Source of the DNA: Rhodospirillaceae bacterium
Lineage (GTDB): Bacteria; Pseudomonadota; Alphaproteobacteria; Rhodospirillales; Rhodospirillaceae
DNA: 64,000 nucleotides
Assembly (NCBI GenBank): GCA_029245025.1
Contig: JAQWQC010000031.1
Coordinates: 124,001 to 188,000 of the forward strand
Direction: 5' to 3'
Position numbers and translations under genes: made by a program. This document shows, in pieces, positions 1 through 64,000 of the stretch. The notes below the pieces were generated by a model, which searched no databases, was not told the DNA's origin, and was given only the letters and a program-made list of their open reading frames with translations. The first letter of the stretch is position 1, and each line of letters opens with the position of its first letter.

Positions 1-94
1 GATGGCGGACTACCCGAGCGCTGACATCATTATCCACCAAGATCCTGATGGTGTTGAAGAATTTCACCAGCCAGTGGGGTCAGCATTAGCCTAA
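1..94 (+). CDS. Cation diffusion facilitator family transporter, C-terminal end (partial)
   Basis: The window opens inside a reading frame in phase from base 2 that stops at TAA 92-94. The last 30 residues include ADIIIHQDP followed by GVEE, which resembles the end of the cytoplasmic domain of cation diffusion facilitator (FieF/CzcD-type) efflux pumps, where a VIIHQDP motif lies near the C-terminus. Proteins of this family export Zn, Fe, Cd or Mn from the cytoplasm by proton antiport. The membrane part lies upstream of the window, so substrate and length cannot be judged. The call rests on one short motif. Confidence 0.65.
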   Translation, partial: MADYPSADIIIHQDPDGVEEFHQPVGSALA

Positions 95-180
95 AATCGC
101 GGCGCCAGGAGTGGCATTCAATAGGTTGAGCCTGTTACCATAGCCCTTCACGTAGGGTGAGTGTTCAAGTGGGGAGCGCC

Positions 181-1056
181 ATGTCCGCTGTTAAGAGTGT
201 CCTTGCTGTAGTTGGAGACCCGCAATCGGGGCGGGCATGCTTAAGCACCGCTTTACGGTTGGGCAGGCAGTTGGATTGCCATGTCGACGCATTACACGTT
301 TTGGCCGATCCGACCGCAGCCTTGCCATTGGTAGGCGAAGCTATGTCCGGTGCTATGGTCGATGAAATGATGGGTGTTGCTGAGCGAGAAGCCGGCCAGC
401 GCGCAAACTCAACTCGGACTATGTTCGATGAGGTGACATCAGGTAATTCTTATCCGTCTAGCGCCACATCCATTGACGGTTTTGGTGTCAGTTGGCTCGA
501 AGAATCCGGTGTAGAAGAGCAGGTTGTGGCGCTGCGCGGATGTCGTGCGGATTTGATTGTTGTGGGTCGCCCGACAACGGAGAATGAAACAGCAGCCGTG
601 ATGACGCTTAATGCAGCGCTGATGCAGAGCGGGCGTGCCGTAGTCGCCGCACCGCCAATCTTATCTGAGGATGACACTGTGCCTGGCCCTGTTGAGCGCG
701 TTGCGGTGTTTTGGAACGGGAGTACTGAAGCAACCCGGGCCGTTCAAGCAGCCTTGCCACTGCTAGCGGCTGCGAAAGAAGTCACTGTTCTCAGAGTAGA
801 AGAGGAAGAGTGGTACGCCGGAACTGAAGACTTAGATGTTCACTTAACCCGTCATGGTGTAAAAACGGTTATTTCTAAAGTCTTGCCCCGGGAAATACGG
901 ACAGGGCGATCTTTACTATACGCGGCGCAGGACTGTAACGCCGATATGATGGTCATGGGTGCATACACGCGGTCTAAGCTTCGGCAACTCATGCTAGGCA
1001 GTGTTACAGGTTACGTTATGGAGCATGCAATCCTGCCCGTTCTGATGTGCCACTGA
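181..1056 (+). CDS. Tandem-domain universal stress protein (UspA family)
   Basis: A 291-residue cytoplasmic protein with two Usp folds: residues about 4-150 and about 168-290. The first half begins VKSVLAVVGDPQSG and the second begins VERVAVFWNGSTEA, with a C-terminal nucleotide-loop-like stretch MMVMGAYTRSKLRQLMLGSVT, the usual G-x2-G-x9-G(S/T)-type region. Tandem Usp proteins of this kind are common in alphaproteobacteria, bind ATP or AMP and act in stress survival; the specific partner is unknown. ATG 181 is chosen over the in-frame GTG at 157 because GGGGAG lies just before it at 171-176. It stands alone, with long noncoding DNA downstream. Confidence 0.85.
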   Translation: MSAVKSVLAVVGDPQSGRACLSTALRLGRQLDCHVDALHVLADPTAALPLVGEAMSGAMVDEMMGVAEREAGQRANSTRTMFDEVTSGNSYPSSATSIDGFGVSWLEESGVEEQVVALRGCRADLIVVGRPTTENETAAVMTLNAALMQSGRAVVAAPPILSEDDTVPGPVERVAVFWNGSTEATRAVQAALPLLAAAKEVTVLRVEEEEWYAGTEDLDVHLTRHGVKTVISKVLPREIRTGRSLLYAAQDCNADMMVMGAYTRSKLRQLMLGSVTGYVMEHAILPVLMCH

Positions 1057-1564
1057 ACGGCATTCAATCCCTAAATTATCCGAATGGACCTAATTGTCTT
1101 GGCGGTGCCCGTCATGTTTCTGCTGTTTCGAAATCTCCCGCGCAAGGCTAAAGAAGGGCGCTAAGACCAGCGAAAGAGAACTCTGAGGCGCGATCCGTGA
1201 TTTATCTTGTTTCGATCCTTGTGTCGACATCCAAAGTAAGCGCTGGCGGGAATGAGAACATGCTTCTCTGAGATTTCTTTGAACGTTGGCTTATCTGCTG
1301 CAGTTTCTGCCCGGGCATTGATTGCAGGTGGTTTCTGTCAAGAGACATCATGTCCCCACTACAAAATGTATGCGGTTTAATCAGTCCCGATAATGGTCGC
1401 GGGATTGGTTGGACGGATATTAGATCCGTTTAGCTGTTCAAAAAAGACGCGAAAGGATCGGGCCAATCCAAGGCGTTCAATGATATCGCGCCTGCGGCGC
1501 TCTAAGCTCATACCGAGAACACATCGGACCGCATAAATTTGTGAGTTAAGCGTATTGGTTGCAG
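1057..1564. other. Intergenic region with one possible 26-residue membrane peptide
   Basis: No convincing gene fills these 508 bases. The only short frame worth noting is ATG 1084 to TAA 1162-1164 on the plus strand, which gives a 26-residue peptide with a hydrophobic core (LIVLAVPVMFLLF) followed by a basic tail (RKAKEGR). This is the shape of a single-pass small membrane protein, but no clear ribosome binding site precedes it. No tRNA, strong hairpin or repeat was seen in the rest. Confidence 0.4.
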
Positions 1565-2065
1565 TTAGCTTTGTCGCTCTACATTACCTTCCTGTCCGAC
1601 ACGTTCCGCGGCCTTTTTGCGGGTCCGCAGGGTGAGGCTAATATTGGTTATCAAAACATCATCTCCAGGGCTGAACGTCAGCGCTTTATAATAATCGGAC
1701 AGAGCTTGATCATATTTCTGTTGGTAGAAATGGATGTTCGCCCTGTTGTTATAGAAACTCCACTCCCGCGGCCTTTTGGTGATCGCTTTGTTGCAGGCCT
1801 CAATAGCTTCGGCGAAATGCCCTTGGCCTGTGAGGCCAATGCACAGATTATTGAGGGCAGCTGCGATATTCTTCGGCGTTAGGCCGCCAGAGCGCAAAGC
1901 CTGCCTCGCGAGGCCGACACCCTTATTCCATTTTTCAAGGTCTAATGCGTGGGCGGACTCATTCACCAAGCCATTGCTAACACTAAAAATATTTGCCTGG
2001 CTCGAAGTCACTGCGCTGATTGCGATTAACGCAGCGGCCACTATACCGGGCAAATACGTATTCAT
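1565..2065 (-). CDS. Exported TPR-repeat protein
   Basis: A 166-residue protein with a Sec signal peptide (MNTYLPGIVAAALIAISAVT, probable cleavage after SSQA). Residues about 65-140 hold tetratricopeptide motifs: AALNNLCIGLTGQGHFAEAI, then WSFYNNRANIHFYQQKYDQA, with the W/L-G-Y-A-F-A-P spacing typical of TPRs. The C-terminal tail is basic. It probably acts in the periplasm as a protein-binding adaptor; the partner cannot be inferred. It is convergent with nothing and has no operon partner. Confidence 0.75.
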   Translation of the reverse strand: MNTYLPGIVAAALIAISAVTSSQANIFSVSNGLVNESAHALDLEKWNKGVGLARQALRSGGLTPKNIAAALNNLCIGLTGQGHFAEAIEACNKAITKRPREWSFYNNRANIHFYQQKYDQALSDYYKALTFSPGDDVLITNISLTLRTRKKAAERVGQEGNVERQS

Positions 2066-2397
2066 CCGTGGCCTCCTTACTGCGTGTAGCCAAATATATC
2101 ATACTCGGCAGATTGGTCTCAAAAACAACCGGCTCCTAAAGGATCTGTGATGACACCAGTAGTCACAGGGACACGTATCCAGCGACCCAAAAGCTTGGAA
2201 TTCAGGCAATAATCTACTTCAGCCTCCAGTACCAAACGATTTATGGCGGTTCTCTGAGGAGGCCCGGTATTACTGTCCTCCAGCGAAGTGGGAATAGCCC
2301 ACCTGATTTTCTCACTGGCCTACATCATCAACGGCCACAAAGAAAAGCGGCGACCCAAGGGGCCGCCGCTTTCTCTTTTATCTATTTGAGCGTTCAC
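2066..2397. other. Intergenic region; holds the terminator of the TonB-dependent receptor gene
   Basis: This 332-base gap separates two minus-strand genes. The left part should contain the promoter of the TPR gene. Apart from the hairpin at 2344-2372, listed separately, I see no gene, tRNA or repeat. Confidence 0.5.
2344..2372 (-). terminator. Rho-independent terminator of the TonB-dependent receptor gene
   Basis: AAAGCGGCG at 2344-2352 pairs with CGCCGCTTT at 2364-2372 around an 11-base loop. Read on the minus strand the hairpin is followed by a T-rich stretch (TTTTCTTT) and lies 26 bases after the stop of the receptor gene. Confidence 0.75.
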
Positions 2398-4863
2398 TTA
2401 GAAGCTGTATCGAATCTCGACACCGTAGCGTGCTTCCGCACCTGGATGGATGAAGGACCCACCAAACTGTGGTGAAGGGATAACCTCCTCCAGATAGTCT
2501 TCGTTAAAGAGATTCTTGGCAAAGCCAGTGATCGCCCAGTTCTCGGCTTCAACGCCGATACGGAGATCGACAACATTGTAAGAATTACGCTGAGTCTTGC
2601 CGTAGTTGGCCGTTGCAAACAGAGAAGATTGGTCTTGATCCTGTACTGTGTGGAACCAGGTTGGACCAACGAGACTGTAGTCTACACGGCCAACCAGTTC
2701 TATTTGGTCTGTGACTGGGAATTGAGCCTGCGCACCAGCATTTAACGTGTAGTCGGCAGTGTAAGGCGCTTTGTTACCAACCGTGTCAGGTCGCACAGCA
2801 TTTGATTTGATTTCACTGTCGAGAATATTAAGTCCACCGTATATGCTGAAATTCTCCGAAAGAGCAGCATTTGCAGCAAACTCGGCTCCATAAACTTCCA
2901 CTTCATCGATATTGTTAACGATACGCAGAAGACCAAAAGCTCCAACGAAGAATTCGAAGAACTGCATGTCGTCGATGGTGTTGTAGTAGCCAGCACCTTC
3001 CACGGTCAATCGACCATCAAAGTAACTGCCCTTGAAGCCAGCTTCGAAAGCGCTGGAGGTTTCTTTGCGGAAGAAATCTTCAACACCAACGTTTGTACCC
3101 AAAGCGCTGTTTATAAACAGATCAATAGTTGCCTCAGACCCTGAACTATTAAAGCCGCCGGACTTAAAGCCAATACCCCAGTTGGCAAACAGCGTCGTGT
3201 CTTGGCCTACGTCATAGGTAACGCTGATTTTAGGTTGGAGTTGATCAAAGGACCGATCTCCATCGGGGATGACCCCTGCTGGATTAATAGCTGGGTTGAG
3301 TCCCGGATTAATTGGGTCCCCTCCTTGGAAGCCGTCAGTCGGATCAAAGTCAATGTAGGTTGAGCGTGCATCAGTTGGCACCAGGCTGCGGCTCTTCCGT
3401 TTTTCTTTGTCGTAACGCAGAGCTAGGGATGCCTCTAAGTCCTCGTTTAAATCGTAGGCGATGTTACCGAAGGCTGCGTAAACTTGGCTGTCAAATTTAT
3501 CATGGACAAGCTGATCAGTCGCATTGGGCTGTCCGGCTGGAATGAAGAGTCGCGGGATTATTTCCGCAACGTCTTCAATTCCGGTGTTCACACCAACGCG
3601 CCGGTTCAGATCGAGATAGTAAGCGCCGACAAGCCAGCGGAGATCTTGGTCAGCAGGTGAGGCCAGGCGAATCTCAAAGCTGATGTCGTCCTGGAAACGC
3701 TCTTGGTACTGGGTACCGTCACAACTGGTTGGTGTGTAGGGGCCGAGAATCGATGCGCCAGCTGTGGGCCCAAGGAACTGAGGGGCGGGTAGCGTCACGC
3801 CAGCCGCATTCAAAGAATCAATACTGGCGATACAACTCGGTTCACTAAAGAAGAATCCAAACGCACCAGACGTCCCATCTGCAGCAAACGCGTTTTCAAT
3901 ATCTGAGTACAAAGCCCATGCAGTCAGTGAGCCCCATTCGTATTCAGCGTCGTATTTGGCAGAGATTTCGATTGTTTTTTGTGTGTTGTAGGAGTCGAGT
4001 TGGTTGACGAATTGGAAATTGTGTTCATTCACATCTTCAAACAGTAACGGATTTCCAAACAGGCCAGCCAAGAAGCTTGCGGCAAATGAGGGGTTAAAGG
4101 AAATCGCAGCCGCGTCAACCTCGCCGTAGCGGGCTTTGATATCGAGAGATGACTCTTCGCCGGTTTCTAAAACGAATCGTGTTGACACGTTCCAGTTCTC
4201 AAAGTCATCTACATTTTTCTCGTTGCGGGTCTCATTAAAGAAGAACCCATCGGTATCGCGCCAATCGGCCTGAAACCCCATGCTGAGTATGTCGCTGACG
4301 GGGCCGGCCATGTAGGCCGAGGCGTAATAACTGTCATCATTGGCGCCAGAAAGTTTAACTTCACCCTCAAATTCATCGCCAGGCTTTTTATTGGTGACTA
4401 TAATTGCACCCGCAGCCGCGTTGCGACCGTAGATGGCACCCTGAGGCCCCTTCAGAATTTCAATTTGCTGCAGGTTGGCGTACTCACGGTTTAGCGCCGC
4501 CGGGTTGGTATGCAGAATACCGTCTATGATGAGGGCGAAACTGTTTTCTGCATCACGGGCGCCATTGATGCCGCGAATGTTAACTTGAGTGTCACCCACT
4601 TCAGCGGCGTCTACGATGGTCACGCCGGGCGTCAAGTTAATGAAGTCAGCTGCCCTTTGCACACCGGCGCGTTCTAGCTGCTCGGATGTAAAGGCGGTGA
4701 TGCTGGCAGGAACGTCTTGCAGCGATTCTGACCGCTGACGAGCCGTTACGACAATTTCCTCGATGGCGAACTGCTGTGCCTCGGATGGGTTGGACAGCAC
4801 CGACCCTATCAACAATGCGCTCGTCGGCAGCAACAGATTACTCTTCATTGGTGAACGGTTCAC
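2398..4863 (-). CDS. TonB-dependent outer-membrane receptor
   Basis: An 821-residue outer-membrane transporter with a signal peptide ending near SEAQQ and a TonB-box-like EEIVVTARQRSESLQDVPAS at residues about 33-52. The plug domain follows (ITAFTSEQLERAGVQRAADF, VNIRGINGAR, LKGPQGAIYGRNAAAGAI), then a beta-barrel with many aromatic strands ending YGVEIRYSF, the usual terminal phenylalanine. This domain order is typical of receptors that bring iron complexes, vitamins or complex organic substrates into the periplasm using TonB energy. No ferric-siderophore or cobalamin gene is nearby, so the ligand is unknown. The start is GTG 4863, preceded by AGGAG seven bases upstream; ATG 4848 is a possible alternative. 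It is divergent from the M14 peptidase gene, which may share a substrate. Confidence 0.92.
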   Translation of the reverse strand: MNRSPMKSNLLLPTSALLIGSVLSNPSEAQQFAIEEIVVTARQRSESLQDVPASITAFTSEQLERAGVQRAADFINLTPGVTIVDAAEVGDTQVNIRGINGARDAENSFALIIDGILHTNPAALNREYANLQQIEILKGPQGAIYGRNAAAGAIIVTNKKPGDEFEGEVKLSGANDDSYYASAYMAGPVSDILSMGFQADWRDTDGFFFNETRNEKNVDDFENWNVSTRFVLETGEESSLDIKARYGEVDAAAISFNPSFAASFLAGLFGNPLLFEDVNEHNFQFVNQLDSYNTQKTIEISAKYDAEYEWGSLTAWALYSDIENAFAADGTSGAFGFFFSEPSCIASIDSLNAAGVTLPAPQFLGPTAGASILGPYTPTSCDGTQYQERFQDDISFEIRLASPADQDLRWLVGAYYLDLNRRVGVNTGIEDVAEIIPRLFIPAGQPNATDQLVHDKFDSQVYAAFGNIAYDLNEDLEASLALRYDKEKRKSRSLVPTDARSTYIDFDPTDGFQGGDPINPGLNPAINPAGVIPDGDRSFDQLQPKISVTYDVGQDTTLFANWGIGFKSGGFNSSGSEATIDLFINSALGTNVGVEDFFRKETSSAFEAGFKGSYFDGRLTVEGAGYYNTIDDMQFFEFFVGAFGLLRIVNNIDEVEVYGAEFAANAALSENFSIYGGLNILDSEIKSNAVRPDTVGNKAPYTADYTLNAGAQAQFPVTDQIELVGRVDYSLVGPTWFHTVQDQDQSSLFATANYGKTQRNSYNVVDLRIGVEAENWAITGFAKNLFNEDYLEEVIPSPQFGGSFIHPGAEARYGVEIRYSF

Positions 4864-5232
4864 TGTGCCTCTCCTAAAAATACAATTTCTCTAACGACAA
4901 CCAAAATCTGTATACGTCAATATCGGGTAATTGGATGTCGGAGCGAGATCATTTACTCGCAGGCGGCCCTTGAATAATCACCGTAAACTGAATCAAAACA
5001 AAGGTTTACAATGCAAGGGCCCTGCACAAACTATTGCGACCTAAAGCTTCCGTATGACTGTGGCGCTTTCAACACAGACAAAATTGGCCGATTCCTAAGG
5101 AGCTGCTTTTGTAGCAAAGTTCCAAAAACGTTCTCGGTCCTTGTTTTAACCCGTTAGGATTTGCAAGCATGAAGGTGACCAAGCAAACTTGCCAGCTGAT
5201 TTGTCAGAAAGTTGGGCAAGAAGGGGAAAGGC
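4864..5232. other. Divergent promoter region between receptor and peptidase genes
   Basis: This stretch of about 370 bases carries the promoters of two divergent genes. I see no gene, hairpin or recognisable operator. The plus-strand ribosome binding site AAGGGG at 5221-5226 belongs to the peptidase gene. Confidence 0.45.
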
Positions 5233-7884
5233 ATGAAAAAATATAGGGTTAAACTTCGAGCAGCATTATTATCGCTTTTATGCGCGTATGCGATGCATGC
5301 TGGAGCCCTCGCCGAGGACATTGCTTTTTTTACGCCGTCAGGTGCCGATTACAATCCTGCTATTCCAACACCTGCTGATGTGCTGGGCTACAATACGGGG
5401 GACTATGTTTCTAACCCAGGGGCGGTGCGTGAATACGTTCAGAAGATTGCAGATCTATCAGATCGCGTGACGTTGGAGGTTATTGGGCGCACCCACGAAC
5501 ACCGGCCCATTCATTTGCTAACGGTTTCGTCAGCTGACAACCTTGCGCGCATCGATGAGATTCGTGATCAACACATCGCGCTCAGTGATCCTGATTCTTC
5601 GCAATCAGTCACTGACGATATGCCGACGGTGACCTGGCTGGGCTTTGGTGTACACGGCGATGAAATCAGTTCCATGGATGCGGCGTTGCTCACCGTCTAT
5701 CATCTTGCAGCAGCAACCGATCCGGCATCAATTGAGCAACTCAAGAATACTGTCGTGCTTCTAGTGCCGGTGCTGAATCCAGACGGTTATAACCGCGCTT
5801 CAACATCTCTAAACTCCTATCGAGGAGAAGCGCCGGTCGCCAACCTGCAGCATGCCGAGCACAATGGCGTCTGGCCTCGTGGCCGAACTAATCACTATTG
5901 GTTTGATCTCAATCGGCAATGGATTGCACGGACCCAACCGGAGTCTCAGGCCTGGGGCGCGCAATACCAAAAATGGAAACCGAATCTACACATCGATTTT
6001 CATGAAATGAATATCGATTCTACTTACTTCTTTAGTCCTGGAATCGCTGCTCAGCGCAATCCGTACATTCCGCAAAGGGCAACCGACCTTACCCGTAAGG
6101 TCGGCAACTATGCCCAAGAGTACCTCGATACCAATCAAGAGCTGTATTACTCCGAGGAATTTTTTGACGATTACAATCCTGCGATGGGGTCCAACTACCC
6201 TTTGCTCAACGGCAGCGTTGCATTCTTATTTGAGAACCGTGGTTTTGAAGGGTTGCTAGCGGAAAGCCCCAACGGAGACATCACCTTCGCCTCACGGGTT
6301 CGCCGACACTTCAATATCGCAGTCTCAATGGTGCGGGCATCATCAGATCTCCGGGAAACACTTCTAGAGTATCAAAAAGAATTTTGTGTGATGACCCGGC
6401 AAGCGGCTTCGGCAGATCGCGTAAAGGGTTATGTATTCACGGCCAAGGATGACGATGCACGTATGCATCATTTCTTGGAGATGCTTGATCGTCTGGATAT
6501 TGATGTTTTCCGCCTTGGTCGCCCCGTCCGGCAGGACGGCACCACTTATCAACCAGCCGACAGTTATATTGTTCCTAACAATCAAAAAACCTATCGCGTT
6601 ATTCGCAATATTTTTGAGACACGTACCCGCTTCGGTGACGTGGTGTTTTACGATGCGACAACGTGGACGAAGCCGTTGGCCTTCGGGCTGACTTATGCCG
6701 ATCTGTCTTCAGTTGGCGCCGATATGCTCGGAGAAAAGATTGATCCTACATTTCCATCTAAGGACGCTCCCGATCGGGCGGCGTATGCCTATGTGTTTTC
6801 CTGGGGCGGGTATTACGCACCCCGCGCTGTCACACGGCTTCTCAAGGCCGATGGGCATGCCAAAGTTGCGGTTAAACCCTTTACGACGATGACCACAAAA
6901 GGTTCGGTTGAGATGGGGCGCGGTTCTATCATTGTGCCGGTTGGTGAGGGGCAGCCACTAAATAGCGAAGAGCTTTACGACATTATGTCGACGATTGCCG
7001 ATGAGGATGGCGTGGTCGTGCACGCGGCGATTACCGGCCGCACTGCCGAGGGTATCGATTTTGGTGGCAATTACGCTCGCCCCGTAGAGTTGCCCCAAGT
7101 CCTTATGCCGGTTGGCGAGGCTGTGCGCTTCTATGATGCCGGAGAATTATGGCACCTGATGGATTATCGCATGAATATTCCGGTAATGATGCGCGATGTA
7201 GGTTCTCTTCGTGGTGTCGATTGGTCTCGTCTCACCCATCTCGTGTTGCCTGATGGCAACTACTCAGGACTCAACGACGAACAGATCAAGCAAATCGACA
7301 GTTGGGTGAAAGGCGGTGGCACTTTGGTCGCAGTAAAACGCGCCGCGCTCTGGGCAGTGGAAAAGGGGTTTATGGATGTTGAGGTCATTGACGACTTCGT
7401 AGTTGTCGGTTTTGGCGCGCTGTCACCGCGTAAAGATAAGGACGCGCCCGTACCAGATCGCGAAAACTACGCAGACAAAGAACTTCTGGAGCAAGCCCAG
7501 CGTATCCGAGGCACAATTTTTGAAACCGACCTCGATATCACCCATCCCCTTGGCTTTGGGTATAGGTCACGTGTCCTGCCATCATATCGCGAAAATCGGA
7601 TTATTCTGGGTCGCTCAAAGAACCCCTTTGGCACAGTCGCTCAATACACTGCCTCACCGTTGCTAAGCGGGTATGCCAGTCCAGAGAGCATTGAGAAATT
7701 GGCGGGCGCGGCGTCGGTATTGGCCGAGCGACGCGGCAGAGGGGCAGTCGTGCTGATGTCTGATAACCCAAACTTCCGGGCGTGGTGGTTTGGTCCCAAT
7801 AAGATGTTTCTCAACAGCCTGTTCTTTTCCACAGCGATGAACGCGGAATTTTCAAGGTTTGAAGAGCACGATCACGCGGACTAG
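5233..7884 (+). CDS. Exported M14-family zinc carboxypeptidase with C-terminal GATase1-like domain
   Basis: An 883-residue protein with a Sec signal peptide (LRAALLSLLCAYAMHAGALA). The zinc carboxypeptidase domain occupies residues about 60-370. The HGDE motif gives probable zinc ligands His141 and Glu144, NPDGYNR follows, and HIDFHEMN supplies the third ligand (probably His257). FLFENRGFEG near residue 340 is a candidate for the catalytic glutamate region. A C-terminal part (about 630-720, with DWSRLTHLVLPDG and IDSWVKGGGTLVAV) resembles a class-I amidotransferase-like fold, as in large proteobacterial M14 proteins. It should trim peptides in the periplasm. ATG 5233 is chosen because AAGGGG precedes it; an upstream in-frame TTG at 5212 is less likely. 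The divergent TonB receptor hints at uptake of peptide-derived substrates, which is inference. Confidence 0.88.
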   Translation: MKKYRVKLRAALLSLLCAYAMHAGALAEDIAFFTPSGADYNPAIPTPADVLGYNTGDYVSNPGAVREYVQKIADLSDRVTLEVIGRTHEHRPIHLLTVSSADNLARIDEIRDQHIALSDPDSSQSVTDDMPTVTWLGFGVHGDEISSMDAALLTVYHLAAATDPASIEQLKNTVVLLVPVLNPDGYNRASTSLNSYRGEAPVANLQHAEHNGVWPRGRTNHYWFDLNRQWIARTQPESQAWGAQYQKWKPNLHIDFHEMNIDSTYFFSPGIAAQRNPYIPQRATDLTRKVGNYAQEYLDTNQELYYSEEFFDDYNPAMGSNYPLLNGSVAFLFENRGFEGLLAESPNGDITFASRVRRHFNIAVSMVRASSDLRETLLEYQKEFCVMTRQAASADRVKGYVFTAKDDDARMHHFLEMLDRLDIDVFRLGRPVRQDGTTYQPADSYIVPNNQKTYRVIRNIFETRTRFGDVVFYDATTWTKPLAFGLTYADLSSVGADMLGEKIDPTFPSKDAPDRAAYAYVFSWGGYYAPRAVTRLLKADGHAKVAVKPFTTMTTKGSVEMGRGSIIVPVGEGQPLNSEELYDIMSTIADEDGVVVHAAITGRTAEGIDFGGNYARPVELPQVLMPVGEAVRFYDAGELWHLMDYRMNIPVMMRDVGSLRGVDWSRLTHLVLPDGNYSGLNDEQIKQIDSWVKGGGTLVAVKRAALWAVEKGFMDVEVIDDFVVVGFGALSPRKDKDAPVPDRENYADKELLEQAQRIRGTIFETDLDITHPLGFGYRSRVLPSYRENRIILGRSKNPFGTVAQYTASPLLSGYASPESIEKLAGAASVLAERRGRGAVVLMSDNPNFRAWWFGPNKMFLNSLFFSTAMNAEFSRFEEHDHAD

Positions 7885-7890
7885 GCTTGA

Positions 7891-8883
7891 CTACCGAGCC
7901 CCTGCGGCAAAGGCGTTGCGGCCGGCTCTAATGGCATCTGCGACGGCTTGAGCCCGTCCGCCGATTTCCTCAATGATCGGTTTATGTGTGCCGACTGATG
8001 CTGCTTTCCATGCGGCGCGCTGTTCCGTGGATAGTGTATGGGCGTTGAAGCCTTCTTCAGCCGCTGAGGTTAAGCCTGCTGCATTCATAACTGCGATGGT
8101 CTGGCGTACGTCAGCGGTGCTTGCAAATGTATCCAGAATGACCCGGTGTTCGGACTCCGAGAGAGTTTCAAGCCATTCCGTGTTGGCAAGAAGGAATCCC
8201 CCGAGAAAAAAGTGCTGAGTCAAAATAAAATGGGGCGCTTCGGCAACGAGACCCGTACCAGTATAGGCGACTGTGGGGGTTAACCCCCCATCAATCAGGC
8301 CGGTCTGTAAGCCGGGTATGGTCTCCGGGCTGGTGATGTAAATGACGTCAGCGCCGACTGCCTCTAAGAACATCCGTGCGGCTATATCTTGCGTGGCGCG
8401 CAGTCTCATGCCAATAGCATCCTCTGGCCAGAGGATTGGTTTGGTGGAGTATATATTTTGTCCACCAAGGTCGAGCCACCGCATGATAGTAAGGCCGCGT
8501 TCGGCTATGAGCGGACTGAAGACGTCGAAGAACACGTTATCGACCACGTAATCAAATTCTTCTTTGCTGTCGAACAGGAACGGTGCGCCCAGGTAGGCAA
8601 TTTCAGGCACAATATTAGACAGTACGAGGCTCGATAATGATGCAATCTTTATGCGACCCCGTCTCACACCCGAAAGAATTTGTTCTTCTGGCCCGCCTTC
8701 GCCATGGATTAAAAGTTGCGGTTCTAGTGTGCCATTGGATTCCGAAGAGAGTCGCTCGCTGTAGTCATAAAACAAAGTTGCAGCGGGTGATCCGGGAATG
8801 ATGAATCCGCCGATTTGCACTTCTTCCGCGTGAGCGGTGAAAACGAAGGTGAAGAGGCCGACAACTAGCGAGAATTCTCTCAC
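7891..8883 (-). CDS. TRAP transporter substrate-binding protein (DctP family), no membrane subunits nearby
   Basis: A 330-residue periplasmic protein with signal peptide (REFSLVVGLFTFVFTAHAEE). The core has the DctP pattern: EEQILSGVRRGRIKIASLSS, PEIAYLGAPFLFDSKEEFD, the arginine-bearing GMRLRATQD that binds carboxylates in this family, and PETIPGLQTGLIDG. TRAP systems import organic acids by sodium symport and need DctQ and DctM membrane proteins, which are absent here. GTG 8883 is chosen as start: its first base is the last base of the stop codon TAG of the upstream hydrolase gene (TAGTG), so translation is probably coupled. The frame stays open to 8901, but the shorter form gives a clean signal peptide. 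Confidence 0.88.
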   Translation of the reverse strand: MREFSLVVGLFTFVFTAHAEEVQIGGFIIPGSPAATLFYDYSERLSSESNGTLEPQLLIHGEGGPEEQILSGVRRGRIKIASLSSLVLSNIVPEIAYLGAPFLFDSKEEFDYVVDNVFFDVFSPLIAERGLTIMRWLDLGGQNIYSTKPILWPEDAIGMRLRATQDIAARMFLEAVGADVIYITSPETIPGLQTGLIDGGLTPTVAYTGTGLVAEAPHFILTQHFFLGGFLLANTEWLETLSESEHRVILDTFASTADVRQTIAVMNAAGLTSAAEEGFNAHTLSTEQRAAWKAASVGTHKPIIEEIGGRAQAVADAIRAGRNAFAAGAR

Positions 8884-9776
8884 TACAGTTGATCCAGCCA
8901 CGTCGTGAGCGCGCTGCCGATTTCTTCGGACCCTGTGTCAAACACATCGTCGGTGATGTCGGGGAACTCGATCATATCAGCATCGGGCAGGGCTTCTTTT
9001 TTGGCCGTTCGTGTCTTTTCCAACAACATTTCGTGAGGCTGTAGAATCAAGACCGGTTGTTTGATCAACGGGAAGCGTTCTTCTGGAACGTAAGTCCATA
9101 CCGCATTGTAGGCATACCAAGATTTATCGAGGGAATGGATATCTTCGAGAAAGATTTTCGCTGCGCGTTCTAAGGAGACACCTTCTGACCGATTAATAAC
9201 GATCAGATACCACCTGTTCATAATGAACGTGCCGTCCTCGGGCAGTGTTTTTTCTGTCGGTAAATTGGCGAGCCGGTCAGCACGCGTTTCTGTGTCGTAG
9301 TATGCGATTCCCGATAGCACCACACCGCGAACCAGGTCGGGCCGGATGATGGCTAGTTCCGAAGCAATGAAGACGCCCGTGTGAAAGCCAAACACATCAA
9401 CTTTGCCTTTGCCACCTTGCCCATAGCCCAAAGCATCCAATGCGTCTGCCATTGCATTGGCAATACCAGCCATATCAGGGGGGGAATCAGGCCGGTCAGA
9501 TTCACCGTACCCAGGCGTATCAAAGGCGATGGCGAGCCGGTCTCGTCCGACGACTTCAACCAAGGGGCGATACTCTTCTGCCGACTTAGGGTTCTGGTGG
9601 AATAATACCAACGGGGTTTTATCGTCAGTTCCGTCTGCTGGTCTGGCTGAATGATAGTGGATCTGGCCATACGGGCCATCGACATAACCTTTCTTGTAAA
9701 TTACCTGGTCCTCCGCGACTGCGGCGCTCGCTAGCAGGGCGGTTGTTGCTAAAAATGCGCCAATCCAGTTTTTCAT
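8883..9776 (-). CDS. Exported alpha/beta-hydrolase-fold protein with GxHTG instead of GxSxG
   Basis: A 297-residue protein with a Sec signal peptide (GAFLATTALLASAAVAED). The alpha/beta-hydrolase fold is clear: PLVLFHQNPKS at the oxyanion-hole strand, AIAFDTPGYGESDRPD, and VDVFGFHTGVFIASELA at the nucleophile elbow. The elbow reads G-F-H-T-G, so histidine (His132) stands where the catalytic serine should be, and no histidine is seen in the C-terminal region where the catalytic base normally lies. The protein may therefore not be a classical serine hydrolase. ATG 9776 has GGAG seven bases upstream; TTG 9782 is an alternative. It is translationally coupled to the TRAP binding protein, suggesting that both handle the same small molecule. 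A paralogue with the same elbow lies at 18526-19494. Confidence 0.85.
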   Translation of the reverse strand: MKNWIGAFLATTALLASAAVAEDQVIYKKGYVDGPYGQIHYHSARPADGTDDKTPLVLFHQNPKSAEEYRPLVEVVGRDRLAIAFDTPGYGESDRPDSPPDMAGIANAMADALDALGYGQGGKGKVDVFGFHTGVFIASELAIIRPDLVRGVVLSGIAYYDTETRADRLANLPTEKTLPEDGTFIMNRWYLIVINRSEGVSLERAAKIFLEDIHSLDKSWYAYNAVWTYVPEERFPLIKQPVLILQPHEMLLEKTRTAKKEALPDADMIEFPDITDDVFDTGSEEIGSALTTWLDQL

Positions 9777-10069
9777 TCTCAAGCTCCTGCCGGTTAAAGT
9801 TCGACGTCTATATTGGCCTTCAAATGCGGTCCGATGATAGGTTTAAGTGCCATACATTGCATTTCGACCACATGAAGGCGGGGTCAGACCATGCCAGCAC
9901 ACAACACAGATCAGCTATGGGGGAGTGTCACCAAGGCGCTCCCTTTGTCGCATTGCATGCAGCGTCGGCCGTCTGGCACTATTTTGTAGAACGAGATGAT
10001 ATTTTAATTCGCATGCTGCCGAACTTGAGGTCCCAGAAAGGTTCATCCACGACACCTTCAGAACAATAA

Positions 10070-11191
10070 CTAGAATAAAGTGAGTTGGCAGCCGCGTTTG
10101 TCTGTTGGTACGCGGAATTTCGTGGTCGAAAGCGCATGGCCGTTGGCGTTCAGACGCAATCGTCGTGCCGCCAGATTAAATCGCTTCGATAACGCATCTG
10201 CATAAGCGCCTCTGCCAACCTGGCGGTTTCCCCAGGCCGGATGATAGTCGCGCCCGTCATTCATAGATCGGATCAGCGCCATAATGCGTCCCGCGCGGTG
10301 ACGGGTGTTTTCTGCAAGCCATTCTTGGAACAAATCTTTTACTTCAAGAGGTAGTCGCAGCACCAGATAGCCTCCTTCATCGGCACCTGCGTCCGCAGCT
10401 GCCTCCAGAACAGCTTCCATTTCTTGGTCATTGAGACCGGGGATCGCTGGCGCAAACATCACACCATTGGGAATGCCAGCTGCCTTCAATTGACGAATGG
10501 CGTCTAACCGCCGTCCCGGTGTTGATGCACGCGGCTCCATTGATCGCGCCAACCTATGATCCAATGTCGTAATGGAAAGGGCGACCTTAGCCAATCCGCT
10601 CGCTGCCATGGGTCCCAAAATATCTAGATCTCGGGTTACGAGATGCGACTTTGTAACAATGGAAACTGGATGCTGGAAGCGAGCCAGCACTTCAAGAATA
10701 GACCGTGTGATCTTGCGTTCTTTCTCGAGCGGCTGGTAGGGGTCCGTGTTGGTCCCCATTGCAATAACCTGGGGGCGGTACCCAGGCTTGCGCAGTTCCG
10801 TTTCTAATAAATCAGCCGCATCGGGTTTGACGAAAATCTTGGTTTCAAAATCCAGTCCAGCGGATAGACCGAGGAACGCATGGGTTGGCCGAGCAAAGCA
10901 ATACACGCAGCCGTGCTCGCAGCCACGATAGGGATTAATCGAGCGGTCAAAGGGAATGTCAGGCGACTTATTGCGTGCCAAAATTCCGCGTGTGGAATCC
11001 TTCAAAACCTGTGTGCGCAATACCTCAGGTTCTTTGTCGAGATTGTTCCAGCCGTCATCGGCTTTGGTCAGCCGCTGGCGCTCATATCGCCCAGCACGAT
11101 TCGTAATTGGGCCGCGTCCGCGTCGCGCATCTGGGTGCACAAAGGCGTTCTCGGCGGACTGTTTTGAGAGCTTTTGAACTACTCGATCCAT
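10070..11191 (-). CDS. PA0069-family radical SAM protein
   Basis: A 373-residue cytoplasmic protein. Residues 91, 95 and 98 are the cysteines of the CX3CX2C motif (RGCEHGCVYCFARPTH), which holds the [4Fe-4S] cluster used to cleave S-adenosylmethionine. The N-terminal R-G-R-G-P stretch, INPYRGCEHG, MGTNTDPYQPLEK and the C-terminal TLF ending match the PA0069 family, distantly related to spore photoproduct lyase. The reaction of this family is not established. ATG 11191 is preferred to the upstream in-frame TTG at 11221. It lies 72 bases downstream of, but on the same strand as, the phosphate transporter gene and is probably a separate unit. Confidence 0.88.
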   Translation of the reverse strand: MDRVVQKLSKQSAENAFVHPDARRGRGPITNRAGRYERQRLTKADDGWNNLDKEPEVLRTQVLKDSTRGILARNKSPDIPFDRSINPYRGCEHGCVYCFARPTHAFLGLSAGLDFETKIFVKPDAADLLETELRKPGYRPQVIAMGTNTDPYQPLEKERKITRSILEVLARFQHPVSIVTKSHLVTRDLDILGPMAASGLAKVALSITTLDHRLARSMEPRASTPGRRLDAIRQLKAAGIPNGVMFAPAIPGLNDQEMEAVLEAAADAGADEGGYLVLRLPLEVKDLFQEWLAENTRHRAGRIMALIRSMNDGRDYHPAWGNRQVGRGAYADALSKRFNLAARRLRLNANGHALSTTKFRVPTDKRGCQLTLF

Positions 11192-11263
11192 GGCCTGACC
11201 GTACGCCAGCACAAAGAACAAAAAAAGAACAATTGTTCCTCGGACAGGAATAGCCGTGTTTAT

Positions 11264-12808
11264 CTAGAGAAAGACGTTAACCACCAAGAACAGGAGCCCG
11301 GCTATTACGGCCGAAGCGGGAACGGTGATCAGCCAGGCAGCAATGATACCCAGCAGGTAGCGTCGTCTGACCAGACGGCGTTTCTTCGCCTTCGCCCATT
11401 TGTTTATGACCATATCTTGGGTTGGCGGTGCTGGGGTTTCTCCGTCCGATGTCAGGGGCAAGGTCCGCTTAACTTTGGGTGGTCCGATTTTATTGTTAAC
11501 GATAAATTCTCTCAAAAAACCAACACCAAACACACCACCAACAGCAATGTGGGTGGAACTTACGGGCAGCCCAAGTCCGGAGGCGATGATCACGGTGATG
11601 GCTGCGGACAAAGCAACGCAAAACGCCCTGATCGGGTCTAGTTTGGTAATCTTTTCGCCAACGATCTTGATGATTTTTGGACCAAACAGCAAAAGACCGA
11701 TTGCAATCCCGATGGCCCCAATGGCCAGCACCCAAAGCGGGAGTGTCACTTTTGCTGCGACAGTCCCTGCAGTGACTGCGGTGACAATGGCGGCCAAGGG
11801 TCCAACCGCGTTGGCGACGTCGTTAGAGCCGTGGGCGAAGGACAATAGAGCGGCAGCACAGATTAAGGGGCTGCGGAACAACTGACCCACTGATTTCCGA
11901 GTGTTCTCAATGTTGCTGGTGTCTTTAAGGGCCACGAAGCGCACAACGGCGTAGCCAATAGCAAAGGCGGCGAAACCTATCAAAAAGAGAGTTGGCGTTT
12001 CAGGTTTCCAAACCCGTTTGAGGCCTTTCATGACCAGGTAGACAGAAAACGCCCCTGTCATAATGCCGACAAGAACAGGAGTCCAACGTTGCGCGGCCGC
12101 GACTTTGTCCTCCTTAAAAATCACCGCCACTTTGACGAACAACAGGAACGCGGCCGCGATTATGCCGCCAAGCACCGGTGATATTACCCAACTGGCTGCG
12201 ATCTTTCCCATTACCGGCCAATCCACGGCCGTCATTCCGGCTGCAGCGATCCCAGCTCCTAGGACGCCGCCAACAATTGAGTGAGTTGTGGAGACAGGCG
12301 CGCCGATTAGCGTCGCCAGATTAACCCATAGCGCTGCGGCCAACAGCGCAGCGAGCATGGCTGAGACAAAGATGGATTGATCCGCGAAGGACTCAGGACT
12401 GACAATGCCTTTTGAAATAGTTGTGACGACGTCGCCGCCGGCAATGAGTGCACCAGCAGCTTCAAAGACGGCGGCAATAATCAGGGCGCCGACCATAGTC
12501 AGTGCCTTAGAGCCGACGGCTGGTCCCACATTGTTGGCGACGTCGTTGGCACCGATGTTCATTGCCATATAGGCGCCGATGATTGAGGCGATTGCGATGA
12601 TGGCGTAGCCGTCAGTCGTGCCTGACTGTAGGTATGTGTAGGCCCAGACGGCCATCACGAAGAGAAGGCCAAACCCCATGTCGAGGTTGCGCAAGCCCAT
12701 GCGTGTGGCGGCTTTGTCAAGTTGAGCGATGCGCTTTAGGTCTTTGTCGATCGCCGTTTTTTTGGCGACACCGGTTGGGTCGACATCGGGAGAAGAGAGG
12801 AGGGACAT
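11264..12808 (-). CDS. Inorganic phosphate transporter, PiT family
   Basis: A 514-residue membrane protein with about 11-12 hydrophobic segments. Both PiT signature repeats are present: GANDVANNVGPAVG near residue 85 and GSNDVANAVGPLAA near 325, together with PVSTTHSIVGG and PVSSTHIAVGG. The family takes up metal-phosphate or phosphate driven by protons or sodium ions across the inner membrane. The N-terminal extension of about 40 charged residues and the central loop are cytoplasmic by the positive-inside rule. No phoU-like gene is adjacent. No strong ribosome binding site is visible before ATG 12808. It is longer than E. coli PitA mainly through the N-terminal extension. Confidence 0.92.
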   Translation of the reverse strand: MSLLSSPDVDPTGVAKKTAIDKDLKRIAQLDKAATRMGLRNLDMGFGLLFVMAVWAYTYLQSGTTDGYAIIAIASIIGAYMAMNIGANDVANNVGPAVGSKALTMVGALIIAAVFEAAGALIAGGDVVTTISKGIVSPESFADQSIFVSAMLAALLAAALWVNLATLIGAPVSTTHSIVGGVLGAGIAAAGMTAVDWPVMGKIAASWVISPVLGGIIAAAFLLFVKVAVIFKEDKVAAAQRWTPVLVGIMTGAFSVYLVMKGLKRVWKPETPTLFLIGFAAFAIGYAVVRFVALKDTSNIENTRKSVGQLFRSPLICAAALLSFAHGSNDVANAVGPLAAIVTAVTAGTVAAKVTLPLWVLAIGAIGIAIGLLLFGPKIIKIVGEKITKLDPIRAFCVALSAAITVIIASGLGLPVSSTHIAVGGVFGVGFLREFIVNNKIGPPKVKRTLPLTSDGETPAPPTQDMVINKWAKAKKRRLVRRRYLLGIIAAWLITVPASAVIAGLLFLVVNVFL

Positions 12809-12920
12809 AAGGGGTTTTGGTCCAGCGTCACAAATCTGTCATAATTCTGGAACTGACTTAACGGTGTTTACGTCACCTGGTCAATGACACCCGTTTGTTA
12901 TTTAGGTTAATTTCGCACAG

Positions 12921-13340
12921 ATGCTACGAATCCCTCGATTTCGCCAATGCGCGGCCTTGCCGTTCCAGGGTATTGCGTCTCGCCAGCGGGTTATGCTGAT
13001 CACGTCGCTCGGAACCAAAAGGTGGATTTTACCCAAAGGAAATATCGAGCCAGGTCTTACGGTGCGCGAATCCACCGAGTTTGAGGCCTTCGAAGAGGCG
13101 GGCGTTATGGGGGCTCTCCATTCCGACAGTATTGGCTCATACACGTATGAGAAGACTGACGGGGATGAAGATATCCTCCATCACGTCAAAGTATTTCCAC
13201 TAGAAGTTACCAAAGTGCTGGAAGAATATCCGCACCATGTGAAACGCGAGCGTCAGTGGATGGATCCTGCAGAAGCAATCGAGGCGGTCGACGAACCCGA
13301 GCTTAAAGAGTTAATAGGTAAGTTTGCTGAGCAGCCCTGA
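12921..13340 (+). CDS. Nudix hydrolase
   Basis: A 139-residue cytoplasmic protein with a single Nudix fold. The box region reads WILPKGNIEPG, then TVRESTEFEAFEEAGVMG: the core E-x2-E-E-x-G metal-binding part is kept (EAFEEAGV), while the first glutamate after the PKG loop is replaced by leucine. Proteins of this type (DIPP-like, WxLPKG) hydrolyse nucleoside diphosphate derivatives such as diadenosine or inositol polyphosphates; the substrate here is unknown. It is divergent from the phosphate transporter gene, with 112 bases between, and its 3' end abuts the decayed phospholipase gene. Confidence 0.85.
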   Translation: MLRIPRFRQCAALPFQGIASRQRVMLITSLGTKRWILPKGNIEPGLTVRESTEFEAFEEAGVMGALHSDSIGSYTYEKTDGDEDILHHVKVFPLEVTKVLEEYPHHVKRERQWMDPAEAIEAVDEPELKELIGKFAEQP

Positions 13341-13343
13341 CGC

Positions 13344-13914
13344 TCACCAGCGGTTTCCTAATTTAACTCGTAATCGCGTGTCTTTCTGATTAAAGCCCAA
13401 CTAGCTCTCGCTGTATCCACTTATGAATTGTGCGTACAGGTTGAGCGTGAACAGCTTCTGGACAAATAGGAACGGTGTGGTCGCGTCCAGTTGCAACGTC
13501 GTTTTGTCGTGGGCGTCGCCTTTTCTCAGCGATGCCATTAAGCCCAAACAGGTTTGGCTCTGTTCATTGCGCTGCATCAGGCGCACTGCCAGTCCAGCTC
13601 CACTGCTGCGGCACTGTCATTTGGTATGTATGTTGAATAAAAGAACCTGGCTCTAGTGAATAAATGCCTGCATCCGAGCGTTTGATAAGGTTCAGGGTGC
13701 CCTTGAATGGTTTATCCGGTCCCGCGACGCGATATTCAATTGCGCCCAGAACAGTGACATCTACCGCATCTTTACCAGGGTTGGTGAATACCACCTGAAT
13801 ATCGACCGTCTGCCCCTGAAGCATCGGATCGCTCGGGGCGATGACAATCGTGTCCGCTAAAGCGGGTCCGGCTATGAGCAAGAATAAAACCGTACCCGAA
13901 ATAAAACGTCGCAT
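13344..13914 (-). pseudogene. Phospholipase A (OMPLA, PldA-like) pseudogene with large internal deletion
   Basis: An open frame from ATG 13914 to TGA at 13564 encodes a signal peptide (FISGTVLFLLIAGPALAD) and a beta-rich domain like the N-terminal extension seen in some alphaproteobacterial phospholipase A proteins. In a second frame, from about 13586, the sequence continues as an OMPLA-like C-terminus: LRKGDAHDKTTLQLD, LNLYAQFISGYSES, then TAG at 13401-13403, and then in the same frame LGFNQKDTRLRVKLGNRW to TGA 13344-13346. This matches the usual GYGES-L-x-YN ending of the barrel with one leucine codon turned into TAG. The barrel core with the catalytic Ser/His region is missing. The gene is thus shifted in frame, deleted in the middle and interrupted by a stop. 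The 116-residue N-terminal piece might still be made and exported. Confidence 0.7.
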
Positions 13915-14063
13915 CGGGACTGTCTCCGACTGATAAAATTACAAGTGTCGAGGGGTCTCGATGAGGTGACCAAAATTAGGCGAAATATTTTGCCAAACGC
14001 TGGCCAAATTATGACGCGGTCAGCGCTTATCTCTTCGATAGGTGGAGCCTGTGAGAGGGCCGC

Positions 14064-14537
14064 TTAGTCTTTTCGTGCGGCAACCGCTTCCAACTCAATC
14101 AGCACCTCGGGCAAAGCCAGCGCTTTGACATAAACCAAAGTGCCTGCTTGTTTGCCTCCCGGATTGTGCATGGCACCGGCTTTTATTACTGCGCCAATGT
14201 CCGATGGATTGATCATATATAAGTTGGTCTTAACCACGTCACTCCAATCCATCCCCGCGTCGCGCAAGGTTTGTCCAACTTTAGCGTAAACTATATCGGC
14301 TTGCGTTTTCGCGTCCGGTGGTGTGTTGCCGTCTGCATCTGTGGCTGTCTGGCCACTGACGAAAAGGATGCGAGAGCCTGGTGGAATCTCCATGCTGCGT
14401 TGGGTGTAGCCGCCAGTGGGATTGCGCGAAATGTTGGTGGAAGCCGCATCGGTAGACTGGGCGACGGCTGGTCCCGCAAGTGCGTTGGACAAAAGTAAAC
14501 CGGCAAGCGCATTGGATATCGTTGGTCGGTTGATCAT
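14064..14537 (-). CDS. Exported RidA/YjgF/UK114 family protein
   Basis: A 157-residue protein with a signal peptide (ALAGLLLSNALAGPAVAQ) followed by a RidA domain: ILFVSGQTATDADGN, QADIVYAKVGQTLRDAGMDWSDV (written here in parts), VVKTNLYMINPSD and LVYVKALALPEVLIELEAVA. Cytosolic RidA hydrolyses reactive enamines or imines, using an arginine near the C-terminus; here the corresponding stretch reads ALALPEVLIELEAVAAR. The exported form has an unknown role. ATG 14537 is preferred because AAGGA precedes it; the frame is open to 14552. It is the last gene of a minus-strand set with the methyltransferase and a coiled-coil protein. Confidence 0.85.
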   Translation of the reverse strand: MINRPTISNALAGLLLSNALAGPAVAQSTDAASTNISRNPTGGYTQRSMEIPPGSRILFVSGQTATDADGNTPPDAKTQADIVYAKVGQTLRDAGMDWSDVVKTNLYMINPSDIGAVIKAGAMHNPGGKQAGTLVYVKALALPEVLIELEAVAARKD

Positions 14538-14564
14538 AGGGCGTCCTTCCATTTCGAGAGAGAT

Positions 14565-14912
14565 TTACTCATCAAGGTATTTTTTTATCGACGGATCTAC
14601 ATCTGAGACCGGCTCGTCGGACATTGTCAGTTGCAGCCAGAAACGATCTGCGAAGGCTTGTGCGTCTGCAACCCGATCCGCAGCCTGCTCTGGTGTGTCC
14701 TCATGGGACTCAACGGCATCAGGTGGCAGAATATTGTTCTTCTCTAGCTCTGCTTCCAAAACTTTGACGCGATCTCGCACCATGTACAGTTCGCTGGCCA
14801 GAGTGACCAGAGCCGAAATTATGCGATCTTGCGGCAAGTCGTGAACCAAAACTGGCTCTTTATCGGTGACCGGGCCGGTGTGGTAGGCTTTATAAGATGG
14901 GGAGTCTGTCAC
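14565..14912 (-). CDS. Uncharacterised acidic protein with predicted coiled coil
   Basis: A 115-residue cytoplasmic protein I do not recognise. Residues about 28-60 (LPQDRIISALVTLASELYMV and on through DRVKVLEAELEKN) have the heptad pattern of a coiled coil, and the C-terminal third has an amphipathic stretch (ADRVADAQAFADRFWLQL). It starts 13 bases after the methyltransferase stop and ends 27 bases before the RidA start, so the three are probably co-transcribed. The role may be regulatory or structural for the neighbouring enzyme, which is inference. Confidence 0.6.
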   Translation of the reverse strand: MTDSPSYKAYHTGPVTDKEPVLVHDLPQDRIISALVTLASELYMVRDRVKVLEAELEKNNILPPDAVESHEDTPEQAADRVADAQAFADRFWLQLTMSDEPVSDVDPSIKKYLDE

Positions 14913-14925
14913 GGCTTCAGGTTAC

Positions 14926-16050
14926 TCACTTTTCCATCACGTAGTAATTCCACGTTATTTTAGGTGGTGTATCTTTCGCTGTCGGACCGAGGGCTTCTTT
15001 GTTTTGCGTTGCCTCGATGGCCTTAGATGACGAGAAGCCAACCGCTTTGCCCATTGCGGCGTAATCCGCTTCAACACAGGCAGGCATGTAAGGCTCGTTG
15101 TTCAGCCAAGCATCTGAAAACTGCATGATATGTTGCGCTGGTTGGTCAGGGACCAGGGCGATCTCCATACCGATGAACACGCCACCCGGTTTGAGGATAC
15201 GGTGCACCTCTTTAAAGAGGTCAGGCGTGACCTGCTGTGGGAACTCGTGGAACATAAACATGTGAAACACCATGTCGAAGGACTCATCTTCGTAATCCAT
15301 GTTCATGATGTCTTGCTGTGAAAACTTAACAGGGAGGCCCGCTTCCCGTGCCCGCACATGGGCGAGCTTCAAGCATGGGGCGGCGATATCAACGCCGTAT
15401 CCCTCTGACTCAGGGTGATGTTGCATCCAGGTGATGATGCCGCCGCCGTGACCCGTGCCCCAATCCAGCACGCGCTTATATTCTTTGCCTTTGGGCAGAT
15501 ACTCCCACATCAGGTGATAAACTTTATTGGGATCAGATTGATTTGGGTTGGTGGTGCGGCGCCCATAGTCGTAGATCAACCCGTCCACATCATCCCGCCA
15601 GACCCCACCGGGTTGCTGGTGGAAGTCAACCCACCGAAAATAGTCAGGCATCTCGATGTCTGGATTTAAGACCAAGTCATCACCGGCATCAGCAATAAGG
15701 GCATTCAGTTCTTCATCTAGCGCTTCACTTTGCTTTTGCACCATTGTGTCGATGCCGACATCAGGCTGGCTATACTTTAAGCGCCGCAGGTTACGTACAC
15801 TCCAGGCCTTGAGCTGAAATTGCGGCAAACGGTCCATAATCCGTGCTGCCGTTTCCCGCGTTTCGGGCTCATCTGATTGGTTACGCTTCTTGAAGTAACT
15901 GCGATAGGTTTCCTGCGCGACTTTTGAATTTACTGCGACATAGGAGCAGCGGATGAATTCCTGGAACGCCGTGTAATCCCGGCTTTGTATAGCGTCGAAG
16001 GTGGGCGGGCGGTTGCTATGGCTGTCTGGCACGATCAAGATCCCAGTCAC
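14926..16050 (-). CDS. SAM-dependent methyltransferase
   Basis: A 374-residue protein whose C-terminal half is a class-I methyltransferase. Motif I is VLDWGTGHGGG (about residue 193), motif II carries the acidic residue in YGVDIAAP, motif III is FSQQDIMNMDYEDESFDMVF, and motif IV/V includes EVHRILKPGGVFIGMEI. The N-terminal 150 residues are helical with no recognised domain and may bind the substrate. Substrate unknown. The start at 16050 is GTG with no good ribosome binding site, so the true N-terminus is uncertain. First gene of the minus-strand trio; divergent from the binding-protein gene at 16181. Confidence 0.82.
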   Translation of the reverse strand: MTGILIVPDSHSNRPPTFDAIQSRDYTAFQEFIRCSYVAVNSKVAQETYRSYFKKRNQSDEPETRETAARIMDRLPQFQLKAWSVRNLRRLKYSQPDVGIDTMVQKQSEALDEELNALIADAGDDLVLNPDIEMPDYFRWVDFHQQPGGVWRDDVDGLIYDYGRRTTNPNQSDPNKVYHLMWEYLPKGKEYKRVLDWGTGHGGGIITWMQHHPESEGYGVDIAAPCLKLAHVRAREAGLPVKFSQQDIMNMDYEDESFDMVFHMFMFHEFPQQVTPDLFKEVHRILKPGGVFIGMEIALVPDQPAQHIMQFSDAWLNNEPYMPACVEADYAAMGKAVGFSSSKAIEATQNKEALGPTAKDTPPKITWNYYVMEK

Positions 16051-16180
16051 ATGAGGTGGTTAAGCTATAAGAGTGGGCGGGGTCTGCCACCCTGTCAACA
16101 TAACCGATTCACCTTGACTCTGTATCAGCCGGAACGGCTATGGTTCTCCCACATTTTCCCCTTCGTTCGGAGCATTTCCC

Positions 16181-17773
16181 ATGATCGCACTGCGTCACGC
16201 AGTCTTGGCATTGTCCTTCATGTTGGCTTTCACAGGCGCGGCGCTGGCTGGGGTGATTCTGCATCGCGGCAATAGCAAAGAGCCGGATTCTTTAGACCCC
16301 CATCGTGCGGCCGGGACATGGGAAAACACAATTATTGGTGACTTGTTTCTCGGTCTGACGACGGAGGCCGCCAATGGCGACATCATTCCTGCTGCCGCTG
16401 AAAGCTGGACCGTCAGCGATGATGGCCTGATTTACACATTTACGTTGCGCGACAATTTATTGTGGTCAGATGGAGTGCAGGTCACCGCAAGTGACTTTGT
16501 GTTCGGTATGCGCCGGATCATGGATCCCGTCACCGCTGCGCGCTATGCGTCTCTGTTGTTTCCAATTAAGAATGCACGCGCCATCAACACCGGCCAGATG
16601 AGTCCAGACCTCATTGGAGTTACTGCGCTTGATCCAACAACCCTTGAGATCACGTTGGAAAGCCCGGTGCCGTTCTTCACCCAGCTGCTGTCTCACTACA
16701 CCACATATCCTATCCCGCAACATGCTTATGCCATTCACGGTGATGATTGGGTCAAGGCGGGCAACATGGTTTCGAACGGAGCCTATGTGTTGCAGGAGTG
16801 GGTGACCAATTCACATGTGAAGGTGACGAAGAATCCAAACTTTTATGCCGCACAGAATGTCGCCATAGATACAGTGTTTTATTATCCGATCGAAGACAGC
16901 CGCACCGCTTTAAAGATGTTTGAGGTCGGTGAGTTGGATATGAACCTCCTAACCGAGGGTTTCCCATCGGCCCAGCTCGCTGAGGTGATCCAAAAATTTC
17001 CCGGGGAGGGGCGCGTTGTCCCCAGTCTTGGCAATCGGTTCCTGCCCATGAACACGTCACGCCCGCCGTTCGACGACAAGCGGGTGCGCAAAGCTGTATC
17101 TTTATTGGTGGACCGGGAGATTATCAATGACCGCATTGTTGCGGTCGGTGCGCGGTCGGCCTATGCTTTCGTCCCGCCGGAGACCGCCAACCATTTGCCC
17201 GAAGCCCAAGTAGATTTTGTTGATACGCCTATGCCAGAGCGGATCGCTGAAGCAAAGCGTCTGCTGGCTGAGGCGGGGTATTCCGACGATAACCCGCTCC
17301 GCTTTGAACTGTCCTATCGGGGGTCCTACGACAACACCCGCCGCTTATCTGCCGTCGCGGCAATGTGGCGCCGGTCCGGTGTGATCGCCAACATCGCCGC
17401 CTACGACTCCCGCATTTCCTACAGCAAGATGGACGCTGGTGACTATGAGATGGGTGATGGCGGTTGGGCTGCGGACTACAATGATCCTTATAATTTTCTC
17501 TATTTGCTGCTCTGTGACTCAGGCCCCATGAACTGGGCGCGCTATTGCAATCCCGCGTTCGATGACCTGGTGAATGAGGCGGCGGTTACATTGGATATGA
17601 AAAAGAGAGCTGCCCTTATGGCTGAGGCAGAGCAAATCATGCTCGATGATCATCCAGTTATCATGCTTGATTACGCGACCAACCGCATTCTGGTTTCCAA
17701 ACGCATCCAAGGGTTTGTGGATAATATTTCGAATACACACCGCACCCGGTATATGTCGATCATCGATGACTAA
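16181..17773 (+). CDS. Periplasmic oligopeptide-binding protein (SBP_bac_5), no transporter genes nearby
   Basis: A 530-residue protein with signal peptide (HAVLALSFMLAFTGAALAG). It shows the OppA pattern: LHRGNSKEPDSLDPHRA at the mature N-terminus, LTTEAANGDIIPAAAESW, YTFTLRDNLLWSDGVQVTAS, MNTSRPPFDDKRVRKAVSLL and the C-terminal DYNDPYNFLYLL. OppA-type proteins deliver oligopeptides to an ABC importer. No oppBCDF genes are adjacent, so it must use a permease encoded elsewhere or act as a sensor. The close match to OppA/MppA makes peptides the likely ligand. Confidence 0.9.
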   Translation: MIALRHAVLALSFMLAFTGAALAGVILHRGNSKEPDSLDPHRAAGTWENTIIGDLFLGLTTEAANGDIIPAAAESWTVSDDGLIYTFTLRDNLLWSDGVQVTASDFVFGMRRIMDPVTAARYASLLFPIKNARAINTGQMSPDLIGVTALDPTTLEITLESPVPFFTQLLSHYTTYPIPQHAYAIHGDDWVKAGNMVSNGAYVLQEWVTNSHVKVTKNPNFYAAQNVAIDTVFYYPIEDSRTALKMFEVGELDMNLLTEGFPSAQLAEVIQKFPGEGRVVPSLGNRFLPMNTSRPPFDDKRVRKAVSLLVDREIINDRIVAVGARSAYAFVPPETANHLPEAQVDFVDTPMPERIAEAKRLLAEAGYSDDNPLRFELSYRGSYDNTRRLSAVAAMWRRSGVIANIAAYDSRISYSKMDAGDYEMGDGGWAADYNDPYNFLYLLLCDSGPMNWARYCNPAFDDLVNEAAVTLDMKKRAALMAEAEQIMLDDHPVIMLDYATNRILVSKRIQGFVDNISNTHRTRYMSIIDD

Positions 17774-17819
17774 TCATCGGTGAGGGCGCCAAAGAGGTCG
17801 CCGAAGCCCGCGCTAAAAA

Positions 17820-18524
17820 CTAATCCAGTCGGGTGACGAGAGATTTCCCGGGGGTATCAGGGTCCACGACGCGCAGAAACTTTACGTTGTGGCGAGCTCT
17901 ATATTCAGCGCGTTTCTCTGCGAAATCGTCGTCGGTTATGCGTTTGTCTCGGTAAAGGATGAAGGCCCTAAACCCGCCAATATCTTGTCCGTCTTCGTAC
18001 AGGAGACCGAGGTTTGATCTGAATCGGTGATTTGGCGTCGTGAAATTAAAATACATCCGGTAGGTGTCGATGCCCGTCTCGGCGTTGGGCCGGATACGCA
18101 CGCCATCGTTATCGCTGAGAACATTATATGTCACAGCCGGATCATATGGACCTGAGCTATGATCCATTCGAACCTTGCCCAGTGTGCCCTTGTCGTCGAT
18201 CAGCTCACCGGTAGTCTTGATGATTAACTCGACACCTTCACCAGGCCCCATAAGCCCCTCGCCGTATCGCATTGTGGCAATGCCCGCTGGATAAAACCGG
18301 TGCTCGCTCTCGGTGAACTTTTTACCGTCCAGCTCAATCTGAACCAGGCTGTTGTAGGCCCGGACGGTGTAGTCCATGTCTGAATCGAAATAGGTGTTTT
18401 CGCTGGCCCACCATCCGGCCATTTTCTGCCAGAAAGGAAAATCCGAGAGTTGGGTGTCTTGCGCTGACGCATTACCCGCAACCACGAGCCCAATAAGCGC
18501 CGAGACGATACGAAGGACTCTCAT
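17820..18524 (-). CDS. Exported beta-rich protein of unknown function
   Basis: A 234-residue protein with signal peptide (LRIVSALIGLVVAGNASAQD). I do not recognise a family. It begins FPFWQKMAGWWASENTYF and continues with many alternating strands (YTVRAYNSLVQIELDGKKF, HRFYPAGIATMRYGEGLMG), resembling the THAP4/nitrobindin or lipocalin-like small-ligand barrels, but this is only a fold-level impression. It starts one base after the stop of the alpha/beta-hydrolase-like gene, so the two are an operon, and both are exported. A shared ligand or substrate is likely. Confidence 0.65.
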   Translation of the reverse strand: MRVLRIVSALIGLVVAGNASAQDTQLSDFPFWQKMAGWWASENTYFDSDMDYTVRAYNSLVQIELDGKKFTESEHRFYPAGIATMRYGEGLMGPGEGVELIIKTTGELIDDKGTLGKVRMDHSSGPYDPAVTYNVLSDNDGVRIRPNAETGIDTYRMYFNFTTPNHRFRSNLGLLYEDGQDIGGFRAFILYRDKRITDDDFAEKRAEYRARHNVKFLRVVDPDTPGKSLVTRLD

Positions 18525-18525
18525 T

Positions 18526-19494
18526 CTAAGCGCCCAGGTATTTGACTATGGCATCTGTTTTTTCTTGGGTGCCGGAGTCAAAGGGCAGCACCAGATGTTC
18601 TGAGTTGGTAACCAAAGCCGCGGCTTCCTCGACGGAGACATGCAGGGGATCAGCTTCGTGCGCCATACAGAATGTGGGCACGGTGAGAAGCGGCAACCGG
18701 TCGTGCGTCTTATGGCGGAACACTGCGTTGTAGCCTTTGTAATAGTGATCAATGGCTTTCATGACTTCCATTACGCCGTTGTGTAGCGTTGAGGCTGGCC
18801 AAGGTTCTTTGCTAAGGTAATGCTCAGAGTCTCGTTTGTAGTGGGGGAAGTAGACGCCCATGTCTTTCATGAAATTCCACGCCCAGATGAAATGCTCGCC
18901 ATTTTCCTGCGGCTTAATTTTAGGCGCATAGTTTATCAACATGTCGGCGGCGAGGTCAGGGTCAAACAGAGCGACGCCGTCAAACACCAACTTACGGACC
19001 CGGTCAGGGTGGGCGATGGCAATCTCTAACCCAATGTTGGCACCGGTATGGCTACCGTAAACATCGACTTTCTCCAGGCCCAGCTGGTCCCAAATGCGAA
19101 TGACACTATCAGCGTAATAAATTAGGTCTGGTTCTTCCGGCGTTGGCGGAACAGATTCTCCGAAACCCAATGTGTCAGCAGCAATGCACTGGCGGGTTTC
19201 GCTAAGGGCGGCGACAAGCCCGGTCAGACCCTTAGAAGAGCCCGGTCCGGCGTGCATCATGTAGAGCGGGAGAGGGCCATCCTCAGTAGGTGTTCCGGCA
19301 TGCCGGTAATGGACCAGCCCTTCTTCGATTCTGACAAACGCGCGATCCACATCCATTGGCTTAGCTCCCTTATTTGGTTTTGTCTCTTTTGATTTTGTAT
19401 CTGCGGCTTGAAGTGAGGTGCTGCTAAAGGTCGACGCAGATAGAGGCATGGCCGTGGCCGCGGTTCCGCCCATCATGGTGCGCCGTGTCAGCAT
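18526..19494 (-). CDS. Tat-exported alpha/beta-hydrolase-fold protein with GxHTG elbow
   Basis: A 322-residue protein starting with a twin-arginine signal (LTRRTMMGGTAATAMPLSAS). The fold markers are LPLYMMHAGPGSSKGL at the oxyanion hole, IAADTLGFGESVPPTPE and KVDVYGSHTGANIGLEIA at the elbow. As in the paralogue at 8883-9776, the elbow reads G-S-H-T-G, with His149 at the nucleophile position. The motif PTFCMAHEADPLHVS holds the usual acid-loop region. The absence of serine suggests an unusual mechanism or a binding role. Co-transcribed with the exported beta-rich protein downstream. Confidence 0.85.
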   Translation of the reverse strand: MLTRRTMMGGTAATAMPLSASTFSSTSLQAADTKSKETKPNKGAKPMDVDRAFVRIEEGLVHYRHAGTPTEDGPLPLYMMHAGPGSSKGLTGLVAALSETRQCIAADTLGFGESVPPTPEEPDLIYYADSVIRIWDQLGLEKVDVYGSHTGANIGLEIAIAHPDRVRKLVFDGVALFDPDLAADMLINYAPKIKPQENGEHFIWAWNFMKDMGVYFPHYKRDSEHYLSKEPWPASTLHNGVMEVMKAIDHYYKGYNAVFRHKTHDRLPLLTVPTFCMAHEADPLHVSVEEAAALVTNSEHLVLPFDSGTQEKTDAIVKYLGA

Positions 19495-19603
19495 CTAGCT
19501 CCCCCAACGTTAGACTCTAAGATAGACCTCTATCCTGCCTGGAAAGGACAGGGTTTGCACCAAAGTTCATTCCTTGGGGATATTAAACCTGTGTACGGCA
19601 ACA

Positions 19604-20413
19604 TTAGTTCGGTAAAGCGTCAAAAGCAGCTCTTATGGCGTCATACTCTTCTTCGACCTCTGCGCGATTTTCGGGATGCGTAAAGATGAACGCCTGATTG
19701 TCCGCGATGCCCTGCAAGGTTAACCGACCAACATCGATGGGTTCTATGTAACGCCACGGCAAATCTTCGACCACATCGCTGCGGCTGGCGGCGAGAGCAG
19801 CGCGCTTTGGCCGCTGGCGCACTGTGGTTTCACCAAGTGCGGTACGCACAGCGCCGGGACATAGGACAGAGACGCCGATTCCAAATGGCTCGAGCTCTCT
19901 GCGGACCGATCCGGATAGCCCGATAACCGCATGTTTAGCCGCCATGTATTCGCTGAAGTTGGGCAGTGGCACCAAACCGCCAATAGACGATGTGTTAACG
20001 ATATGCCCTGATCCCTTGGCTTTAAGTTTTGGAATGACGCATTGAAGACCGTGCACAAGACCATACAGGTTGATGTCCGTCATCCACCGCCACTCTTCAA
20101 TTGGAATATCTTCAACAGCGCGGGTCAGCCCTGCAACCCCTGCGTTGTTGCAAAGAATATCGATCGGTCCGAAATGGGATACTGCGCGTTGGGCAGCTGC
20201 ATCCCAACTGTTGCGGTCAGCAACATCAAGATCGACAGCAATGGCTTCCGATCCTTGATCCGATAGAGCAGACGCTACCTGCTGGACAGATTCGGTATCC
20301 ACGTCGCCTAAGACAAGTTTCATGCCGGCTGCCGCGAACGCCTCAGCCATTCCGCGTCCGATGCCGCTGCCGGCACCGCTGATAAAGGCCACCTGTCCGG
20401 TGAAGTTGGTCAT
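19604..20413 (-). CDS. Short-chain dehydrogenase/reductase
   Basis: A 269-residue cytoplasmic classical SDR. The cofactor motif is GAGSGIG (residues 14-20), the adenine-ring aspartates lie in LVLGDVDTES and VDLDVADR, NNAG is present, and the active site comprises the serine in IVNTSSIGGLV and Tyr-x3-Lys in YMAAK. The D after the second strand suggests NAD(H) preference. Substrate unknown. It is divergent from the DUF1838 gene; the 119 bases between carry both promoters. SDR and DUF1838 genes often occur together in catabolic clusters of marine proteobacteria, so a joint role is possible. Confidence 0.9.
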   Translation of the reverse strand: MTNFTGQVAFISGAGSGIGRGMAEAFAAAGMKLVLGDVDTESVQQVASALSDQGSEAIAVDLDVADRNSWDAAAQRAVSHFGPIDILCNNAGVAGLTRAVEDIPIEEWRWMTDINLYGLVHGLQCVIPKLKAKGSGHIVNTSSIGGLVPLPNFSEYMAAKHAVIGLSGSVRRELEPFGIGVSVLCPGAVRTALGETTVRQRPKRAALAASRSDVVEDLPWRYIEPIDVGRLTLQGIADNQAFIFTHPENRAEVEEEYDAIRAAFDALPN

Positions 20414-20532
20414 CGTGTCTTCCTTTTGTGTGGACGCGCTCGTAGTCGCTAGTCAATTGGCATTCATTTGCATTGGTTTACACCGTAGTGAACACCAGCC
20501 TAGGGTCTACGTTCAATATAAGGAGATTTTTT

Positions 20533-21630
20533 ATGCTGCCGTGGGACTTCACATCAGACTCGTTTTTAAATCCAGACACATCAAGGCGGTCAGTCTTGAA
20601 AGGCTTCGGCGCTGGGGCCATGGGAGCTGCTGGGGCATTGGCGCCAAACGCGGTATTTGCGAATACGCCGGCCTCCGACGGCGGGATCGATTACACCGAT
20701 CCCAAAGACAATCTTTATGCATTCGCGAAGATCTACTCATCCTTTGATCAACCGGCCATCGGGTGTTTTCACGGCCTGATGTACCTGCGGGTAGGCGACA
20801 ACCGGATGATTCCCGCCTTCGGCTATGAAGGCACCGGGGTTCTTCAGGCCCGGTGGGAGCCGGATGGAACATTAACGCGGGTGTCGCGCGAGACCGGCTA
20901 TTTCACAGACTTGCAAACCGGAGACATTCTCGAAACCTGGGAGAACCCACTCACCGGTGAAACGATCCCGGTCTATCATTTCTATAATGATCTGCTGGTG
21001 CGCAATATGGATGACCAAATTTCATCCTTTAACTTCGGCGCGGAGACGGACCCGCCGACGTTGATGAACGAAGGCACTGTATTCCCCGATGATATGGGGA
21101 ATATTCCGTTCGTCCTCCCGTTCCAGTCCTTCGGCGACGATCTCATGCTTAATTTTGATTACACCCATGAGTACACCAACCCAGTAACGCCGGAAGGTTG
21201 GCCGCAATCATCGACCGGTGCCCGCATCTCACCGTCGGAACATTTCACCTTCAGTATGTCTAAGAAAGAGGTTGAGGATCGCAGCGTGCCTACGGCGCGT
21301 TTCCTCGCCGGGTTCTCGCGTATCTCCCAGGCGTGGCCGTGGATGAAAATGGGTGGCAGTGGCATGGAAGACGTCCAGTTGTTCGGCCGGATGTTCAGCC
21401 ACAAAGGTCTTGCAGGTAAGGGTGATATTCGTCCGAAAGTGCGGGATTATATCGAGAAGCATGCGCCCGCATATCTTACCTTGCCCGACAAGTGGGAGAT
21501 GGAAAGCTTCCGGGTCGACACATGGTCCTGTTATGCAGCGGATATCCCTCCTGAAAACCCGGAGTACGACTGGGTCGAAAAACGCCCTGATACTGTTCCT
21601 GCTCCACCAACTGGATCAGGCCGACTGTAA
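20533..21630 (+). CDS. Tat-exported DUF1838 family protein
   Basis: A 365-residue protein with a twin-arginine signal (SRRSVLKGFGAGAMGAAGA). The mature part matches DUF1838: YAFAKIYSSFDQPAIGCF, GLMYLRVGDNRMIPAFGYEG, GYFTDLQTGDILETWENPLT, and VYHFYNDLLVR. The family has no established activity; it is commonly found beside aromatic or terpenoid degradation genes. ATG 20533 is chosen because AAGGAG lies seven bases upstream; an open frame runs back to 20473. The gene ends in front of a strong hairpin at 21661-21686 shared with the convergent PepSY-like gene. Confidence 0.85.
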   Translation: MLPWDFTSDSFLNPDTSRRSVLKGFGAGAMGAAGALAPNAVFANTPASDGGIDYTDPKDNLYAFAKIYSSFDQPAIGCFHGLMYLRVGDNRMIPAFGYEGTGVLQARWEPDGTLTRVSRETGYFTDLQTGDILETWENPLTGETIPVYHFYNDLLVRNMDDQISSFNFGAETDPPTLMNEGTVFPDDMGNIPFVLPFQSFGDDLMLNFDYTHEYTNPVTPEGWPQSSTGARISPSEHFTFSMSKKEVEDRSVPTARFLAGFSRISQAWPWMKMGGSGMEDVQLFGRMFSHKGLAGKGDIRPKVRDYIEKHAPAYLTLPDKWEMESFRVDTWSCYAADIPPENPEYDWVEKRPDTVPAPPTGSGRL

Positions 21631-21660
21631 AACCCAAACTGTTAGCGTCAACGCATAAAG

Positions 21661-21686
21661 AAAGGGCGGCTGTGAGGCCGCCCTTT
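21661..21686. terminator. Bidirectional terminator between DUF1838 and PepSY-like genes
   Basis: AAAGGGCGGC (21661-21670) pairs perfectly with GCCGCCCTTT (21677-21686) around a six-base loop. On the minus strand it is followed by TTTCTTT, so it best serves the minus-strand PepSY-like gene, and it also follows the plus-strand DUF1838 gene by 30 bases. Confidence 0.85.
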
Positions 21687-21732
21687 AAGGTGTGGGGAAG
21701 TAGGGAGGCATTTTTATTATTTAGGGGAACTC

Positions 21733-22386
21733 TTAGCGGGTGCGTTGCATGCGGCCGGTGTTGCGGTCGATGTTGCGACGAACCACGAGGGAGTCGTCGA
21801 CCGTTACGATCTCGACCACGATGGTCTCGTCATCGACAGCTTCAACAGAGCTCACTTTCAGCCGGTCGTTGCCCGACAAGATAAGCCGGGATTCGGCCAG
21901 GGTGCGAGCTTGATCAACGGTCAGTCCCAGTTCGCGGTTCTTCGGGCCCATGGCTAAAGCCAGAGACGAGAAGTTTTTACCGTGCGGCCCACGGCCAAAC
22001 TTGCCATGGCGGTCGCTGCGACCGCGCTCAAACCGGCGCTTCATATCAGCAAGGCGCCCGGTGCGGGTCGATATCTCCATGCTCTGAACCAGCGAGTCAT
22101 CTTGGGTCACGATATCCACCAGAACAATGTCGGTGGATGTTTCGGTAACGCCACCAACTTTTAGATTGGTGTTGCCCATCTGTGCGATCCGGCCTTCAAC
22201 GATGTCACGGACTTGGTCTACAGATAGATCTTTGTCCATGGCAGCCATGCGTTGTTCAAAGCGGGCGCGACGATCATCTTGGCCATCAGCGGCGTAGGTG
22301 GGAGCGACTGCAGCCCAGCACACCATGAGCACAAAGGCTGTGATAGTGGTTTTGATGGCGTTTTCAATTTTAAAGCTCTTGTTCAT
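21733..22386 (-). CDS. Periplasmic protein with two PepSY-like repeats
   Basis: A 217-residue protein with signal peptide (FVLMVCWAAVAPTYAADG). Two copies of one domain follow: residues about 52-115 (LSVDQVRDIVEGRIAQMGN, VLVDIVTQDDSLV, STRTGRLADM) and about 152-215 (LTVDQARTLAESRLILSGN, VVEIVTVDDSLVV, DRNTGRMQR). The pattern of an amphipathic helix, strand pair and D/S-rich turn resembles PepSY, which inhibits peptidases or senses envelope state. The linker is rich in Arg, Gly and His. It is divergent from a two-component system, which suggests either a regulated target or a sensor accessory. AAAGGA precedes ATG 22386. Confidence 0.75.
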   Translation of the reverse strand: MNKSFKIENAIKTTITAFVLMVCWAAVAPTYAADGQDDRRARFEQRMAAMDKDLSVDQVRDIVEGRIAQMGNTNLKVGGVTETSTDIVLVDIVTQDDSLVQSMEISTRTGRLADMKRRFERGRSDRHGKFGRGPHGKNFSSLALAMGPKNRELGLTVDQARTLAESRLILSGNDRLKVSSVEAVDDETIVVEIVTVDDSLVVRRNIDRNTGRMQRTR

Positions 22387-22482
22387 GGTGCATTTCCTTT
22401 CTTGGACCGTTTGCGGGAAATACCGCGTCCGAGCCCGGCTTCGATTGGGGGGTAAGCCGGGCCCGGTAGGGAGTAGCCGCCG

Positions 22483-22578
22483 CTAGAAGGGGCAGGCGGA
22501 GGCTACGGTTAAAGCAATGCTTGCCCAGGTGGTGTATAAAACCAGGCTGGTGATCGCTGTTTTCATCATGGTTTCCAT
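22483..22578 (-). CDS. Predicted 31-residue membrane peptide
   Basis: ATG 22578 to TAG 22483-22485 encodes a 31-residue peptide that begins METMMKTAITSLVLYTTWAS and ends in SACPF. The central part is a single hydrophobic segment. GAGG lies about nine bases before the ATG. It lies between the PepSY-like gene and the divergent two-component system, so it is probably the first gene of the minus-strand transcript. No family is recognised. Small membrane peptides next to two-component systems sometimes tune the sensor kinase; here that is a guess. Confidence 0.5.
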   Translation of the reverse strand: METMMKTAITSLVLYTTWASIALTVASACPF

Positions 22579-22768
22579 GGTCTTGTCCTCGCTCGTTCGT
22601 TAGGGCGCCGGGACGCGGTGTGTTCTGCAATTTCGATGAGGCCATTAAGCCAGCCCTGAGTAACGGAGCGATGTCGCAAACCCTGGAAAAGGGTAACGGG
22701 CTGTAACAGAGGGGGCTTTTGTTACCGTTTGTTGCCGGATTAGTGGCGTTTTCTGGCGGCTTCCCTAT

Positions 22769-23518
22769 ATGATCCGCCTCATGCCCACGGTTACCGAAGC
22801 CAACAAACCTCATATCCTGATCGTCGACGACGATTCCGAAATCCGGGATTTATTGTCCCGATTCCTGGTCAAACACGAATACCGGGTGACGACGACTGGT
22901 GACGGGCGGGAAATGAAGAAAGCCCTGGCCGACTGGCAAATCGATCTGATTGTGCTCGATCTCATGATGCCTGGTGAGGACGGCTTGTCTCTGTGCCGCA
23001 AGGTTCGGGCCGAGTCCAATATGCCGGTCATTATGTTGACGGCGATGGGAGAGGACGTGGACCGCATCATCGGTCTCGAAGTCGGGGCTGACGATTATAT
23101 GGCCAAGCCGTTTAACCCCCGTGAACTGGCGGCGCGCATTAAAGCTGTGCTTCGCCGGGCAGAGCAGGGCGGCGGGTCGAGCAGCAGCGACGGGGAGAAA
23201 ACCGGTCGCTTCGCATTCGATAAGTTCGAACTCGATCCGGCAACGCGCTCATTGTACCAGGATGAGGAGGAGATTGTTCTGACAGCCGGGGAGTATAATC
23301 TTCTCTTGGCGTTCGTTGGACACCCACAGCGAATTCTAAACCGTGATCAACTCCTCGACATGGCGAAAGGGCGCTCGGCGATCCCGTTTGATCGCTCCAT
23401 TGATGTGCAGGTCGGTCGACTTCGCAAGAAAATTGAACCCGACTATAAAGACCCCACGCTTATAAAAACGGTTCGTGGCGGGGGGTATATGCTTACCGCT
23501 GAAGTGTCCCGAACGTGA
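22769..23518 (+). CDS. OmpR-family response regulator
   Basis: A 249-residue protein with an N-terminal receiver domain (ILIVDDDSEIRD acidic pocket, phospho-acceptor Asp64 in VLDLMMPGEDG, Thr in VIMLTAMG, Lys in YMAKPFNPREL) and a C-terminal winged helix (VLTAGEYNLLLAFVGHP, RSIDVQVGRLRKKIE, IKTVRGGGYML). It closely follows the OmpR subfamily. It should bind DNA as a phosphorylated dimer and is paired with the kinase ten bases downstream. The start is ATG 22769 or ATG 22781; neither has a clear ribosome binding site. The divergent PepSY-like gene is the obvious candidate target. Confidence 0.93.
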   Translation: MIRLMPTVTEANKPHILIVDDDSEIRDLLSRFLVKHEYRVTTTGDGREMKKALADWQIDLIVLDLMMPGEDGLSLCRKVRAESNMPVIMLTAMGEDVDRIIGLEVGADDYMAKPFNPRELAARIKAVLRRAEQGGGSSSSDGEKTGRFAFDKFELDPATRSLYQDEEEIVLTAGEYNLLLAFVGHPQRILNRDQLLDMAKGRSAIPFDRSIDVQVGRLRKKIEPDYKDPTLIKTVRGGGYMLTAEVSRT

Positions 23519-23528
23519 TTGTTGATCA

Positions 23529-25034
23529 ATGAAACGCGTTTTACCAGATAGCCTAGGCGGCTGGTTGTTTACCGTATTGGTGGCAGCTGTCATATTGATT
23601 TACGGCTCGTCGCTGGTAACCTACTTCATTTTTCGGGATCAGGCGGCGGCGGCGGCGGCGGCGAGCCAAGCGGCTGACCAGCTTATCGTATTTAAGCGAG
23701 TCATTGAGCAGACGCCCATGCGCGAGCGTATCAGTCTGATCCAGGGACTCAATTCCCCCGGCTTGCGCATGGTCATAACGTCTCGCCCCTTGGTCAGTGA
23801 TTCCGACGAGGTTTTCACGTCACGCATTGTGTATCGCCGACTGGCCCAGGAATTTCCGGAGGGCACGGAAATACATACTGACAGTCGTATCGTCGAGATG
23901 GTTGGTGAAGAGCGTTTCCCCACTCAGGAAGAAGTGCGACAGCAGCTGCGCCGCCTGCGTCGCGATATGCGGCAGTCACCCGGCAGTGACTCTTTTTCGA
24001 CACCACCACCCCAGATCGACCGCCCTCGATCGAGCATAGAAGCCCAAAGGCGCACATTGGCCCTAGACCAAGCCCTCAGAGATATTCGTGGCTTTCAACC
24101 CTTTGTGCGCGCTTCAATTAGGTTTGGTGAGAACACTTGGCTTAACGCTCGCGTTGATCTGGACCTCACAGAAGCGAGCGAGCGTAACCGACCATTTCTC
24201 TGGACGACGGCTCTGACCTTGTTGATCGCCGGTCTCGCGATCTACGCTGTGCGCCGCGCTACAAAACCGGTCTCACTGTTTGCGATGGCCGCCGAAAGAC
24301 TTGGCATTGGCCTCAACGCGACGCCTTTGCCCGAAACCGGGACCGGCGAAGTGCGCAGGGCGGCTCGGGCTTTCAATACTATGCAAAGCCGGCTCAAGCG
24401 GTTTGTGCAAGACCGCACCCAAATGCTCGCCGCTATTTCCCATGATCTCCGTACCCCGATTACGCGTATGCGGTTGCGCGCTGAATTCGTGGAAGATACG
24501 GAGCAGCATGACAAAATGTTGTCAGACCTGGACGACATGGAAGCTATGATTTCGGCAACATTAGCGTTTGCCCGAGATGACGCTGCTAATGAACCGGCGG
24601 CGCCAACAGACATTGCAGCGCTCATCGCTCGTATTGTCAGTGATGAGTCGGAAGCTGGTCACACGACAAGTTACTCTGGACCTGAGTCCATGGATCTCAC
24701 AATTCGACCGCTCGGTCTGAAGCGGGCACTGACCAATATTGTTGAGAACGCCATCAAGTATGGCAGCTGTGCCCACGTGGCTCTGACTCAATCCGGTGAA
24801 AACATTGAGATTTTGGTTGACGATAAAGGGCCGGGCATACCCGATGCTGAAAAAGAGCAAGTGTTTACGCCCTTTTTTAGGTTGGAAGGGTCGCGGTCGC
24901 GGGACACCGGCGGCACAGGGCTAGGCATGACCATCGCTCGCAACGCTATTCGATCAATGGGCGGGGATATTGAACTGCTCGACCGCGCCGAAGGCGGCCT
25001 AAGTGCACGTGTGACATTACCCGCTCAGGGGTAG
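23529..25034 (+). CDS. EnvZ-like sensor histidine kinase
   Basis: A 501-residue inner-membrane kinase. Transmembrane helix 1 spans about residues 11-35 and helix 2 about 221-242, with a periplasmic sensor domain of about 185 residues between. A HAMP linker (RRATKPVSLFAMAAERLGIG) leads to the H-box AAISHDLRTPITRMRLR, with His305 as phospho-acceptor, then the N-box (NIVENAIKYG), the G1 box (VDDKGPGIP) and G2 (GGTGLGMTIARN). Just after helix 1 there is a run of alanines encoded by a (GCG) tract at 23642-23663. The sensor domain is rich in Arg and Gln and has no known fold. It forms an operon with the response regulator. Confidence 0.93.
   Translation: MKRVLPDSLGGWLFTVLVAAVILIYGSSLVTYFIFRDQAAAAAAASQAADQLIVFKRVIEQTPMRERISLIQGLNSPGLRMVITSRPLVSDSDEVFTSRIVYRRLAQEFPEGTEIHTDSRIVEMVGEERFPTQEEVRQQLRRLRRDMRQSPGSDSFSTPPPQIDRPRSSIEAQRRTLALDQALRDIRGFQPFVRASIRFGENTWLNARVDLDLTEASERNRPFLWTTALTLLIAGLAIYAVRRATKPVSLFAMAAERLGIGLNATPLPETGTGEVRRAARAFNTMQSRLKRFVQDRTQMLAAISHDLRTPITRMRLRAEFVEDTEQHDKMLSDLDDMEAMISATLAFARDDAANEPAAPTDIAALIARIVSDESEAGHTTSYSGPESMDLTIRPLGLKRALTNIVENAIKYGSCAHVALTQSGENIEILVDDKGPGIPDAEKEQVFTPFFRLEGSRSRDTGGTGLGMTIARNAIRSMGGDIELLDRAEGGLSARVTLPAQG
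23642..23663 (+). repeat. (GCG) trinucleotide tract inside the histidine kinase gene
   Basis: About seven perfect GCG units encode the run of alanines immediately after the first transmembrane helix. Length change by slippage would add or remove alanines without shifting the frame. Confidence 0.7.
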
Positions 25035-25421
25035 GGACCAGCCGGCAGTCAAACAAACCTATATGGTGGCCGCGCTATTTTGGTCTTCAGTCATCAGTGT
25101 CCGTGGAATTTCAAAGACCACACGTGTGCCTCTAGGCGTATTGGCTTGGATTCCTATTGCCCTGCCAGGGGGACAATTTTCGACCTTCCGATCGGAGACC
25201 GCACCCTTCAGGATATCATTGCCAGAATGCATGACCAGGCGCCAGCGTTGTGTCTCGTCAATCACGCCAACATTACTGTCGCCTGCGCTTATGTGGAAAA
25301 CATTATTCTGACCGAGGGGGGGTTAGCCTTTGAGAAAATGAGGGTCAGGGGTAAGAGCCCCTAGCTCATTGAAGCCTTCCAGCGCTACCATCCTTCCACA
25401 CATAAATCTGAGGAGAGGGCC
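25035..25421. other. Intergenic region with a possible gene fragment on the minus strand
   Basis: These 387 bases hold no intact gene I can support. On the minus strand a frame from about 25300 down to 25059 is open for some 80 residues; its end reads RAIGIQANTPRGTRVVFEIP, which vaguely recalls the last strands of a histidine kinase ATPase domain, but the N-box and G-boxes are absent. It could be a decayed fragment or chance. The plus-strand ribosome binding site GAGGAGAG just before 25422 belongs to the amidohydrolase gene. Confidence 0.35.
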
Positions 25422-26924
25422 ATGAGTAAGAAATCCAGAACATTTCAGAACGACCCAGACGGTCTTCGTTTGCCGATTAAGGTGGACACGACGTCCAACG
25501 GCGAATTCATACCGCGGCCCCTGTCTGCTGCCAACACCGAAGCCAACCGACTGGCGTTGTCCCAAGCAGATGAGAATGCCCGCAAGACAGGTCAACATCG
25601 TCGAGACTTTCTTGTCTCTACCGCTGGTGCCGCAACAACACTCTTAGCATTCAATGAAGTTAATGCCGCCACGGGCAAGCGCGGTAGTTCTTACGTACTG
25701 CCCTGGGAAGCGGGCAAAGACGAAGCAGCTGCGCAAGATGCTCTCGATGGCGATGAGTTTATCTTCGATGTCCAAGGTCACCATGTCGGCAATATAGAGA
25801 GTTGGGCAGAAGGGATGCCTCTTTACCCAGCGCGCAATAATTTCAAGTTCTTTGCGCCTCAGGTGGGGTGTGAATACGGCGGCGACGATCCTGAGCTCGG
25901 CCACATAGATTGTCTGACGGGCGAGGCTTACGTCAAAGAAGTGTTTATGGACAGCGATACGGATATTGCCGTGTTGTCCTTTGGCCCTGCGCCCGACAAC
26001 CAGATGATGCCGCAATACTCAGAAGGAGCGGAAACCGTTCGTATCCTCGAAGCCCTGGATACGACTCAACGTCTGATGGTCCATGGTCGCTGTATGCCGA
26101 CGTATCAAGAGGACCTCGACGCTATGGATGAGACCGCGGCCAACTGGCCAGTAGCGGCTTGGAAGACCTATACGCAGCATGGACCCAAAGACACCGGTTT
26201 CTATCTGGATGATGATCTCGGCCAACACTTTATTGAGAAAGTGCGTAAGACAGGGGTCAACAAGATTGCCGTACATAAAGGACTGCCATTTCTTCAATAC
26301 AAAGAGAATCTCAAATACGCCAGTTCCCGCGACGTCGGCCTAGCTGCGATAGCTAACCCCGACATTACCTTTATGATTTACCACGCGGGGTATGACATGC
26401 GCCTTCCCGAAGGGCCGTATTCGAGAGACTCCGGCTCCGGCGTTGACGATCTCATCACCTCTATGATCGACAGCGGCATTACTGCTGAGACACAAAAGAA
26501 CGTCTATGCCGAAATTGGCAGCACCTGGCGTTACCTGATGCGCGATCCCGATCAAGCGGCCCACGTTATTGGAAAGTTACTTAAATATGTTGGCGAAGAT
26601 CGCGTGCTGTGGGGAACGGATTCCATTTGGTACGGCTCACCCCAAGATCAAATCATGGCCTTCCGGGCGTTCCAAATTTCCGACGAATTTCAAGAGAAAT
26701 ACGGCTATCCCAACATTACACCAGAAATTCGAGCCAAGGTCTTTGGTCTTAATGGAGCGGAAGCCTACGACTTGACGCCGGAAGAAGTGCGCAAGCACAC
26801 TAAGATTGACCCGGTAGAAAAAGCCAAACAGGAATACGCGGAACGGCAAGACCCGAGTTACTTGACCTATGGTCCAAGAAACCGCCGAGAGTTCTTGAAA
26901 TTCCTTGCGCAGGAAGAACGTTAA
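25422..26924 (+). CDS. Tat-exported amidohydrolase-family metal-dependent hydrolase
   Basis: A 500-residue protein. A 58-residue N-terminal arm precedes a twin-arginine motif (HRRDFLVSTAGAATTLLAF). The TIM-barrel resembles amidohydrolase family 2: FIFDVQGHHVGN at strand 1 (a Q-x-H-H variant of the usual H-x-H), YTQHGPKDTGFYLDDD, KIAVHKGLPFL with a probable metal ligand, IYHAGYDM, and the aspartate in VLWGTDSIWYGSPQDQI. Related enzymes hydrolyse or decarboxylate aromatic acids such as uracil-type or ortho-hydroxybenzoate substrates. Location would be periplasmic. GAGGAGAG precedes ATG 25422 well. No partner gene is adjacent. Confidence 0.85.
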   Translation: MSKKSRTFQNDPDGLRLPIKVDTTSNGEFIPRPLSAANTEANRLALSQADENARKTGQHRRDFLVSTAGAATTLLAFNEVNAATGKRGSSYVLPWEAGKDEAAAQDALDGDEFIFDVQGHHVGNIESWAEGMPLYPARNNFKFFAPQVGCEYGGDDPELGHIDCLTGEAYVKEVFMDSDTDIAVLSFGPAPDNQMMPQYSEGAETVRILEALDTTQRLMVHGRCMPTYQEDLDAMDETAANWPVAAWKTYTQHGPKDTGFYLDDDLGQHFIEKVRKTGVNKIAVHKGLPFLQYKENLKYASSRDVGLAAIANPDITFMIYHAGYDMRLPEGPYSRDSGSGVDDLITSMIDSGITAETQKNVYAEIGSTWRYLMRDPDQAAHVIGKLLKYVGEDRVLWGTDSIWYGSPQDQIMAFRAFQISDEFQEKYGYPNITPEIRAKVFGLNGAEAYDLTPEEVRKHTKIDPVEKAKQEYAERQDPSYLTYGPRNRREFLKFLAQEER

Positions 26925-27633
26925 CCCACCGCAGCATAAGGGTTCGCTGGGCCACAGAGGTTAGCGCGGTAAGACGGCTGAGACGGGGTTCTGGCCTGAT
27001 GCCCTATACCTTTCTCCAAGGTGGCACGCTCGGTTGGCAAGCTGAGGGCGTTGGGCCACCGAGGGAGCCGCACCAGAGCGGCTGTCATGGTCGCGCAACC
27101 GCGAAATTGGAGGACGATGGTCTGCCTTTTCTTCAGTGCAGCGGATGGCCGGGATGGATGGGGGGGGGCGATTGATAGGAGTTATCTTCAAAGCGACCCG
27201 AGAGAAAAACTATAACAAAAAATATTGTTACATCCGACAAGGAAGATATAGAGGACGCGTTTTATTTGCTGAGTAAGCCTGGGGAACCATATTTCCTGCC
27301 GTTTCCAGAGGTGCATAGGCTCGTTTGCGTTTTTGCCGTATCGGGGGTCGTTCCTAGCAAAATCTGATTTTATTTCTTTTCGCCTGTCTGATGCGCTAGG
27401 CGAGTGTTGCGGGGATACGCCAAATCCTTGAAATTCCTGGGAGTCGCGCTGGGTGCCAGTTGACTCACCTGCTATCTCCGGGTACCACGCTGATTACGAT
27501 TCGCACTGCTATACGTTATTTTTGCGGCCACGACGTTTTTCGTTCGCCTAAATTACTCCAAACAGTGTGGTCGGAATCCGGCCTCACGCCCGCTGTGGGA
27601 GAGGCCACACGTGTGTACTACTGGAGAAATACT
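26925..27633. other. Long noncoding stretch upstream of the cold-shock gene
   Basis: More than 700 bases without a supported gene. The proximal part presumably carries the promoter and a long 5' leader of the cold-shock gene, as cspA-type messages often have leaders above 100 bases that refold with temperature. An AT-rich patch near 27210-27235 stands out from its surroundings and could be a promoter. I see no tRNA and no clear remnant of a gene. Confidence 0.4.
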
Positions 27634-27840
27634 ATGCCGAGCGGAACCGTAAAGTGGTTCAATGCGACCAAGGGCTACGGGTTTATTGAACCCGACGACG
27701 GCTCGAAGGACGCTTTTGTCCATATCTCAGCCGTTGAGCGCGCTGGATTGTCCGGCCTCAATGAAGGCCAAAAAGTTCAATTCGAACTCGTGCAAGGCCA
27801 AAACGGCAAATCCTCTGCCGAAAACTTGGTCGTCGAATAA
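27634..27840 (+). CDS. Cold-shock protein (CspA family)
   Basis: A 68-residue single cold-shock domain. Both RNA-binding motifs are present: RNP1 as [10 protein letters not shown] and RNP2 as DAFVHIS, after the strand [12 protein letters not shown]. Such proteins bind single-stranded RNA and melt secondary structure during cold adaptation or growth-phase change. ATG 27634 follows GGAGA at a good distance; the frame is open further upstream to 27460 but that part has no domain and is probably leader. A terminator hairpin follows at 27863-27898. Confidence 0.95.
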
Positions 27841-27862
27841 TCGGCGATCTCAGTTGAGCACA

Positions 27863-27898
27863 CCGCGTCCACCCCTGGTGGGCGCGGCGTTCTTTTTT
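27863..27898 (+). terminator. Rho-independent terminator of the cold-shock gene
   Basis: CCGCGTCCACC (27863-27873) pairs with GGTGGGCGCGG (27877-27887) with one G-T pair and a three-base loop, followed by a T-rich run through 27898. Confidence 0.85.
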
Positions 27899-27962
27899 GG
27901 GGATCAGATTAACCAGCAGTGCGCTTAGGCCTGTTGGTTTTTTTGTGTCTGGATTTTGGTGC

Positions 27963-29684
27963 TTACAGCTCTGGATCTACAAGAACATCTATGAGCGTTG
28001 GTCGGCCCCGGGCAATTGACGCCATTGCCCGGTCGAAGGCCTCGGGCAGGTCTTCGGGCAAAGCGACGGGTCCGACAGCGGCCCAGCCTTGGGCCTTGGC
28101 CAATCCGCACAGATCGGGCGGAGGATCATCCAGCCGCTGGCCGACCCACTTATTCTCGCGCGGTCGCCCGCGTGCTTGAGCCATGCGGTCTTGGTGTCGT
28201 TCGTCATTGTAGAACGACCGATTGTTGTTGATCACGGCGAGTATCGGCAGACCCCTCTGGGTAGCAGTCCACAAACTCGCCATGCCTGACAATAGATCAC
28301 CATCACCTGTCGCCAGCACAACTAATCGATCTGGGTCGGTTTCCTGCATCGCGAGCGCTGCGCCAATAGCAAACGGAGGAGCAGCCCCGATCACCCCACC
28401 GGCGTCGGCGCCGAGATAGTCCAGCGGATTATTGAACGGTGACGCTGCCGCTGGCCATCCAAAGGGCAGGCAGGCATAGCAGTGTTTATGATCCCTGAGC
28501 GCTTTCGCGGTTGCGTCGGCGAGGTGCGCCATGGATATCGTCGGCGTGTCAGGCGGTTCAATGACCCCCGGCTTGGCTACCACGGCGGCCGGTTTTTTAT
28601 CAGCGCCGAGCGAGGTGAGCAGGGCCTGCGTTGTCGTGTCGGGGTCTGCCAACAGCATGATGTCAGCCCGAGGCAGCCCAAGGTAGTCCATGACCGCTCC
28701 GGTATGGGCGTAGCGGTCTAGCGACGCATGAATAACCGTAAGGGAGTCGTCTCCAGCGCGACCAGCGGTATCCAGCAAGGCTTTGACATCGAGCCAGTCG
28801 AGACTCAGAACCACGTCAGCCTCACCCAGCGCGGATAGGTCATCCTTGCTCTGGAACAGGGGAAGAATGCCCTCGTGCAGCGGATGAGAATCAGGAAACG
28901 AAGCTGCGAGTTTGAGGGCTGTATAAACTTTGGCATCCAGGGCTTCCGCCAACTGAATTCGTCGCTCCCAGTCGTGCTCATCGCGAGATACTCGACCGGC
29001 AAGAATAACGACCTTGCTCGCGCTCTTAAGAGCCGCTGCCGCTTTAGCTAAACTCTCTGCATCTGGACCTGGCGGTGCGGCGACGTGAAAATGCTTGGGG
29101 TCGGGCAGGGCCACCGGACTATCCAGTGACTCTTCTTGGAGTGCCGCATCAAGGCATACATAGGTCGGTCCCATGGGAGCTGTCGACGCCATCAGGGTTG
29201 CACGCAAGACGGACTCGGCTATGGCCTCGGCAGAGCCCGGCTGGTCATCCCACTTAAGGTAATCACGGACCATCGCTGCCTGATCGGCTGCCGTATGTAT
29301 CCAATCAATCCATGGTCTGCGCTTTGCCGCATCGACCGGACCTGTCGCGCCCATAATGACCATAGGCATGCGATCAGCGTATGCGTCGAAGATGTTGATG
29401 GCCGCATGCATCACGCCGATGTTGGCATGTAAGGCCACACCCATCGGTTTGCCCGTGACCTTGGCATAGCCGTGGGCAATGCCAACGGCGGCCTGTTCTG
29501 TCAGGCACAACACCATTTCAGGATCGGTGTTACCGAGGTAATTGACGATGGAATCATGTAAGCCGCGATAGCTCGCCCCTGGAACCAAGCTGATGTATTT
29601 GAGTCCGCCGCGTCGAAGCATTTCCGCAGCCACGTCGCTGGCCCATCCCATGGTCGGCTCTTGCGGGGAAACGAACTCTGACAT
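27963..29684 (-). CDS. Thiamine diphosphate-dependent enzyme (acetolactate synthase/benzoylformate decarboxylase type)
   Basis: A 573-residue cytoplasmic enzyme with the three-domain layout of this superfamily: PYR domain (YISLVPGASYRGLHDSI, with the cofactor-activating glutamate in LCLTEQAAVGIAHGYAK), central domain (VVILAGRVSRDE), and PP domain with the ThDP motif from GDGDLLSGMASLWT to INNN. The glutamate argues against glyoxylate carboligase, which lacks it. Substrate is probably a 2-oxo acid; the exact one cannot be set. Members of this subfamily are often annotated as thiamine pyrophosphate-binding proteins without assigned reaction. It follows pyrE on the same strand with 45 bases between. 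Confidence 0.85.
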   Translation of the reverse strand: MSEFVSPQEPTMGWASDVAAEMLRRGGLKYISLVPGASYRGLHDSIVNYLGNTDPEMVLCLTEQAAVGIAHGYAKVTGKPMGVALHANIGVMHAAINIFDAYADRMPMVIMGATGPVDAAKRRPWIDWIHTAADQAAMVRDYLKWDDQPGSAEAIAESVLRATLMASTAPMGPTYVCLDAALQEESLDSPVALPDPKHFHVAAPPGPDAESLAKAAAALKSASKVVILAGRVSRDEHDWERRIQLAEALDAKVYTALKLAASFPDSHPLHEGILPLFQSKDDLSALGEADVVLSLDWLDVKALLDTAGRAGDDSLTVIHASLDRYAHTGAVMDYLGLPRADIMLLADPDTTTQALLTSLGADKKPAAVVAKPGVIEPPDTPTISMAHLADATAKALRDHKHCYACLPFGWPAAASPFNNPLDYLGADAGGVIGAAPPFAIGAALAMQETDPDRLVVLATGDGDLLSGMASLWTATQRGLPILAVINNNRSFYNDERHQDRMAQARGRPRENKWVGQRLDDPPPDLCGLAKAQGWAAVGPVALPEDLPEAFDRAMASIARGRPTLIDVLVDPEL

Positions 29685-29729
29685 GCGGTCTCCTTAGGTA
29701 GAGGCGACTCTATGCCCCGTCATTCGTGC

Positions 29730-30416
29730 TTATTCGGCGCCACGTCCACCGTGGGCCTGCGACCAGCCAACGGGGTCTTTCAAGAAATCACGCACACCAC
29801 TTATTTTATCTTTGTCAAAATACCCGCCAGCTTCGGCGGCTTCAATCACGTCTGCCCATGTGCAGAGATAGAGCAGTGATACGCCTTCTTTTTCCAAGCT
29901 ATCTAAGGCGCCAGGAAAGGCACCATAGAAGAACACAACAAAGGTGTGACTGCATTTGGCACCGGCGTCTCTGATCGCTTTGACGAAAGCAAGCTTACTA
30001 CCGCCGTCCGTCGCCAGATCTTCGACCAGCAACACTTCAGAGCCCTCCGGCATGTCGCCCTCGATTTGGGCCATGCGGCCGAACCCTTTTGACTTTTTGC
30101 GGACGTACTGCATCGGCAACATGAGTGCGTCGGAGATCCAAGCAGCGTAAGGAATGCCTGCGGTCTCTCCACCGGCGACGCTATCCAAGTGTTCATAGCC
30201 GATGGTCTGCTCAATCTCTTCGCGGGCCAACAGGGTGATTGTCCGCCGTGCGCGGGGGAAGGAAATCAGCCAGCGGCAGTCGATATACACTGGGCTCGCC
30301 CAACCCGCTGTCAGGGTATAGGGCTCTTCCGGCCGGAAATTGACCGCTTTTGTTTCGAGCAGGATATTGGCGATGGTGCGGGCTGCCGCTTGCTGGCGCG
30401 GGGTACGATCTGTCAT
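29730..30416 (-). CDS. pyrE: Orotate phosphoribosyltransferase
   Basis: A 228-residue cytoplasmic enzyme that joins orotate and PRPP to give orotidine monophosphate in pyrimidine synthesis. The PRPP-binding signature VLLVEDLATDGGSK lies near residue 128, the flexible loop YVRKKSKGFGRMAQIEG carries the catalytic lysine, and FRPEEPYTLTAGWASPVYID is the orotate-binding N-terminal region seen in the alphaproteobacterial type. Length fits the family. It is divergent from the ELM1 gene with 110 bases between and may be co-transcribed with the ThDP enzyme. Confidence 0.93.
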   Translation of the reverse strand: MTDRTPRQQAAARTIANILLETKAVNFRPEEPYTLTAGWASPVYIDCRWLISFPRARRTITLLAREEIEQTIGYEHLDSVAGGETAGIPYAAWISDALMLPMQYVRKKSKGFGRMAQIEGDMPEGSEVLLVEDLATDGGSKLAFVKAIRDAGAKCSHTFVVFFYGAFPGALDSLEKEGVSLLYLCTWADVIEAAEAGGYFDKDKISGVRDFLKDPVGWSQAHGGRGAE

Positions 30417-30526
30417 TTGAATGAAAGTCTTTCGCTTGGCTTTACGGAACGCTGTTCCCCATGTTTACTGAGTTGTGCGCCATCTCTCAACGCCTTCGGA
30501 CTGATTGCTTTTTCTCTGCCCATCTT

Positions 30527-31531
30527 ATGACCGACTCCTCCCAGACTTCCGCCACCGTATGGGCGCTGACAGATGACCGCCCGGGTAATAATGCCCAGGT
30601 TTTGGGGGTTGCACAGGCTACGGATTGGCCAATTGAAGAGAGGGCGATTCGGTATACGGCCTGGGGCCGGCTCCCCAATTTATTGCGTGGGGCGAGTTTA
30701 GTTGGTCTGACGGACGACAGTCGGACAGGGCTGGCAGCACCATGGCCAGATGTTGTGATTGCAGCCGGTAGACGTTCTGCGCCTGTCGCGCGATGGATCA
30801 AGCGGCAATCCGGCGGGAAGACGAAACTGGTGCATATTATGTTTCCCGGTCGAGCAGGGGCTGAGGACTTTGATGTCATTGCCATGCCTGCACACGACGC
30901 CAACCGGCAATTCGAGACGCGGCCAAATGTCATCACTATTACAGGTGCGCCAAGTCTCATCACGCCTGAGGTATTGCTCGAAGAATCCGCGCGCTGGAAA
31001 GATAGATTTGATTCATTACCGCGGCCTTTTGTTGCCGTGATCGTAGGTGGTGCGACACGGCGACGACCTTTCTCTCAGGTTGATGCATTTGAACTCGGCC
31101 AACGGGTTGCGGCACTTGCGAAGTCCGTCGGAGGCAGCGTTCTGCTGACTACATCTCGACGGACAGGGCAAAGCGCGGAGGCTGCAATGCTGCAAAGCAT
31201 TCCGGAGCCTCGCCACGTTTTCTTGTGGGGAGATGATGGGGATAATCCGTATCGTGGATACCTTGCCCTGGCCGACGCCATCATCGTGACTGGGGATTCG
31301 GTAAGTATGTGTGCGGAGGCGTGCGCTACAGAAACGCCGGTCTATATTTATGCGCCTGCGCATTCCACGAGCGCTAAACATGCGCGCTTTCACCGTGACC
31401 TGTATGACCGGGGATATGCTAGACCTCTGGATGAAACTCTCGAAGACTGGTCGCATCCACCGCTCAACCCAGCTGAAGATGTTGTGGCGGCTGTTCGTCG
31501 TGTCGTCTCTGGTCAGCCGGTCAAAGGATAA
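30527..31531 (+). CDS. ELM1-family protein (mitochondrial-fission ELM1 domain)
   Basis: A 334-residue cytoplasmic protein. The N-terminal TVWALTDDRPGNNAQVLGVA, DVVIAAGRRSAPVARWIK and C-terminal AIIVTGDSVSMCAEACATETPVYIY match the ELM1 domain, whose plant homologues affect mitochondrial fission and whose fold resembles glycosyltransferase family B. Bacterial members occur widely in alphaproteobacteria with unknown role, perhaps in envelope or lipid glycosylation. ATG 30527 is chosen because the domain begins just after it; the frame stays open to 30461. It runs into hyi with nine bases between. Confidence 0.88.
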   Translation: MTDSSQTSATVWALTDDRPGNNAQVLGVAQATDWPIEERAIRYTAWGRLPNLLRGASLVGLTDDSRTGLAAPWPDVVIAAGRRSAPVARWIKRQSGGKTKLVHIMFPGRAGAEDFDVIAMPAHDANRQFETRPNVITITGAPSLITPEVLLEESARWKDRFDSLPRPFVAVIVGGATRRRPFSQVDAFELGQRVAALAKSVGGSVLLTTSRRTGQSAEAAMLQSIPEPRHVFLWGDDGDNPYRGYLALADAIIVTGDSVSMCAEACATETPVYIYAPAHSTSAKHARFHRDLYDRGYARPLDETLEDWSHPPLNPAEDVVAAVRRVVSGQPVKG

Positions 31532-31540
31532 CTTGAATAT

Positions 31541-32320
31541 ATGCCGCGCTTTTCTGCCAATGTTTCGTTGCTATTTACCGAGGTGCCATTTCTGGAGCGG
31601 TTTACCGCAGTAGCGGCGTGCGGGTTTAAGGGCGTTGAATGTATGTTCCCTTATGCTGAACCAGCAGAGACGGTGGCGGACGCGGTCGCAATGGCGGAGC
31701 TCAAGATGGCGCTGTTCAATGCCCCGCCGGGTGATTTTGCGGCAGGGGAAAGAGGCCTAGCCGCGTTGCCAGGACGCCAACAAGAATTTCGGGACTCCAT
31801 AGAAGTCGCTCTCAAGTATGCAGATTTATTAGAGTGCAAACGCATTCATGTTCTTGCCGGGATCGTACCCGAGGAAAAATGGGATGAGGCGCTGGACGTC
31901 TACATTGCAAACCTTGCCGTCGCTACCGACCTAGCGCGCGAGATTGATATTGATATTTTGATCGAGCCAATTGTGATGGAGGGATATTTTCTGTTCCGTC
32001 CAGACGATGCGCTGCAGGTGCTGGAGGACGTTGGTGCCAAGAATCTTAAGATTCAATACGACATTTTTCATGCGCAACGTGTCCAGGGCGGGATCACAGA
32101 TTTTCTGGACAATCACCTGGGTAAGATCGGCCACATTCAAATTGCTGGTGTCCCTGATCGCCATGAGCCCGACCGCAGCGGAGAACTCAATTGGCCCTAC
32201 ATCTTTGACCTTCTGGATGCGCATGGGTACGCCGGTTGGGTCGGGGCAGAATATAACCCTCGTACCAGCACGCACGCCGGTCTTGGCTGGGCGAAAGACT
32301 GGGGTATTGCTGCGCCCTAG
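31541..32320 (+). CDS. hyi: Hydroxypyruvate isomerase family protein
   Basis: A 259-residue TIM-barrel protein of the xylose-isomerase-like superfamily. Hyi features are present: CGFKGVECMFPY, the metal-binding glutamate in ILIEPIVMEGYFL, IQYDIFHAQ with an aspartate and histidine ligand, HIQIAGVPDRHEPDRSGELN, and VGAEYNPRTSTHAGLGW. It interconverts hydroxypyruvate and tartronate semialdehyde or, in the OtnI type, 2-oxo-tetronate. The usual partners (glyoxylate carboligase, tartronate semialdehyde reductase) are not here. Its last four bases overlap the end of the convergent binding-protein gene. Confidence 0.9.
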   Translation: MPRFSANVSLLFTEVPFLERFTAVAACGFKGVECMFPYAEPAETVADAVAMAELKMALFNAPPGDFAAGERGLAALPGRQQEFRDSIEVALKYADLLECKRIHVLAGIVPEEKWDEALDVYIANLAVATDLAREIDIDILIEPIVMEGYFLFRPDDALQVLEDVGAKNLKIQYDIFHAQRVQGGITDFLDNHLGKIGHIQIAGVPDRHEPDRSGELNWPYIFDLLDAHGYAGWVGAEYNPRTSTHAGLGWAKDWGIAAP

Positions 32321-33828
32321 TCGGCCACATCGAGGGTGTGGAACGAGAGTACGTCGGCGATGACCTCGTAACCGGTCACCCGCGCGGCCACCGCATCAAA
32401 GGCTGGGGCCTGCCACATCAAAATGCCGGGCGGATTATCCCGCTCATAGGCGAGAACTTCTCCCACCAATCTCCGTCGCTCTTCCGGATCAAATGCGCGT
32501 TCCGCTTTCTCAATCATTGGCATGACAGCGTCATCGCAATAATAGGCCGGCGACCAACTGCACGATCGTGTGCGATAGCCATGCATGGGGTCAAAGCCGC
32601 TGGTGACCATCTGGAATGCGCTGTACGGATCTGGCCAACCGGTTTGGTACATGTACTCAAGATACTTGGCGAAAGTGGTGCGCTGGATTTCCATTGTCAC
32701 ACCGACCCGCGCCAGGTCTGCCGCGACTTGCTGGATGGCTTGGTCTACGTTGGACTCACCGCCCACCATCAAAGTGACCATGGTCAATCCGTCGGCATAC
32801 CCGGCTTCGGCTAGGAGTGCCTTTGCCCGCTTTGGGTCGTAGGGATACGCGGTGATATTGGGGTTGTACCCAAACGCTTGGGGGTGAGCGATTTGCCCTG
32901 ATGGTTTCACTGCACCACCGAACATGACGTCAACGATGACCTCTTTATTCACGGCGTAGTTTAACGCCTGGCGCACGCGGACATCCGTCAGCGGCGTGTC
33001 TTTGGTATTCACGGCTTGTATGTAAGTAACAGAGGGGTTGGCGTATGTGATTAATTGACCGCCTTCGGCTTCAACCACGGCATGGTCTTCTGATGCAACG
33101 TTAAACGCGACGTCCAAGGTGCCCGAAAGCAATCCCTGAAGCCGGGAGGCTTGGTCAGAGAGATGAATGAGTGTGATGTGATCAAGTTTTGGCTGACGCC
33201 ACGCCGTTTCATTGCGGACGAATTTGATTCGGCCCTCTTCCCACCTTTCAACTTTGAATGGACCTGAGCCAACTGGATCAAGTGCAAACTCATCGGTGCC
33301 TAGGCTGGCGAAGTGCTGTGGCGCTGGGATGCGCACAAAGTCCAGGTGGATCGGCAGTATCGCGTTAGGGACCGATGTCGTTATTTCAACCACGTGTTCG
33401 GAACGCGCCCGCGCGCCGTTGACTCCGACACGGGCCAAATGTGTACCGATGGTCTCGCTTTTGCCCTCTTCGGAGAGCAGGTAATCAAAAGCCGCGACGA
33501 CAGCGTTTGCGTCAAACCGCTCGCCATTGGAAAAGACCACGTTCTCGCGCAGGGTGAGAATCCAACTGTTCTGATTGTCCGCATGCCAAGACGTGGCTAA
33601 TGCTGGACCGGTTTCGCCATCAGGTCCAATGCGGGTAAGGGTGTCGTATATCGCGTTTAGGGGCAGGGTACCGGGCAGGCCGACATTCTGATGAGCGTTT
33701 CCTCGTGTCGCAGGGAGGAACTGCACACCCATAACCAATGATTTATCCGCCCATGCTGGAACCGCTACAGAAAGGCAGAATCCAATACAGATGATAAACT
33801 GCCATAGGTTTGTGTGTGAACGCGTCAT
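32317..33828 (-). CDS. Periplasmic peptide/solute-binding protein (SBP_bac_5), no transporter genes nearby
   Basis: A 503-residue protein with signal peptide (FIICIGFCLSVAVPAWAD). Family features: LPLNAIYDTLTRIGPDGETG, WILTLRENVVFSNGERFDA, VGSGPFKVERWEEG, VNTKDTPLTDVRVRQALNYA, and a C-terminal lobe with GYRTRSCSWSPAYYCDDAV. The latter pair of cysteines probably forms a disulfide. It is of the DppA/nickel-binding type rather than OppA type. No permease or ATPase genes follow. It converges with hyi, overlapping by four bases. Confidence 0.9.
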   Translation of the reverse strand: MTRSHTNLWQFIICIGFCLSVAVPAWADKSLVMGVQFLPATRGNAHQNVGLPGTLPLNAIYDTLTRIGPDGETGPALATSWHADNQNSWILTLRENVVFSNGERFDANAVVAAFDYLLSEEGKSETIGTHLARVGVNGARARSEHVVEITTSVPNAILPIHLDFVRIPAPQHFASLGTDEFALDPVGSGPFKVERWEEGRIKFVRNETAWRQPKLDHITLIHLSDQASRLQGLLSGTLDVAFNVASEDHAVVEAEGGQLITYANPSVTYIQAVNTKDTPLTDVRVRQALNYAVNKEVIVDVMFGGAVKPSGQIAHPQAFGYNPNITAYPYDPKRAKALLAEAGYADGLTMVTLMVGGESNVDQAIQQVAADLARVGVTMEIQRTTFAKYLEYMYQTGWPDPYSAFQMVTSGFDPMHGYRTRSCSWSPAYYCDDAVMPMIEKAERAFDPEERRRLVGEVLAYERDNPPGILMWQAPAFDAVAARVTGYEVIADVLSFHTLDVAD

Positions 33829-33896
33829 GGACCCAGTATAGCCCGCTTCTGCCTCACGCTATAAACTCAGCGCAAATAAAGTTTAAAGGGGAACGC

Positions 33897-34526
33897 ATGA
33901 TGATCACTTTATTGGGCAAGGCAATATCTCGTTCGGCGCGCTGTTTGTGGGCGCTTGAGGAGGCGGGAGTCGACTATGAACATAATCCGGTCGACTACAC
34001 TAAAGGTGAGGCCAAGACCTCAGATTTTATGGCCATCAACCCAGGGGCCAAAATCCCTGCACTGATTGATGGCGACGTGGCCATGTTTGAAAGTTTGGCG
34101 ATCAATCTGTACGTCGCGCAGAATTATGGCAAAGGCGGCCTGTGGCCTGATGATGCGGCTGGCCAGGCGCAATGCCTGCAGTGGACTTTGTTTTCGGCCA
34201 CGGAAGCGGAGCCGCCAGGCGCAGCCCGCCTTGTGCAGTTCATATTTAGGACCGATGAGACGCGCAGCCAAGAGGTGCTTGATGATGCGGCCGAGAGATC
34301 TAAAGCGCCGCTCGCTACGCTGGAAACCGTTTTGCAGTCGCAGCCCTACTTAGCAGGTGACTCTTTTACCGTGGCTGACCTGAATGTCGCTTGCTCAGTT
34401 GAGTATCTCGTACGCACTGATTTTGACCTGTCGCCCTGGCCACAGGTGCAGGATTGGATCGAAAGATGTATGGCGCGACCGGCATTTCAAGCGATGACGG
34501 CAATTAAAGAAAAAGAAGCCGCATAA
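33897..34526 (+). CDS. Glutathione S-transferase family protein, copy 1 of 3
   Basis: A 209-residue cytoplasmic protein with a thioredoxin-like N-terminal domain (ITLLGKAISRSARCLWALEE, NPGAKIPALIDGD with cis-proline, FESLAINLYVA with the glutathione-binding Glu-Ser) and an all-helical C-terminal domain (FTVADLNVACSVEYL, the N-capping motif). It probably conjugates glutathione to small electrophiles. ATG 33897 is preceded by AAGGGG. It is most like the third copy (VDYTKGEAK versus VDHTKGEAK). The three copies form an operon. Confidence 0.9.
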   Translation: MMITLLGKAISRSARCLWALEEAGVDYEHNPVDYTKGEAKTSDFMAINPGAKIPALIDGDVAMFESLAINLYVAQNYGKGGLWPDDAAGQAQCLQWTLFSATEAEPPGAARLVQFIFRTDETRSQEVLDDAAERSKAPLATLETVLQSQPYLAGDSFTVADLNVACSVEYLVRTDFDLSPWPQVQDWIERCMARPAFQAMTAIKEKEAA

Positions 34527-34551
34527 ACACCTCAAGAGGATTCCGCTAACT

Positions 34552-35202
34552 ATGATTAAGATATACGGCAGCCTCGTCTCTCGGGCGACGCGCAACCTTT
34601 GGGCCCTCGAAGAGCTAGATTTGGATTATGAGCATGTGTCTCTCGACTGGGCGAAGCAGAAGAACCGCTCTCCTGAGTATTTAAAAATCAATCCAGCCGG
34701 CAAAGTGCCGACACTCACGGATGGCAATGCCACGTTATCTGAATCTCTGGGGATTAATCTCTACCTGGCTCAGAAGTATGGGCAGGGTGGCCTTTGGCCC
34801 GATGATGATGCCGGGCGGGCGCGCTGTGTGCAGTGGTCATTCTGGGCCGGCGCGGAGTTGGAGCCGCTTGCCTATGGCCGTATCCGCGAATTTTTGTTTA
34901 AGAAGGAAGCGGGGCGAGACCAGGCACTCATTACCGATATGGCAGAGCGCACCGGACCGTTGCTCAACCTCATGACGTTGTCGTTGGCGGAGCATACCTA
35001 TTTGGCTGGGGAGACTTTCACCCTGGCTGATCTCAATGTCGCCTGTGTAGTGGAGTACTTGGAACGCTCTAACTTCGATTTCTCAAACTGGCCAAAAGTA
35101 GAGTCTTGGTACACAAACACCTATGGCCGAGCGGCCAACCAGAAGATTCAAGATCAACGTGCCCCAATCGCGGCAGAAATGATGAAAAGGTTACAGGGAT
35201 GA
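34552..35202 (+). CDS. Glutathione S-transferase family protein, copy 2 of 3
   Basis: A 216-residue protein of the same family: IKIYGSLVSRATRNLWALEE, NPAGKVPTLTDGN, LSESLGINLYLAQ, and the helical-domain motif FTLADLNVACVVEYL. It is more diverged than copies 1 and 3 in residues 25-40 (VSLDWAKQKNRSP). It starts 25 bases after copy 1 and its stop overlaps the start of copy 3 as ATGA, so the set is translated together. Confidence 0.9.
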   Translation: MIKIYGSLVSRATRNLWALEELDLDYEHVSLDWAKQKNRSPEYLKINPAGKVPTLTDGNATLSESLGINLYLAQKYGQGGLWPDDDAGRARCVQWSFWAGAELEPLAYGRIREFLFKKEAGRDQALITDMAERTGPLLNLMTLSLAEHTYLAGETFTLADLNVACVVEYLERSNFDFSNWPKVESWYTNTYGRAANQKIQDQRAPIAAEMMKRLQG

Positions 35203-35786
35203 TTACGCTTTACGGAAATGACCGCTCTCGGGCGACCCGCAACGTCTGGATGTTGAAGGAACTCGGTGTCGAATACGAACGCAATATGGTTGACCACACA
35301 AAGGGAGAGGCCAAAGCGGCAGACTTTCTTGCGATAAACCCAGGTGGAAAAGTGCCAGCCTTAACCGATGGTGACGTGGTGATGTTTGAGTCCCTAGCCA
35401 TCAATCTCTATCTCGCTATGACCTATGGCAAAGGCAGTATGTGGCCAGATGACGCGGCTGGCCAAGCGGCTTGTGTGCAGTGGACCATGTTCTCTGCAAC
35501 GGAAGTGGAGCCACACACTGTTGGCGCATTGATTGAATTGATTTTTAAGCCCGAAGCGGTGCGGGATAAGGCTGCGGCGCAAGCCTGTCTCGACAAACTA
35601 CCACCTGTGCTCAACGTGCTTGAGACGACGCTCAATGATCGTAACTATCTCGGTGGCGAGTCATTCACAGCGGCGGATTTGAATGTCGCCTGCGTGGTGA
35701 ATTCACTAAATATGATTGGGTTCGACTTTACGCCTTATCCCAAGATGACGGCCTGGGTGCAAAGGTGTGTCGCGCGGCAGGGCTAG
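35199..35786 (+). CDS. Glutathione S-transferase family protein, copy 3 of 3, shortened C-terminus
   Basis: A 195-residue member starting at ATG 35199 inside the stop of copy 2 (ATGA). The N-terminal domain is complete (ITLYGNDRSRATRNVWMLKE, NPGGKVPALTDGD, FESLAINLYLA) and the helical domain reaches FTAADLNVACVVNSLNM. The protein ends VQRCVARQG at TAG, about 14 residues before the end of copy 1 (ERCMARPAFQAMT and on), so the last helix is missing. A recent nonsense or frameshift change is possible. Function may be retained. Confidence 0.85.
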   Translation: MITLYGNDRSRATRNVWMLKELGVEYERNMVDHTKGEAKAADFLAINPGGKVPALTDGDVVMFESLAINLYLAMTYGKGSMWPDDAAGQAACVQWTMFSATEVEPHTVGALIELIFKPEAVRDKAAAQACLDKLPPVLNVLETTLNDRNYLGGESFTAADLNVACVVNSLNMIGFDFTPYPKMTAWVQRCVARQG

Positions 35787-35801
35787 GATGTCGGTTACGC
35801 T

Positions 35802-36140
35802 TTAGTCTCGGTAGAACGGGCGGCCGAGCGCGACCCACCTCTTAACGGGTAGGGCAGCGACCGAGCTCAATAGGTCCATAGATTTTCTGGTGATTTGGCC
35901 TTGAACTCTGTTGGTCTTTGATTGCTCTACAGGCTTTGCTGGCGTGAACCGAATCTTAAAGGCGTTGCAGTCGACGGCATCGTCAAACATGAGTACGTAG
36001 CTCTTTTTTGACATGTCTTCGGAGATGCTCTCAAGCTTAAAGGACCAGTTGCCCTTTATGTTTTGCTTGAGCCAATTCTCAATGCTTGTAATACGGCCCG
36101 CTGTTATGAATCGGGCGGTATATTTTGCTGCTGTCGCCAT
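35802..36140 (-). CDS. Uncharacterised small protein
   Basis: A 112-residue protein I do not recognise. It starts at ATG 36140 with a good ribosome binding site (AAAGGTGAACC before ATG). The middle (WSFKLESISEDMSKKSYVLM, then FDDAVDCNAFKIRF) reads like a small alpha/beta domain; the last 30 residues are basic. No signal peptide or membrane segment. It converges with the third GST gene. Confidence 0.6.
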   Translation of the reverse strand: MATAAKYTARFITAGRITSIENWLKQNIKGNWSFKLESISEDMSKKSYVLMFDDAVDCNAFKIRFTPAKPVEQSKTNRVQGQITRKSMDLLSSVAALPVKRWVALGRPFYRD

Positions 36141-36301
36141 GGTTCACCTTTTCGGTAATCACGCTAAAACGCGATGTCCGGAACACACCAATTTCAGGAT
36201 CTAGGCTAAGGCGCAAATGGTTAACAAATTGCTTTTGAAGCCAAAGTAAAAGCGGCTTTTTCGAGGGATCTAGGAGTTAGGCGAGTGCTAGGGAGGCGGT
36301 T

Positions 36302-37252
36302 TTATTCAACCCCGTAATAGAGGCTCACGACATGCTTCGCCTCGGCAAAGAACAGCCAGCGTTCGATTGCAACTCCTGCCAAGGTGAGCACGGCGCCTGG
36401 AATGACAGCCCAAATCAGATAGGGCAGCGGTAGGAGTGAAGGCAGTAGGCAAAATACGATTGCTGGAGCGACCAGTAGCAGATTCCGCGTGATGCGACGC
36501 AGTTTCTCGGCGTGCTTGCGGGCGACACCATAGCCCATCTCTTTCAGCACATAGTTGGCTTCTGTGTGGGGCCATTCAATAGAGCGTACCGTGTTACCAG
36601 GAGAGGCGATCGCCGCACCCGCGTTTTGTGCGTGGTCGTCCCAGGCAGCTTGCAGCCTCGCCCAATAGGCGTTCTTGGCGATTGCTGCGGCGAGGACGAA
36701 GACGATAGTAACAGCCTGAAAACGCACCGGGTGTAGGCCAAATCCCGAAGCGATTGCGATTATTACAGCCAATCCCGTAAGTGGGCCGAGTGTTAAGTAC
36801 CCGGTCACCGTCCAGTCCGTCGCCCAGGCAGGTACAGGCTTGAGGGAGCGGTATATCATGCCGGTTGTAAACAACGTGCCGAAGGCAGTGAGAACAGTCG
36901 CAAAGCCTGCCCATACCCAAGGTCCGTCGACGCTTCCAAGAAAGACCCATGCGTAGGTGTAGGCAAGGGCAGGAGGGTAAGACAGAATCGCCATAACTCC
37001 CTCGCGCGAAAGCCAAGATGATTTCCATTGGCTCAGGGCCCGCCACGCCCGCTCCGGATGTCCAAGATGAAACGTTGAGGACAGCAGGCCCACGGTGACC
37101 AGGCCGAGCGCAGGAAGCATCAGGGCGCCGCCGAGCCATCGGTCCTCGTCCGGCAATATCCCATAGGCAACCAGAAGGGGGGCAAGGGCGAGAATGCCAT
37201 AGCCGACGCCGGACGCGGTTGTGAATAGAATGACTGAGGCGGCTGGATACAT
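36302..37252 (-). CDS. DmsC/SoeC-type membrane anchor subunit of a molybdenum oxidoreductase
   Basis: A 316-residue inner-membrane protein with about eight transmembrane helices (VILFTTASGVGYGILALAPL first). FHLGHPERAWRALSQWKSSW near residue 70 is the conserved loop of the DmsC family. It should pass electrons between the iron-sulfur subunit and the quinone pool. ATG 37252 follows GAGG at a suitable distance and lies ten bases after the stop of the iron-sulfur subunit gene. Last gene of the three-gene operon. Confidence 0.88.
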   Translation of the reverse strand: MYPAASVILFTTASGVGYGILALAPLLVAYGILPDEDRWLGGALMLPALGLVTVGLLSSTFHLGHPERAWRALSQWKSSWLSREGVMAILSYPPALAYTYAWVFLGSVDGPWVWAGFATVLTAFGTLFTTGMIYRSLKPVPAWATDWTVTGYLTLGPLTGLAVIIAIASGFGLHPVRFQAVTIVFVLAAAIAKNAYWARLQAAWDDHAQNAGAAIASPGNTVRSIEWPHTEANYVLKEMGYGVARKHAEKLRRITRNLLLVAPAIVFCLLPSLLPLPYLIWAVIPGAVLTLAGVAIERWLFFAEAKHVVSLYYGVE

Positions 37253-37262
37253 CGGTTCGCCT

Positions 37263-38018
37263 CTAGTCCATGCGCTCAAGCATGCGATCCACCCAGCCCA
37301 ACAACCCTGAGGCACCGGATGTGTCGTCCAGGGGCGCCAGCGCCGGGCTTTGGTTTACTGAGCTCGCCACGTTGGTCTTTTCTCGCTGCGGCAGATATTT
37401 GTTGGTCGGCTTGTAGCCCATCTCTGGCATAAGGTCGCGTCCACCCCTTTTGCGAACCAGCCGGGAGACATCGGATTGCGGATCATTGAGATCTCCATAG
37501 TGGCGGGCGCCGGTGGGGCAAGTTAATACGCATGCGGGGACACGATCTTCCTGATCCAAGTTTTCGTTGTATATGCGGTCTACGCACAGGGTGCATTTTT
37601 TCATGACACCCTCGAATACATCGTATTCGCGAGCACCATAGGGGCAGGCCCAGGAACACAACTTACAACCGATGCACTTGTCTTCATCAACAAGCACGAT
37701 GCCGTCGGATGTGCGTTTGTAGGACGCTCCAGTAGGGCAAACGGCGACGCAGGCGGCATCTTCGCAATGCAGACAAGAGCGTGGGAAGTGCAGGCTCCGG
37801 CTGCTGCCTTCCGGCGTGGTCACTTCGTAGCTGTGCACCCGGTTAAACCATACGCCGTCGGCTTCTGCGCCGTAGGGATTGGTGTCGGTGAGGGGCGCCA
37901 TGTGGCCGCCGGTATTCCATTCCTTGCAGTTGGTCACACATGCCTGACAGCCGACGCAGGTGTCGAGATCAATAACCAGACCGAGTTTCCGTGTTGTCTT
38001 ATCAGGGAGGCACGTCAT
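37263..38018 (-). CDS. SoeB/DmsB-type four-cluster iron-sulfur subunit
   Basis: A 251-residue protein with four cysteine groups of ferredoxin type: CVGCQACVTNCKEW, CLHCEDAACVAVCPTGA, CIGCKLCSWACPYGA and CTLCVDRI with a later CVLTCPTGA. These bind four [4Fe-4S] clusters and carry electrons between the molybdenum subunit and the membrane anchor. There is no signal peptide, so it should be cytoplasmic. Its start overlaps the stop of the catalytic subunit gene by four bases (ATGA). Confidence 0.92.
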   Translation of the reverse strand: MTCLPDKTTRKLGLVIDLDTCVGCQACVTNCKEWNTGGHMAPLTDTNPYGAEADGVWFNRVHSYEVTTPEGSSRSLHFPRSCLHCEDAACVAVCPTGASYKRTSDGIVLVDEDKCIGCKLCSWACPYGAREYDVFEGVMKKCTLCVDRIYNENLDQEDRVPACVLTCPTGARHYGDLNDPQSDVSRLVRKRGGRDLMPEMGYKPTNKYLPQREKTNVASSVNQSPALAPLDDTSGASGLLGWVDRMLERMD

Positions 38019-40882
38019 TCCGCCAGCTCCCGGGTTTTGAAGCTGCGCCCATAATCGAGTTTCCCAGGACGCGGTGCATCACCGGTTGGGTCTCGCACTT
38101 CGTTGAACATAGGTTCCGTTAGGCCCTGCTCATCAGGTTCTGCTTTGGTGATGCGTACTCGGAGGTCAAACCAGGCGGCTTGCCCGGTGATCGGGTCAGA
38201 GTTTGACAGTGCGCCATCATCCAACTTCTCTGGGATGATGTGATTGAGCAGGAATGCCTGATTTGACTCAGGGGCACCTTTATCTAATCCCCAGCTGCCA
38301 CGACGTTTGCCGATCGCGTTCCAGGTCCACACGGTATTTTTGTTGACGCCGTCGACCAACTTGACTTGACCCTTTACCCGACCATGTCGCGATTCAACCC
38401 ACACCCAATCGTCATCGGCGACCCCAAACATCGCCGCAGTTTCATGATGAACAAACAGGCGATTCTGGGATGTGATCTGGCGCAGCCACGCGTTTTGTGA
38501 CCCCCAAGAGTGGTAGTGGTGCATTGGCCGCTGCGTTAGTGCGTGCAGCGGATAGGCCTCAGGGTCCGTTGCCTCATCTTCGAGGGTTGGATACCAACTG
38601 GGGAGCGGGTCGCAGGCTTGCTCAACTCGATCGCGCAAGTGGTCCGGTGGTTGATTGACCCCATGGCCGCGTGCGCCGTTACGAAATTTCTGTACTGGTT
38701 CGGAGTACAGTTGCATCACGATGTGGTCAGCTGATCCGAGAAAGCCCATGCCGACCGCCCAATCCAAATAGGCTTGATTGGCCATCTTGTAGTAACGGGC
38801 CTCTTTTGGAATTTCACCGTGATAGAAGCAACCGTTCTCAATATAGCGTTCAAGCTGATCTGGGTTGATCGAGCCATTGCCCTGGCTCTGCCCGTCTTCT
38901 CCCCGCCAACCGGCGAGCGGCCCAACTCCCGGCGCTCGTTCGTGATTAACAATGTAGTCAGCATACCCGCCAGGAAACTTTGGGCTGTTATCCTCATTTA
39001 CAAAACCGGACAAACCTAATCGCGCACCGAGATCAAGAAGCACTGTTTGGAAGGGCCGCACGTCGCGGTCGGGTTCGACGATGGGTTGGCGAATAGCGTC
39101 GCCAGCGCCTTCTGCATCACTGATGGGCCGGTCGAGAAGAGAGATGCAGTCCCAGCGTTCGAGATAGGTCGTATCTGGGAGAATAAGGTCCGCATAGGGG
39201 ATTGTTTCAGACACATAGGCGTCGCTGTAGATGATGTGTGGAATGCGGTAGTCGCCAGTATCCGGATCTGTCGCCGTCAATGCATCTAGGGTGCCTTGGA
39301 TATCCATGGACGAATTCCACGCCATATTCGCCATGTATAGAAACAGTGTGTCGATGGGGTAGGGATCACCCGCCGCGGCATTCGCGATGACCCGGTGCAT
39401 CGCGCCATGGGCTGACATTGGATTTTCCCACGTAAATGCTTTGTCGATGCGGATGGGTGTGCCGTCATCTTCAAGCAATAGGTCTTCAGGTCCGTTGGGG
39501 AAGCCAAGGGGCATGCCCGACAGGGGTGTATCTGGTGCATACCCTTTGCCGGCTGGCGTCGGTCCTGGTGGGACTGGCTTCGGAAACGGCGGCTTGTAGC
39601 GAAAACTCCCTGGGGTGTCGACAGCACCTATCAACATTTGCAGAAGGTGCAGCGCACGACAGGTTTGGAACCCATTGCTATGCGCCGATATGCCGCGCAT
39701 CGCATGCATTGCCACGGGGCGCCCGGTCATAGTTTCATGGCGCGTGCCCTTGCTATCGGTCCAAGAGATCGGAAGGCTAAGAGGATTGTTGAATGCGGCA
39801 TCCGCAATCTCTGCGGCCAAGCGTTTAATTGTTTCTGCGGATAGGCCACAACGCTCTGCCGCGGCATCAGGAGCATAGGCCTCATCGGTGTATCGGTCAG
39901 CGATCAATTGAAAAACAGGAACAGCGGATACGCCGTCAACTTGATGCGTGCCCGAGAGCGATGCGTGGACGCCTGCATCGGTATGAGGAGCTGCGTGACC
40001 GCGGTTGCGATCCCAAACCAGGGGTGTGCCTTCGGAGCCACGAATGAACAGACCGTCTTGTTCGTCTCCGGCTGTTTGTCGAACCAACCAACCCGCATTG
40101 GTGTAATTCAATAGGTACTCGAGATCGATCTTTCCGGCGCGCAGCAACTCATGGACCAGCGCAAGAACAAGTAACCCATCCGTACCTGGCCGAATGCCAA
40201 TCCAATCATCGGCGATCGCCGCATACCCGGTCCTCGCTGGGTTAATGGCAATGACTTTAGCGCCGCGTTCTTTAAGTTTGCCTAGACCGATTTTGATGGG
40301 GTTTGAGTCGTGGTCTTCGGCGACACCAAACATGAGGAAAAGGCGGGCATGGTCCCAATCCGGTTCTCCAAACTCCCAAAAGGACCCCCCTATAGAGTAC
40401 AAGCCTCCGGCGGCCATGTTCACAGAACAGAATCCGCCGTGGGCGGCAAAATTGGGGGTTCCGAATTGTTTGGCCCACCACCCGGTAAGCGATTGGCTTT
40501 GATCGCGGCCCGTAAAGAACGCTAGTTTCTTAGGGTCTGTTCTTCGAATGTCGCCGAGCCACGTTGTCGCTGTAGTGAGGGCTTCTTCCCACTCGATTTC
40601 TTCAAACTCACCGCTGCCGCGTGGTCCGACGCGCTTCAGGGGCTTACGCAGTCTGGCCGGGGACAAGTGGTTCATGATACCAGCAGCGCCCTTGCCGCAG
40701 AGCACACCTTTGTTGACAGGGTGATCGCGGTTGCCCTGTATGTAGCGAATTTGTCCGTCTTTCAGGAAGACGCGTATCCCGCAGCGGCAGGCGCACATAT
40801 AGCAGGTTGTGGTTTTGACCTCATCTGCCACCGGTGGAGACGTATCGACGCCATCGTTCTCTTTCGGGGCACCAAAATGCAT
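38015..40882 (-). CDS. soeA: Molybdopterin oxidoreductase catalytic subunit, probable SoeA sulfite dehydrogenase
   Basis: A 955-residue bis-MGD molybdoenzyme of the DMSO reductase superfamily. The N-terminal [4Fe-4S] motif uses Cys27, Cys30, Cys34 and Cys62 (CYMCACRCG and LCGKG). GKGAAGIMNHLSPARLRKPL, TGRDQSQSLTGWWAKQFG and the C-terminal VWTWNAIGKRRGSWGLDKG fit the SoeA group. There is no Tat signal, so the enzyme is cytoplasmic, unlike periplasmic DMSO reductase. SoeABC in purple sulfur bacteria and Roseobacters oxidises sulfite to sulfate in the cytoplasm and feeds the quinone pool. Support here: same three-subunit set with overlaps, and a rhodanese upstream. GGAG precedes ATG 40882. A formate or polysulfide role is less likely. 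Confidence 0.75.
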   Translation of the reverse strand: MHFGAPKENDGVDTSPPVADEVKTTTCYMCACRCGIRVFLKDGQIRYIQGNRDHPVNKGVLCGKGAAGIMNHLSPARLRKPLKRVGPRGSGEFEEIEWEEALTTATTWLGDIRRTDPKKLAFFTGRDQSQSLTGWWAKQFGTPNFAAHGGFCSVNMAAGGLYSIGGSFWEFGEPDWDHARLFLMFGVAEDHDSNPIKIGLGKLKERGAKVIAINPARTGYAAIADDWIGIRPGTDGLLVLALVHELLRAGKIDLEYLLNYTNAGWLVRQTAGDEQDGLFIRGSEGTPLVWDRNRGHAAPHTDAGVHASLSGTHQVDGVSAVPVFQLIADRYTDEAYAPDAAAERCGLSAETIKRLAAEIADAAFNNPLSLPISWTDSKGTRHETMTGRPVAMHAMRGISAHSNGFQTCRALHLLQMLIGAVDTPGSFRYKPPFPKPVPPGPTPAGKGYAPDTPLSGMPLGFPNGPEDLLLEDDGTPIRIDKAFTWENPMSAHGAMHRVIANAAAGDPYPIDTLFLYMANMAWNSSMDIQGTLDALTATDPDTGDYRIPHIIYSDAYVSETIPYADLILPDTTYLERWDCISLLDRPISDAEGAGDAIRQPIVEPDRDVRPFQTVLLDLGARLGLSGFVNEDNSPKFPGGYADYIVNHERAPGVGPLAGWRGEDGQSQGNGSINPDQLERYIENGCFYHGEIPKEARYYKMANQAYLDWAVGMGFLGSADHIVMQLYSEPVQKFRNGARGHGVNQPPDHLRDRVEQACDPLPSWYPTLEDEATDPEAYPLHALTQRPMHHYHSWGSQNAWLRQITSQNRLFVHHETAAMFGVADDDWVWVESRHGRVKGQVKLVDGVNKNTVWTWNAIGKRRGSWGLDKGAPESNQAFLLNHIIPEKLDDGALSNSDPITGQAAWFDLRVRITKAEPDEQGLTEPMFNEVRDPTGDAPRPGKLDYGRSFKTRELAE

Positions 40883-40961
40883 AAATATTCTCCGTTGCCG
40901 CGTAGCCCTAAAACAGCAGACTAGCTTTTATGCGTTAGGTGGAATTTAGCCGTTCAGCGGC

Positions 40962-41477
40962 TCAGGTCAAACGATCTATCTCTTGGGCACTTAATGATCC
41001 AGGAACGATGGTAACTGGAATGCCAATTTGACCGGCGTGTTTGCCTATTACTGCCTCCACTAGGGGCCCAGGTTTTTCGCCCGGTGCAGAGCCGAGGAGT
41101 AAAATGGAGATCTCGGGATGCTCTTTGACCAAGGCAAACAGCTCATCTTGAACATTGCCGTTGCGGACATACTGATCAGGCGTGCTGCCTGAGTCTTTTG
41201 TGATCTGGGCCGCGTGGCGGCTTAGCGCGTTCTCAGCTGTTTCCTGTGCTTCTTCTTCTATCAAGTTGCCGACAAACTGCCAGTGTTGGAAATCCTTGCT
41301 AGATTCCATGTCGATGACATATAGCAGTGCAATTTTACCCCCAGTGTGTCGGGCGCGATTGCAGGCGTAACGCAGAACAGCCGCTGACTCTTCGGAGTCA
41401 TCAACAACAACCAAAAATACGCGGCCGCTCTCGCGCCCTACGATAATGTTGTCTTCGGTTGGTGCCGCCTTGGCCAT
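40962..41477 (-). CDS. Single-domain universal stress protein
   Basis: A 171-residue cytoplasmic Usp protein: VFLVVVDDSEESAAVLRYAC at strand 1, IALLYVIDMESSK, and the nucleotide-loop-like ILLLGSAPGEKPGPLVEAVI. It lies between the rhodanese gene and the soeABC operon on the same strand, 18 bases after the rhodanese stop, so it is probably co-transcribed with the rhodanese. Confidence 0.88.
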   Translation of the reverse strand: MAKAAPTEDNIIVGRESGRVFLVVVDDSEESAAVLRYACNRARHTGGKIALLYVIDMESSKDFQHWQFVGNLIEEEAQETAENALSRHAAQITKDSGSTPDQYVRNGNVQDELFALVKEHPEISILLLGSAPGEKPGPLVEAVIGKHAGQIGIPVTIVPGSLSAQEIDRLT

Positions 41478-41495
41478 ATTATTCAGCCAGTCCTA

Positions 41496-41831
41496 TCAGG
41501 TTTCTTTGTCGTATCCAGCGGCACTCCAGGCAAGGAACCCGCCCTCCATCCGCTTAATTTGTCCCGTATAGCCGGCCTCTACCATTTTCTCAGAAGCCAA
41601 GCCGCAGCGACGCCCAGATCGGCAATGGAATACGAGATGCTTGTCTCCTGGTTCGGGAACTGCTGCAGGATTAAACGTGGATAGGGGCAAGAGTATTGCA
41701 CCCGGTATATGAGCCTCATCCCACTCGTTTTGTTCTCGGACATCCACGACCACTACGCTGTTTTCCGCGCGCCATGTCTTAATTTGTTCAAGTGAGACGT
41801 AGTAAATTTGATCCGGGGGCAGGTTTGTCAT
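41496..41831 (-). CDS. Single-domain rhodanese (sulfurtransferase)
   Basis: A 111-residue protein. The active-site loop is HCRSGRRC with Cys70 as the persulfide-carrying cysteine, and VVVVDVREQNEWDEAHIPGA is the family core. It transfers sulfane sulfur between thiols and acceptors such as cyanide or thioredoxin. It sits upstream of the Usp and soe genes on the same strand, which fits a role in producing or handling sulfite or persulfide in the cytoplasm. Confidence 0.9.
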   Translation of the reverse strand: MTNLPPDQIYYVSLEQIKTWRAENSVVVVDVREQNEWDEAHIPGAILLPLSTFNPAAVPEPGDKHLVFHCRSGRRCGLASEKMVEAGYTGQIKRMEGGFLAWSAAGYDKET

Positions 41832-41867
41832 CTATTGTTTCGCTTTCAAATTGTGGGCGCGTCAGGA

Positions 41868-42296
41868 TCAGTCGGGAATGGCGGCGATTAACTCATTTTC
41901 CACCAACAACTGGCCTCTGGTTAACTTGTTAACACCGAGTAGTGTCCCAGTTGGCGGTCTATCAGGATTGAAGAGTTTTGCCTCGCGAGTACCACCGATA
42001 AGTTCACCAATCCGATCTTCCGTTACTCCAACGACAAAATACTTCACAAGGGTGACATCGTTTCCAGCAGCTCCAGCTTCATCTGGCCCAATTCTAATAT
42101 TGTCGAGAGCTTAACGGGCTTGGGTGCTGAGGGAGGCATCCCCAACCATTTCACTATTGGTATCTTAGCCGACTTGCCCTGTGACAAAAACCAATTTGCC
42201 CGGTTCCGCGACGATGACCCGGGAGTATGCGGCGGCGAGGCTGTCTGACAAAGTTGATGGGTCGATGTAAGTTAGATGATCCAAATTTTTCGTCCT
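41868..42296 (-). pseudogene. ridA-like pseudogene with two in-frame TAA codons
   Basis: Read on the minus strand the frame gives a RidA-family protein: DHLTYIDPSTL, SRVIVAEPGKLVFVTGQVG, then TAA at 42165-42167, DTNSEMVGDASLSTQAR, then TAA at 42111-42113, ALDNIRIGPDEAGA, VTLVKYFVVGVTEDR, LFNPDRPPTGTLLGVNKL, LLVENELIAAIPD and TGA at 41868-41870. The frame is otherwise unbroken and conservation runs through the whole length, so the gene died recently. The start is unclear (perhaps TTG 42284); an in-frame TAG at 42297-42299 bounds it. No plus-strand gene fits better. Confidence 0.8.
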
Positions 42297-42504
42297 CTAG
42301 TTTTTGTCTAAGCAAACCGTATCCCTTTAACCACGAGGCGAAAAGGCTTCCGGAACAGTGCATCCCACAGGACAATGCCTAAAAAATAAGCGAATCTGCG
42401 AAGCTAGCCCCTGCCCCTGGTTAATAATTAGTCATTTTCTATCGAAGCCTAAAAAGCCCCTCCTTAACGTACTGATTCCATTGGAATTTCTGAGAGGCTG
42501 AAAA

Positions 42505-42520
42505 CGGCACGGTTCTTGAA
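42505..42520 (+). promoter_or_regulatory. Candidate sigma-54 promoter of the ammonium transporter gene
   Basis: CGGCACGGTTCTTGAA resembles the sigma-54 consensus TGGCACG-N4-TTGCA: the GGCACG of the -24 box and TTG of the -12 box match at the right spacing, but the -12 GC is GA. It lies 57 bases before the ATG. Nitrogen control by NtrC is usual for amt genes, so the site is plausible; no enhancer was identified. Confidence 0.45.
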
Positions 42521-42576
42521 AGGTAGAGTGCTAAACGTCCGGTTAAGCAGCCGGTTGACAACAAGAGGCAAGAAAA

Positions 42577-43791
42577 ATGGCTGGAAATGACGTCTTTTTT
42601 GTTCTGATGGGCGCAATCATGGTGCTGGCAATGCACGCTGGGTTCGCTTTTCTGGAAGTGGGGACTGTACGAAAAAAGAACCAGGTCAACGCCCTGGTCA
42701 AAATCATGGTCGATTTTGCTGGATCGACCCTGGCGTACTTCTTTATCGGGTATTCGATTGCCTACGGTATGGATTTCTTGAGTGCCGCTTCTGTAATAAG
42801 CGGTGATACAGGTGAAGGATACGCCCCACAGGGTTATGACCTGGTCAAATTCTTCTTCCTGCTAACCTTCGCTGCTGCGATCCCTGCCATTATCTCTGGC
42901 GGAATTGCGGAGCGCGCCCGTTTTTATCCGCAGTTGATTGCCACCGTTTTACTGGTCGCACTGATCTATCCATTATTCGAGGGCATGGTCTGGAATGGGA
43001 ATTTCGGCTTTCAAGATTTTATGGAAGCAACTTTCGGAGCTCCATTTAACGACTTCGCAGGGTCAATCGTCGTGCATGCAATGGGCGGATGGATTGCCTT
43101 GGCAGCGGTCATTATGCTCGGCGCAAGAAGCGGGCGCTACCATGCGGACGGACGCCTTCAGGCAATGCCTCCATCATCAGTACCTTGGCTTGCTCTTGGC
43201 GCTTGGATCCTCTCCGTCGGATGGTTCGGTTTTAACGTGATGAGCGCTCAGGGTGTTGAAGGTGTCACGGGATTAGTTGCCGTGAATTCGCTCATGGCCA
43301 TGGTTGGCGGCATTCTAGCGGCTCTGTTCGTTAGCAAGAATGACCCGGGCTTTGTCCATAATGGTGCATTGGCTGGTCTGGTGGCCGTTTGCGCTGGGTC
43401 GAACGTCATGCATCCAATTGGTGCCGCGGTTACGGGCAGTTTGGCGGGCACCCTCTTTGTTTGGGGTTTCAACCAATGTCAAAATAAATGGAAAATTGAC
43501 GACGTGCTAGGTGTTTGGCCCTTGCACGGCATGTGCGGCCTGCTCGGTGGTGTCATGTGCGGTGTATTTGGTCTTGAGGCCCTTGGGGGCATGGGTGGGG
43601 TTACATTTATGTCCCAACTAGTCGGTTCACTCTTCGGGGTGGTCGTCGCGCTAATCGGTGGCTTGGTCGTATACGGCCTACTTAAGAAAACGGTTGGTAT
43701 TCGGTTAACCGAAGAAGAAGAGTTTGCGGGAGCAGACTTGTCGATCCATCAGACCAGCGCTAATCCCGAAGAAGGTGTGCAACTCAGGTAG
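42577..43791 (+). CDS. amt: Ammonium transporter (Amt/Rh family)
   Basis: A 404-residue inner-membrane protein with about 11 helices. The family signature DFAGSIVVHAMGGWIALAAV gives one of the twin pore histidines, and PLHGMCGLLGGVMCG gives the other. The N-terminal MHAGFAFLEVGTVRKKNQVNAL (in two parts) matches the Amt start. It conducts ammonium for assimilation. No glnK or PII gene precedes it. AGAGG precedes ATG 42577, and a candidate sigma-54 promoter lies upstream. Confidence 0.93.
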   Translation: MAGNDVFFVLMGAIMVLAMHAGFAFLEVGTVRKKNQVNALVKIMVDFAGSTLAYFFIGYSIAYGMDFLSAASVISGDTGEGYAPQGYDLVKFFFLLTFAAAIPAIISGGIAERARFYPQLIATVLLVALIYPLFEGMVWNGNFGFQDFMEATFGAPFNDFAGSIVVHAMGGWIALAAVIMLGARSGRYHADGRLQAMPPSSVPWLALGAWILSVGWFGFNVMSAQGVEGVTGLVAVNSLMAMVGGILAALFVSKNDPGFVHNGALAGLVAVCAGSNVMHPIGAAVTGSLAGTLFVWGFNQCQNKWKIDDVLGVWPLHGMCGLLGGVMCGVFGLEALGGMGGVTFMSQLVGSLFGVVVALIGGLVVYGLLKKTVGIRLTEEEEFAGADLSIHQTSANPEEGVQLR

Positions 43792-43853
43792 TCGCCGAGA
43801 GCACGCACTAAACGCTGAAGGTTGTCTCCATAGGTGGGGCGCGCCATTTTTTA

Positions 43854-44240
43854 CTATTGGCCAAACTTGTCAATGTACTCGACGTCGCGGTGACGATACT
43901 GCAACGTTATCATGGCTGCTTTCACAGGGCGAAGAGTGAACATAACGGCTATTAAAATGACCAGCGGCCACAGAGTCATATGCACCCACAATGGCGGTCG
44001 GAACGCATTGTCTGTCAAGAGAACGAGTACAGCAACGATGATGCACAGGGGCAGCATAATAAAAAAGGCAGGACCATCGCCCGTGTCATGGCCAGCTAGA
44101 CTAAGTCCACAAGCAGAGCAGGATTCCGCAACTGTTAGGAAGCCGTCATATAAACGGCCTTCGCCGCAGCGGGGACATCGCGCAGAAAAAGCAACTCGCA
44201 TAAGCGAGATAGATTGGTCCGAAGACTCGCCAGTATTCAA
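43854..44240 (-). CDS. DUF983 family membrane protein
   Basis: A 128-residue protein with two zinc-finger-like cysteine pairs (CPRCGEGRLYDGFL and CSACGL) before two transmembrane helices. GHDTGDGPAFF is the DUF983 signature. In alphaproteobacteria DUF983 genes lie in the cox operon between coxC and surf1, and a role in oxidase assembly is presumed. Here it is the last gene after coxC with 33 bases between. Confidence 0.88.
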   Translation of the reverse strand: MNTGESSDQSISLMRVAFSARCPRCGEGRLYDGFLTVAESCSACGLSLAGHDTGDGPAFFIMLPLCIIVAVLVLLTDNAFRPPLWVHMTLWPLVILIAVMFTLRPVKAAMITLQYRHRDVEYIDKFGQ

Positions 44241-44273
44241 AGTGGACTTACTTTGCCCTGTGTTTTGGTTCAG

Positions 44274-45095
44274 CTAGAATGTTCTTACAGGTGTGCCGAG
44301 CAGCCAGTAGACCCAGACAAACAAGAACAGCCATACCACGTCAACGAAGTGCCAATACCAGGCGGCAGATTGGAAACCGATGTGTTTTTCAGCACTGAAC
44401 TGATTCTTCTGAGCGCGCATTGCGCAGACAATCAGGAATGTGGTTCCGACGAAGACGTGGAACCCGTGGAAACCGGTTGCAAGGTAGAAGGTCGATGGAT
44501 AAATGCCGTCGCTTAAGCCAAACGCAGCGTGTCCATATTCGAAGGCCTGTAGGCCGAGGAAGAGGACGCCAAGAACAGCTGTTATCCAAGTCCACTTTGC
44601 TGCTTTTTGGTTCATGCCGGCTTCGATGTAGAGGTGGGCGCGGGTAACGGTCACTCCAGATGTGAGTAGGATGACTGTATTGTAGAACGGCAAGTGCCAC
44701 GCATCGAGGACCTCAATGCCCTCGGGCGGCCATTGCATCGTTGCAGTGGAGAAGCCAAGTGAATGATGGAAGAAAGCCCAGAAAAACGCGGCAAAGAACA
44801 TCACTTCAGAGGCGATAAACAGAACCATGCCCATTCGAAGGCCAGTGCTAACTTTATCAGAATGCACGTGTTCTTTGACGGACTCTTTTACAACGTCACG
44901 CCACCACAACGCCATTGTGAGGACGACAAGAGCTAGGCCAGGGGCGACTTTGTATGCACCTGGTAATCCGAAAAATGCCTCGTCATGGAAGTAAAACACC
45001 GCGCCAATGGCGAGGAGTAAGGCTGAAAAGGCGCCCATTGCCGGCCAGGGGCTTGGGTTAACCATGTGATAGGGGTGATTTGCCTGTGCGCTCAT
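44274..45095 (-). CDS. coxC: Cytochrome c oxidase subunit III
   Basis: A 273-residue membrane protein with seven helices. Subunit III features: NHPYHMVNPSPWPAMGAFSA at the N-terminus, FIASEVMFFAAFFWAFFHHS, GFHGFHVFVGTTFL, and the C-terminal AAWYWHFVDVVWLFLFVWVY. It stabilises the core and may feed oxygen to the aa3 oxidase. Part of the minus-strand cox operon, 31 bases after ctaG. Confidence 0.95.
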   Translation of the reverse strand: MSAQANHPYHMVNPSPWPAMGAFSALLLAIGAVFYFHDEAFFGLPGAYKVAPGLALVVLTMALWWRDVVKESVKEHVHSDKVSTGLRMGMVLFIASEVMFFAAFFWAFFHHSLGFSTATMQWPPEGIEVLDAWHLPFYNTVILLTSGVTVTRAHLYIEAGMNQKAAKWTWITAVLGVLFLGLQAFEYGHAAFGLSDGIYPSTFYLATGFHGFHVFVGTTFLIVCAMRAQKNQFSAEKHIGFQSAAWYWHFVDVVWLFLFVWVYWLLGTPVRTF

Positions 45096-45126
45096 CGTTC
45101 GCGTCCTCGTAAGTTACGCTGGTTGA

Positions 45127-45744
45127 TCAGGTGCCGCCCAACTGGGCAGTTGTTAAAACAGTGTCAGCCTGAGAGATAAATTCAGGCTCTTTGTCAGGGA
45201 TATCGTCCAAAGTCCGATAGAATGTGTAGGACAATGTGATTGTTTGTACGTCGTTTGCCAGTTCATCTTCCAGGATCGCCGGGTCGACAAAAAATGTCAC
45301 CGGCATATCCACCGACTGCCCTGGCTTCAAGGCTTGCTCAACAAAGCAAAAGCATTCGATTTTGGAGAAATACTGTGCGGCCTTAATTGGTGTGACGTTG
45401 AAGGTTGAAATACCAGTTACAGGCTCATCAGAAAGATTGGTTGATCGATAGGAAGTCTGGTATTCCGCTCCCAGATTAACCGTGACCGATCGCTCATTCG
45501 GTACAAAGTCCCAGGGTAGGCCTCGATCAACATTAGAGTCGAACCTTACTGTGATTTCCTGTGTTGACACTTCATAATCGCTACGGTCCGCGACCTGAGG
45601 GGTGCCGCCGAGCCCAGTAACCTGACAAATCAACGTGTAAAGCGGTACGAAGGCAAAGGTCAGTCCAACCATTCCAGTAACCACGACAAATGCCGTAGCC
45701 GCTGTTCGACGGTTACGCCGGGCAAAGTCCGAGCGGGATGACAT
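45127..45744 (-). CDS. ctaG: Cytochrome c oxidase copper-assembly protein CtaG (Cox11)
   Basis: A 205-residue membrane-anchored periplasmic chaperone that delivers copper to the CuB site of subunit I. One transmembrane helix (ATAFVVVTGMVGLTFAFVPL) is followed by an immunoglobulin-like domain with the copper-binding motif IECFCFVEQ. It lies eight bases after the coxA stop and 31 bases before coxC, in the usual alphaproteobacterial order. Confidence 0.94.
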   Translation of the reverse strand: MSSRSDFARRNRRTAATAFVVVTGMVGLTFAFVPLYTLICQVTGLGGTPQVADRSDYEVSTQEITVRFDSNVDRGLPWDFVPNERSVTVNLGAEYQTSYRSTNLSDEPVTGISTFNVTPIKAAQYFSKIECFCFVEQALKPGQSVDMPVTFFVDPAILEDELANDVQTITLSYTFYRTLDDIPDKEPEFISQADTVLTTAQLGGT

Positions 45745-45752
45745 CCTCCGCT

Positions 45753-48259
<2,507 letters not shown>

Positions 48260-48635
48260 ACTTTATCTCCCTTAAGCTAACGAACGATCCATCGTTTAAG
48301 GGGACAGAGCGTTGGTTTCAACCGATTTTTCGGCGCTGATACTGCAATGCAGCAGTGCGCTTCTGCTAATCTAAGTCGAACGGATATTCTCCCCACCCCT
48401 TTTCCAGGCAAAACCTTAGAGGAAGCCGTCCATAAGGTACAGAAAACCGCCAGAAAATCGCGCCGTGCGAATACCTCGCAGTTGCCGGGTCCAGCCCTGA
48501 TCAGGCTAGGGAGAATACCATCAAGGCAATGACAGGATTGAGGGCCTGTGATAATCAACCAGCGGAATTATTAACGATTATTGCGCGATTCGATTTAAGC
48601 CATCAAAGATTTGGCCATCAGGTAGGGAGAATGAA
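48260..48635. other. Divergent promoter region between cox operon and the DUF420 module
   Basis: This 376-base gap separates the minus-strand cox operon from the plus-strand small-peptide gene. I see no gene in it. The AT-rich part near 48560-48600 probably carries the plus-strand promoter. No FNR or RegA-type site was convincingly recognised. Confidence 0.4.
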
Positions 48636-48752
48636 ATGACGGACTCGACGCCAGATAAAAAGAAATTGGTTGTTTTTGGTCTTTGCCTCGTCGGCATATC
48701 AGTCTTCATGTACTTCAGTTTTATTGCAAAAGTTGCTTTTGACGGCCCTTAG
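48636..48752 (+). CDS. Small 38-residue membrane protein at the head of the DUF420 module
   Basis: ATG 48636 to TAG 48750-48752 encodes 38 residues with a charged N-terminus (MTDSTPDKKK) and one hydrophobic helix (LVVFGLCLVGISVFMYFSFI). GGGAGA lies a good distance before the ATG. It is 44 bases ahead of the DUF420 gene on the same strand, so it is probably the first gene of that operon. Small single-helix subunits are common in haem-copper oxidases; a structural or assembly role is inference. Confidence 0.65.
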   Translation: MTDSTPDKKKLVVFGLCLVGISVFMYFSFIAKVAFDGP

Positions 48753-48796
48753 GCAGATATCCAGGTCTTAGTGCATATCCACCGTTAGGGTTTCCT

Positions 48797-49231
48797 ATGA
48801 CAACGGCCAACGTCCTGCCTCATATAAATGCCGTCTTAAACAGCATCGCCACCGTTTTGCTGCTGATTGGTTTTGTATTGATCAAATCGGGTCGCAAAGA
48901 GGCCCACCGCACAATAATGACTGCAGCGATCGTAGTGTCTGCCGTATTCCTAGTGTCATATTTGACCTACCATTTCACAGCGCCGATCTTTGTGTTTCCT
49001 GGCACCGGGTGGGCCGTACCAGCCTATTACACCTTGCTTGTTTCCCATGTGGTTTTAGCGACCGTTGTGTCTCCGATGGTTGTGGTCACAGCTTGGCGCG
49101 CCTTTCATGGCGACTTTGATCGTCACAAAGTGATCGCGCGTTGGACGTGGCCGGTTTGGATGTTCGTCTCTGTATCCGGGGTCGCGGTGTATGCGATCCT
49201 TTACCATGTCTATCCGGCACCTGTGTCGTAA
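48797..49231 (+). CDS. DUF420 family membrane protein
   Basis: A 144-residue protein with four transmembrane helices. DUF420 features: LPHINAVLNSIATVLLLIGF with conserved His and Asn, HRTIMTAAIVVSAVFLVSYL, and a C-terminal HKVIARWTWPVWMFVSVSGV. In Firmicutes a DUF420 protein (CtaM/YozB) is needed for aa3 oxidase function, so an assembly role is likely. It stands 16 bases before the haem-copper-oxidase-like gene and near ctaB. Confidence 0.88.
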   Translation: MTTANVLPHINAVLNSIATVLLLIGFVLIKSGRKEAHRTIMTAAIVVSAVFLVSYLTYHFTAPIFVFPGTGWAVPAYYTLLVSHVVLATVVSPMVVVTAWRAFHGDFDRHKVIARWTWPVWMFVSVSGVAVYAILYHVYPAPVS

Positions 49232-49247
49232 GCTTAGATAGGCAATT

Positions 49248-50714
49248 ATGGGTTTTCATCTTACTCCACTTAAAGAGCACGACTTGGGGCCGCCTGAAGC
49301 GGCCATAGATGGGCATTTCGCCGGTCGTCTGACCGATGATCTTTTGTGGGAACTCAAAGGTTGGGTGGTTTTGCCCGTGGCCGCACTGGCGATTGCTGGG
49401 CTCATGGCTGTACTGGTAGCGCTACTCCGCATTCCAGGTGTGGAAGCAATTCTGCCTTGGACATCGCAAACATTTTTTGTGAAGGGACTAATCGCCCACG
49501 TTACCTTTGCTTTCGTCATTTGGTACCTCGGCGTGCAGGGCGCACTAACCGTTCTTGTGACTGCGGCCACCCGCCCTATGACAAAATTAGCTACCTTCGT
49601 CGGTCGTATCGGTTTATCTGCCGCTGGGCTGAGCTTTCTAGTGATCTTGACGCCCGTGCTTCTAAATTTGGGCGAGCCTTCAGCCAACAACTACATACCT
49701 GTTTTAATTCACCCAATATTCTTTGCAGGGCTAATGCTATTGGCGCTCGGTTTAGCGCTTCCCGTGATTCGACTATTGGCGCAAATTGCGGGCGAGAGAT
49801 CATGTGAACCAGTAGTGTTCGCGGTCGCCGCGTCTGGTGTGATCTTTCTCATCGCTCTGGTGTGTCTTGTTGCGGCTTGGTGGACGATGCCGGTCGGCAT
49901 GCCAGCCACTGATGCCGCGGAGCGGGTGTTCTGGGGCATGGGGCATGTCATGCAATTCGCCAACACGTTGCTTTTTTTAATCGGGTTCTTTCTTCTAAGC
50001 CGGATGTCACTCGGTGAAACACCAGTGTCCGATCGCGTTTTCAAGATTGTTGCAGCGGCCATGGTAGCGGGTGCGGCTGTCGGTCCTCTGTTCTATCTGA
50101 GTTTCCCGGCTGACGATCCGTCACAGGTCAATGCATTCACAGACCTCTACTGGTATGCCCTTCCTTTGCCAGCTGGCGTGGTGTTGCTTGGAACCTTTGT
50201 CTTGTTTCTCCGCCGGGCTCGCGACGTTAAGAGTCAGACTCCGGAGGTCATTGGTCTTTGGGTGGCGCTTCTGTTGTTTGGCTTCGGGGGCCTCATAGGG
50301 TTTTTTGAGAGTTCTGTGGATACACGGACGCCAGCCCACTACCACGCCGAACTTATCGGCGTGACCTTGGTGTTTATGTGTCTATATTTCGCGCTGTTCG
50401 CGCAGTTGCTTGATCGACCCTTGCCAGCCAGGAAATGGCGTATAGCGTCCTATGTTTTGCTTGGAACAGGCCAACTTTTTCATTCCGTCGGGCTTTTCTC
50501 AGCCGGGTTGGACGGCGTGGCCCGCAAGGTCGCAGGTGGCGAACAAGGGCTGGACAGTGCGACAAAACTGTCGTCTATGGCGTTTATGGGGCTCGGTGGT
50601 CTGATCGCGGTGATCGGTGGCGTGATCTTTGTCGTTTTGGCCAGTCGCTGTCTTTTGATACAACCCACGAAAGACGCGCTGGACACGTTAGAGCAAACGG
50701 TCGATCCGGCATAA
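49248..50714 (+). CDS. Divergent haem-copper-oxidase-like subunit I lacking the CuB His-His pair
   Basis: A 488-residue membrane protein with about 12 helices. Compared by eye with CoxA in this window: AHVTFAFVIWYLGVQGAL (His84) matches helix II with the haem ligand; FWGMGHVMQFANTLLFLIG (His233) matches the helix VI CuB region, with the tyrosine missing; AHYHAELIGVTLVFM (His364, His366) matches helix X AHFHYVLS with two haem ligands; GQLFHSVGLFSAGLDGVARK matches the [12 protein letters not shown] loop. The helix VII His-His pair is absent. It may bind two haems but cannot form normal CuB. Role unknown: haem handling, sensing or a novel reductase. It lies between DUF420 and ctaB, all co-oriented. 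Confidence 0.8.
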   Translation: MGFHLTPLKEHDLGPPEAAIDGHFAGRLTDDLLWELKGWVVLPVAALAIAGLMAVLVALLRIPGVEAILPWTSQTFFVKGLIAHVTFAFVIWYLGVQGALTVLVTAATRPMTKLATFVGRIGLSAAGLSFLVILTPVLLNLGEPSANNYIPVLIHPIFFAGLMLLALGLALPVIRLLAQIAGERSCEPVVFAVAASGVIFLIALVCLVAAWWTMPVGMPATDAAERVFWGMGHVMQFANTLLFLIGFFLLSRMSLGETPVSDRVFKIVAAAMVAGAAVGPLFYLSFPADDPSQVNAFTDLYWYALPLPAGVVLLGTFVLFLRRARDVKSQTPEVIGLWVALLLFGFGGLIGFFESSVDTRTPAHYHAELIGVTLVFMCLYFALFAQLLDRPLPARKWRIASYVLLGTGQLFHSVGLFSAGLDGVARKVAGGEQGLDSATKLSSMAFMGLGGLIAVIGGVIFVVLASRCLLIQPTKDALDTLEQTVDPA

Positions 50715-50734
50715 CCAAAGGACCCAGGCCGACG

Positions 50735-51601
50735 ATGACGCTTTCCCGATATATTGAGTTATTGAAGCTACGCATTGGCGCTTTGCTCGCGATTACCGCG
50801 ATGGCGGGATACTTTGCCGTCGCGGAGACTGTTCAGTGGGGCCCGCTCCTGGCTGTCGTGGTGGCGATGCTTCTGTGTTCTTCTGGGTCTTCTGTTTTTA
50901 ATCACTTTTATGATCGTGACATTGATCAGAAGATGGAGCGCACCCGCAACAGGCCCTTGGCATCGGGAGCGATGCATGATCCAAATTTAGCGTTATGGCT
51001 TGCCGGTGTCCTTCTGGTCGCAGGCTGCGCCCTAGCTGTTGTTGCCTTGAACTGGGTGGTCGCTTTGCACCTTGCCCTTGGCGCGTTCACTTACATGATC
51101 GTTTATACGGTGTGGCTGAAGCGGCGCCATTGGATGAATATTGTCATCGGCGGTGCGGCAGGAAGTTTTCCTGTTTTAGCAGGAGCGGCAGCGGCAGATC
51201 CTAGCGCCTTCACGCTGCCAATGTTGATGGCCATCACTTTGTTTCTCTGGACGCCGTCCCATTTTTGGGCTTTGGCGATGATGATCAAAGACGATTACGC
51301 CAAGGCGGGTGTGCCGATGTTACCGGTCTTGGTTGGGGACGAAAAGTGCGCCAAATATATGATGGTCAACACCGTGTTGCTGGTTGTCTCCGCAGCGCTA
51401 CCCGTCACGTTTGGTGAACTAGGTCTCGTATATTTCGTGATTAGCAGTGCTTTCGGCCTTCGGTTCGTATGGCTCAATTGGAATCTTGTGCTGGATCCCA
51501 GCAAAGTCTTGGCGCGGAAAATTTTCTTCTTTTCTATGAGTTACTTGGCCGTCGTCTTTGTTGCCATCGTGGTGGACCGCAACATACCGCTACAATTCTA
51601 A
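50735..51601 (+). CDS. ctaB: Protohaem IX farnesyltransferase (haem O synthase)
   Basis: A 288-residue UbiA-family prenyltransferase with about nine helices that makes haem O from haem B, feeding haem a of the aa3 oxidase. The first aspartate motif is FNHFYDRDIDQKMERTRNRPL and the second part holds YTVWLKRRHWMNIVIGGAAG, both expected in CtaB. ATG 50735 starts the domain; the frame is open far upstream but overlaps the previous gene. It lies 20 bases after the oxidase-like gene and probably shares its transcript. Confidence 0.94.
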   Translation: MTLSRYIELLKLRIGALLAITAMAGYFAVAETVQWGPLLAVVVAMLLCSSGSSVFNHFYDRDIDQKMERTRNRPLASGAMHDPNLALWLAGVLLVAGCALAVVALNWVVALHLALGAFTYMIVYTVWLKRRHWMNIVIGGAAGSFPVLAGAAAADPSAFTLPMLMAITLFLWTPSHFWALAMMIKDDYAKAGVPMLPVLVGDEKCAKYMMVNTVLLVVSAALPVTFGELGLVYFVISSAFGLRFVWLNWNLVLDPSKVLARKIFFFSMSYLAVVFVAIVVDRNIPLQF

Positions 51602-51694
51602 TTTTCCGTTTAGTTGCCCGACAAGCGAACTGATATCACAGTGACTCTAAAATACGACTTACGATATGTCGTTGGATTTTTATGGAGAGTATCG

Positions 51695-52234
51695 ATGCGT
51701 GTATTGAAAGTTTCGGCAATGGCGGTTGCTTTGTTCAGTTTCGGCCCTGCTTTTTCCACAGAAATTGTGTGCGACGGGTACGAGGACAATCTCAATACCT
51801 ATCTGGAGATGACGCGTATCCTATTCAACGAAAGGCAACACGAGCGTGCCGGTGAGTATTACGCCGATGAATTCGTCAGTCACAATGTCGATGTTGGCGG
51901 GCTTGGAACCAACGTCCGCACTCCTGATCACATGAGCCGCATCTGGATACACTCAAAAAAGGCGTCTCCTGATCGCCAACTCATCAATGACCTCATCATT
52001 TGCCAGGGCGACCTTGTCGTGGCGCGCGTCACAATGAAAGGCACTCGCGTGACAGGTGAGATGGAAGGTAATCCTCCCAACGGTCGACGTTATGAAACGT
52101 CTGCGACTGATACCTATCGTTTTAAAGACGGCAAAGTCATTGAACGCTGGGGCAACAACGATAGCGTCGCGATGATTCGTCAGCTTGGCTTGAAGGTCGA
52201 TCTCTCAATGACTCCGCTTCCGCTGGAAGACTAA
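51695..52234 (+). CDS. Exported SnoaL-like protein (polyketide-cyclase fold)
   Basis: A 179-residue protein with signal peptide (LKVSAMAVALFSFGPAFST). The mature part has the SnoaL/NTF2-like pattern: LNTYLEMTRILFNERQHERA, EFVSHNVDVGG, RVTMKGTRVTGEMEG, and FKDGKVIERWGNNDSVAMIRQ. Such proteins bind or isomerise small lipophilic molecules. ATG 51695 is chosen because GGAGAG precedes it. Location periplasmic. No clear link to ctaB upstream. Confidence 0.78.
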   Translation: MRVLKVSAMAVALFSFGPAFSTEIVCDGYEDNLNTYLEMTRILFNERQHERAGEYYADEFVSHNVDVGGLGTNVRTPDHMSRIWIHSKKASPDRQLINDLIICQGDLVVARVTMKGTRVTGEMEGNPPNGRRYETSATDTYRFKDGKVIERWGNNDSVAMIRQLGLKVDLSMTPLPLED

Positions 52235-52261
52235 GTCGCTGCGTAATCAGATCCGAATGTT

Positions 52262-52790
52262 CTAAAGGCCAGCGCCCGGATCGCTGAGGTGAGCCTCTTC
52301 TTCGGCCGGCTGATGCGCACCAGAATTTTTTGCGGTGAGGAGGCCGACCGAACCGCGCGGTGACGTCGTAGTGCTATTTTGCCCAAAGATACGGGCTGCG
52401 TTCGACTTTGCCCTGCGGTATTGAAGCTGTTAGCTTTAAGCATCGCTCCTGCATCGCAATATCTTCCGAATGTTCGAACGGTAGGTAGATAAAGAATTGT
52501 TCTTCTTTAGATAAACCTTTTTCGCCACTACGATCGACCATGTCATATGCGATTTGCAAAGCCTTTCTATTAGTTCCAAAAGATTTCGGATCATTGCGAA
52601 ACATATTGCGTGGGAATTGATCGAGAAGTATCAAAACGGCGACCGTCCACCACTCTTTCTGCCTGGTCGTCGTAATTTCCTGCGGCCGTTGATTCGTAAT
52701 CACCTAATTATTATTCGTTGATCAATTGGTCAAATCCATCATCTTGTTGAACCATTCCGCCCATCTGGTGCCATTGTCAGGTGACGCTTA
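52262..52790 (-). pseudogene. DUF924 family pseudogene with several frameshifts
   Basis: The central frame (GTG 52703 to 52374) gives AVLILLDQFPRNMFRNDPKS and EEQFFIYLPFEHSEDIAMQE, the hallmark segments of DUF924. The N-terminus lies in two other frames upstream: WAEWFNK and then DDGFDQLINE, which together resemble the EWF-x-KD-x-FD start of the family. The C-terminus is in further frames: RRHRAV, KILVRIS, and then AEEEAHLSDPG to TAG 52262-52264. At least three frame changes and internal stops make this a dead gene. A shortened central product is unlikely to fold. Confidence 0.75.
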
Positions 52791-52994
52791 CATCGCACTA
52801 TTCCAGGATGACACTTGCCAAAGACGCGGAGCAGCATTGCGATCCCCTCCGGTTTGTAGCGTCCTCTCGTGTTTGGGGGTGGATTCGTTTACAAATGCAC
52901 AGCTTTATATCGGGGGATAGTGGGCGGTTTACAGATTCGTCAGATGAGCATCTACTGCTGTTCGAAGTTAGTAAATAAACACAGTGGTGCGCTC

Positions 52995-53852
52995 ATGACT
53001 GAGGAGAATGGTCTGATTATGCTTATGAGTATAAAAAAACCACCGACCAGAATGTGGGCGATCTTAATTTGGGTTGCGCTAATGGCAGGCTTGATATGGT
53101 CGGCGAATGGTCCGGAGGCTCTGTCTCAACCACTTGATGGCGGGGCTGAAAGTGAGCAAGCGGCTGCGCTCCCTGTCGAGGTTGAAGTGCTCGCGCCTCA
53201 GCCGAGTTCAAGTATTTGTCCGTTTGAACTTTATCCCAACGGGCTAGAATTCGATGTGTACCGCAAGGGGGCTCTAGTTGGGCGGCATAAGGTCAAATTT
53301 GAAAAAGATGGAGATCTACTGAAAGTCGAGAGTAACCTTAAGATCAGGGTTAAAGTGCTCTTTGTCACCGCTTACAAATACGACTTTCATGCAGACGGCG
53401 TTTGGAAAAATGGAGTTCTTCAATCAGTAAAAGCAGAGATCAATGACAACGGAAAAGAGTCCTCGGTTGATGCCTATCTGGGCCAGTCTGGCCAGTTCTA
53501 TTCGACAGGTCGCAAGGGGGCATTTGTTGCGGACAATCCAATTTATCCGACCAACCACTGGAATGTTGACGCAATTGAGTCCGATGTCGTTCTAGACACA
53601 TTGAACGGTAAGATCATCAAAGTTGACATCTTGCAGCAAGGGATCGAAGCGATTGCGACCCGCAAGAACGGTCCTGTTGATGCTGAGCGCTTTGAGTATA
53701 CCGGCGAGTTAAAAAATGTAATTGTTTGGTACGATCGTGAGGGTCGCTGGGTGGGAATGAAGTTCACTACCAATAAGGGCGAGACACTTAAGTATGTTTG
53801 CCGTGAATGCGGCTTACCGTCTGCTCAAGAACAACTCTCGGCGGCTGGCTAG
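52995..53852 (+). CDS. DUF6134-like exported or membrane-anchored protein
   Basis: A 285-residue protein with one N-terminal membrane segment (MWAILIWVALMAGLIWSA) and a large beta-rich domain. LEFDVYRKGALVGRHKVKFE, KVLFVTAYKYDFHADGVWKNG and INDNGKESSVDAYLG match the pattern of DUF6134, found in ECF-sigma stress clusters. Function unknown. Starts at 52995 or 53019; GAGGAG at 53001-53006 favours 53019. The next gene begins inside its stop codon (TAGTG), so it is coupled to the SDR. Confidence 0.7.
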   Translation: MTEENGLIMLMSIKKPPTRMWAILIWVALMAGLIWSANGPEALSQPLDGGAESEQAAALPVEVEVLAPQPSSSICPFELYPNGLEFDVYRKGALVGRHKVKFEKDGDLLKVESNLKIRVKVLFVTAYKYDFHADGVWKNGVLQSVKAEINDNGKESSVDAYLGQSGQFYSTGRKGAFVADNPIYPTNHWNVDAIESDVVLDTLNGKIIKVDILQQGIEAIATRKNGPVDAERFEYTGELKNVIVWYDREGRWVGMKFTTNKGETLKYVCRECGLPSAQEQLSAAG

Positions 53853-54613
53853 TGCCCAAAAATTTATGGATTACGGGCGCTGGTAAGGGTATTGGCAAGG
53901 CGGTTGCCTTAGTCTATGCCGCAAAAGGTTGGAGTGTCGCCGTAAGCGCCAGAACCGAAAGTGATCTTTCAGATCTCGCCAAAGAATCCGCCGACGCGGG
54001 CTTGCCAGGCAAGGTCGTCGGCTTTCCTCTGGATGTTACCGACCATGATGCTGTGAAGCAGACGTTTAGGTCGATTGAGGCTGACTTGGGTCAAATTGAT
54101 CAGATTATTTTTAACGCAGGAACTCATGCCCCAACGCCGCCCAAAGAGTTGTCTGTTCAACCGTTCAGGACGCTAATGGAGGTCAACTATATGGGCGCTG
54201 TTAAGGGTCTAGACGCCGTGTTGCCGACACTTATTAATCGCAAATCTGGGCACATTGCCATCGTCGCATCTGTCGCGGGATATAGCGGGTTGCCTAATGC
54301 CGCAGCCTACGGCGCCACTAAGGCGGCATTGATCAATATGTGTGAATCTCTGAAGACACAGCTTGATTCGTTTGGCGTCGCGATTTCGGTTATTAACCCT
54401 GGTTTTGTGCGGACGCCTCTGACGGATCGGAACGAGTTTCCAATGCCGTTTTTGATGGAGCCCGAAGACGCAGCGCGGGCCGTGTTTGCGGGCATGGAAA
54501 AGAAGAAGTTTGAAATTTCTTTTCCGACTCGTTTTGTTCTCATTTTGAAGTTATTACGCCTCTTGCCTTACTGGCTATACTTTCCTCTCGTAAAAAAAAT
54601 GACGAAAGTTTGA
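53852..54613 (+). CDS. Short-chain dehydrogenase of the RpoE/ChrR-linked cluster
   Basis: A 253-residue SDR: GAGKGIGKAV at the cofactor site, NAGTHAPTPP in place of NNAG, serine in IVASVAGYSG, and Tyr-x3-Lys in YGATK. The start is GTG 53852, whose first base closes the TAG of the preceding gene. The C-terminal hydrophobic tail (FVLILKLLRLLPYWLYFPLV) suggests membrane association, as in lipid-acting SDRs. Its place in the stress cluster fits a lipid or quinone substrate. Confidence 0.88.
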   Translation: MPKNLWITGAGKGIGKAVALVYAAKGWSVAVSARTESDLSDLAKESADAGLPGKVVGFPLDVTDHDAVKQTFRSIEADLGQIDQIIFNAGTHAPTPPKELSVQPFRTLMEVNYMGAVKGLDAVLPTLINRKSGHIAIVASVAGYSGLPNAAAYGATKAALINMCESLKTQLDSFGVAISVINPGFVRTPLTDRNEFPMPFLMEPEDAARAVFAGMEKKKFEISFPTRFVLILKLLRLLPYWLYFPLVKKMTKV

Positions 54614-54633
54614 CGGGTCTAGAGAGTTTGAAA

Positions 54634-55068
54634 ATGCCAAATACAAGCGCAGCCGCCGCATATGTTCGATTTTATGAAACGCTGTCTCCAGACACGGTTT
54701 CTGAGCTCAAGTCGGTGGCCCATGAGGATGTACGCTTTAAAGATCCGTTCAACGATGTTTTTGGTCTAAACGCTTACACCGAGGTGCTAGGGGCCATGTT
54801 TAGGGCTGCGCCGGACATAAAGTTTGAGGTGCTGCATTGCTCATATGATGGCGAAGTTTGTTTCTTGCGATGGAATAGCCGAGGGACAGTGAAAGCGTTG
54901 GGAAAGGACGCGTGGACAGTTGACGGTATGTCTGAACTTCGGTTTGCGCACGACGGTAGGGTTATTTCTCACATCGATTTTTGGGATGCGTCGGCTCAGT
55001 TCTACGAACGCATTCCAGTGATTGGATCAATAATCCGATTCATTCAGCGGCGCGTCGCTGCTCACTGA
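54634..55068 (+). CDS. SnoaL-like/NTF2-fold protein of the stress cluster
   Basis: A 144-residue cytoplasmic protein: YVRFYETLSPDTVSELKSVA, DVRFKDPFNDVFGLNAYTEV, FLRWNSRGTVKALGKDAWTV and GRVISHIDFWDASAQFYERI. The pattern is the NTF2/SnoaL fold common in RpoE/ChrR clusters. ATG 54634 is preferred to TTG 54610. The last 29 bases overlap the end of the convergent DUF3833 gene. Confidence 0.8.
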   Translation: MPNTSAAAAYVRFYETLSPDTVSELKSVAHEDVRFKDPFNDVFGLNAYTEVLGAMFRAAPDIKFEVLHCSYDGEVCFLRWNSRGTVKALGKDAWTVDGMSELRFAHDGRVISHIDFWDASAQFYERIPVIGSIIRFIQRRVAAH

Positions 55069-55621
55069 AGTAGGCTGCATCACTTTCATGCTTTACTCTT
55101 GAGAATGACAGAGTCACAACCCCAATCTCAAAGCCCCACTTGGACACTGAAGCCCGGTTGAGAAGGACTCCCCCAGGCTGCAGAAACATCCAGTCGTCAA
55201 ATTTTACGCGCCAAGAGCTGTCGCCGACTTTCAAGTCCATGTCGTAGGTCCAATTTAGAGTATTCCCAAAAGTTTTGCCGGACGCCACACCCAGGATATC
55301 GTCAGCCGTTCCCGTATACGTGTTGTCGTCTATCTTTTTGATTGTCCACACACGCCGATCTTGCTCGCCATCCGCGTAATCGAACTCTTCATCGAGTGTT
55401 AGGGTACTGCCGTCCCATGAACCGGTGATGTCGACTTCGAACTCTCTTCGCAAATTCCCGAATCTGTCGTGGAACATGCCCCAAGCTTTGGTTTTACCTT
55501 CAAAGAAATTCTCTAATACCAAGCGAGGTTCTCTGCCTTCAAAATTTTCCGGTTTCATGGCTCCACTGCACCCTGTCAGTCCGATTATCGATAGGCTTGC
55601 CAACAGAACTATTCTGATCAT
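55040..55621 (-). CDS. DUF3833 family lipoprotein
   Basis: A 193-residue protein with a lipobox (SIIGLTGCSG, cleavage before Cys18). The mature region has MKPENFEGREPRLVLENFFE and KTKAWGMFHDRFGNLRREFE, the DUF3833 core. It is likely anchored to the inner or outer membrane. Members recur in the same stress cluster in Rhodobacter and Vibrio. It lies nine bases after the MFS gene stop. Confidence 0.87.
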   Translation of the reverse strand: MIRIVLLASLSIIGLTGCSGAMKPENFEGREPRLVLENFFEGKTKAWGMFHDRFGNLRREFEVDITGSWDGSTLTLDEEFDYADGEQDRRVWTIKKIDDNTYTGTADDILGVASGKTFGNTLNWTYDMDLKVGDSSWRVKFDDWMFLQPGGVLLNRASVSKWGFEIGVVTLSFSRVKHESDAAYFSEQRRAAE

Positions 55622-55630
55622 CTCTGCCCC

Positions 55631-56983
55631 CTAGGCCAGCCGCGCCTCGCGCCGTTTTAGGCGCCGTTGGATAAGTTCTTGTCGCTTTTGAGTGATCGGG
55701 AATGTCCAGATCGCTACAATCGCCACAATTTTAAATACGACGGGTATACCGGCGTAGATCACCGCTAATGACCGCAATGCGGACAGGGTGTTTTCGCCAT
55801 CCATCGAGAACCCGAGATATTCGAGCAGGGGGAAAGTGAGGCCAACAGCCAACGCTAGGGCTAGCTTGGTGGACATACCCCAGAGCGCGAAAAACAATCC
55901 CGCTCGGGATTGGCCACTCCTCAGACGATCAAAATCAATCACATCGGCCTGAAGAGCTGGTGGAAGCGACAAGTCGGCGCCAAGCCCCATGCCCGTCACA
56001 ACGCAGATGAGAGTGAAAATCGCAATGTCTCCTGGGGTGAGGAAAGGGACCCAAATAAAGGCAGCACAGGTGAGTATCATCGCCCAGCACCAGGTTCTGT
56101 GTTTGCCAATACGTTTGCTAACAGCAAGCCAAACCGGTATCGACAGCACACCGCTTAGAAAGTAAGCCAAAATGATGATGCTGCGCTGACTTGTATCTGC
56201 CTGTAGCCCGTACTGCAGATACAACAGGAACAGTGCTGCGGGAATGCCATTGGCGATTCCGTTGATAAACCAAGCCGATAACAGTCGAACAAAAGGTTTA
56301 TTGCCTCCGAGAATACTGATCGCTCGCTTGGTTGTCGTCCAATTGAGCGGGGCTCCATACTTTACCGTGTGTGAGATGGACTGTTCTGGCAACCACCAAA
56401 GAAGAACAATGATAGTTGGCGCGCCAACAAGAATGGCCAACCAGGATACGGCGGCAAGGCCGTCAGATTCTGTCCAGCCCATGCCGTCAGCCACAGCTGG
56501 CACCGCGCCAGCTGCTAGAATGCCTAAGAGAGTAAGGCCCTCTCTGGCGCCGGTGATTCGAGAGCGCTCGTTGTAGTCGCTGCTCAATTCCGCACCCCAG
56601 GCGGTGTAAGGCACAGCGATGAGGGTCCATCCGAGGTAAAGAACGACAGCCCAAATCATGAGATAGAGTGCGGTGACATCGCCCGGTGGTTGAAATAATT
56701 GCACCAAGGCCAATCCAGCGAGAATGGCTCCGGCAAAAATCCACGGTTTGCGATGGCCCCAACGAGTCCTGTGTCGATCACTGAGGACCCCGATCAGCGG
56801 GTCTGAGACCACGTCTAAAATGCGCGCTCCTAAAAGCACGAGTCCGGCAGCGGTGAGGCCTAGGCTCTCAGCATACAAAGCGGGCAAATATACAAATGCC
56901 GGAATAGTCGGCATCGCCAGTGCGAAAGCGGGCGCTGCGTAGGCCGCTAAACGACCGATAGTCAGTTTGGGCGCATGCGACAT
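55631..56983 (-). CDS. MFS transporter (GPH/MelB type)
   Basis: A 450-residue membrane protein with 12 helices. GARILDVVSDPLIGVLSDRH and RTRWGHRKPWIFAGAILAGL match the GPH cation-symporter family (MelB-like). In this cluster it probably moves a lipid-derived or signalling compound rather than sugar. It lies 34 bases after the CFA-type gene. Confidence 0.87.
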   Translation of the reverse strand: MSHAPKLTIGRLAAYAAPAFALAMPTIPAFVYLPALYAESLGLTAAGLVLLGARILDVVSDPLIGVLSDRHRTRWGHRKPWIFAGAILAGLALVQLFQPPGDVTALYLMIWAVVLYLGWTLIAVPYTAWGAELSSDYNERSRITGAREGLTLLGILAAGAVPAVADGMGWTESDGLAAVSWLAILVGAPTIIVLLWWLPEQSISHTVKYGAPLNWTTTKRAISILGGNKPFVRLLSAWFINGIANGIPAALFLLYLQYGLQADTSQRSIIILAYFLSGVLSIPVWLAVSKRIGKHRTWCWAMILTCAAFIWVPFLTPGDIAIFTLICVVTGMGLGADLSLPPALQADVIDFDRLRSGQSRAGLFFALWGMSTKLALALAVGLTFPLLEYLGFSMDGENTLSALRSLAVIYAGIPVVFKIVAIVAIWTFPITQKRQELIQRRLKRREARLA

Positions 56984-57017
56984 CTATGCACTTTCCGCAA
57001 GTTGTGTGTGCGCTGCC

Positions 57018-58247
57018 TTAGGCACGAACAATCTTAAATTGACCAACGTCGATAGATTTCGCTCTGAATCCACCCTCGCAATATGCAAGATACATTTCCC
57101 ACATTCGTCGGAACCGCTCATCAAATCCGAGTGGCTCTATGGATGACCACGCTCCTAAAAATCTTTGCCGCCATTCTCTCAGTGTCGCTGCATAGCTATC
57201 ACCGAAAGTGGTGACGTCTGCAAGATTAAGGCGCGCTCGACTAATTTCGCTCGTTAACGCATTAACTGACGGCAACATACCGCCCGGAAATATGTAGCGC
57301 TGAATAAAATCTGAGCCGCTGCGATACCGTTCGAAAAACGCGTCATCAATCGTAATAATTTGCAGCGCAGCCTCGCCGCCATCTGCAAGGCGATTGCGTA
57401 TCATGTCAAAATAACGTGGCCAGTTGGCTTCGCCGACAGCCTCAAACATTTCGATTGAAGCAATGCGGTCAAATTGGCCGTCCACATCTCGGTAGTCTTG
57501 CAGCCTCAGATCGACTTTCTCCGATAACCCAGCTTTTTGGATACGCTCACCAGCGAACTTGAGTTGTTCTTCAGACAAAGTTAGGCCGGTTATTTTGCAG
57601 CCATATTCCTTGACGGCAAATTCAGCAAAACCGCCCCAGCCAAATCCGACCTCCAAAACAGAGTGATCGGGTTTGAGTTGTAGCATATCCGCAATGCGAC
57701 GGTACTTTTCTGTCTGCGCTTGATCGAGCGGTTGATCTTCCTTGGTGTAAATGGCTGATGAATAAGTCATCGTTGGGTCGAGCCACTGTTGGTAGAAGTC
57801 ATTGCCTAAGTCGTAGTGCGCTGCGATGTTACGCTTAGCGCCGCGTTTGGTGTTAGATCGGCGCAAGTGGCCTATGCGATTCAGAAACCAATGCCGAAAC
57901 CCTTGGAGCTCATTGGTTTTTGCTGTGGGTCGATTGATTACGGCAATCTCCACCACTTTGGATGGGTCGGGACTGTCCCAATCGCCATCCAAATAAGATT
58001 CAACAAATCCCATATCACCTTGTGTCAGCAGTCGCCGCACGGCGCGCCAGCGGTTAATCACCATCACGGTTTCTGGGGCACCTCCGGGACCAATCCTGTG
58101 CTCGGAACCGTCTGGTAGCGTGAGGTCAAGGGTGCCGATGCTGATCTTACTCAAGACACCAATAAATTTGCCGATTAAACTCGGCGCACTTTTAACGCGT
58201 TCGATAGAATCGCTAGATTTCAAAGTCTTATTCAATTGATTGGCCAT
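57018..58247 (-). CDS. CFA-synthase-family SAM-dependent methyltransferase
   Basis: A 409-residue enzyme. Motif I is VLEVGFGWGGFAEFAV; LTLSEEQLKFAGERIQKAG, YDLGNDFYQQWLDPTMTYSS (the family hallmark) and SIEMFEAVG follow. CFA synthases methylate the double bond of phospholipid acyl chains; related proteins in the Rhodobacter RpoE regulon (UfaM group, from memory) make methylated or furan fatty acids that quench singlet oxygen. Either activity fits. ATG 58247 follows GAGGA; TTG 58262 overlaps the DUF1365 stop and is an alternative. Confidence 0.88.
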   Translation of the reverse strand: MANQLNKTLKSSDSIERVKSAPSLIGKFIGVLSKISIGTLDLTLPDGSEHRIGPGGAPETVMVINRWRAVRRLLTQGDMGFVESYLDGDWDSPDPSKVVEIAVINRPTAKTNELQGFRHWFLNRIGHLRRSNTKRGAKRNIAAHYDLGNDFYQQWLDPTMTYSSAIYTKEDQPLDQAQTEKYRRIADMLQLKPDHSVLEVGFGWGGFAEFAVKEYGCKITGLTLSEEQLKFAGERIQKAGLSEKVDLRLQDYRDVDGQFDRIASIEMFEAVGEANWPRYFDMIRNRLADGGEAALQIITIDDAFFERYRSGSDFIQRYIFPGGMLPSVNALTSEISRARLNLADVTTFGDSYAATLREWRQRFLGAWSSIEPLGFDERFRRMWEMYLAYCEGGFRAKSIDVGQFKIVRA

Positions 58248-58258
58248 ATGTTCCTCGG

Positions 58259-59041
58259 TCAACCGGCTTCATTGGGCGCGTAGGTGACAAGATTTTTCGG
58301 AGGTTCGGGTCTTGCGACCAGAGGTACCCCTTTTCGCCAAAGTTTAATAGCTTCCCAATGAATCCCTCCGATTACTTTAAGCGTCATCAAAGGGTAGGAG
58401 AAAAAGGCTTTCACCATGCTCAATGCGGTTAGTGGCTGGCGTGTGCCCCCAAAAGAAGCGAACAGCAATGTACCGTCTTCATCTGTTTCATGAATTGCGA
58501 CTGAGATATTGTCCGTTGGTGGACGAATTCGGAAATTATAGGTCATGTCCATCTCGATGAAGGGTGAAACATAAAAACATTTTTTTACTGAATGGCGGAC
58601 GAGACCATCGTCGCTTCTTGAGTCGAACAGATAGCAATGGCGCTGGCCAAAGGTGTTTGAAACTTCATGTAGCACGGCAACAAGCGTTCCGTCAGGAGTG
58701 TAGCAAAAGTAATTCGATATTGGGTTAAAGGAGTAACCCAGCATGCGCGGGTAACACAGTAGACGGATCGGACCGCCATCAATCGATAGGTTGGCGTCTG
58801 CCAAAATGGCTTCAACCCATGACCTTAGAGGTGCATCTGTGCCGGGCCCATGGTCGCGATTGTAGAAACTCAAAAGAGAGAAGCGGTTGTAGCCGAAGCC
58901 GCGCAACGACGACCCCATCTTCGGAAGTTCGTCAAGATCAACCAGCGTAGCGAATACGTTGTAGGATAAGCGGTGCTTCTTAGGTCGCGTTCGCCTATGC
59001 ATAACCTTGCCGGAATAAATTGCTGAATTAAAGCTGGTCAT
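58259..59041 (-). CDS. DUF1365 family protein
   Basis: A 260-residue protein. MHRRTRPKKHRLSYNVFATL, FSLLSFYNRDHGPGTDAPLR, LCYPRMLGYSFNPISNYFCY and FYVSPFIEMDMTYNFRI are typical of DUF1365. It is nearly always found between the flavin oxidoreductase and the CFA-type gene, so the three likely act on the same acyl chain. ATG 59041 overlaps the stop of the upstream gene as ATGA. Confidence 0.9.
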   Translation of the reverse strand: MTSFNSAIYSGKVMHRRTRPKKHRLSYNVFATLVDLDELPKMGSSLRGFGYNRFSLLSFYNRDHGPGTDAPLRSWVEAILADANLSIDGGPIRLLCYPRMLGYSFNPISNYFCYTPDGTLVAVLHEVSNTFGQRHCYLFDSRSDDGLVRHSVKKCFYVSPFIEMDMTYNFRIRPPTDNISVAIHETDEDGTLLFASFGGTRQPLTALSMVKAFFSYPLMTLKVIGGIHWEAIKLWRKGVPLVARPEPPKNLVTYAPNEAG

Positions 59042-60420
59042 CGATTGTACGCCGCTGCTTCAGTGGTGATGGGGTCGGGTGCGAGGCCCGATATGCAGAT
59101 ACGCCCAGACTCGTTCTCGACAGACCATGGCCGCTTGAGTTCACCTAATTTTTCAGCAACGGCTAGGCCAGATTGCAAGCCGTCTTCATGAAACCCGTAT
59201 CCAAAGTAAGCACCGCAATACCAAGTTCTGTTCGATCCTTGCAGCGCCCAAAGCTTCTTCTGCGCATCTAGCGCTCTTTGGTCAAAAATTGGGTGTTCGT
59301 AGTCGAAGGATTGAATGGTCTTAGACGAAACTGGTTCACGGTGGGGGTTCAACGTGACGAAGACCGGGTAATCAGTATCAATGTTTTGAAGCAGATTCAT
59401 CCAGTACGTAAGGCAGACCAATTTGCTCTGATCATTTGAGCCCGCTGAGATATAGTTCCAGCTCGCCCACGCTCTAAGGCTGCGCGGCATCATCGACTTA
59501 TCGGAATGAAGAACAGCGCGATTATGTTCGTACCTAATCGACCCGAGCAATGTTCGCTCGTCTTCAGTCGGATCTTTGAGCATGGCCAAGGCTTGATTTG
59601 AGTGAGCAGCAAACACGACGTGATCAAAAGCGCGGCTTACCCCGTCTTCTGTAACGACTGATACGCCGTCTGGAAACCTGGAGACGCTAACCACTCCAGA
59701 GTTCAATAAAATGTTATTTGAGAACTCAGCCGAAATACGATCTACGTAAGATCTGCTGCCACCAGAAACTGTTCGCCATTTTGGGCGTCGATGATGTTTC
59801 GTCTCGAGTAATCCGTGATTAGAAAAGAACCGCACAAAAGCGGTGAGGGGATACCCCCGTATTTCTTCAGAGGTGGCTGACCATATGCAACTAGCCATCG
59901 GATAAATGTGGTCCCGCAAAAACACATCCGAATATCCTTGTTTATTGAGATACTCTCCAAGTGTCAGCAAGGCATTTTCAGGATGTTGGGCGTCATTCAC
60001 ACATTCTCGGTAAAATCTCAGAATATCGCGAACCATGCGCCAGAAACGGGGTCGCACCAGATTGCGCGTTTGTGCCAGCAGACCAGTTATCCCAGCGCCC
60101 GAGTACTCGAATTTTCCAGCGTTCATAGAGGCTGAGAACGACATAACACTATTTTCTGTGGCAACGTCTAAATGATTAAAGAGGGCCGTAAGATTTGGGT
60201 ATGTGCGCTCGTTGTAGACAATAAATCCAGTGTCTACAGGGACCGAGCGCCTACCATTCGGCCCAGCCAGATTGGCGTCGACTGTGTTGCTGTGGCCTCC
60301 AAGCCGGTTATCTTTTTCAAATACTGTGATGTCATGGCGTTGATTGAGTAGCCAAGCGGCAGACAGGCCAGAAATGCCAGTTCCAATAATCGCGATCTTA
60401 AGTCTGGGATTGCCCGGCAT
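59038..60420 (-). CDS. FAD-dependent oxidoreductase (amine-oxidase-like)
   Basis: A 460-residue flavoprotein. The dinucleotide motif is IAIIGTGISGLSAAWLL (GTGISG at residues 13-18), followed by FEKDNRLGGHSNTVD, and the C-terminal FAD contact is near YCGAYFGYGFHEDGLQSG. It belongs to the COG2907-type group seen in ECF11 clusters, probably a desaturase or oxidase acting on membrane lipids. First gene of the minus-strand operon; the upstream gap faces the rpoE gene. Confidence 0.9.
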   Translation of the reverse strand: MPGNPRLKIAIIGTGISGLSAAWLLNQRHDITVFEKDNRLGGHSNTVDANLAGPNGRRSVPVDTGFIVYNERTYPNLTALFNHLDVATENSVMSFSASMNAGKFEYSGAGITGLLAQTRNLVRPRFWRMVRDILRFYRECVNDAQHPENALLTLGEYLNKQGYSDVFLRDHIYPMASCIWSATSEEIRGYPLTAFVRFFSNHGLLETKHHRRPKWRTVSGGSRSYVDRISAEFSNNILLNSGVVSVSRFPDGVSVVTEDGVSRAFDHVVFAAHSNQALAMLKDPTEDERTLLGSIRYEHNRAVLHSDKSMMPRSLRAWASWNYISAGSNDQSKLVCLTYWMNLLQNIDTDYPVFVTLNPHREPVSSKTIQSFDYEHPIFDQRALDAQKKLWALQGSNRTWYCGAYFGYGFHEDGLQSGLAVAEKLGELKRPWSVENESGRICISGLAPDPITTEAAAYNR

Positions 60421-60653
60421 TTAGTTCACCCCTGAAAAATATAACGTGTTGATTCCGTTCATTTTTCTATCAACAATCAAAATCTCAAATACTCTTTGAG
60501 CAACCCTATTGGGCCGTCGAGAACGGCGCTGAACATAAAACAGTGGGCCTTGAGGCATAACTCGGGTAAGAGCTCTTCTTAGATTACAGACGTACGGGAG
60601 GCAACCAAAGTCAGTTCACCCAGTTGACCGCTAAAACCACTTATTTTTTATGG

Positions 60654-60683
60654 TGATCCATCTGAATGGGACCAACGTAAAGA
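60654..60683 (+). promoter_or_regulatory. RpoE (ECF11) autoregulated promoter
   Basis: TGATCC at 60654-60659 and TAAAGA at 60678-60683 are separated by exactly 18 bases. This matches the known ECF11 RpoE promoter of Rhodobacter sphaeroides (TGATCC, 18, TAAGA-like). It lies 31 bases before the rpoE start, so the sigma factor activates its own operon. Confidence 0.8.
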
Positions 60684-60714
60684 GGGGAATTAACGGGCAA
60701 AGCGGGAGACTTGA

Positions 60715-61386
60715 GTGTTTGGTGTCCAAGAACAAACAGAGGCTCCTAGGCCTCCTCTGGTCTTCATGAAGGGTTCTCTCGACAGTCGGCGGGGTAGACG
60801 ATCAGTGAGAGTTCAACAGTCTAGAGCGTCAGCAACTTCGGACACAGTTGTTATGACAGAACTCCTAGTTAGGATCGCGGAGCACCGCGATAAAGACGCA
60901 TTTTCTCAGTTGTACGCTCATTACGCTCCGCGAGTTAAATCCTATCTCATGCGGCAAGGTGCGGACCAAGCATCTGCTCAAGAACTAAGCCAGGAAGCAA
61001 TGGTTTCGGTTTGGCGTAAGGCCGACAGATTTGATTCGACAAAAGCGTCGGCTGGAACATGGATTTTTACCGTTGCGCGTAATTTGAGAATTGACGCGTT
61101 GCGTAAAGAAAAAAGACCGAGTTTTGATCCTGATGACCCTGCTTTTGTGCCGGCAGCGGAGGTGGCTCCTGACCAGTTCGTCGAGGTTGGGGAGACACAG
61201 ACAAAAATCAAGGCAGCCATTGCGGAATTGCCGGAAGACCAAGCCGAGGTGATTAGGCTTTCTTTCTATCATGACAAGCCGCACGGCGAAATTGCTGAAT
61301 ATTTGGATTTACCGTTGGGTACAGTGAAGTCGAGATTAAGATTAGCAATGCGCCGTTTGCGTATGGCTTTAGGAGAAGAGTTATGA
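60715..61386 (+). CDS. rpoE: ECF sigma factor RpoE (ECF11, ChrR-controlled)
   Basis: A 223-residue sigma factor. Region 2: DAFSQLYAHYAPRVKSYLMR, ELSQEAMVSVWRKADRFDS and ASAGTWIFTVARNLRIDAL. Region 4: LPEDQAEVIRLSFYHDKPHG, EIAEYLDLPLGTVKSRLRLA. Held by ChrR until singlet oxygen or organic peroxide triggers release. The start is GTG 60715, with GGGAG upstream; ATG 60853 would give the minimal domain. Its stop overlaps chrR by four bases (ATGA). Confidence 0.93.
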   Translation: MFGVQEQTEAPRPPLVFMKGSLDSRRGRRSVRVQQSRASATSDTVVMTELLVRIAEHRDKDAFSQLYAHYAPRVKSYLMRQGADQASAQELSQEAMVSVWRKADRFDSTKASAGTWIFTVARNLRIDALRKEKRPSFDPDDPAFVPAAEVAPDQFVEVGETQTKIKAAIAELPEDQAEVIRLSFYHDKPHGEIAEYLDLPLGTVKSRLRLAMRRLRMALGEEL

Positions 61387-62045
61387 ATGCAAGTCATCAT
61401 CCCAGTGACGACCTGTTGTGGTCATATGCTGCGGGGTCATTAGATGAACCGTCTTCGATCCTTATCGCGACGCACCTCTCTTTGTGTCCTGTTTGTCGTG
61501 CCGTTGTTGCGAAAGCGGAAAGTTTGGGCGGTGAGCTATTTGAGAATGTGGACGCTGCGCCCGTTGATGCTGGTTCCTTAGACGCTGTTCTTGCTAGGCT
61601 GGACAACACGGAAGAGGAAGACCCTGTTTTTTCTGAAAACCATGGCCATGGTGAAGATGGGGCAACAGTACCTGCGCCTCTCAAAGAGTATTTGCCAGGG
61701 TCCGTTCCCTCTTTGCCATGGCGTTGGCTCGGGCCTGGAGTTCGGTACACGCCTGTTGTGGTCGAGGCAAAGGGGCCGAAAGTTGGGCTTCTACGTATCG
61801 CACCTGGCACTAAAGTTCCGATGCATGGTCATAATGGTAATGAGATGACGATGGTTCTGGCTGGTGGTTTCACCGATGCTACGGGCAGCTATCAACGTGG
61901 TGATGTTGAGGCTGCGGATGATGGCTTGGTGCATCAGCCAGTTGCGGACCCAGGTGAGGAATGTCTTTGTCTTGTTGTGACGGAAGGTGAGCTTCAACCT
62001 ACGGGTATGATCGCTAAAGTGTTGCAACCGTTATTCCGCCTTTAA
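61383..62045 (+). CDS. chrR: ChrR-type zinc anti-sigma factor with C-terminal cupin
   Basis: A 220-residue cytoplasmic protein. The N-terminal anti-sigma domain has zinc ligands His6, His31, Cys35 and Cys38 (HLSLCPVC), the same numbers as in R. sphaeroides ChrR. The C-terminal cupin (LRIAPGTKVPMHGHNGNEMT, then TGSYQRGDVE) is needed for response to singlet oxygen. It binds RpoE and blocks it. Followed by a terminator at 62067-62101. Confidence 0.92.
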   Translation: MNASHHPSDDLLWSYAAGSLDEPSSILIATHLSLCPVCRAVVAKAESLGGELFENVDAAPVDAGSLDAVLARLDNTEEEDPVFSENHGHGEDGATVPAPLKEYLPGSVPSLPWRWLGPGVRYTPVVVEAKGPKVGLLRIAPGTKVPMHGHNGNEMTMVLAGGFTDATGSYQRGDVEAADDGLVHQPVADPGEECLCLVVTEGELQPTGMIAKVLQPLFRL

Positions 62046-62066
62046 AGCTGGTCAAAAATAAAGATT

Positions 62067-62101
62067 GACCCCAGGTTCTAGCGGGCCGGGGGTCTTTTTT
62101 T
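62067..62101 (+). terminator. Rho-independent terminator of rpoE-chrR
   Basis: GACCCC (62067-62072) pairs with GGGGTC (62089-62094), with further G-C pairing inside the loop, followed by seven T residues to 62101. It starts 22 bases after the chrR stop. Confidence 0.8.
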
Positions 62102-62701
62102 CGCCTTGAGCATTTTCTACAGTTGTAGATAGTACGTAATCCACACCTCGCAATGAGTGAAGCGTCTCAGGTTGGGTTTTATAGTTTCCGTCGGACTTGT
62201 GCGGCCAAGACCTCCATGCTTCGATCGGTTTTAGTCCACTCCCGCTAATAGACCAACTGCATAAGGTCATCGCGGCTGAGGGCGGCGAGAGAGTTATGCG
62301 TCTTTTGACGTGTTGACTTCCAACCGACGAAACATTTCTTGATGAGGGCAATCAATTCCCGCGGTTAATAGCGCTTTAAGACATAATCGTCAGCGCCAAT
62401 CTCGATGCCAACTGCGCGGTCAATTACGTCACTCCAAGCTGTAAGCATTATAATGCCCGTAGTGATCTCTCAGATGCCGCGTGAATTCGAACCCACCTTC
62501 TCTGGGTATGTTGACGTCCATGAGCACGATTGACGGGATGTTTTCTTCGAGTATGGCCAGCATCTCTTTGCCGTCGCCGGCAGTGTCGAGTGTCCATTCT
62601 TATTTCACCAGCAGTGCACTGAGTGTCTCTTGTGCCAGAACTTCGTTCTCTAAGACGATGATGCGGTTGGTGTCATTGCTGGATGGTGTGTCGGCGCACA
62701 T
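62095..62701 (-). pseudogene. OmpR-type response regulator pseudogene
   Basis: From ATG 62701 on the minus strand: RIIVLENEVLAQETLSALL then TAA; DGKEMLAILEENIPSIVLMD with the phospho-aspartate; a frame change after RHLRDHYGH; IIMLTAWSDVIDRAVGIEIG, ADDYVLKRY, TAA, PRELIALIK; then a decayed stretch; EWTKTDRSMEVLAAQVRRKL in one frame and ETLHSLRGVDYVLSTTVE in another. The order receiver, KxF-PREL, winged-helix end is exactly that of an OmpR regulator. At least three stops and two frame changes make it nonfunctional. No kinase gene is next to it. Confidence 0.82.
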
Positions 62702-62803
62702 AGGAAAACCGGATCACCGTCGGGTTTACTTTGATAGAATCTATGCTCTTTAAATAGGCTGCCGCAGTCTAGAGGCCTTATGGCTTAGAGGGGCCGTGGC
62801 ATT

Positions 62804-63061
62804 TTAGATAGGGGGTGTGAGAGCGTCAAAAATCTCAAGGACCATAAAAAGCGGTACCGGCCAGACAAAGGCCAAATATGCTTGTCCCAGGTAGAACAGG
62901 GCGCGCGGTCCTGGGCGCTCTTCTTCTGGTAAGGCCTTATCGCGCAATACTTTGCGAACCATAATGACCAGAATCAAAATATAGCCAAGAGTGCACAGTG
63001 CTCCCGTGATCATCCAGCCGTTGCGAATAAAAAAGCTCAAGAAAGCTTGAGGGGCAGTCAT
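62804..63061 (-). CDS. Small two-helix membrane protein
   Basis: An 85-residue protein with two transmembrane segments (WMITGALCTLGYILILVIMV and LGQAYLAFVWPVPLFMVLEI) separated by a charged loop (RKVLRDKALPEEERPGPR). I do not recognise a family. ATG 63061 lies 23 bases after the tRNA-Thr gene on the same strand, and the two may be co-transcribed. Confidence 0.6.
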   Translation of the reverse strand: MTAPQAFLSFFIRNGWMITGALCTLGYILILVIMVRKVLRDKALPEEERPGPRALFYLGQAYLAFVWPVPLFMVLEIFDALTPPI

Positions 63062-63083
63062 GGTTGGCCTTCAGATGAGGGAA

Positions 63084-63159
<76 letters not shown>

Positions 63160-63253
63160 TAATCGCAACCGCGCACACTTATGCGCTAAAAACGGCGCGA
63201 CATTATTGCGCACGTCTAAAAAGGGCAAGTACAGGTTTTCATCTAATTGGCTT

Positions 63254-64000
63254 TTATTGTGCGCGCTGTTGCCTCATCCATTCAAACATTGAAACCGCCG
63301 CCGCGTTAGAGACGTTCAGGCTCTCCATTTGACCTGTCATGGGCAGTTTGGCCATGAAATCACATACTCCCTGAATACCAGGCCGTAGGCCTTCACCTTC
63401 GGCGCCGAGCACTAAAACACATCGCTTTGGCAAGTCCATGCGGTCAACGTCATTTGATCCAGACGCATCTAAGCCGACAACCCAGAAACCGAGGTCTTGG
63501 CAATCTTTTATGGTCCGCCCGAGATTCGTGACCCTCACTATTGGCACGTTTTCGAGGGCCCCAGAGGCGGACTTCGCTAGCGTGCCGGTCTCTTCGGGCG
63601 CATTGTGTTTGGTGGTCAGGACAGCGCGCACACCGAAGGCGCTGGCCGATCTTAAAATCGCACCCACGTTGTGGGGGTCGGTAACATGGTCTAGGGCAAC
63701 AACGAGTGCAGGGTCGTCTACATCAAGGCCGACAAGAGCATGTTGAATATCCATAGCTGGCAATGGGGTCGTTTTAAGGGCAAGTCCCTGGTGGACTTTG
63801 TCAGGGCCGAGAATGGTATCGATGGCGCTGCGATCTGCTGGCTCAATGAGGCTGAGCCGGTCACGCGATAGACCTTTGTCGGCAAGTTTTTCTGCCGCTT
63901 CTGGGGTCGCAAGCAATCTATCGATCCTGCGATCCGGATTGGCGAGCGCAGATTCAACAGCGTGGAGACCGTATAGCCATAGTCCGTTGTTACCCCCTGC
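63254..64000 (-). CDS. rlmB: 23S rRNA 2'-O-methyltransferase RlmB (TrmH/SpoU family), partial at window edge
   Basis: The frame is open from the right edge (64000) to TAA near 63254, giving 248 residues of a protein that starts outside. The N-terminal substrate-binding part has LWLYGLHAVESALANPDRRI, and the SPOUT domain has LDHVTDPHNVGAILRSASAF (motif 1), VLVLGAEGEGLRPGI (motif 2) and MESLNVSNAAAVSMFEWMR (motif 3), the trefoil-knot signature. RlmB methylates the ribose of G2251 in 23S rRNA. It lies next to a tRNA gene, as often in alphaproteobacteria. Confidence 0.92.
   Translation of the reverse strand, partial: AGGNNGLWLYGLHAVESALANPDRRIDRLLATPEAAEKLADKGLSRDRLSLIEPADRSAIDTILGPDKVHQGLALKTTPLPAMDIQHALVGLDVDDPALVVALDHVTDPHNVGAILRSASAFGVRAVLTTKHNAPEETGTLAKSASGALENVPIVRVTNLGRTIKDCQDLGFWVVGLDASGSNDVDRMDLPKRCVLVLGAEGEGLRPGIQGVCDFMAKLPMTGQMESLNVSNAAAVSMFEWMRQQRAQ

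Follow-up and report, generated by a model that had tools for sequence, protein, structure and literature searches.

A CuB-free relative of haem-copper oxidase subunit I encoded between DUF420 and ctaB genes beside the aa3 oxidase genes of a Rhodospirillaceae bacterium

The stretch of DNA analysed here (64,000 nucleotides, referred to as the window) contains two divergent groups of genes. An operon on the forward strand comprises a DUF420 (ctaM-like) gene, a gene for a protein related to subunit I of haem-copper oxidases, and ctaB, while the genes coxB, coxA, ctaG and coxC of an aa3 oxidase are located on the reverse strand. The product of the middle gene of the operon (49248-50714) was given the label HCOL, which was coined for this study. 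The genes and the codons discussed below are the following (for the two alignment sets, see below):

44274..45095, reverse strand: coxC, subunit III of the aa3 oxidase; assigned by eye, gene order kept in relatives
45127..45744, reverse strand: ctaG, Cox11-type CuB chaperone; assigned by eye, gene order kept in relatives
45753..47414, reverse strand: coxA, subunit I of the aa3 oxidase; TIGR02891 above the cut-off, motifs HPEVY, WAHHMY and HFH intact
47411..48259, reverse strand: coxB, subunit II of the aa3 oxidase; COX2 (PF00116), E 4.6e-48; divergent from the HCOL gene
48797..49231, forward strand: DUF420 (CtaM-like) gene; PF04238, E 1.7e-39; 16 nt upstream of the HCOL gene
49248..50714, forward strand: HCOL gene, CuB-less COX1-like protein of 488 aa with 12 transmembrane helices; Pfam COX1 and fold
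49497..49499, forward strand: codon of His84 in helix II, ligand of the low-spin haem by homology; 80 of 80 covering sequences of the first set, 40 of 40 of the second
49944..49946, forward strand: codon of His233 in helix VI, corresponding to the first CuB ligand; 81 of 81 sequences of the first set, 40 of 40 of the second
50091..50096, forward strand: codons of Phe282-Tyr283, in place of the CuB His-His pair of helix VII of ba3 oxidase; profile alignment to ba3 His282/His283
50337..50345, forward strand: codons of His364-Tyr365-His366 in helix X, ligands of the high- and low-spin haems by homology; 81 of 81 sequences of the first set, both histidines in 40 of 40 of the second
50523..50528, forward strand: codons of Arg426-Lys427, opposite the Arg pair of CoxA in the alignment; 80 of 80 sequences of the first set
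50735..51601, forward strand: ctaB, haem O synthase of 288 aa; UbiA (PF01040), E 6e-57, scanned with one extra N-terminal residue in the query; 20 nt downstream of the HCOL gene

The HCOL gene thus keeps company with haem O and aa3 genes. Elsewhere in the window, two open reading frames were assigned by eye, one resembling an ammonium transporter (Amt; 42577-43791, approximately 0.5 kb past the end of coxC) and a large one resembling a molybdopterin oxidoreductase (38015-40882).

HCOL matched the Pfam family COX1 (PF00115) over residues 40-447 with an E value of 3.7e-11 and 43 bits, the cut-off being 34.8, and together with the fold described below this bears out its proposed kinship to subunit I of haem-copper oxidases. 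The NCBIfam models gave no match to the window protein, and in a phmmer search of the PDB this single sequence found no match either, unlike the family profile. HCOL is encoded by a single-copy gene. At an E value of 0.01 the window genome contains two proteins of the COX1 family, namely the CoxA encoded in the window and HCOL, and one COX2 domain (PF00116), that of the CoxB encoded in the window. There is also one CtaA, encoded on another contig than the window; HCOL as a replacement for CtaA was ruled out by its presence.

Relatives of HCOL were collected in a species-level scan with one genome per species. It yielded 402 loci with a relative, the best 80 of which were examined; most of these 80 originate from MAGs. 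Together with the window protein they constitute the first alignment set of 81 sequences. A second set of 40 sequences comprised the window protein, one sequence from a genome of the same family and 38 from Pseudomonadota genomes outside the class. The histidines 84, 233, 364 and 366, which had been pointed out before as kept haem-site residues, proved to be correctly positioned and conserved in both sets. In the first set His233, His364 and His366 are invariant along with Tyr365, Gln236, Glu225 and Trp229 (81/81); His84, Arg61, Arg426 and Lys427 are present in 80 of 80 sequences, one of the 81 rows being gapped. Gln236 is also found in all 40 sequences of the second set. A loop similar to HFLGLAG had been proposed as well. 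A counterpart of it does exist, but it is better named an AGxxGVxRK segment, in which Arg426 and Lys427 align with the Arg pair of CoxA; we take the latter to serve in binding of the haem propionates.

The CuB site differs. In place of the His-His pair of WAHHMY, HCOL has Phe282-Tyr283, and an HH was not found in the helix VII region of any of the 81 sequences of the first or the 40 of the second set. The loss of the pair stated in the first-pass annotation therefore stands, and as far as helix VII is concerned it is not contradicted by the homologues, in which an intact pair had been named beforehand as one finding that would overturn it. The missing cross-linked tyrosine of helix VI was affirmed too: in an alignment with a profile of 65 family members, the helix VI tyrosine of ba3 oxidase (H+4) aligns with Phe237 of the window HCOL (the ba3 numbering in this alignment was obtained by subtracting an offset of 7, according to our own count). 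Residue 237 is F in 56, L in 10, Y in nine, V in three and I in three of the 81 sequences of the first set. Out of the three CuB/FeB histidines by which a catalytic haem-copper oxidase is recognized, HCOL possesses only that of helix VI. At the position of the second histidine of the pair, Tyr283 prevails in the first set (71/81), while the second set (n = 40) exhibits His in 13, Phe in 10, Tyr in five and another residue in 12 sequences (Y, H, F, Q, E, M, V, L, G and S altogether). Since one histidine persists at position 283 in these 13 of the 40 rows (L103-L106, L108, L109, L111, L115, L119, L120, L137, L138 and L140), the CuB site seems to have been lost in a graded, stepwise manner across the wider family, as judged from the alignment. 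Other COX1 proteins of genomes containing HCOL, named after their motifs as cNOR, qNOR, CcoN, sNOR and a 'PHHLL' group, do have the HH pair, and in a fitting motif. Here, sNOR designates proteins of the type of L006, L009 and L053, which we presume to be such enzymes. The exception is a qNOR-like protein at L159 (G059:C19:56500-59000), a COX1 frame of 686 aa that lacks the HH pair and keeps the HxH of helix X; it is possibly of the NO-dismutase kind.

An AlphaFold2 model of HCOL, calculated with a 65-row alignment as input, showed 12 long helices with a mean pLDDT of 87.6 and a pTM of 0.89. His84 is located in the helix 76-106, His233 in the helix 220-255 and His364/His366 in the helix 360-387. 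Structural comparison by VIA-align gave Z values of 28.3-30.1 and rmsd values of 3.0-3.9 Å over 410-438 residues for the 50 matches listed, all of which are titled cytochrome oxidases, respiratory complexes or supercomplexes. The best identity among these listed matches was 18-19% (Thermus ba3). Similarly, the HCOL family profile detected subunit I entries of Thermus ba3 in the PDB (best E value 1.1e-16) and 7deg, and in the alignment with ba3 His84, His364 and His366 fall on its haem ligands. Judging by the fold and the alignment, the four histidines should converge on haem pockets.

HCOL is a widespread, little-studied family. At E <= 1e-60, 57 of 398 sampled genomes of Pseudomonadota gave a match. 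Besides the window genome, these are one from the same family, another from the same class and 54 from elsewhere in the phylum. At the same threshold, the five other listed genomes of the window's order did not match. When 289 genomes of the class were searched with the single protein, 13 matched at 1e-5, five of them with family-like frames or pieces. The remaining matches are frames of 566-613 aa, two of which were read and turned out to be sNOR-like with an HH pair. Named loci originate also from Nitrospinota, Deltaproteobacteria, Candidatus Halobeggiatoa and one record labelled Stygiobacter. CtaD_CoxA of NCBIfam was matched by four of 65 HCOL members at an E value of 0.001 or better, and a search of plasmid records did not reveal a relative of L088. 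A subfamily, counted within the 57 matching genomes, carries C-terminal repeats. By eye, HCOL is fused there to TPR-like repeats at L127, L128, L131, L132 and L133. A cytochrome with 11 CXXCH motifs is encoded near L127 and another near L130; at the latter locus the repeats have a frame of their own.

For coarse grouping only, a quick maximum-likelihood tree of 118 rows was calculated without bootstrap and with a long-branch warning. It included 56 of the 65 rows of the family alignment A3, 27 of the 40 rows of the second set and 35 other COX1 proteins; the other nine A3 and 13 second-set rows had been left out beforehand. All 83 HCOL rows resided on one side of a branch with a support of 100, and sNOR was placed beside them, likewise with a support of 100. 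Since the other COX1 groups have the HH pair, its loss in an HCOL ancestor would be the simpler reading. The window protein formed a clade with L021 and L023 (support 100), which in this quick, long-branch-affected tree stands beside a clade of 25 rows, 24 of them with a CuA gene (support 85). The window HCOL and the Magnetospirillum members belong to one clade of 53 rows (support 99). The gammaproteobacterial Halobeggiatoa row L071 falls among the rows of the second set.

The gene context was studied with profiles that we built from the 80 loci themselves, the seeds being the window genes as well as L004 for CtaA and L006 for sNOR. Within 5 kb and on the same strand, the best 80 of the 402 loci contained DUF420, adjacent to HCOL, in 53 cases, ctaB in 59, SCO in 17 and sNOR subunit I in 11. 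On either strand, CoxA was found within 5 kb of 42 and CtaA within 5 kb of 10 of these 80 loci. HCOL and ctaA are consecutive on one strand at L121-L126 and L136. Out of the 59 loci whose flanks extend for 2 kb in either direction, 11 had none of ctaA, ctaB and DUF420 within 5 kb. An ordinary COX1 protein was detected in every HCOL genome searched (53/53 and 28/28; best E value 1e-113 or better), the match exceeding 500 bits in 40 of the 53 genomes. CtaA was present in 51 of 53 and was not found in G318 and G323, two genomes of unstated completeness. We also noticed a fusion of cytochrome b/b6, 4Fe-4S and FlpD domains encoded shortly before HCOL (L096:4872-6434; Pfam scan of the L096 copy). 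Such fusions occur, together with sNOR genes, at 10 Magnetospirillum-type loci among the best 80 of 402 and precede HCOL also at the second-set loci L107, L110 and L112.

At 28 of the best 80 of the 402 loci, HCOL is directly followed on its own strand by a gene for a COX2-like protein, which has approximately 150-195 aa where the start is clear. A second count gave 25 partners above 120 bits and two weaker ones, L049 appearing in the first count only. The CuA motif was present in all 25 adjacent partners scoring above 120 bits, and the three partner proteins that were scanned all matched the Pfam COX2 domain. An alignment of 11 partner subunits showed no variation in the His, Cys, Cys, His and Met ligands of CuA and almost none in Glu. 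The corresponding profile detected CuA subunits in the PDB, e.g., 6pty_A (1e-17) and subunit II of ba3 (1ehk_B, 4.5e-17). As 59 of the 80 best loci have 2 kb on each side and absence of a partner cannot always be judged from the locus elsewhere, whole genomes were searched, namely those of 53 HCOL bearers (49 of them represented among the 80 loci, and four others). Strong matches of at least 163 bits were obtained for the 11 genomes in which the gene had already been seen, but not for the remaining 42. For 18 of the latter the best match reached 102-145 bits and adjoined a COX1 hit of sNOR size on the same contig. The window genome (G000) did not contain a CuA-type partner gene at an E value of 1e-5. 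In G605, a genome of the window's own family, the order is DUF420, HCOL, CuA subunit (L102). The subunit II genes in 28 of 80 relatives point to a present or former wired redox complex devoid of CuB. HCOL probably first arose as such a CuA-wired two-subunit complex, whose CuA gene would have been lost in the lineage of the window; trait counts on the tree did not separate gain of the CuA gene from its loss.

We lean towards the view that HCOL is a CuB-free haem protein of the COX1 superfamily which holds two haems, acts in electron transfer or in the binding of gaseous ligands and was ancestrally wired to CuA. Most likely it binds two haems, the low-spin one via His84 and His366. The second haem would have His364 as its single protein ligand and would face His233, Tyr283 and Gln236 instead of CuB, an arrangement that would rule out the usual four-electron reduction of O2 and thus an ordinary oxidase. 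In the ancestral wiring, electrons would have passed from a periplasmic donor to CuA, on to the low-spin haem and then to the second haem. Because the window copy is kept in an operon with ctaM and ctaB, adjacent to the aa3 genes, haem O or A is its probable cofactor, and it would act side by side with the aa3 oxidase. A redox role in the window has, however, no obvious electron entry since the genome lacks a CuA partner. We place electron transfer or gas binding a little ahead of aa3 maturation for the window HCOL because of the CuA pairing in many relatives and because a subfamily is encoded near multihaem cytochromes (two loci).

A possible but less probable explanation is that HCOL is a maturation factor of the aa3 oxidase, which either binds freshly synthesized haem O or A or feeds electrons to haem A synthase. 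HCOL, CtaM and CtaB would then load subunit I together, the COX1 fold being a dummy acceptor or a haem relay. The tight operon of the window with its short spacers argues for this function, as do the frequent adjacency of DUF420, the vicinity of ctaB and CoxA, the loci with consecutive HCOL and ctaA genes, and the ordinary COX1 proteins and CtaA in the HCOL genomes. Against it speaks that these co-occurrences of aa3 and CtaA are counts within HCOL genomes alone and that operons of any haem O/A enzyme would also include ctaA and ctaB. Further points against maturation are the two HCOL genomes in which no CtaA was found, the 11 loci without ctaA, ctaB and DUF420 in the vicinity and the CuA-type subunit II gene of the 28 relatives, for which there is no obvious need in a haem chaperone. 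For the last reason, and because a Magnetospirillum protein answering to this description was reportedly purified and sequenced long before, the new enzyme supporting aa3 assembly that the first-pass annotation had suggested does not suit the family as its basic role, but the CuA-less lineage of the window may still fit it. As for the known components, the route of haem A into subunit I is described as unknown (PMC9145763), which leaves room for such a factor; according to the same paper, the aa3 oxidases of Staphylococcus and Bacillus depend on CtaM for their activity, with a probable action at a late stage rather than in haem insertion. An origin of CtaA from DUF420 has been proposed (PMC8239418).

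Both lines of thought can be joined in a more speculative proposal, which we regard as rather doubtful: the family would be a distinct CuB-free COX1 class for oxidase biogenesis, loaded with haem O or A, that trades electrons or haem with CtaB, CtaA and CtaM during the synthesis of haem and its loading into subunit I of aa3. The CuA-wired proteins would represent the ancestral redox form and the window protein a version serving assembly only.

It is improbable that HCOL is a haem-based gas or redox sensor for O2, NO or CO. The second haem with its possibly free distal side and the conserved Tyr/His/Gln set would suit a sensor, and at the TPR-type locus L127 frames resembling a response regulator and a histidine kinase were noticed by eye on the same strand, no more than approximately 4 kb away. 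None of the HCOL frames that were read is, however, fused to a kinase, cyclase or DNA-binding domain; the fusions observed are the TPR-like repeats assigned by eye. Slightly more improbable still is an NO reductase or another enzyme with a rebuilt metal site, in which iron would be bound by His233 and new ligands. The position of HCOL beside sNOR in the tree, the GHxxQxxN sequence common to both and the sNOR genes at 11 of the 80 loci point in this direction, but no conserved set of acidic residues or histidines replaces the HH pair, and residue 283, mostly tyrosine in the first set, varies in the second.

The HCOL gene is kept by purifying selection. Compared with L017, the window gene showed a dN of 0.033 and a dS of 0.456; with L018 and L022, dN was 0.07 and dS approximately 2 (dN 0.072/dS 1.9), while dS was saturated for L019, L021 and L023. 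The dN of CoxA amounted to about half of that of HCOL or less (pairs with L017, L018, L021 and L022). A decaying, functionless pseudo-oxidase, as might be assumed from the lost metal site and the missing CuA partner in the window genome, is very improbable in view of this strong selection and of haem ligands conserved across classes and phyla.

In the superfamily, reduction of dioxygen depends on the haem/CuB pair, and a large family that has conserved the haem ligands without CuB and, in many lineages, retains a CuA subunit poses the question of other uses of the scaffold. The handling of haem O and A on its way to aa3 becomes testable in culturable relatives belonging to Terasakiella, Aestuariispira and Magnetospirillum.

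Among known systems, the CoxA of the window shares the fold and the haem-ligand histidines with HCOL, but the two are only 17% identical, and HPEVY and WAHHMY of CoxA are opposed to GHVMQF and PLFYLS in HCOL. Thermus ba3, a B-family oxidase, was the best named match of the HCOL profile in the PDB, and its subunit II was among the best ones for the CuA partner. While ba3 possesses three CuB histidines and a cross-linked tyrosine, HCOL has one of the three histidines, no pair and no such tyrosine. The sNOR-type proteins (L006, L009, L053 and others) resemble HCOL in the helix VI sequence GHxxQxxN; they also have their own CuA-type subunit II and a ctaB nearby. They differ by the retained HH pair and by longer frames (~500-600 aa).

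The closest counterpart may be the cytochrome a1-like hemoprotein of Magnetospirillum (now Paramagnetospirillum) magnetotacticum, which was reportedly purified in 1993 by Tamegai, Yamanaka and Fukumori and whose genes were reportedly described by Tanimura and Fukumori in 2000. It is said to be COX1-like with the haem histidines kept, to lack the CuB ligands, to contain haems a and b and to be without cytochrome c oxidase activity. This protein may be the founding member of the HCOL family; so far an orphan, it would gain a broad family and a frequent ctaM/ctaB context. In the literature covered by our search, from which subscription journals are mostly absent, no paper on CuB-less relatives or on the Magnetospirillum protein was found. 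Genomes of Paramagnetospirillum and Magnetospirillum hold HCOL members, all of them with a CuA partner except L061 (M. moscoviense), and the comparison was made with the loci of these relatives. The window HCOL is 37-42% identical to the Magnetospirillum-type rows of A3. Whereas the Magnetospirillum-type proteins are mostly encoded with a CuA partner and an sNOR cluster, the window copy has no CuA gene and resides in the ctaM-HCOL-ctaB operon beside the genes of the aa3 oxidase.
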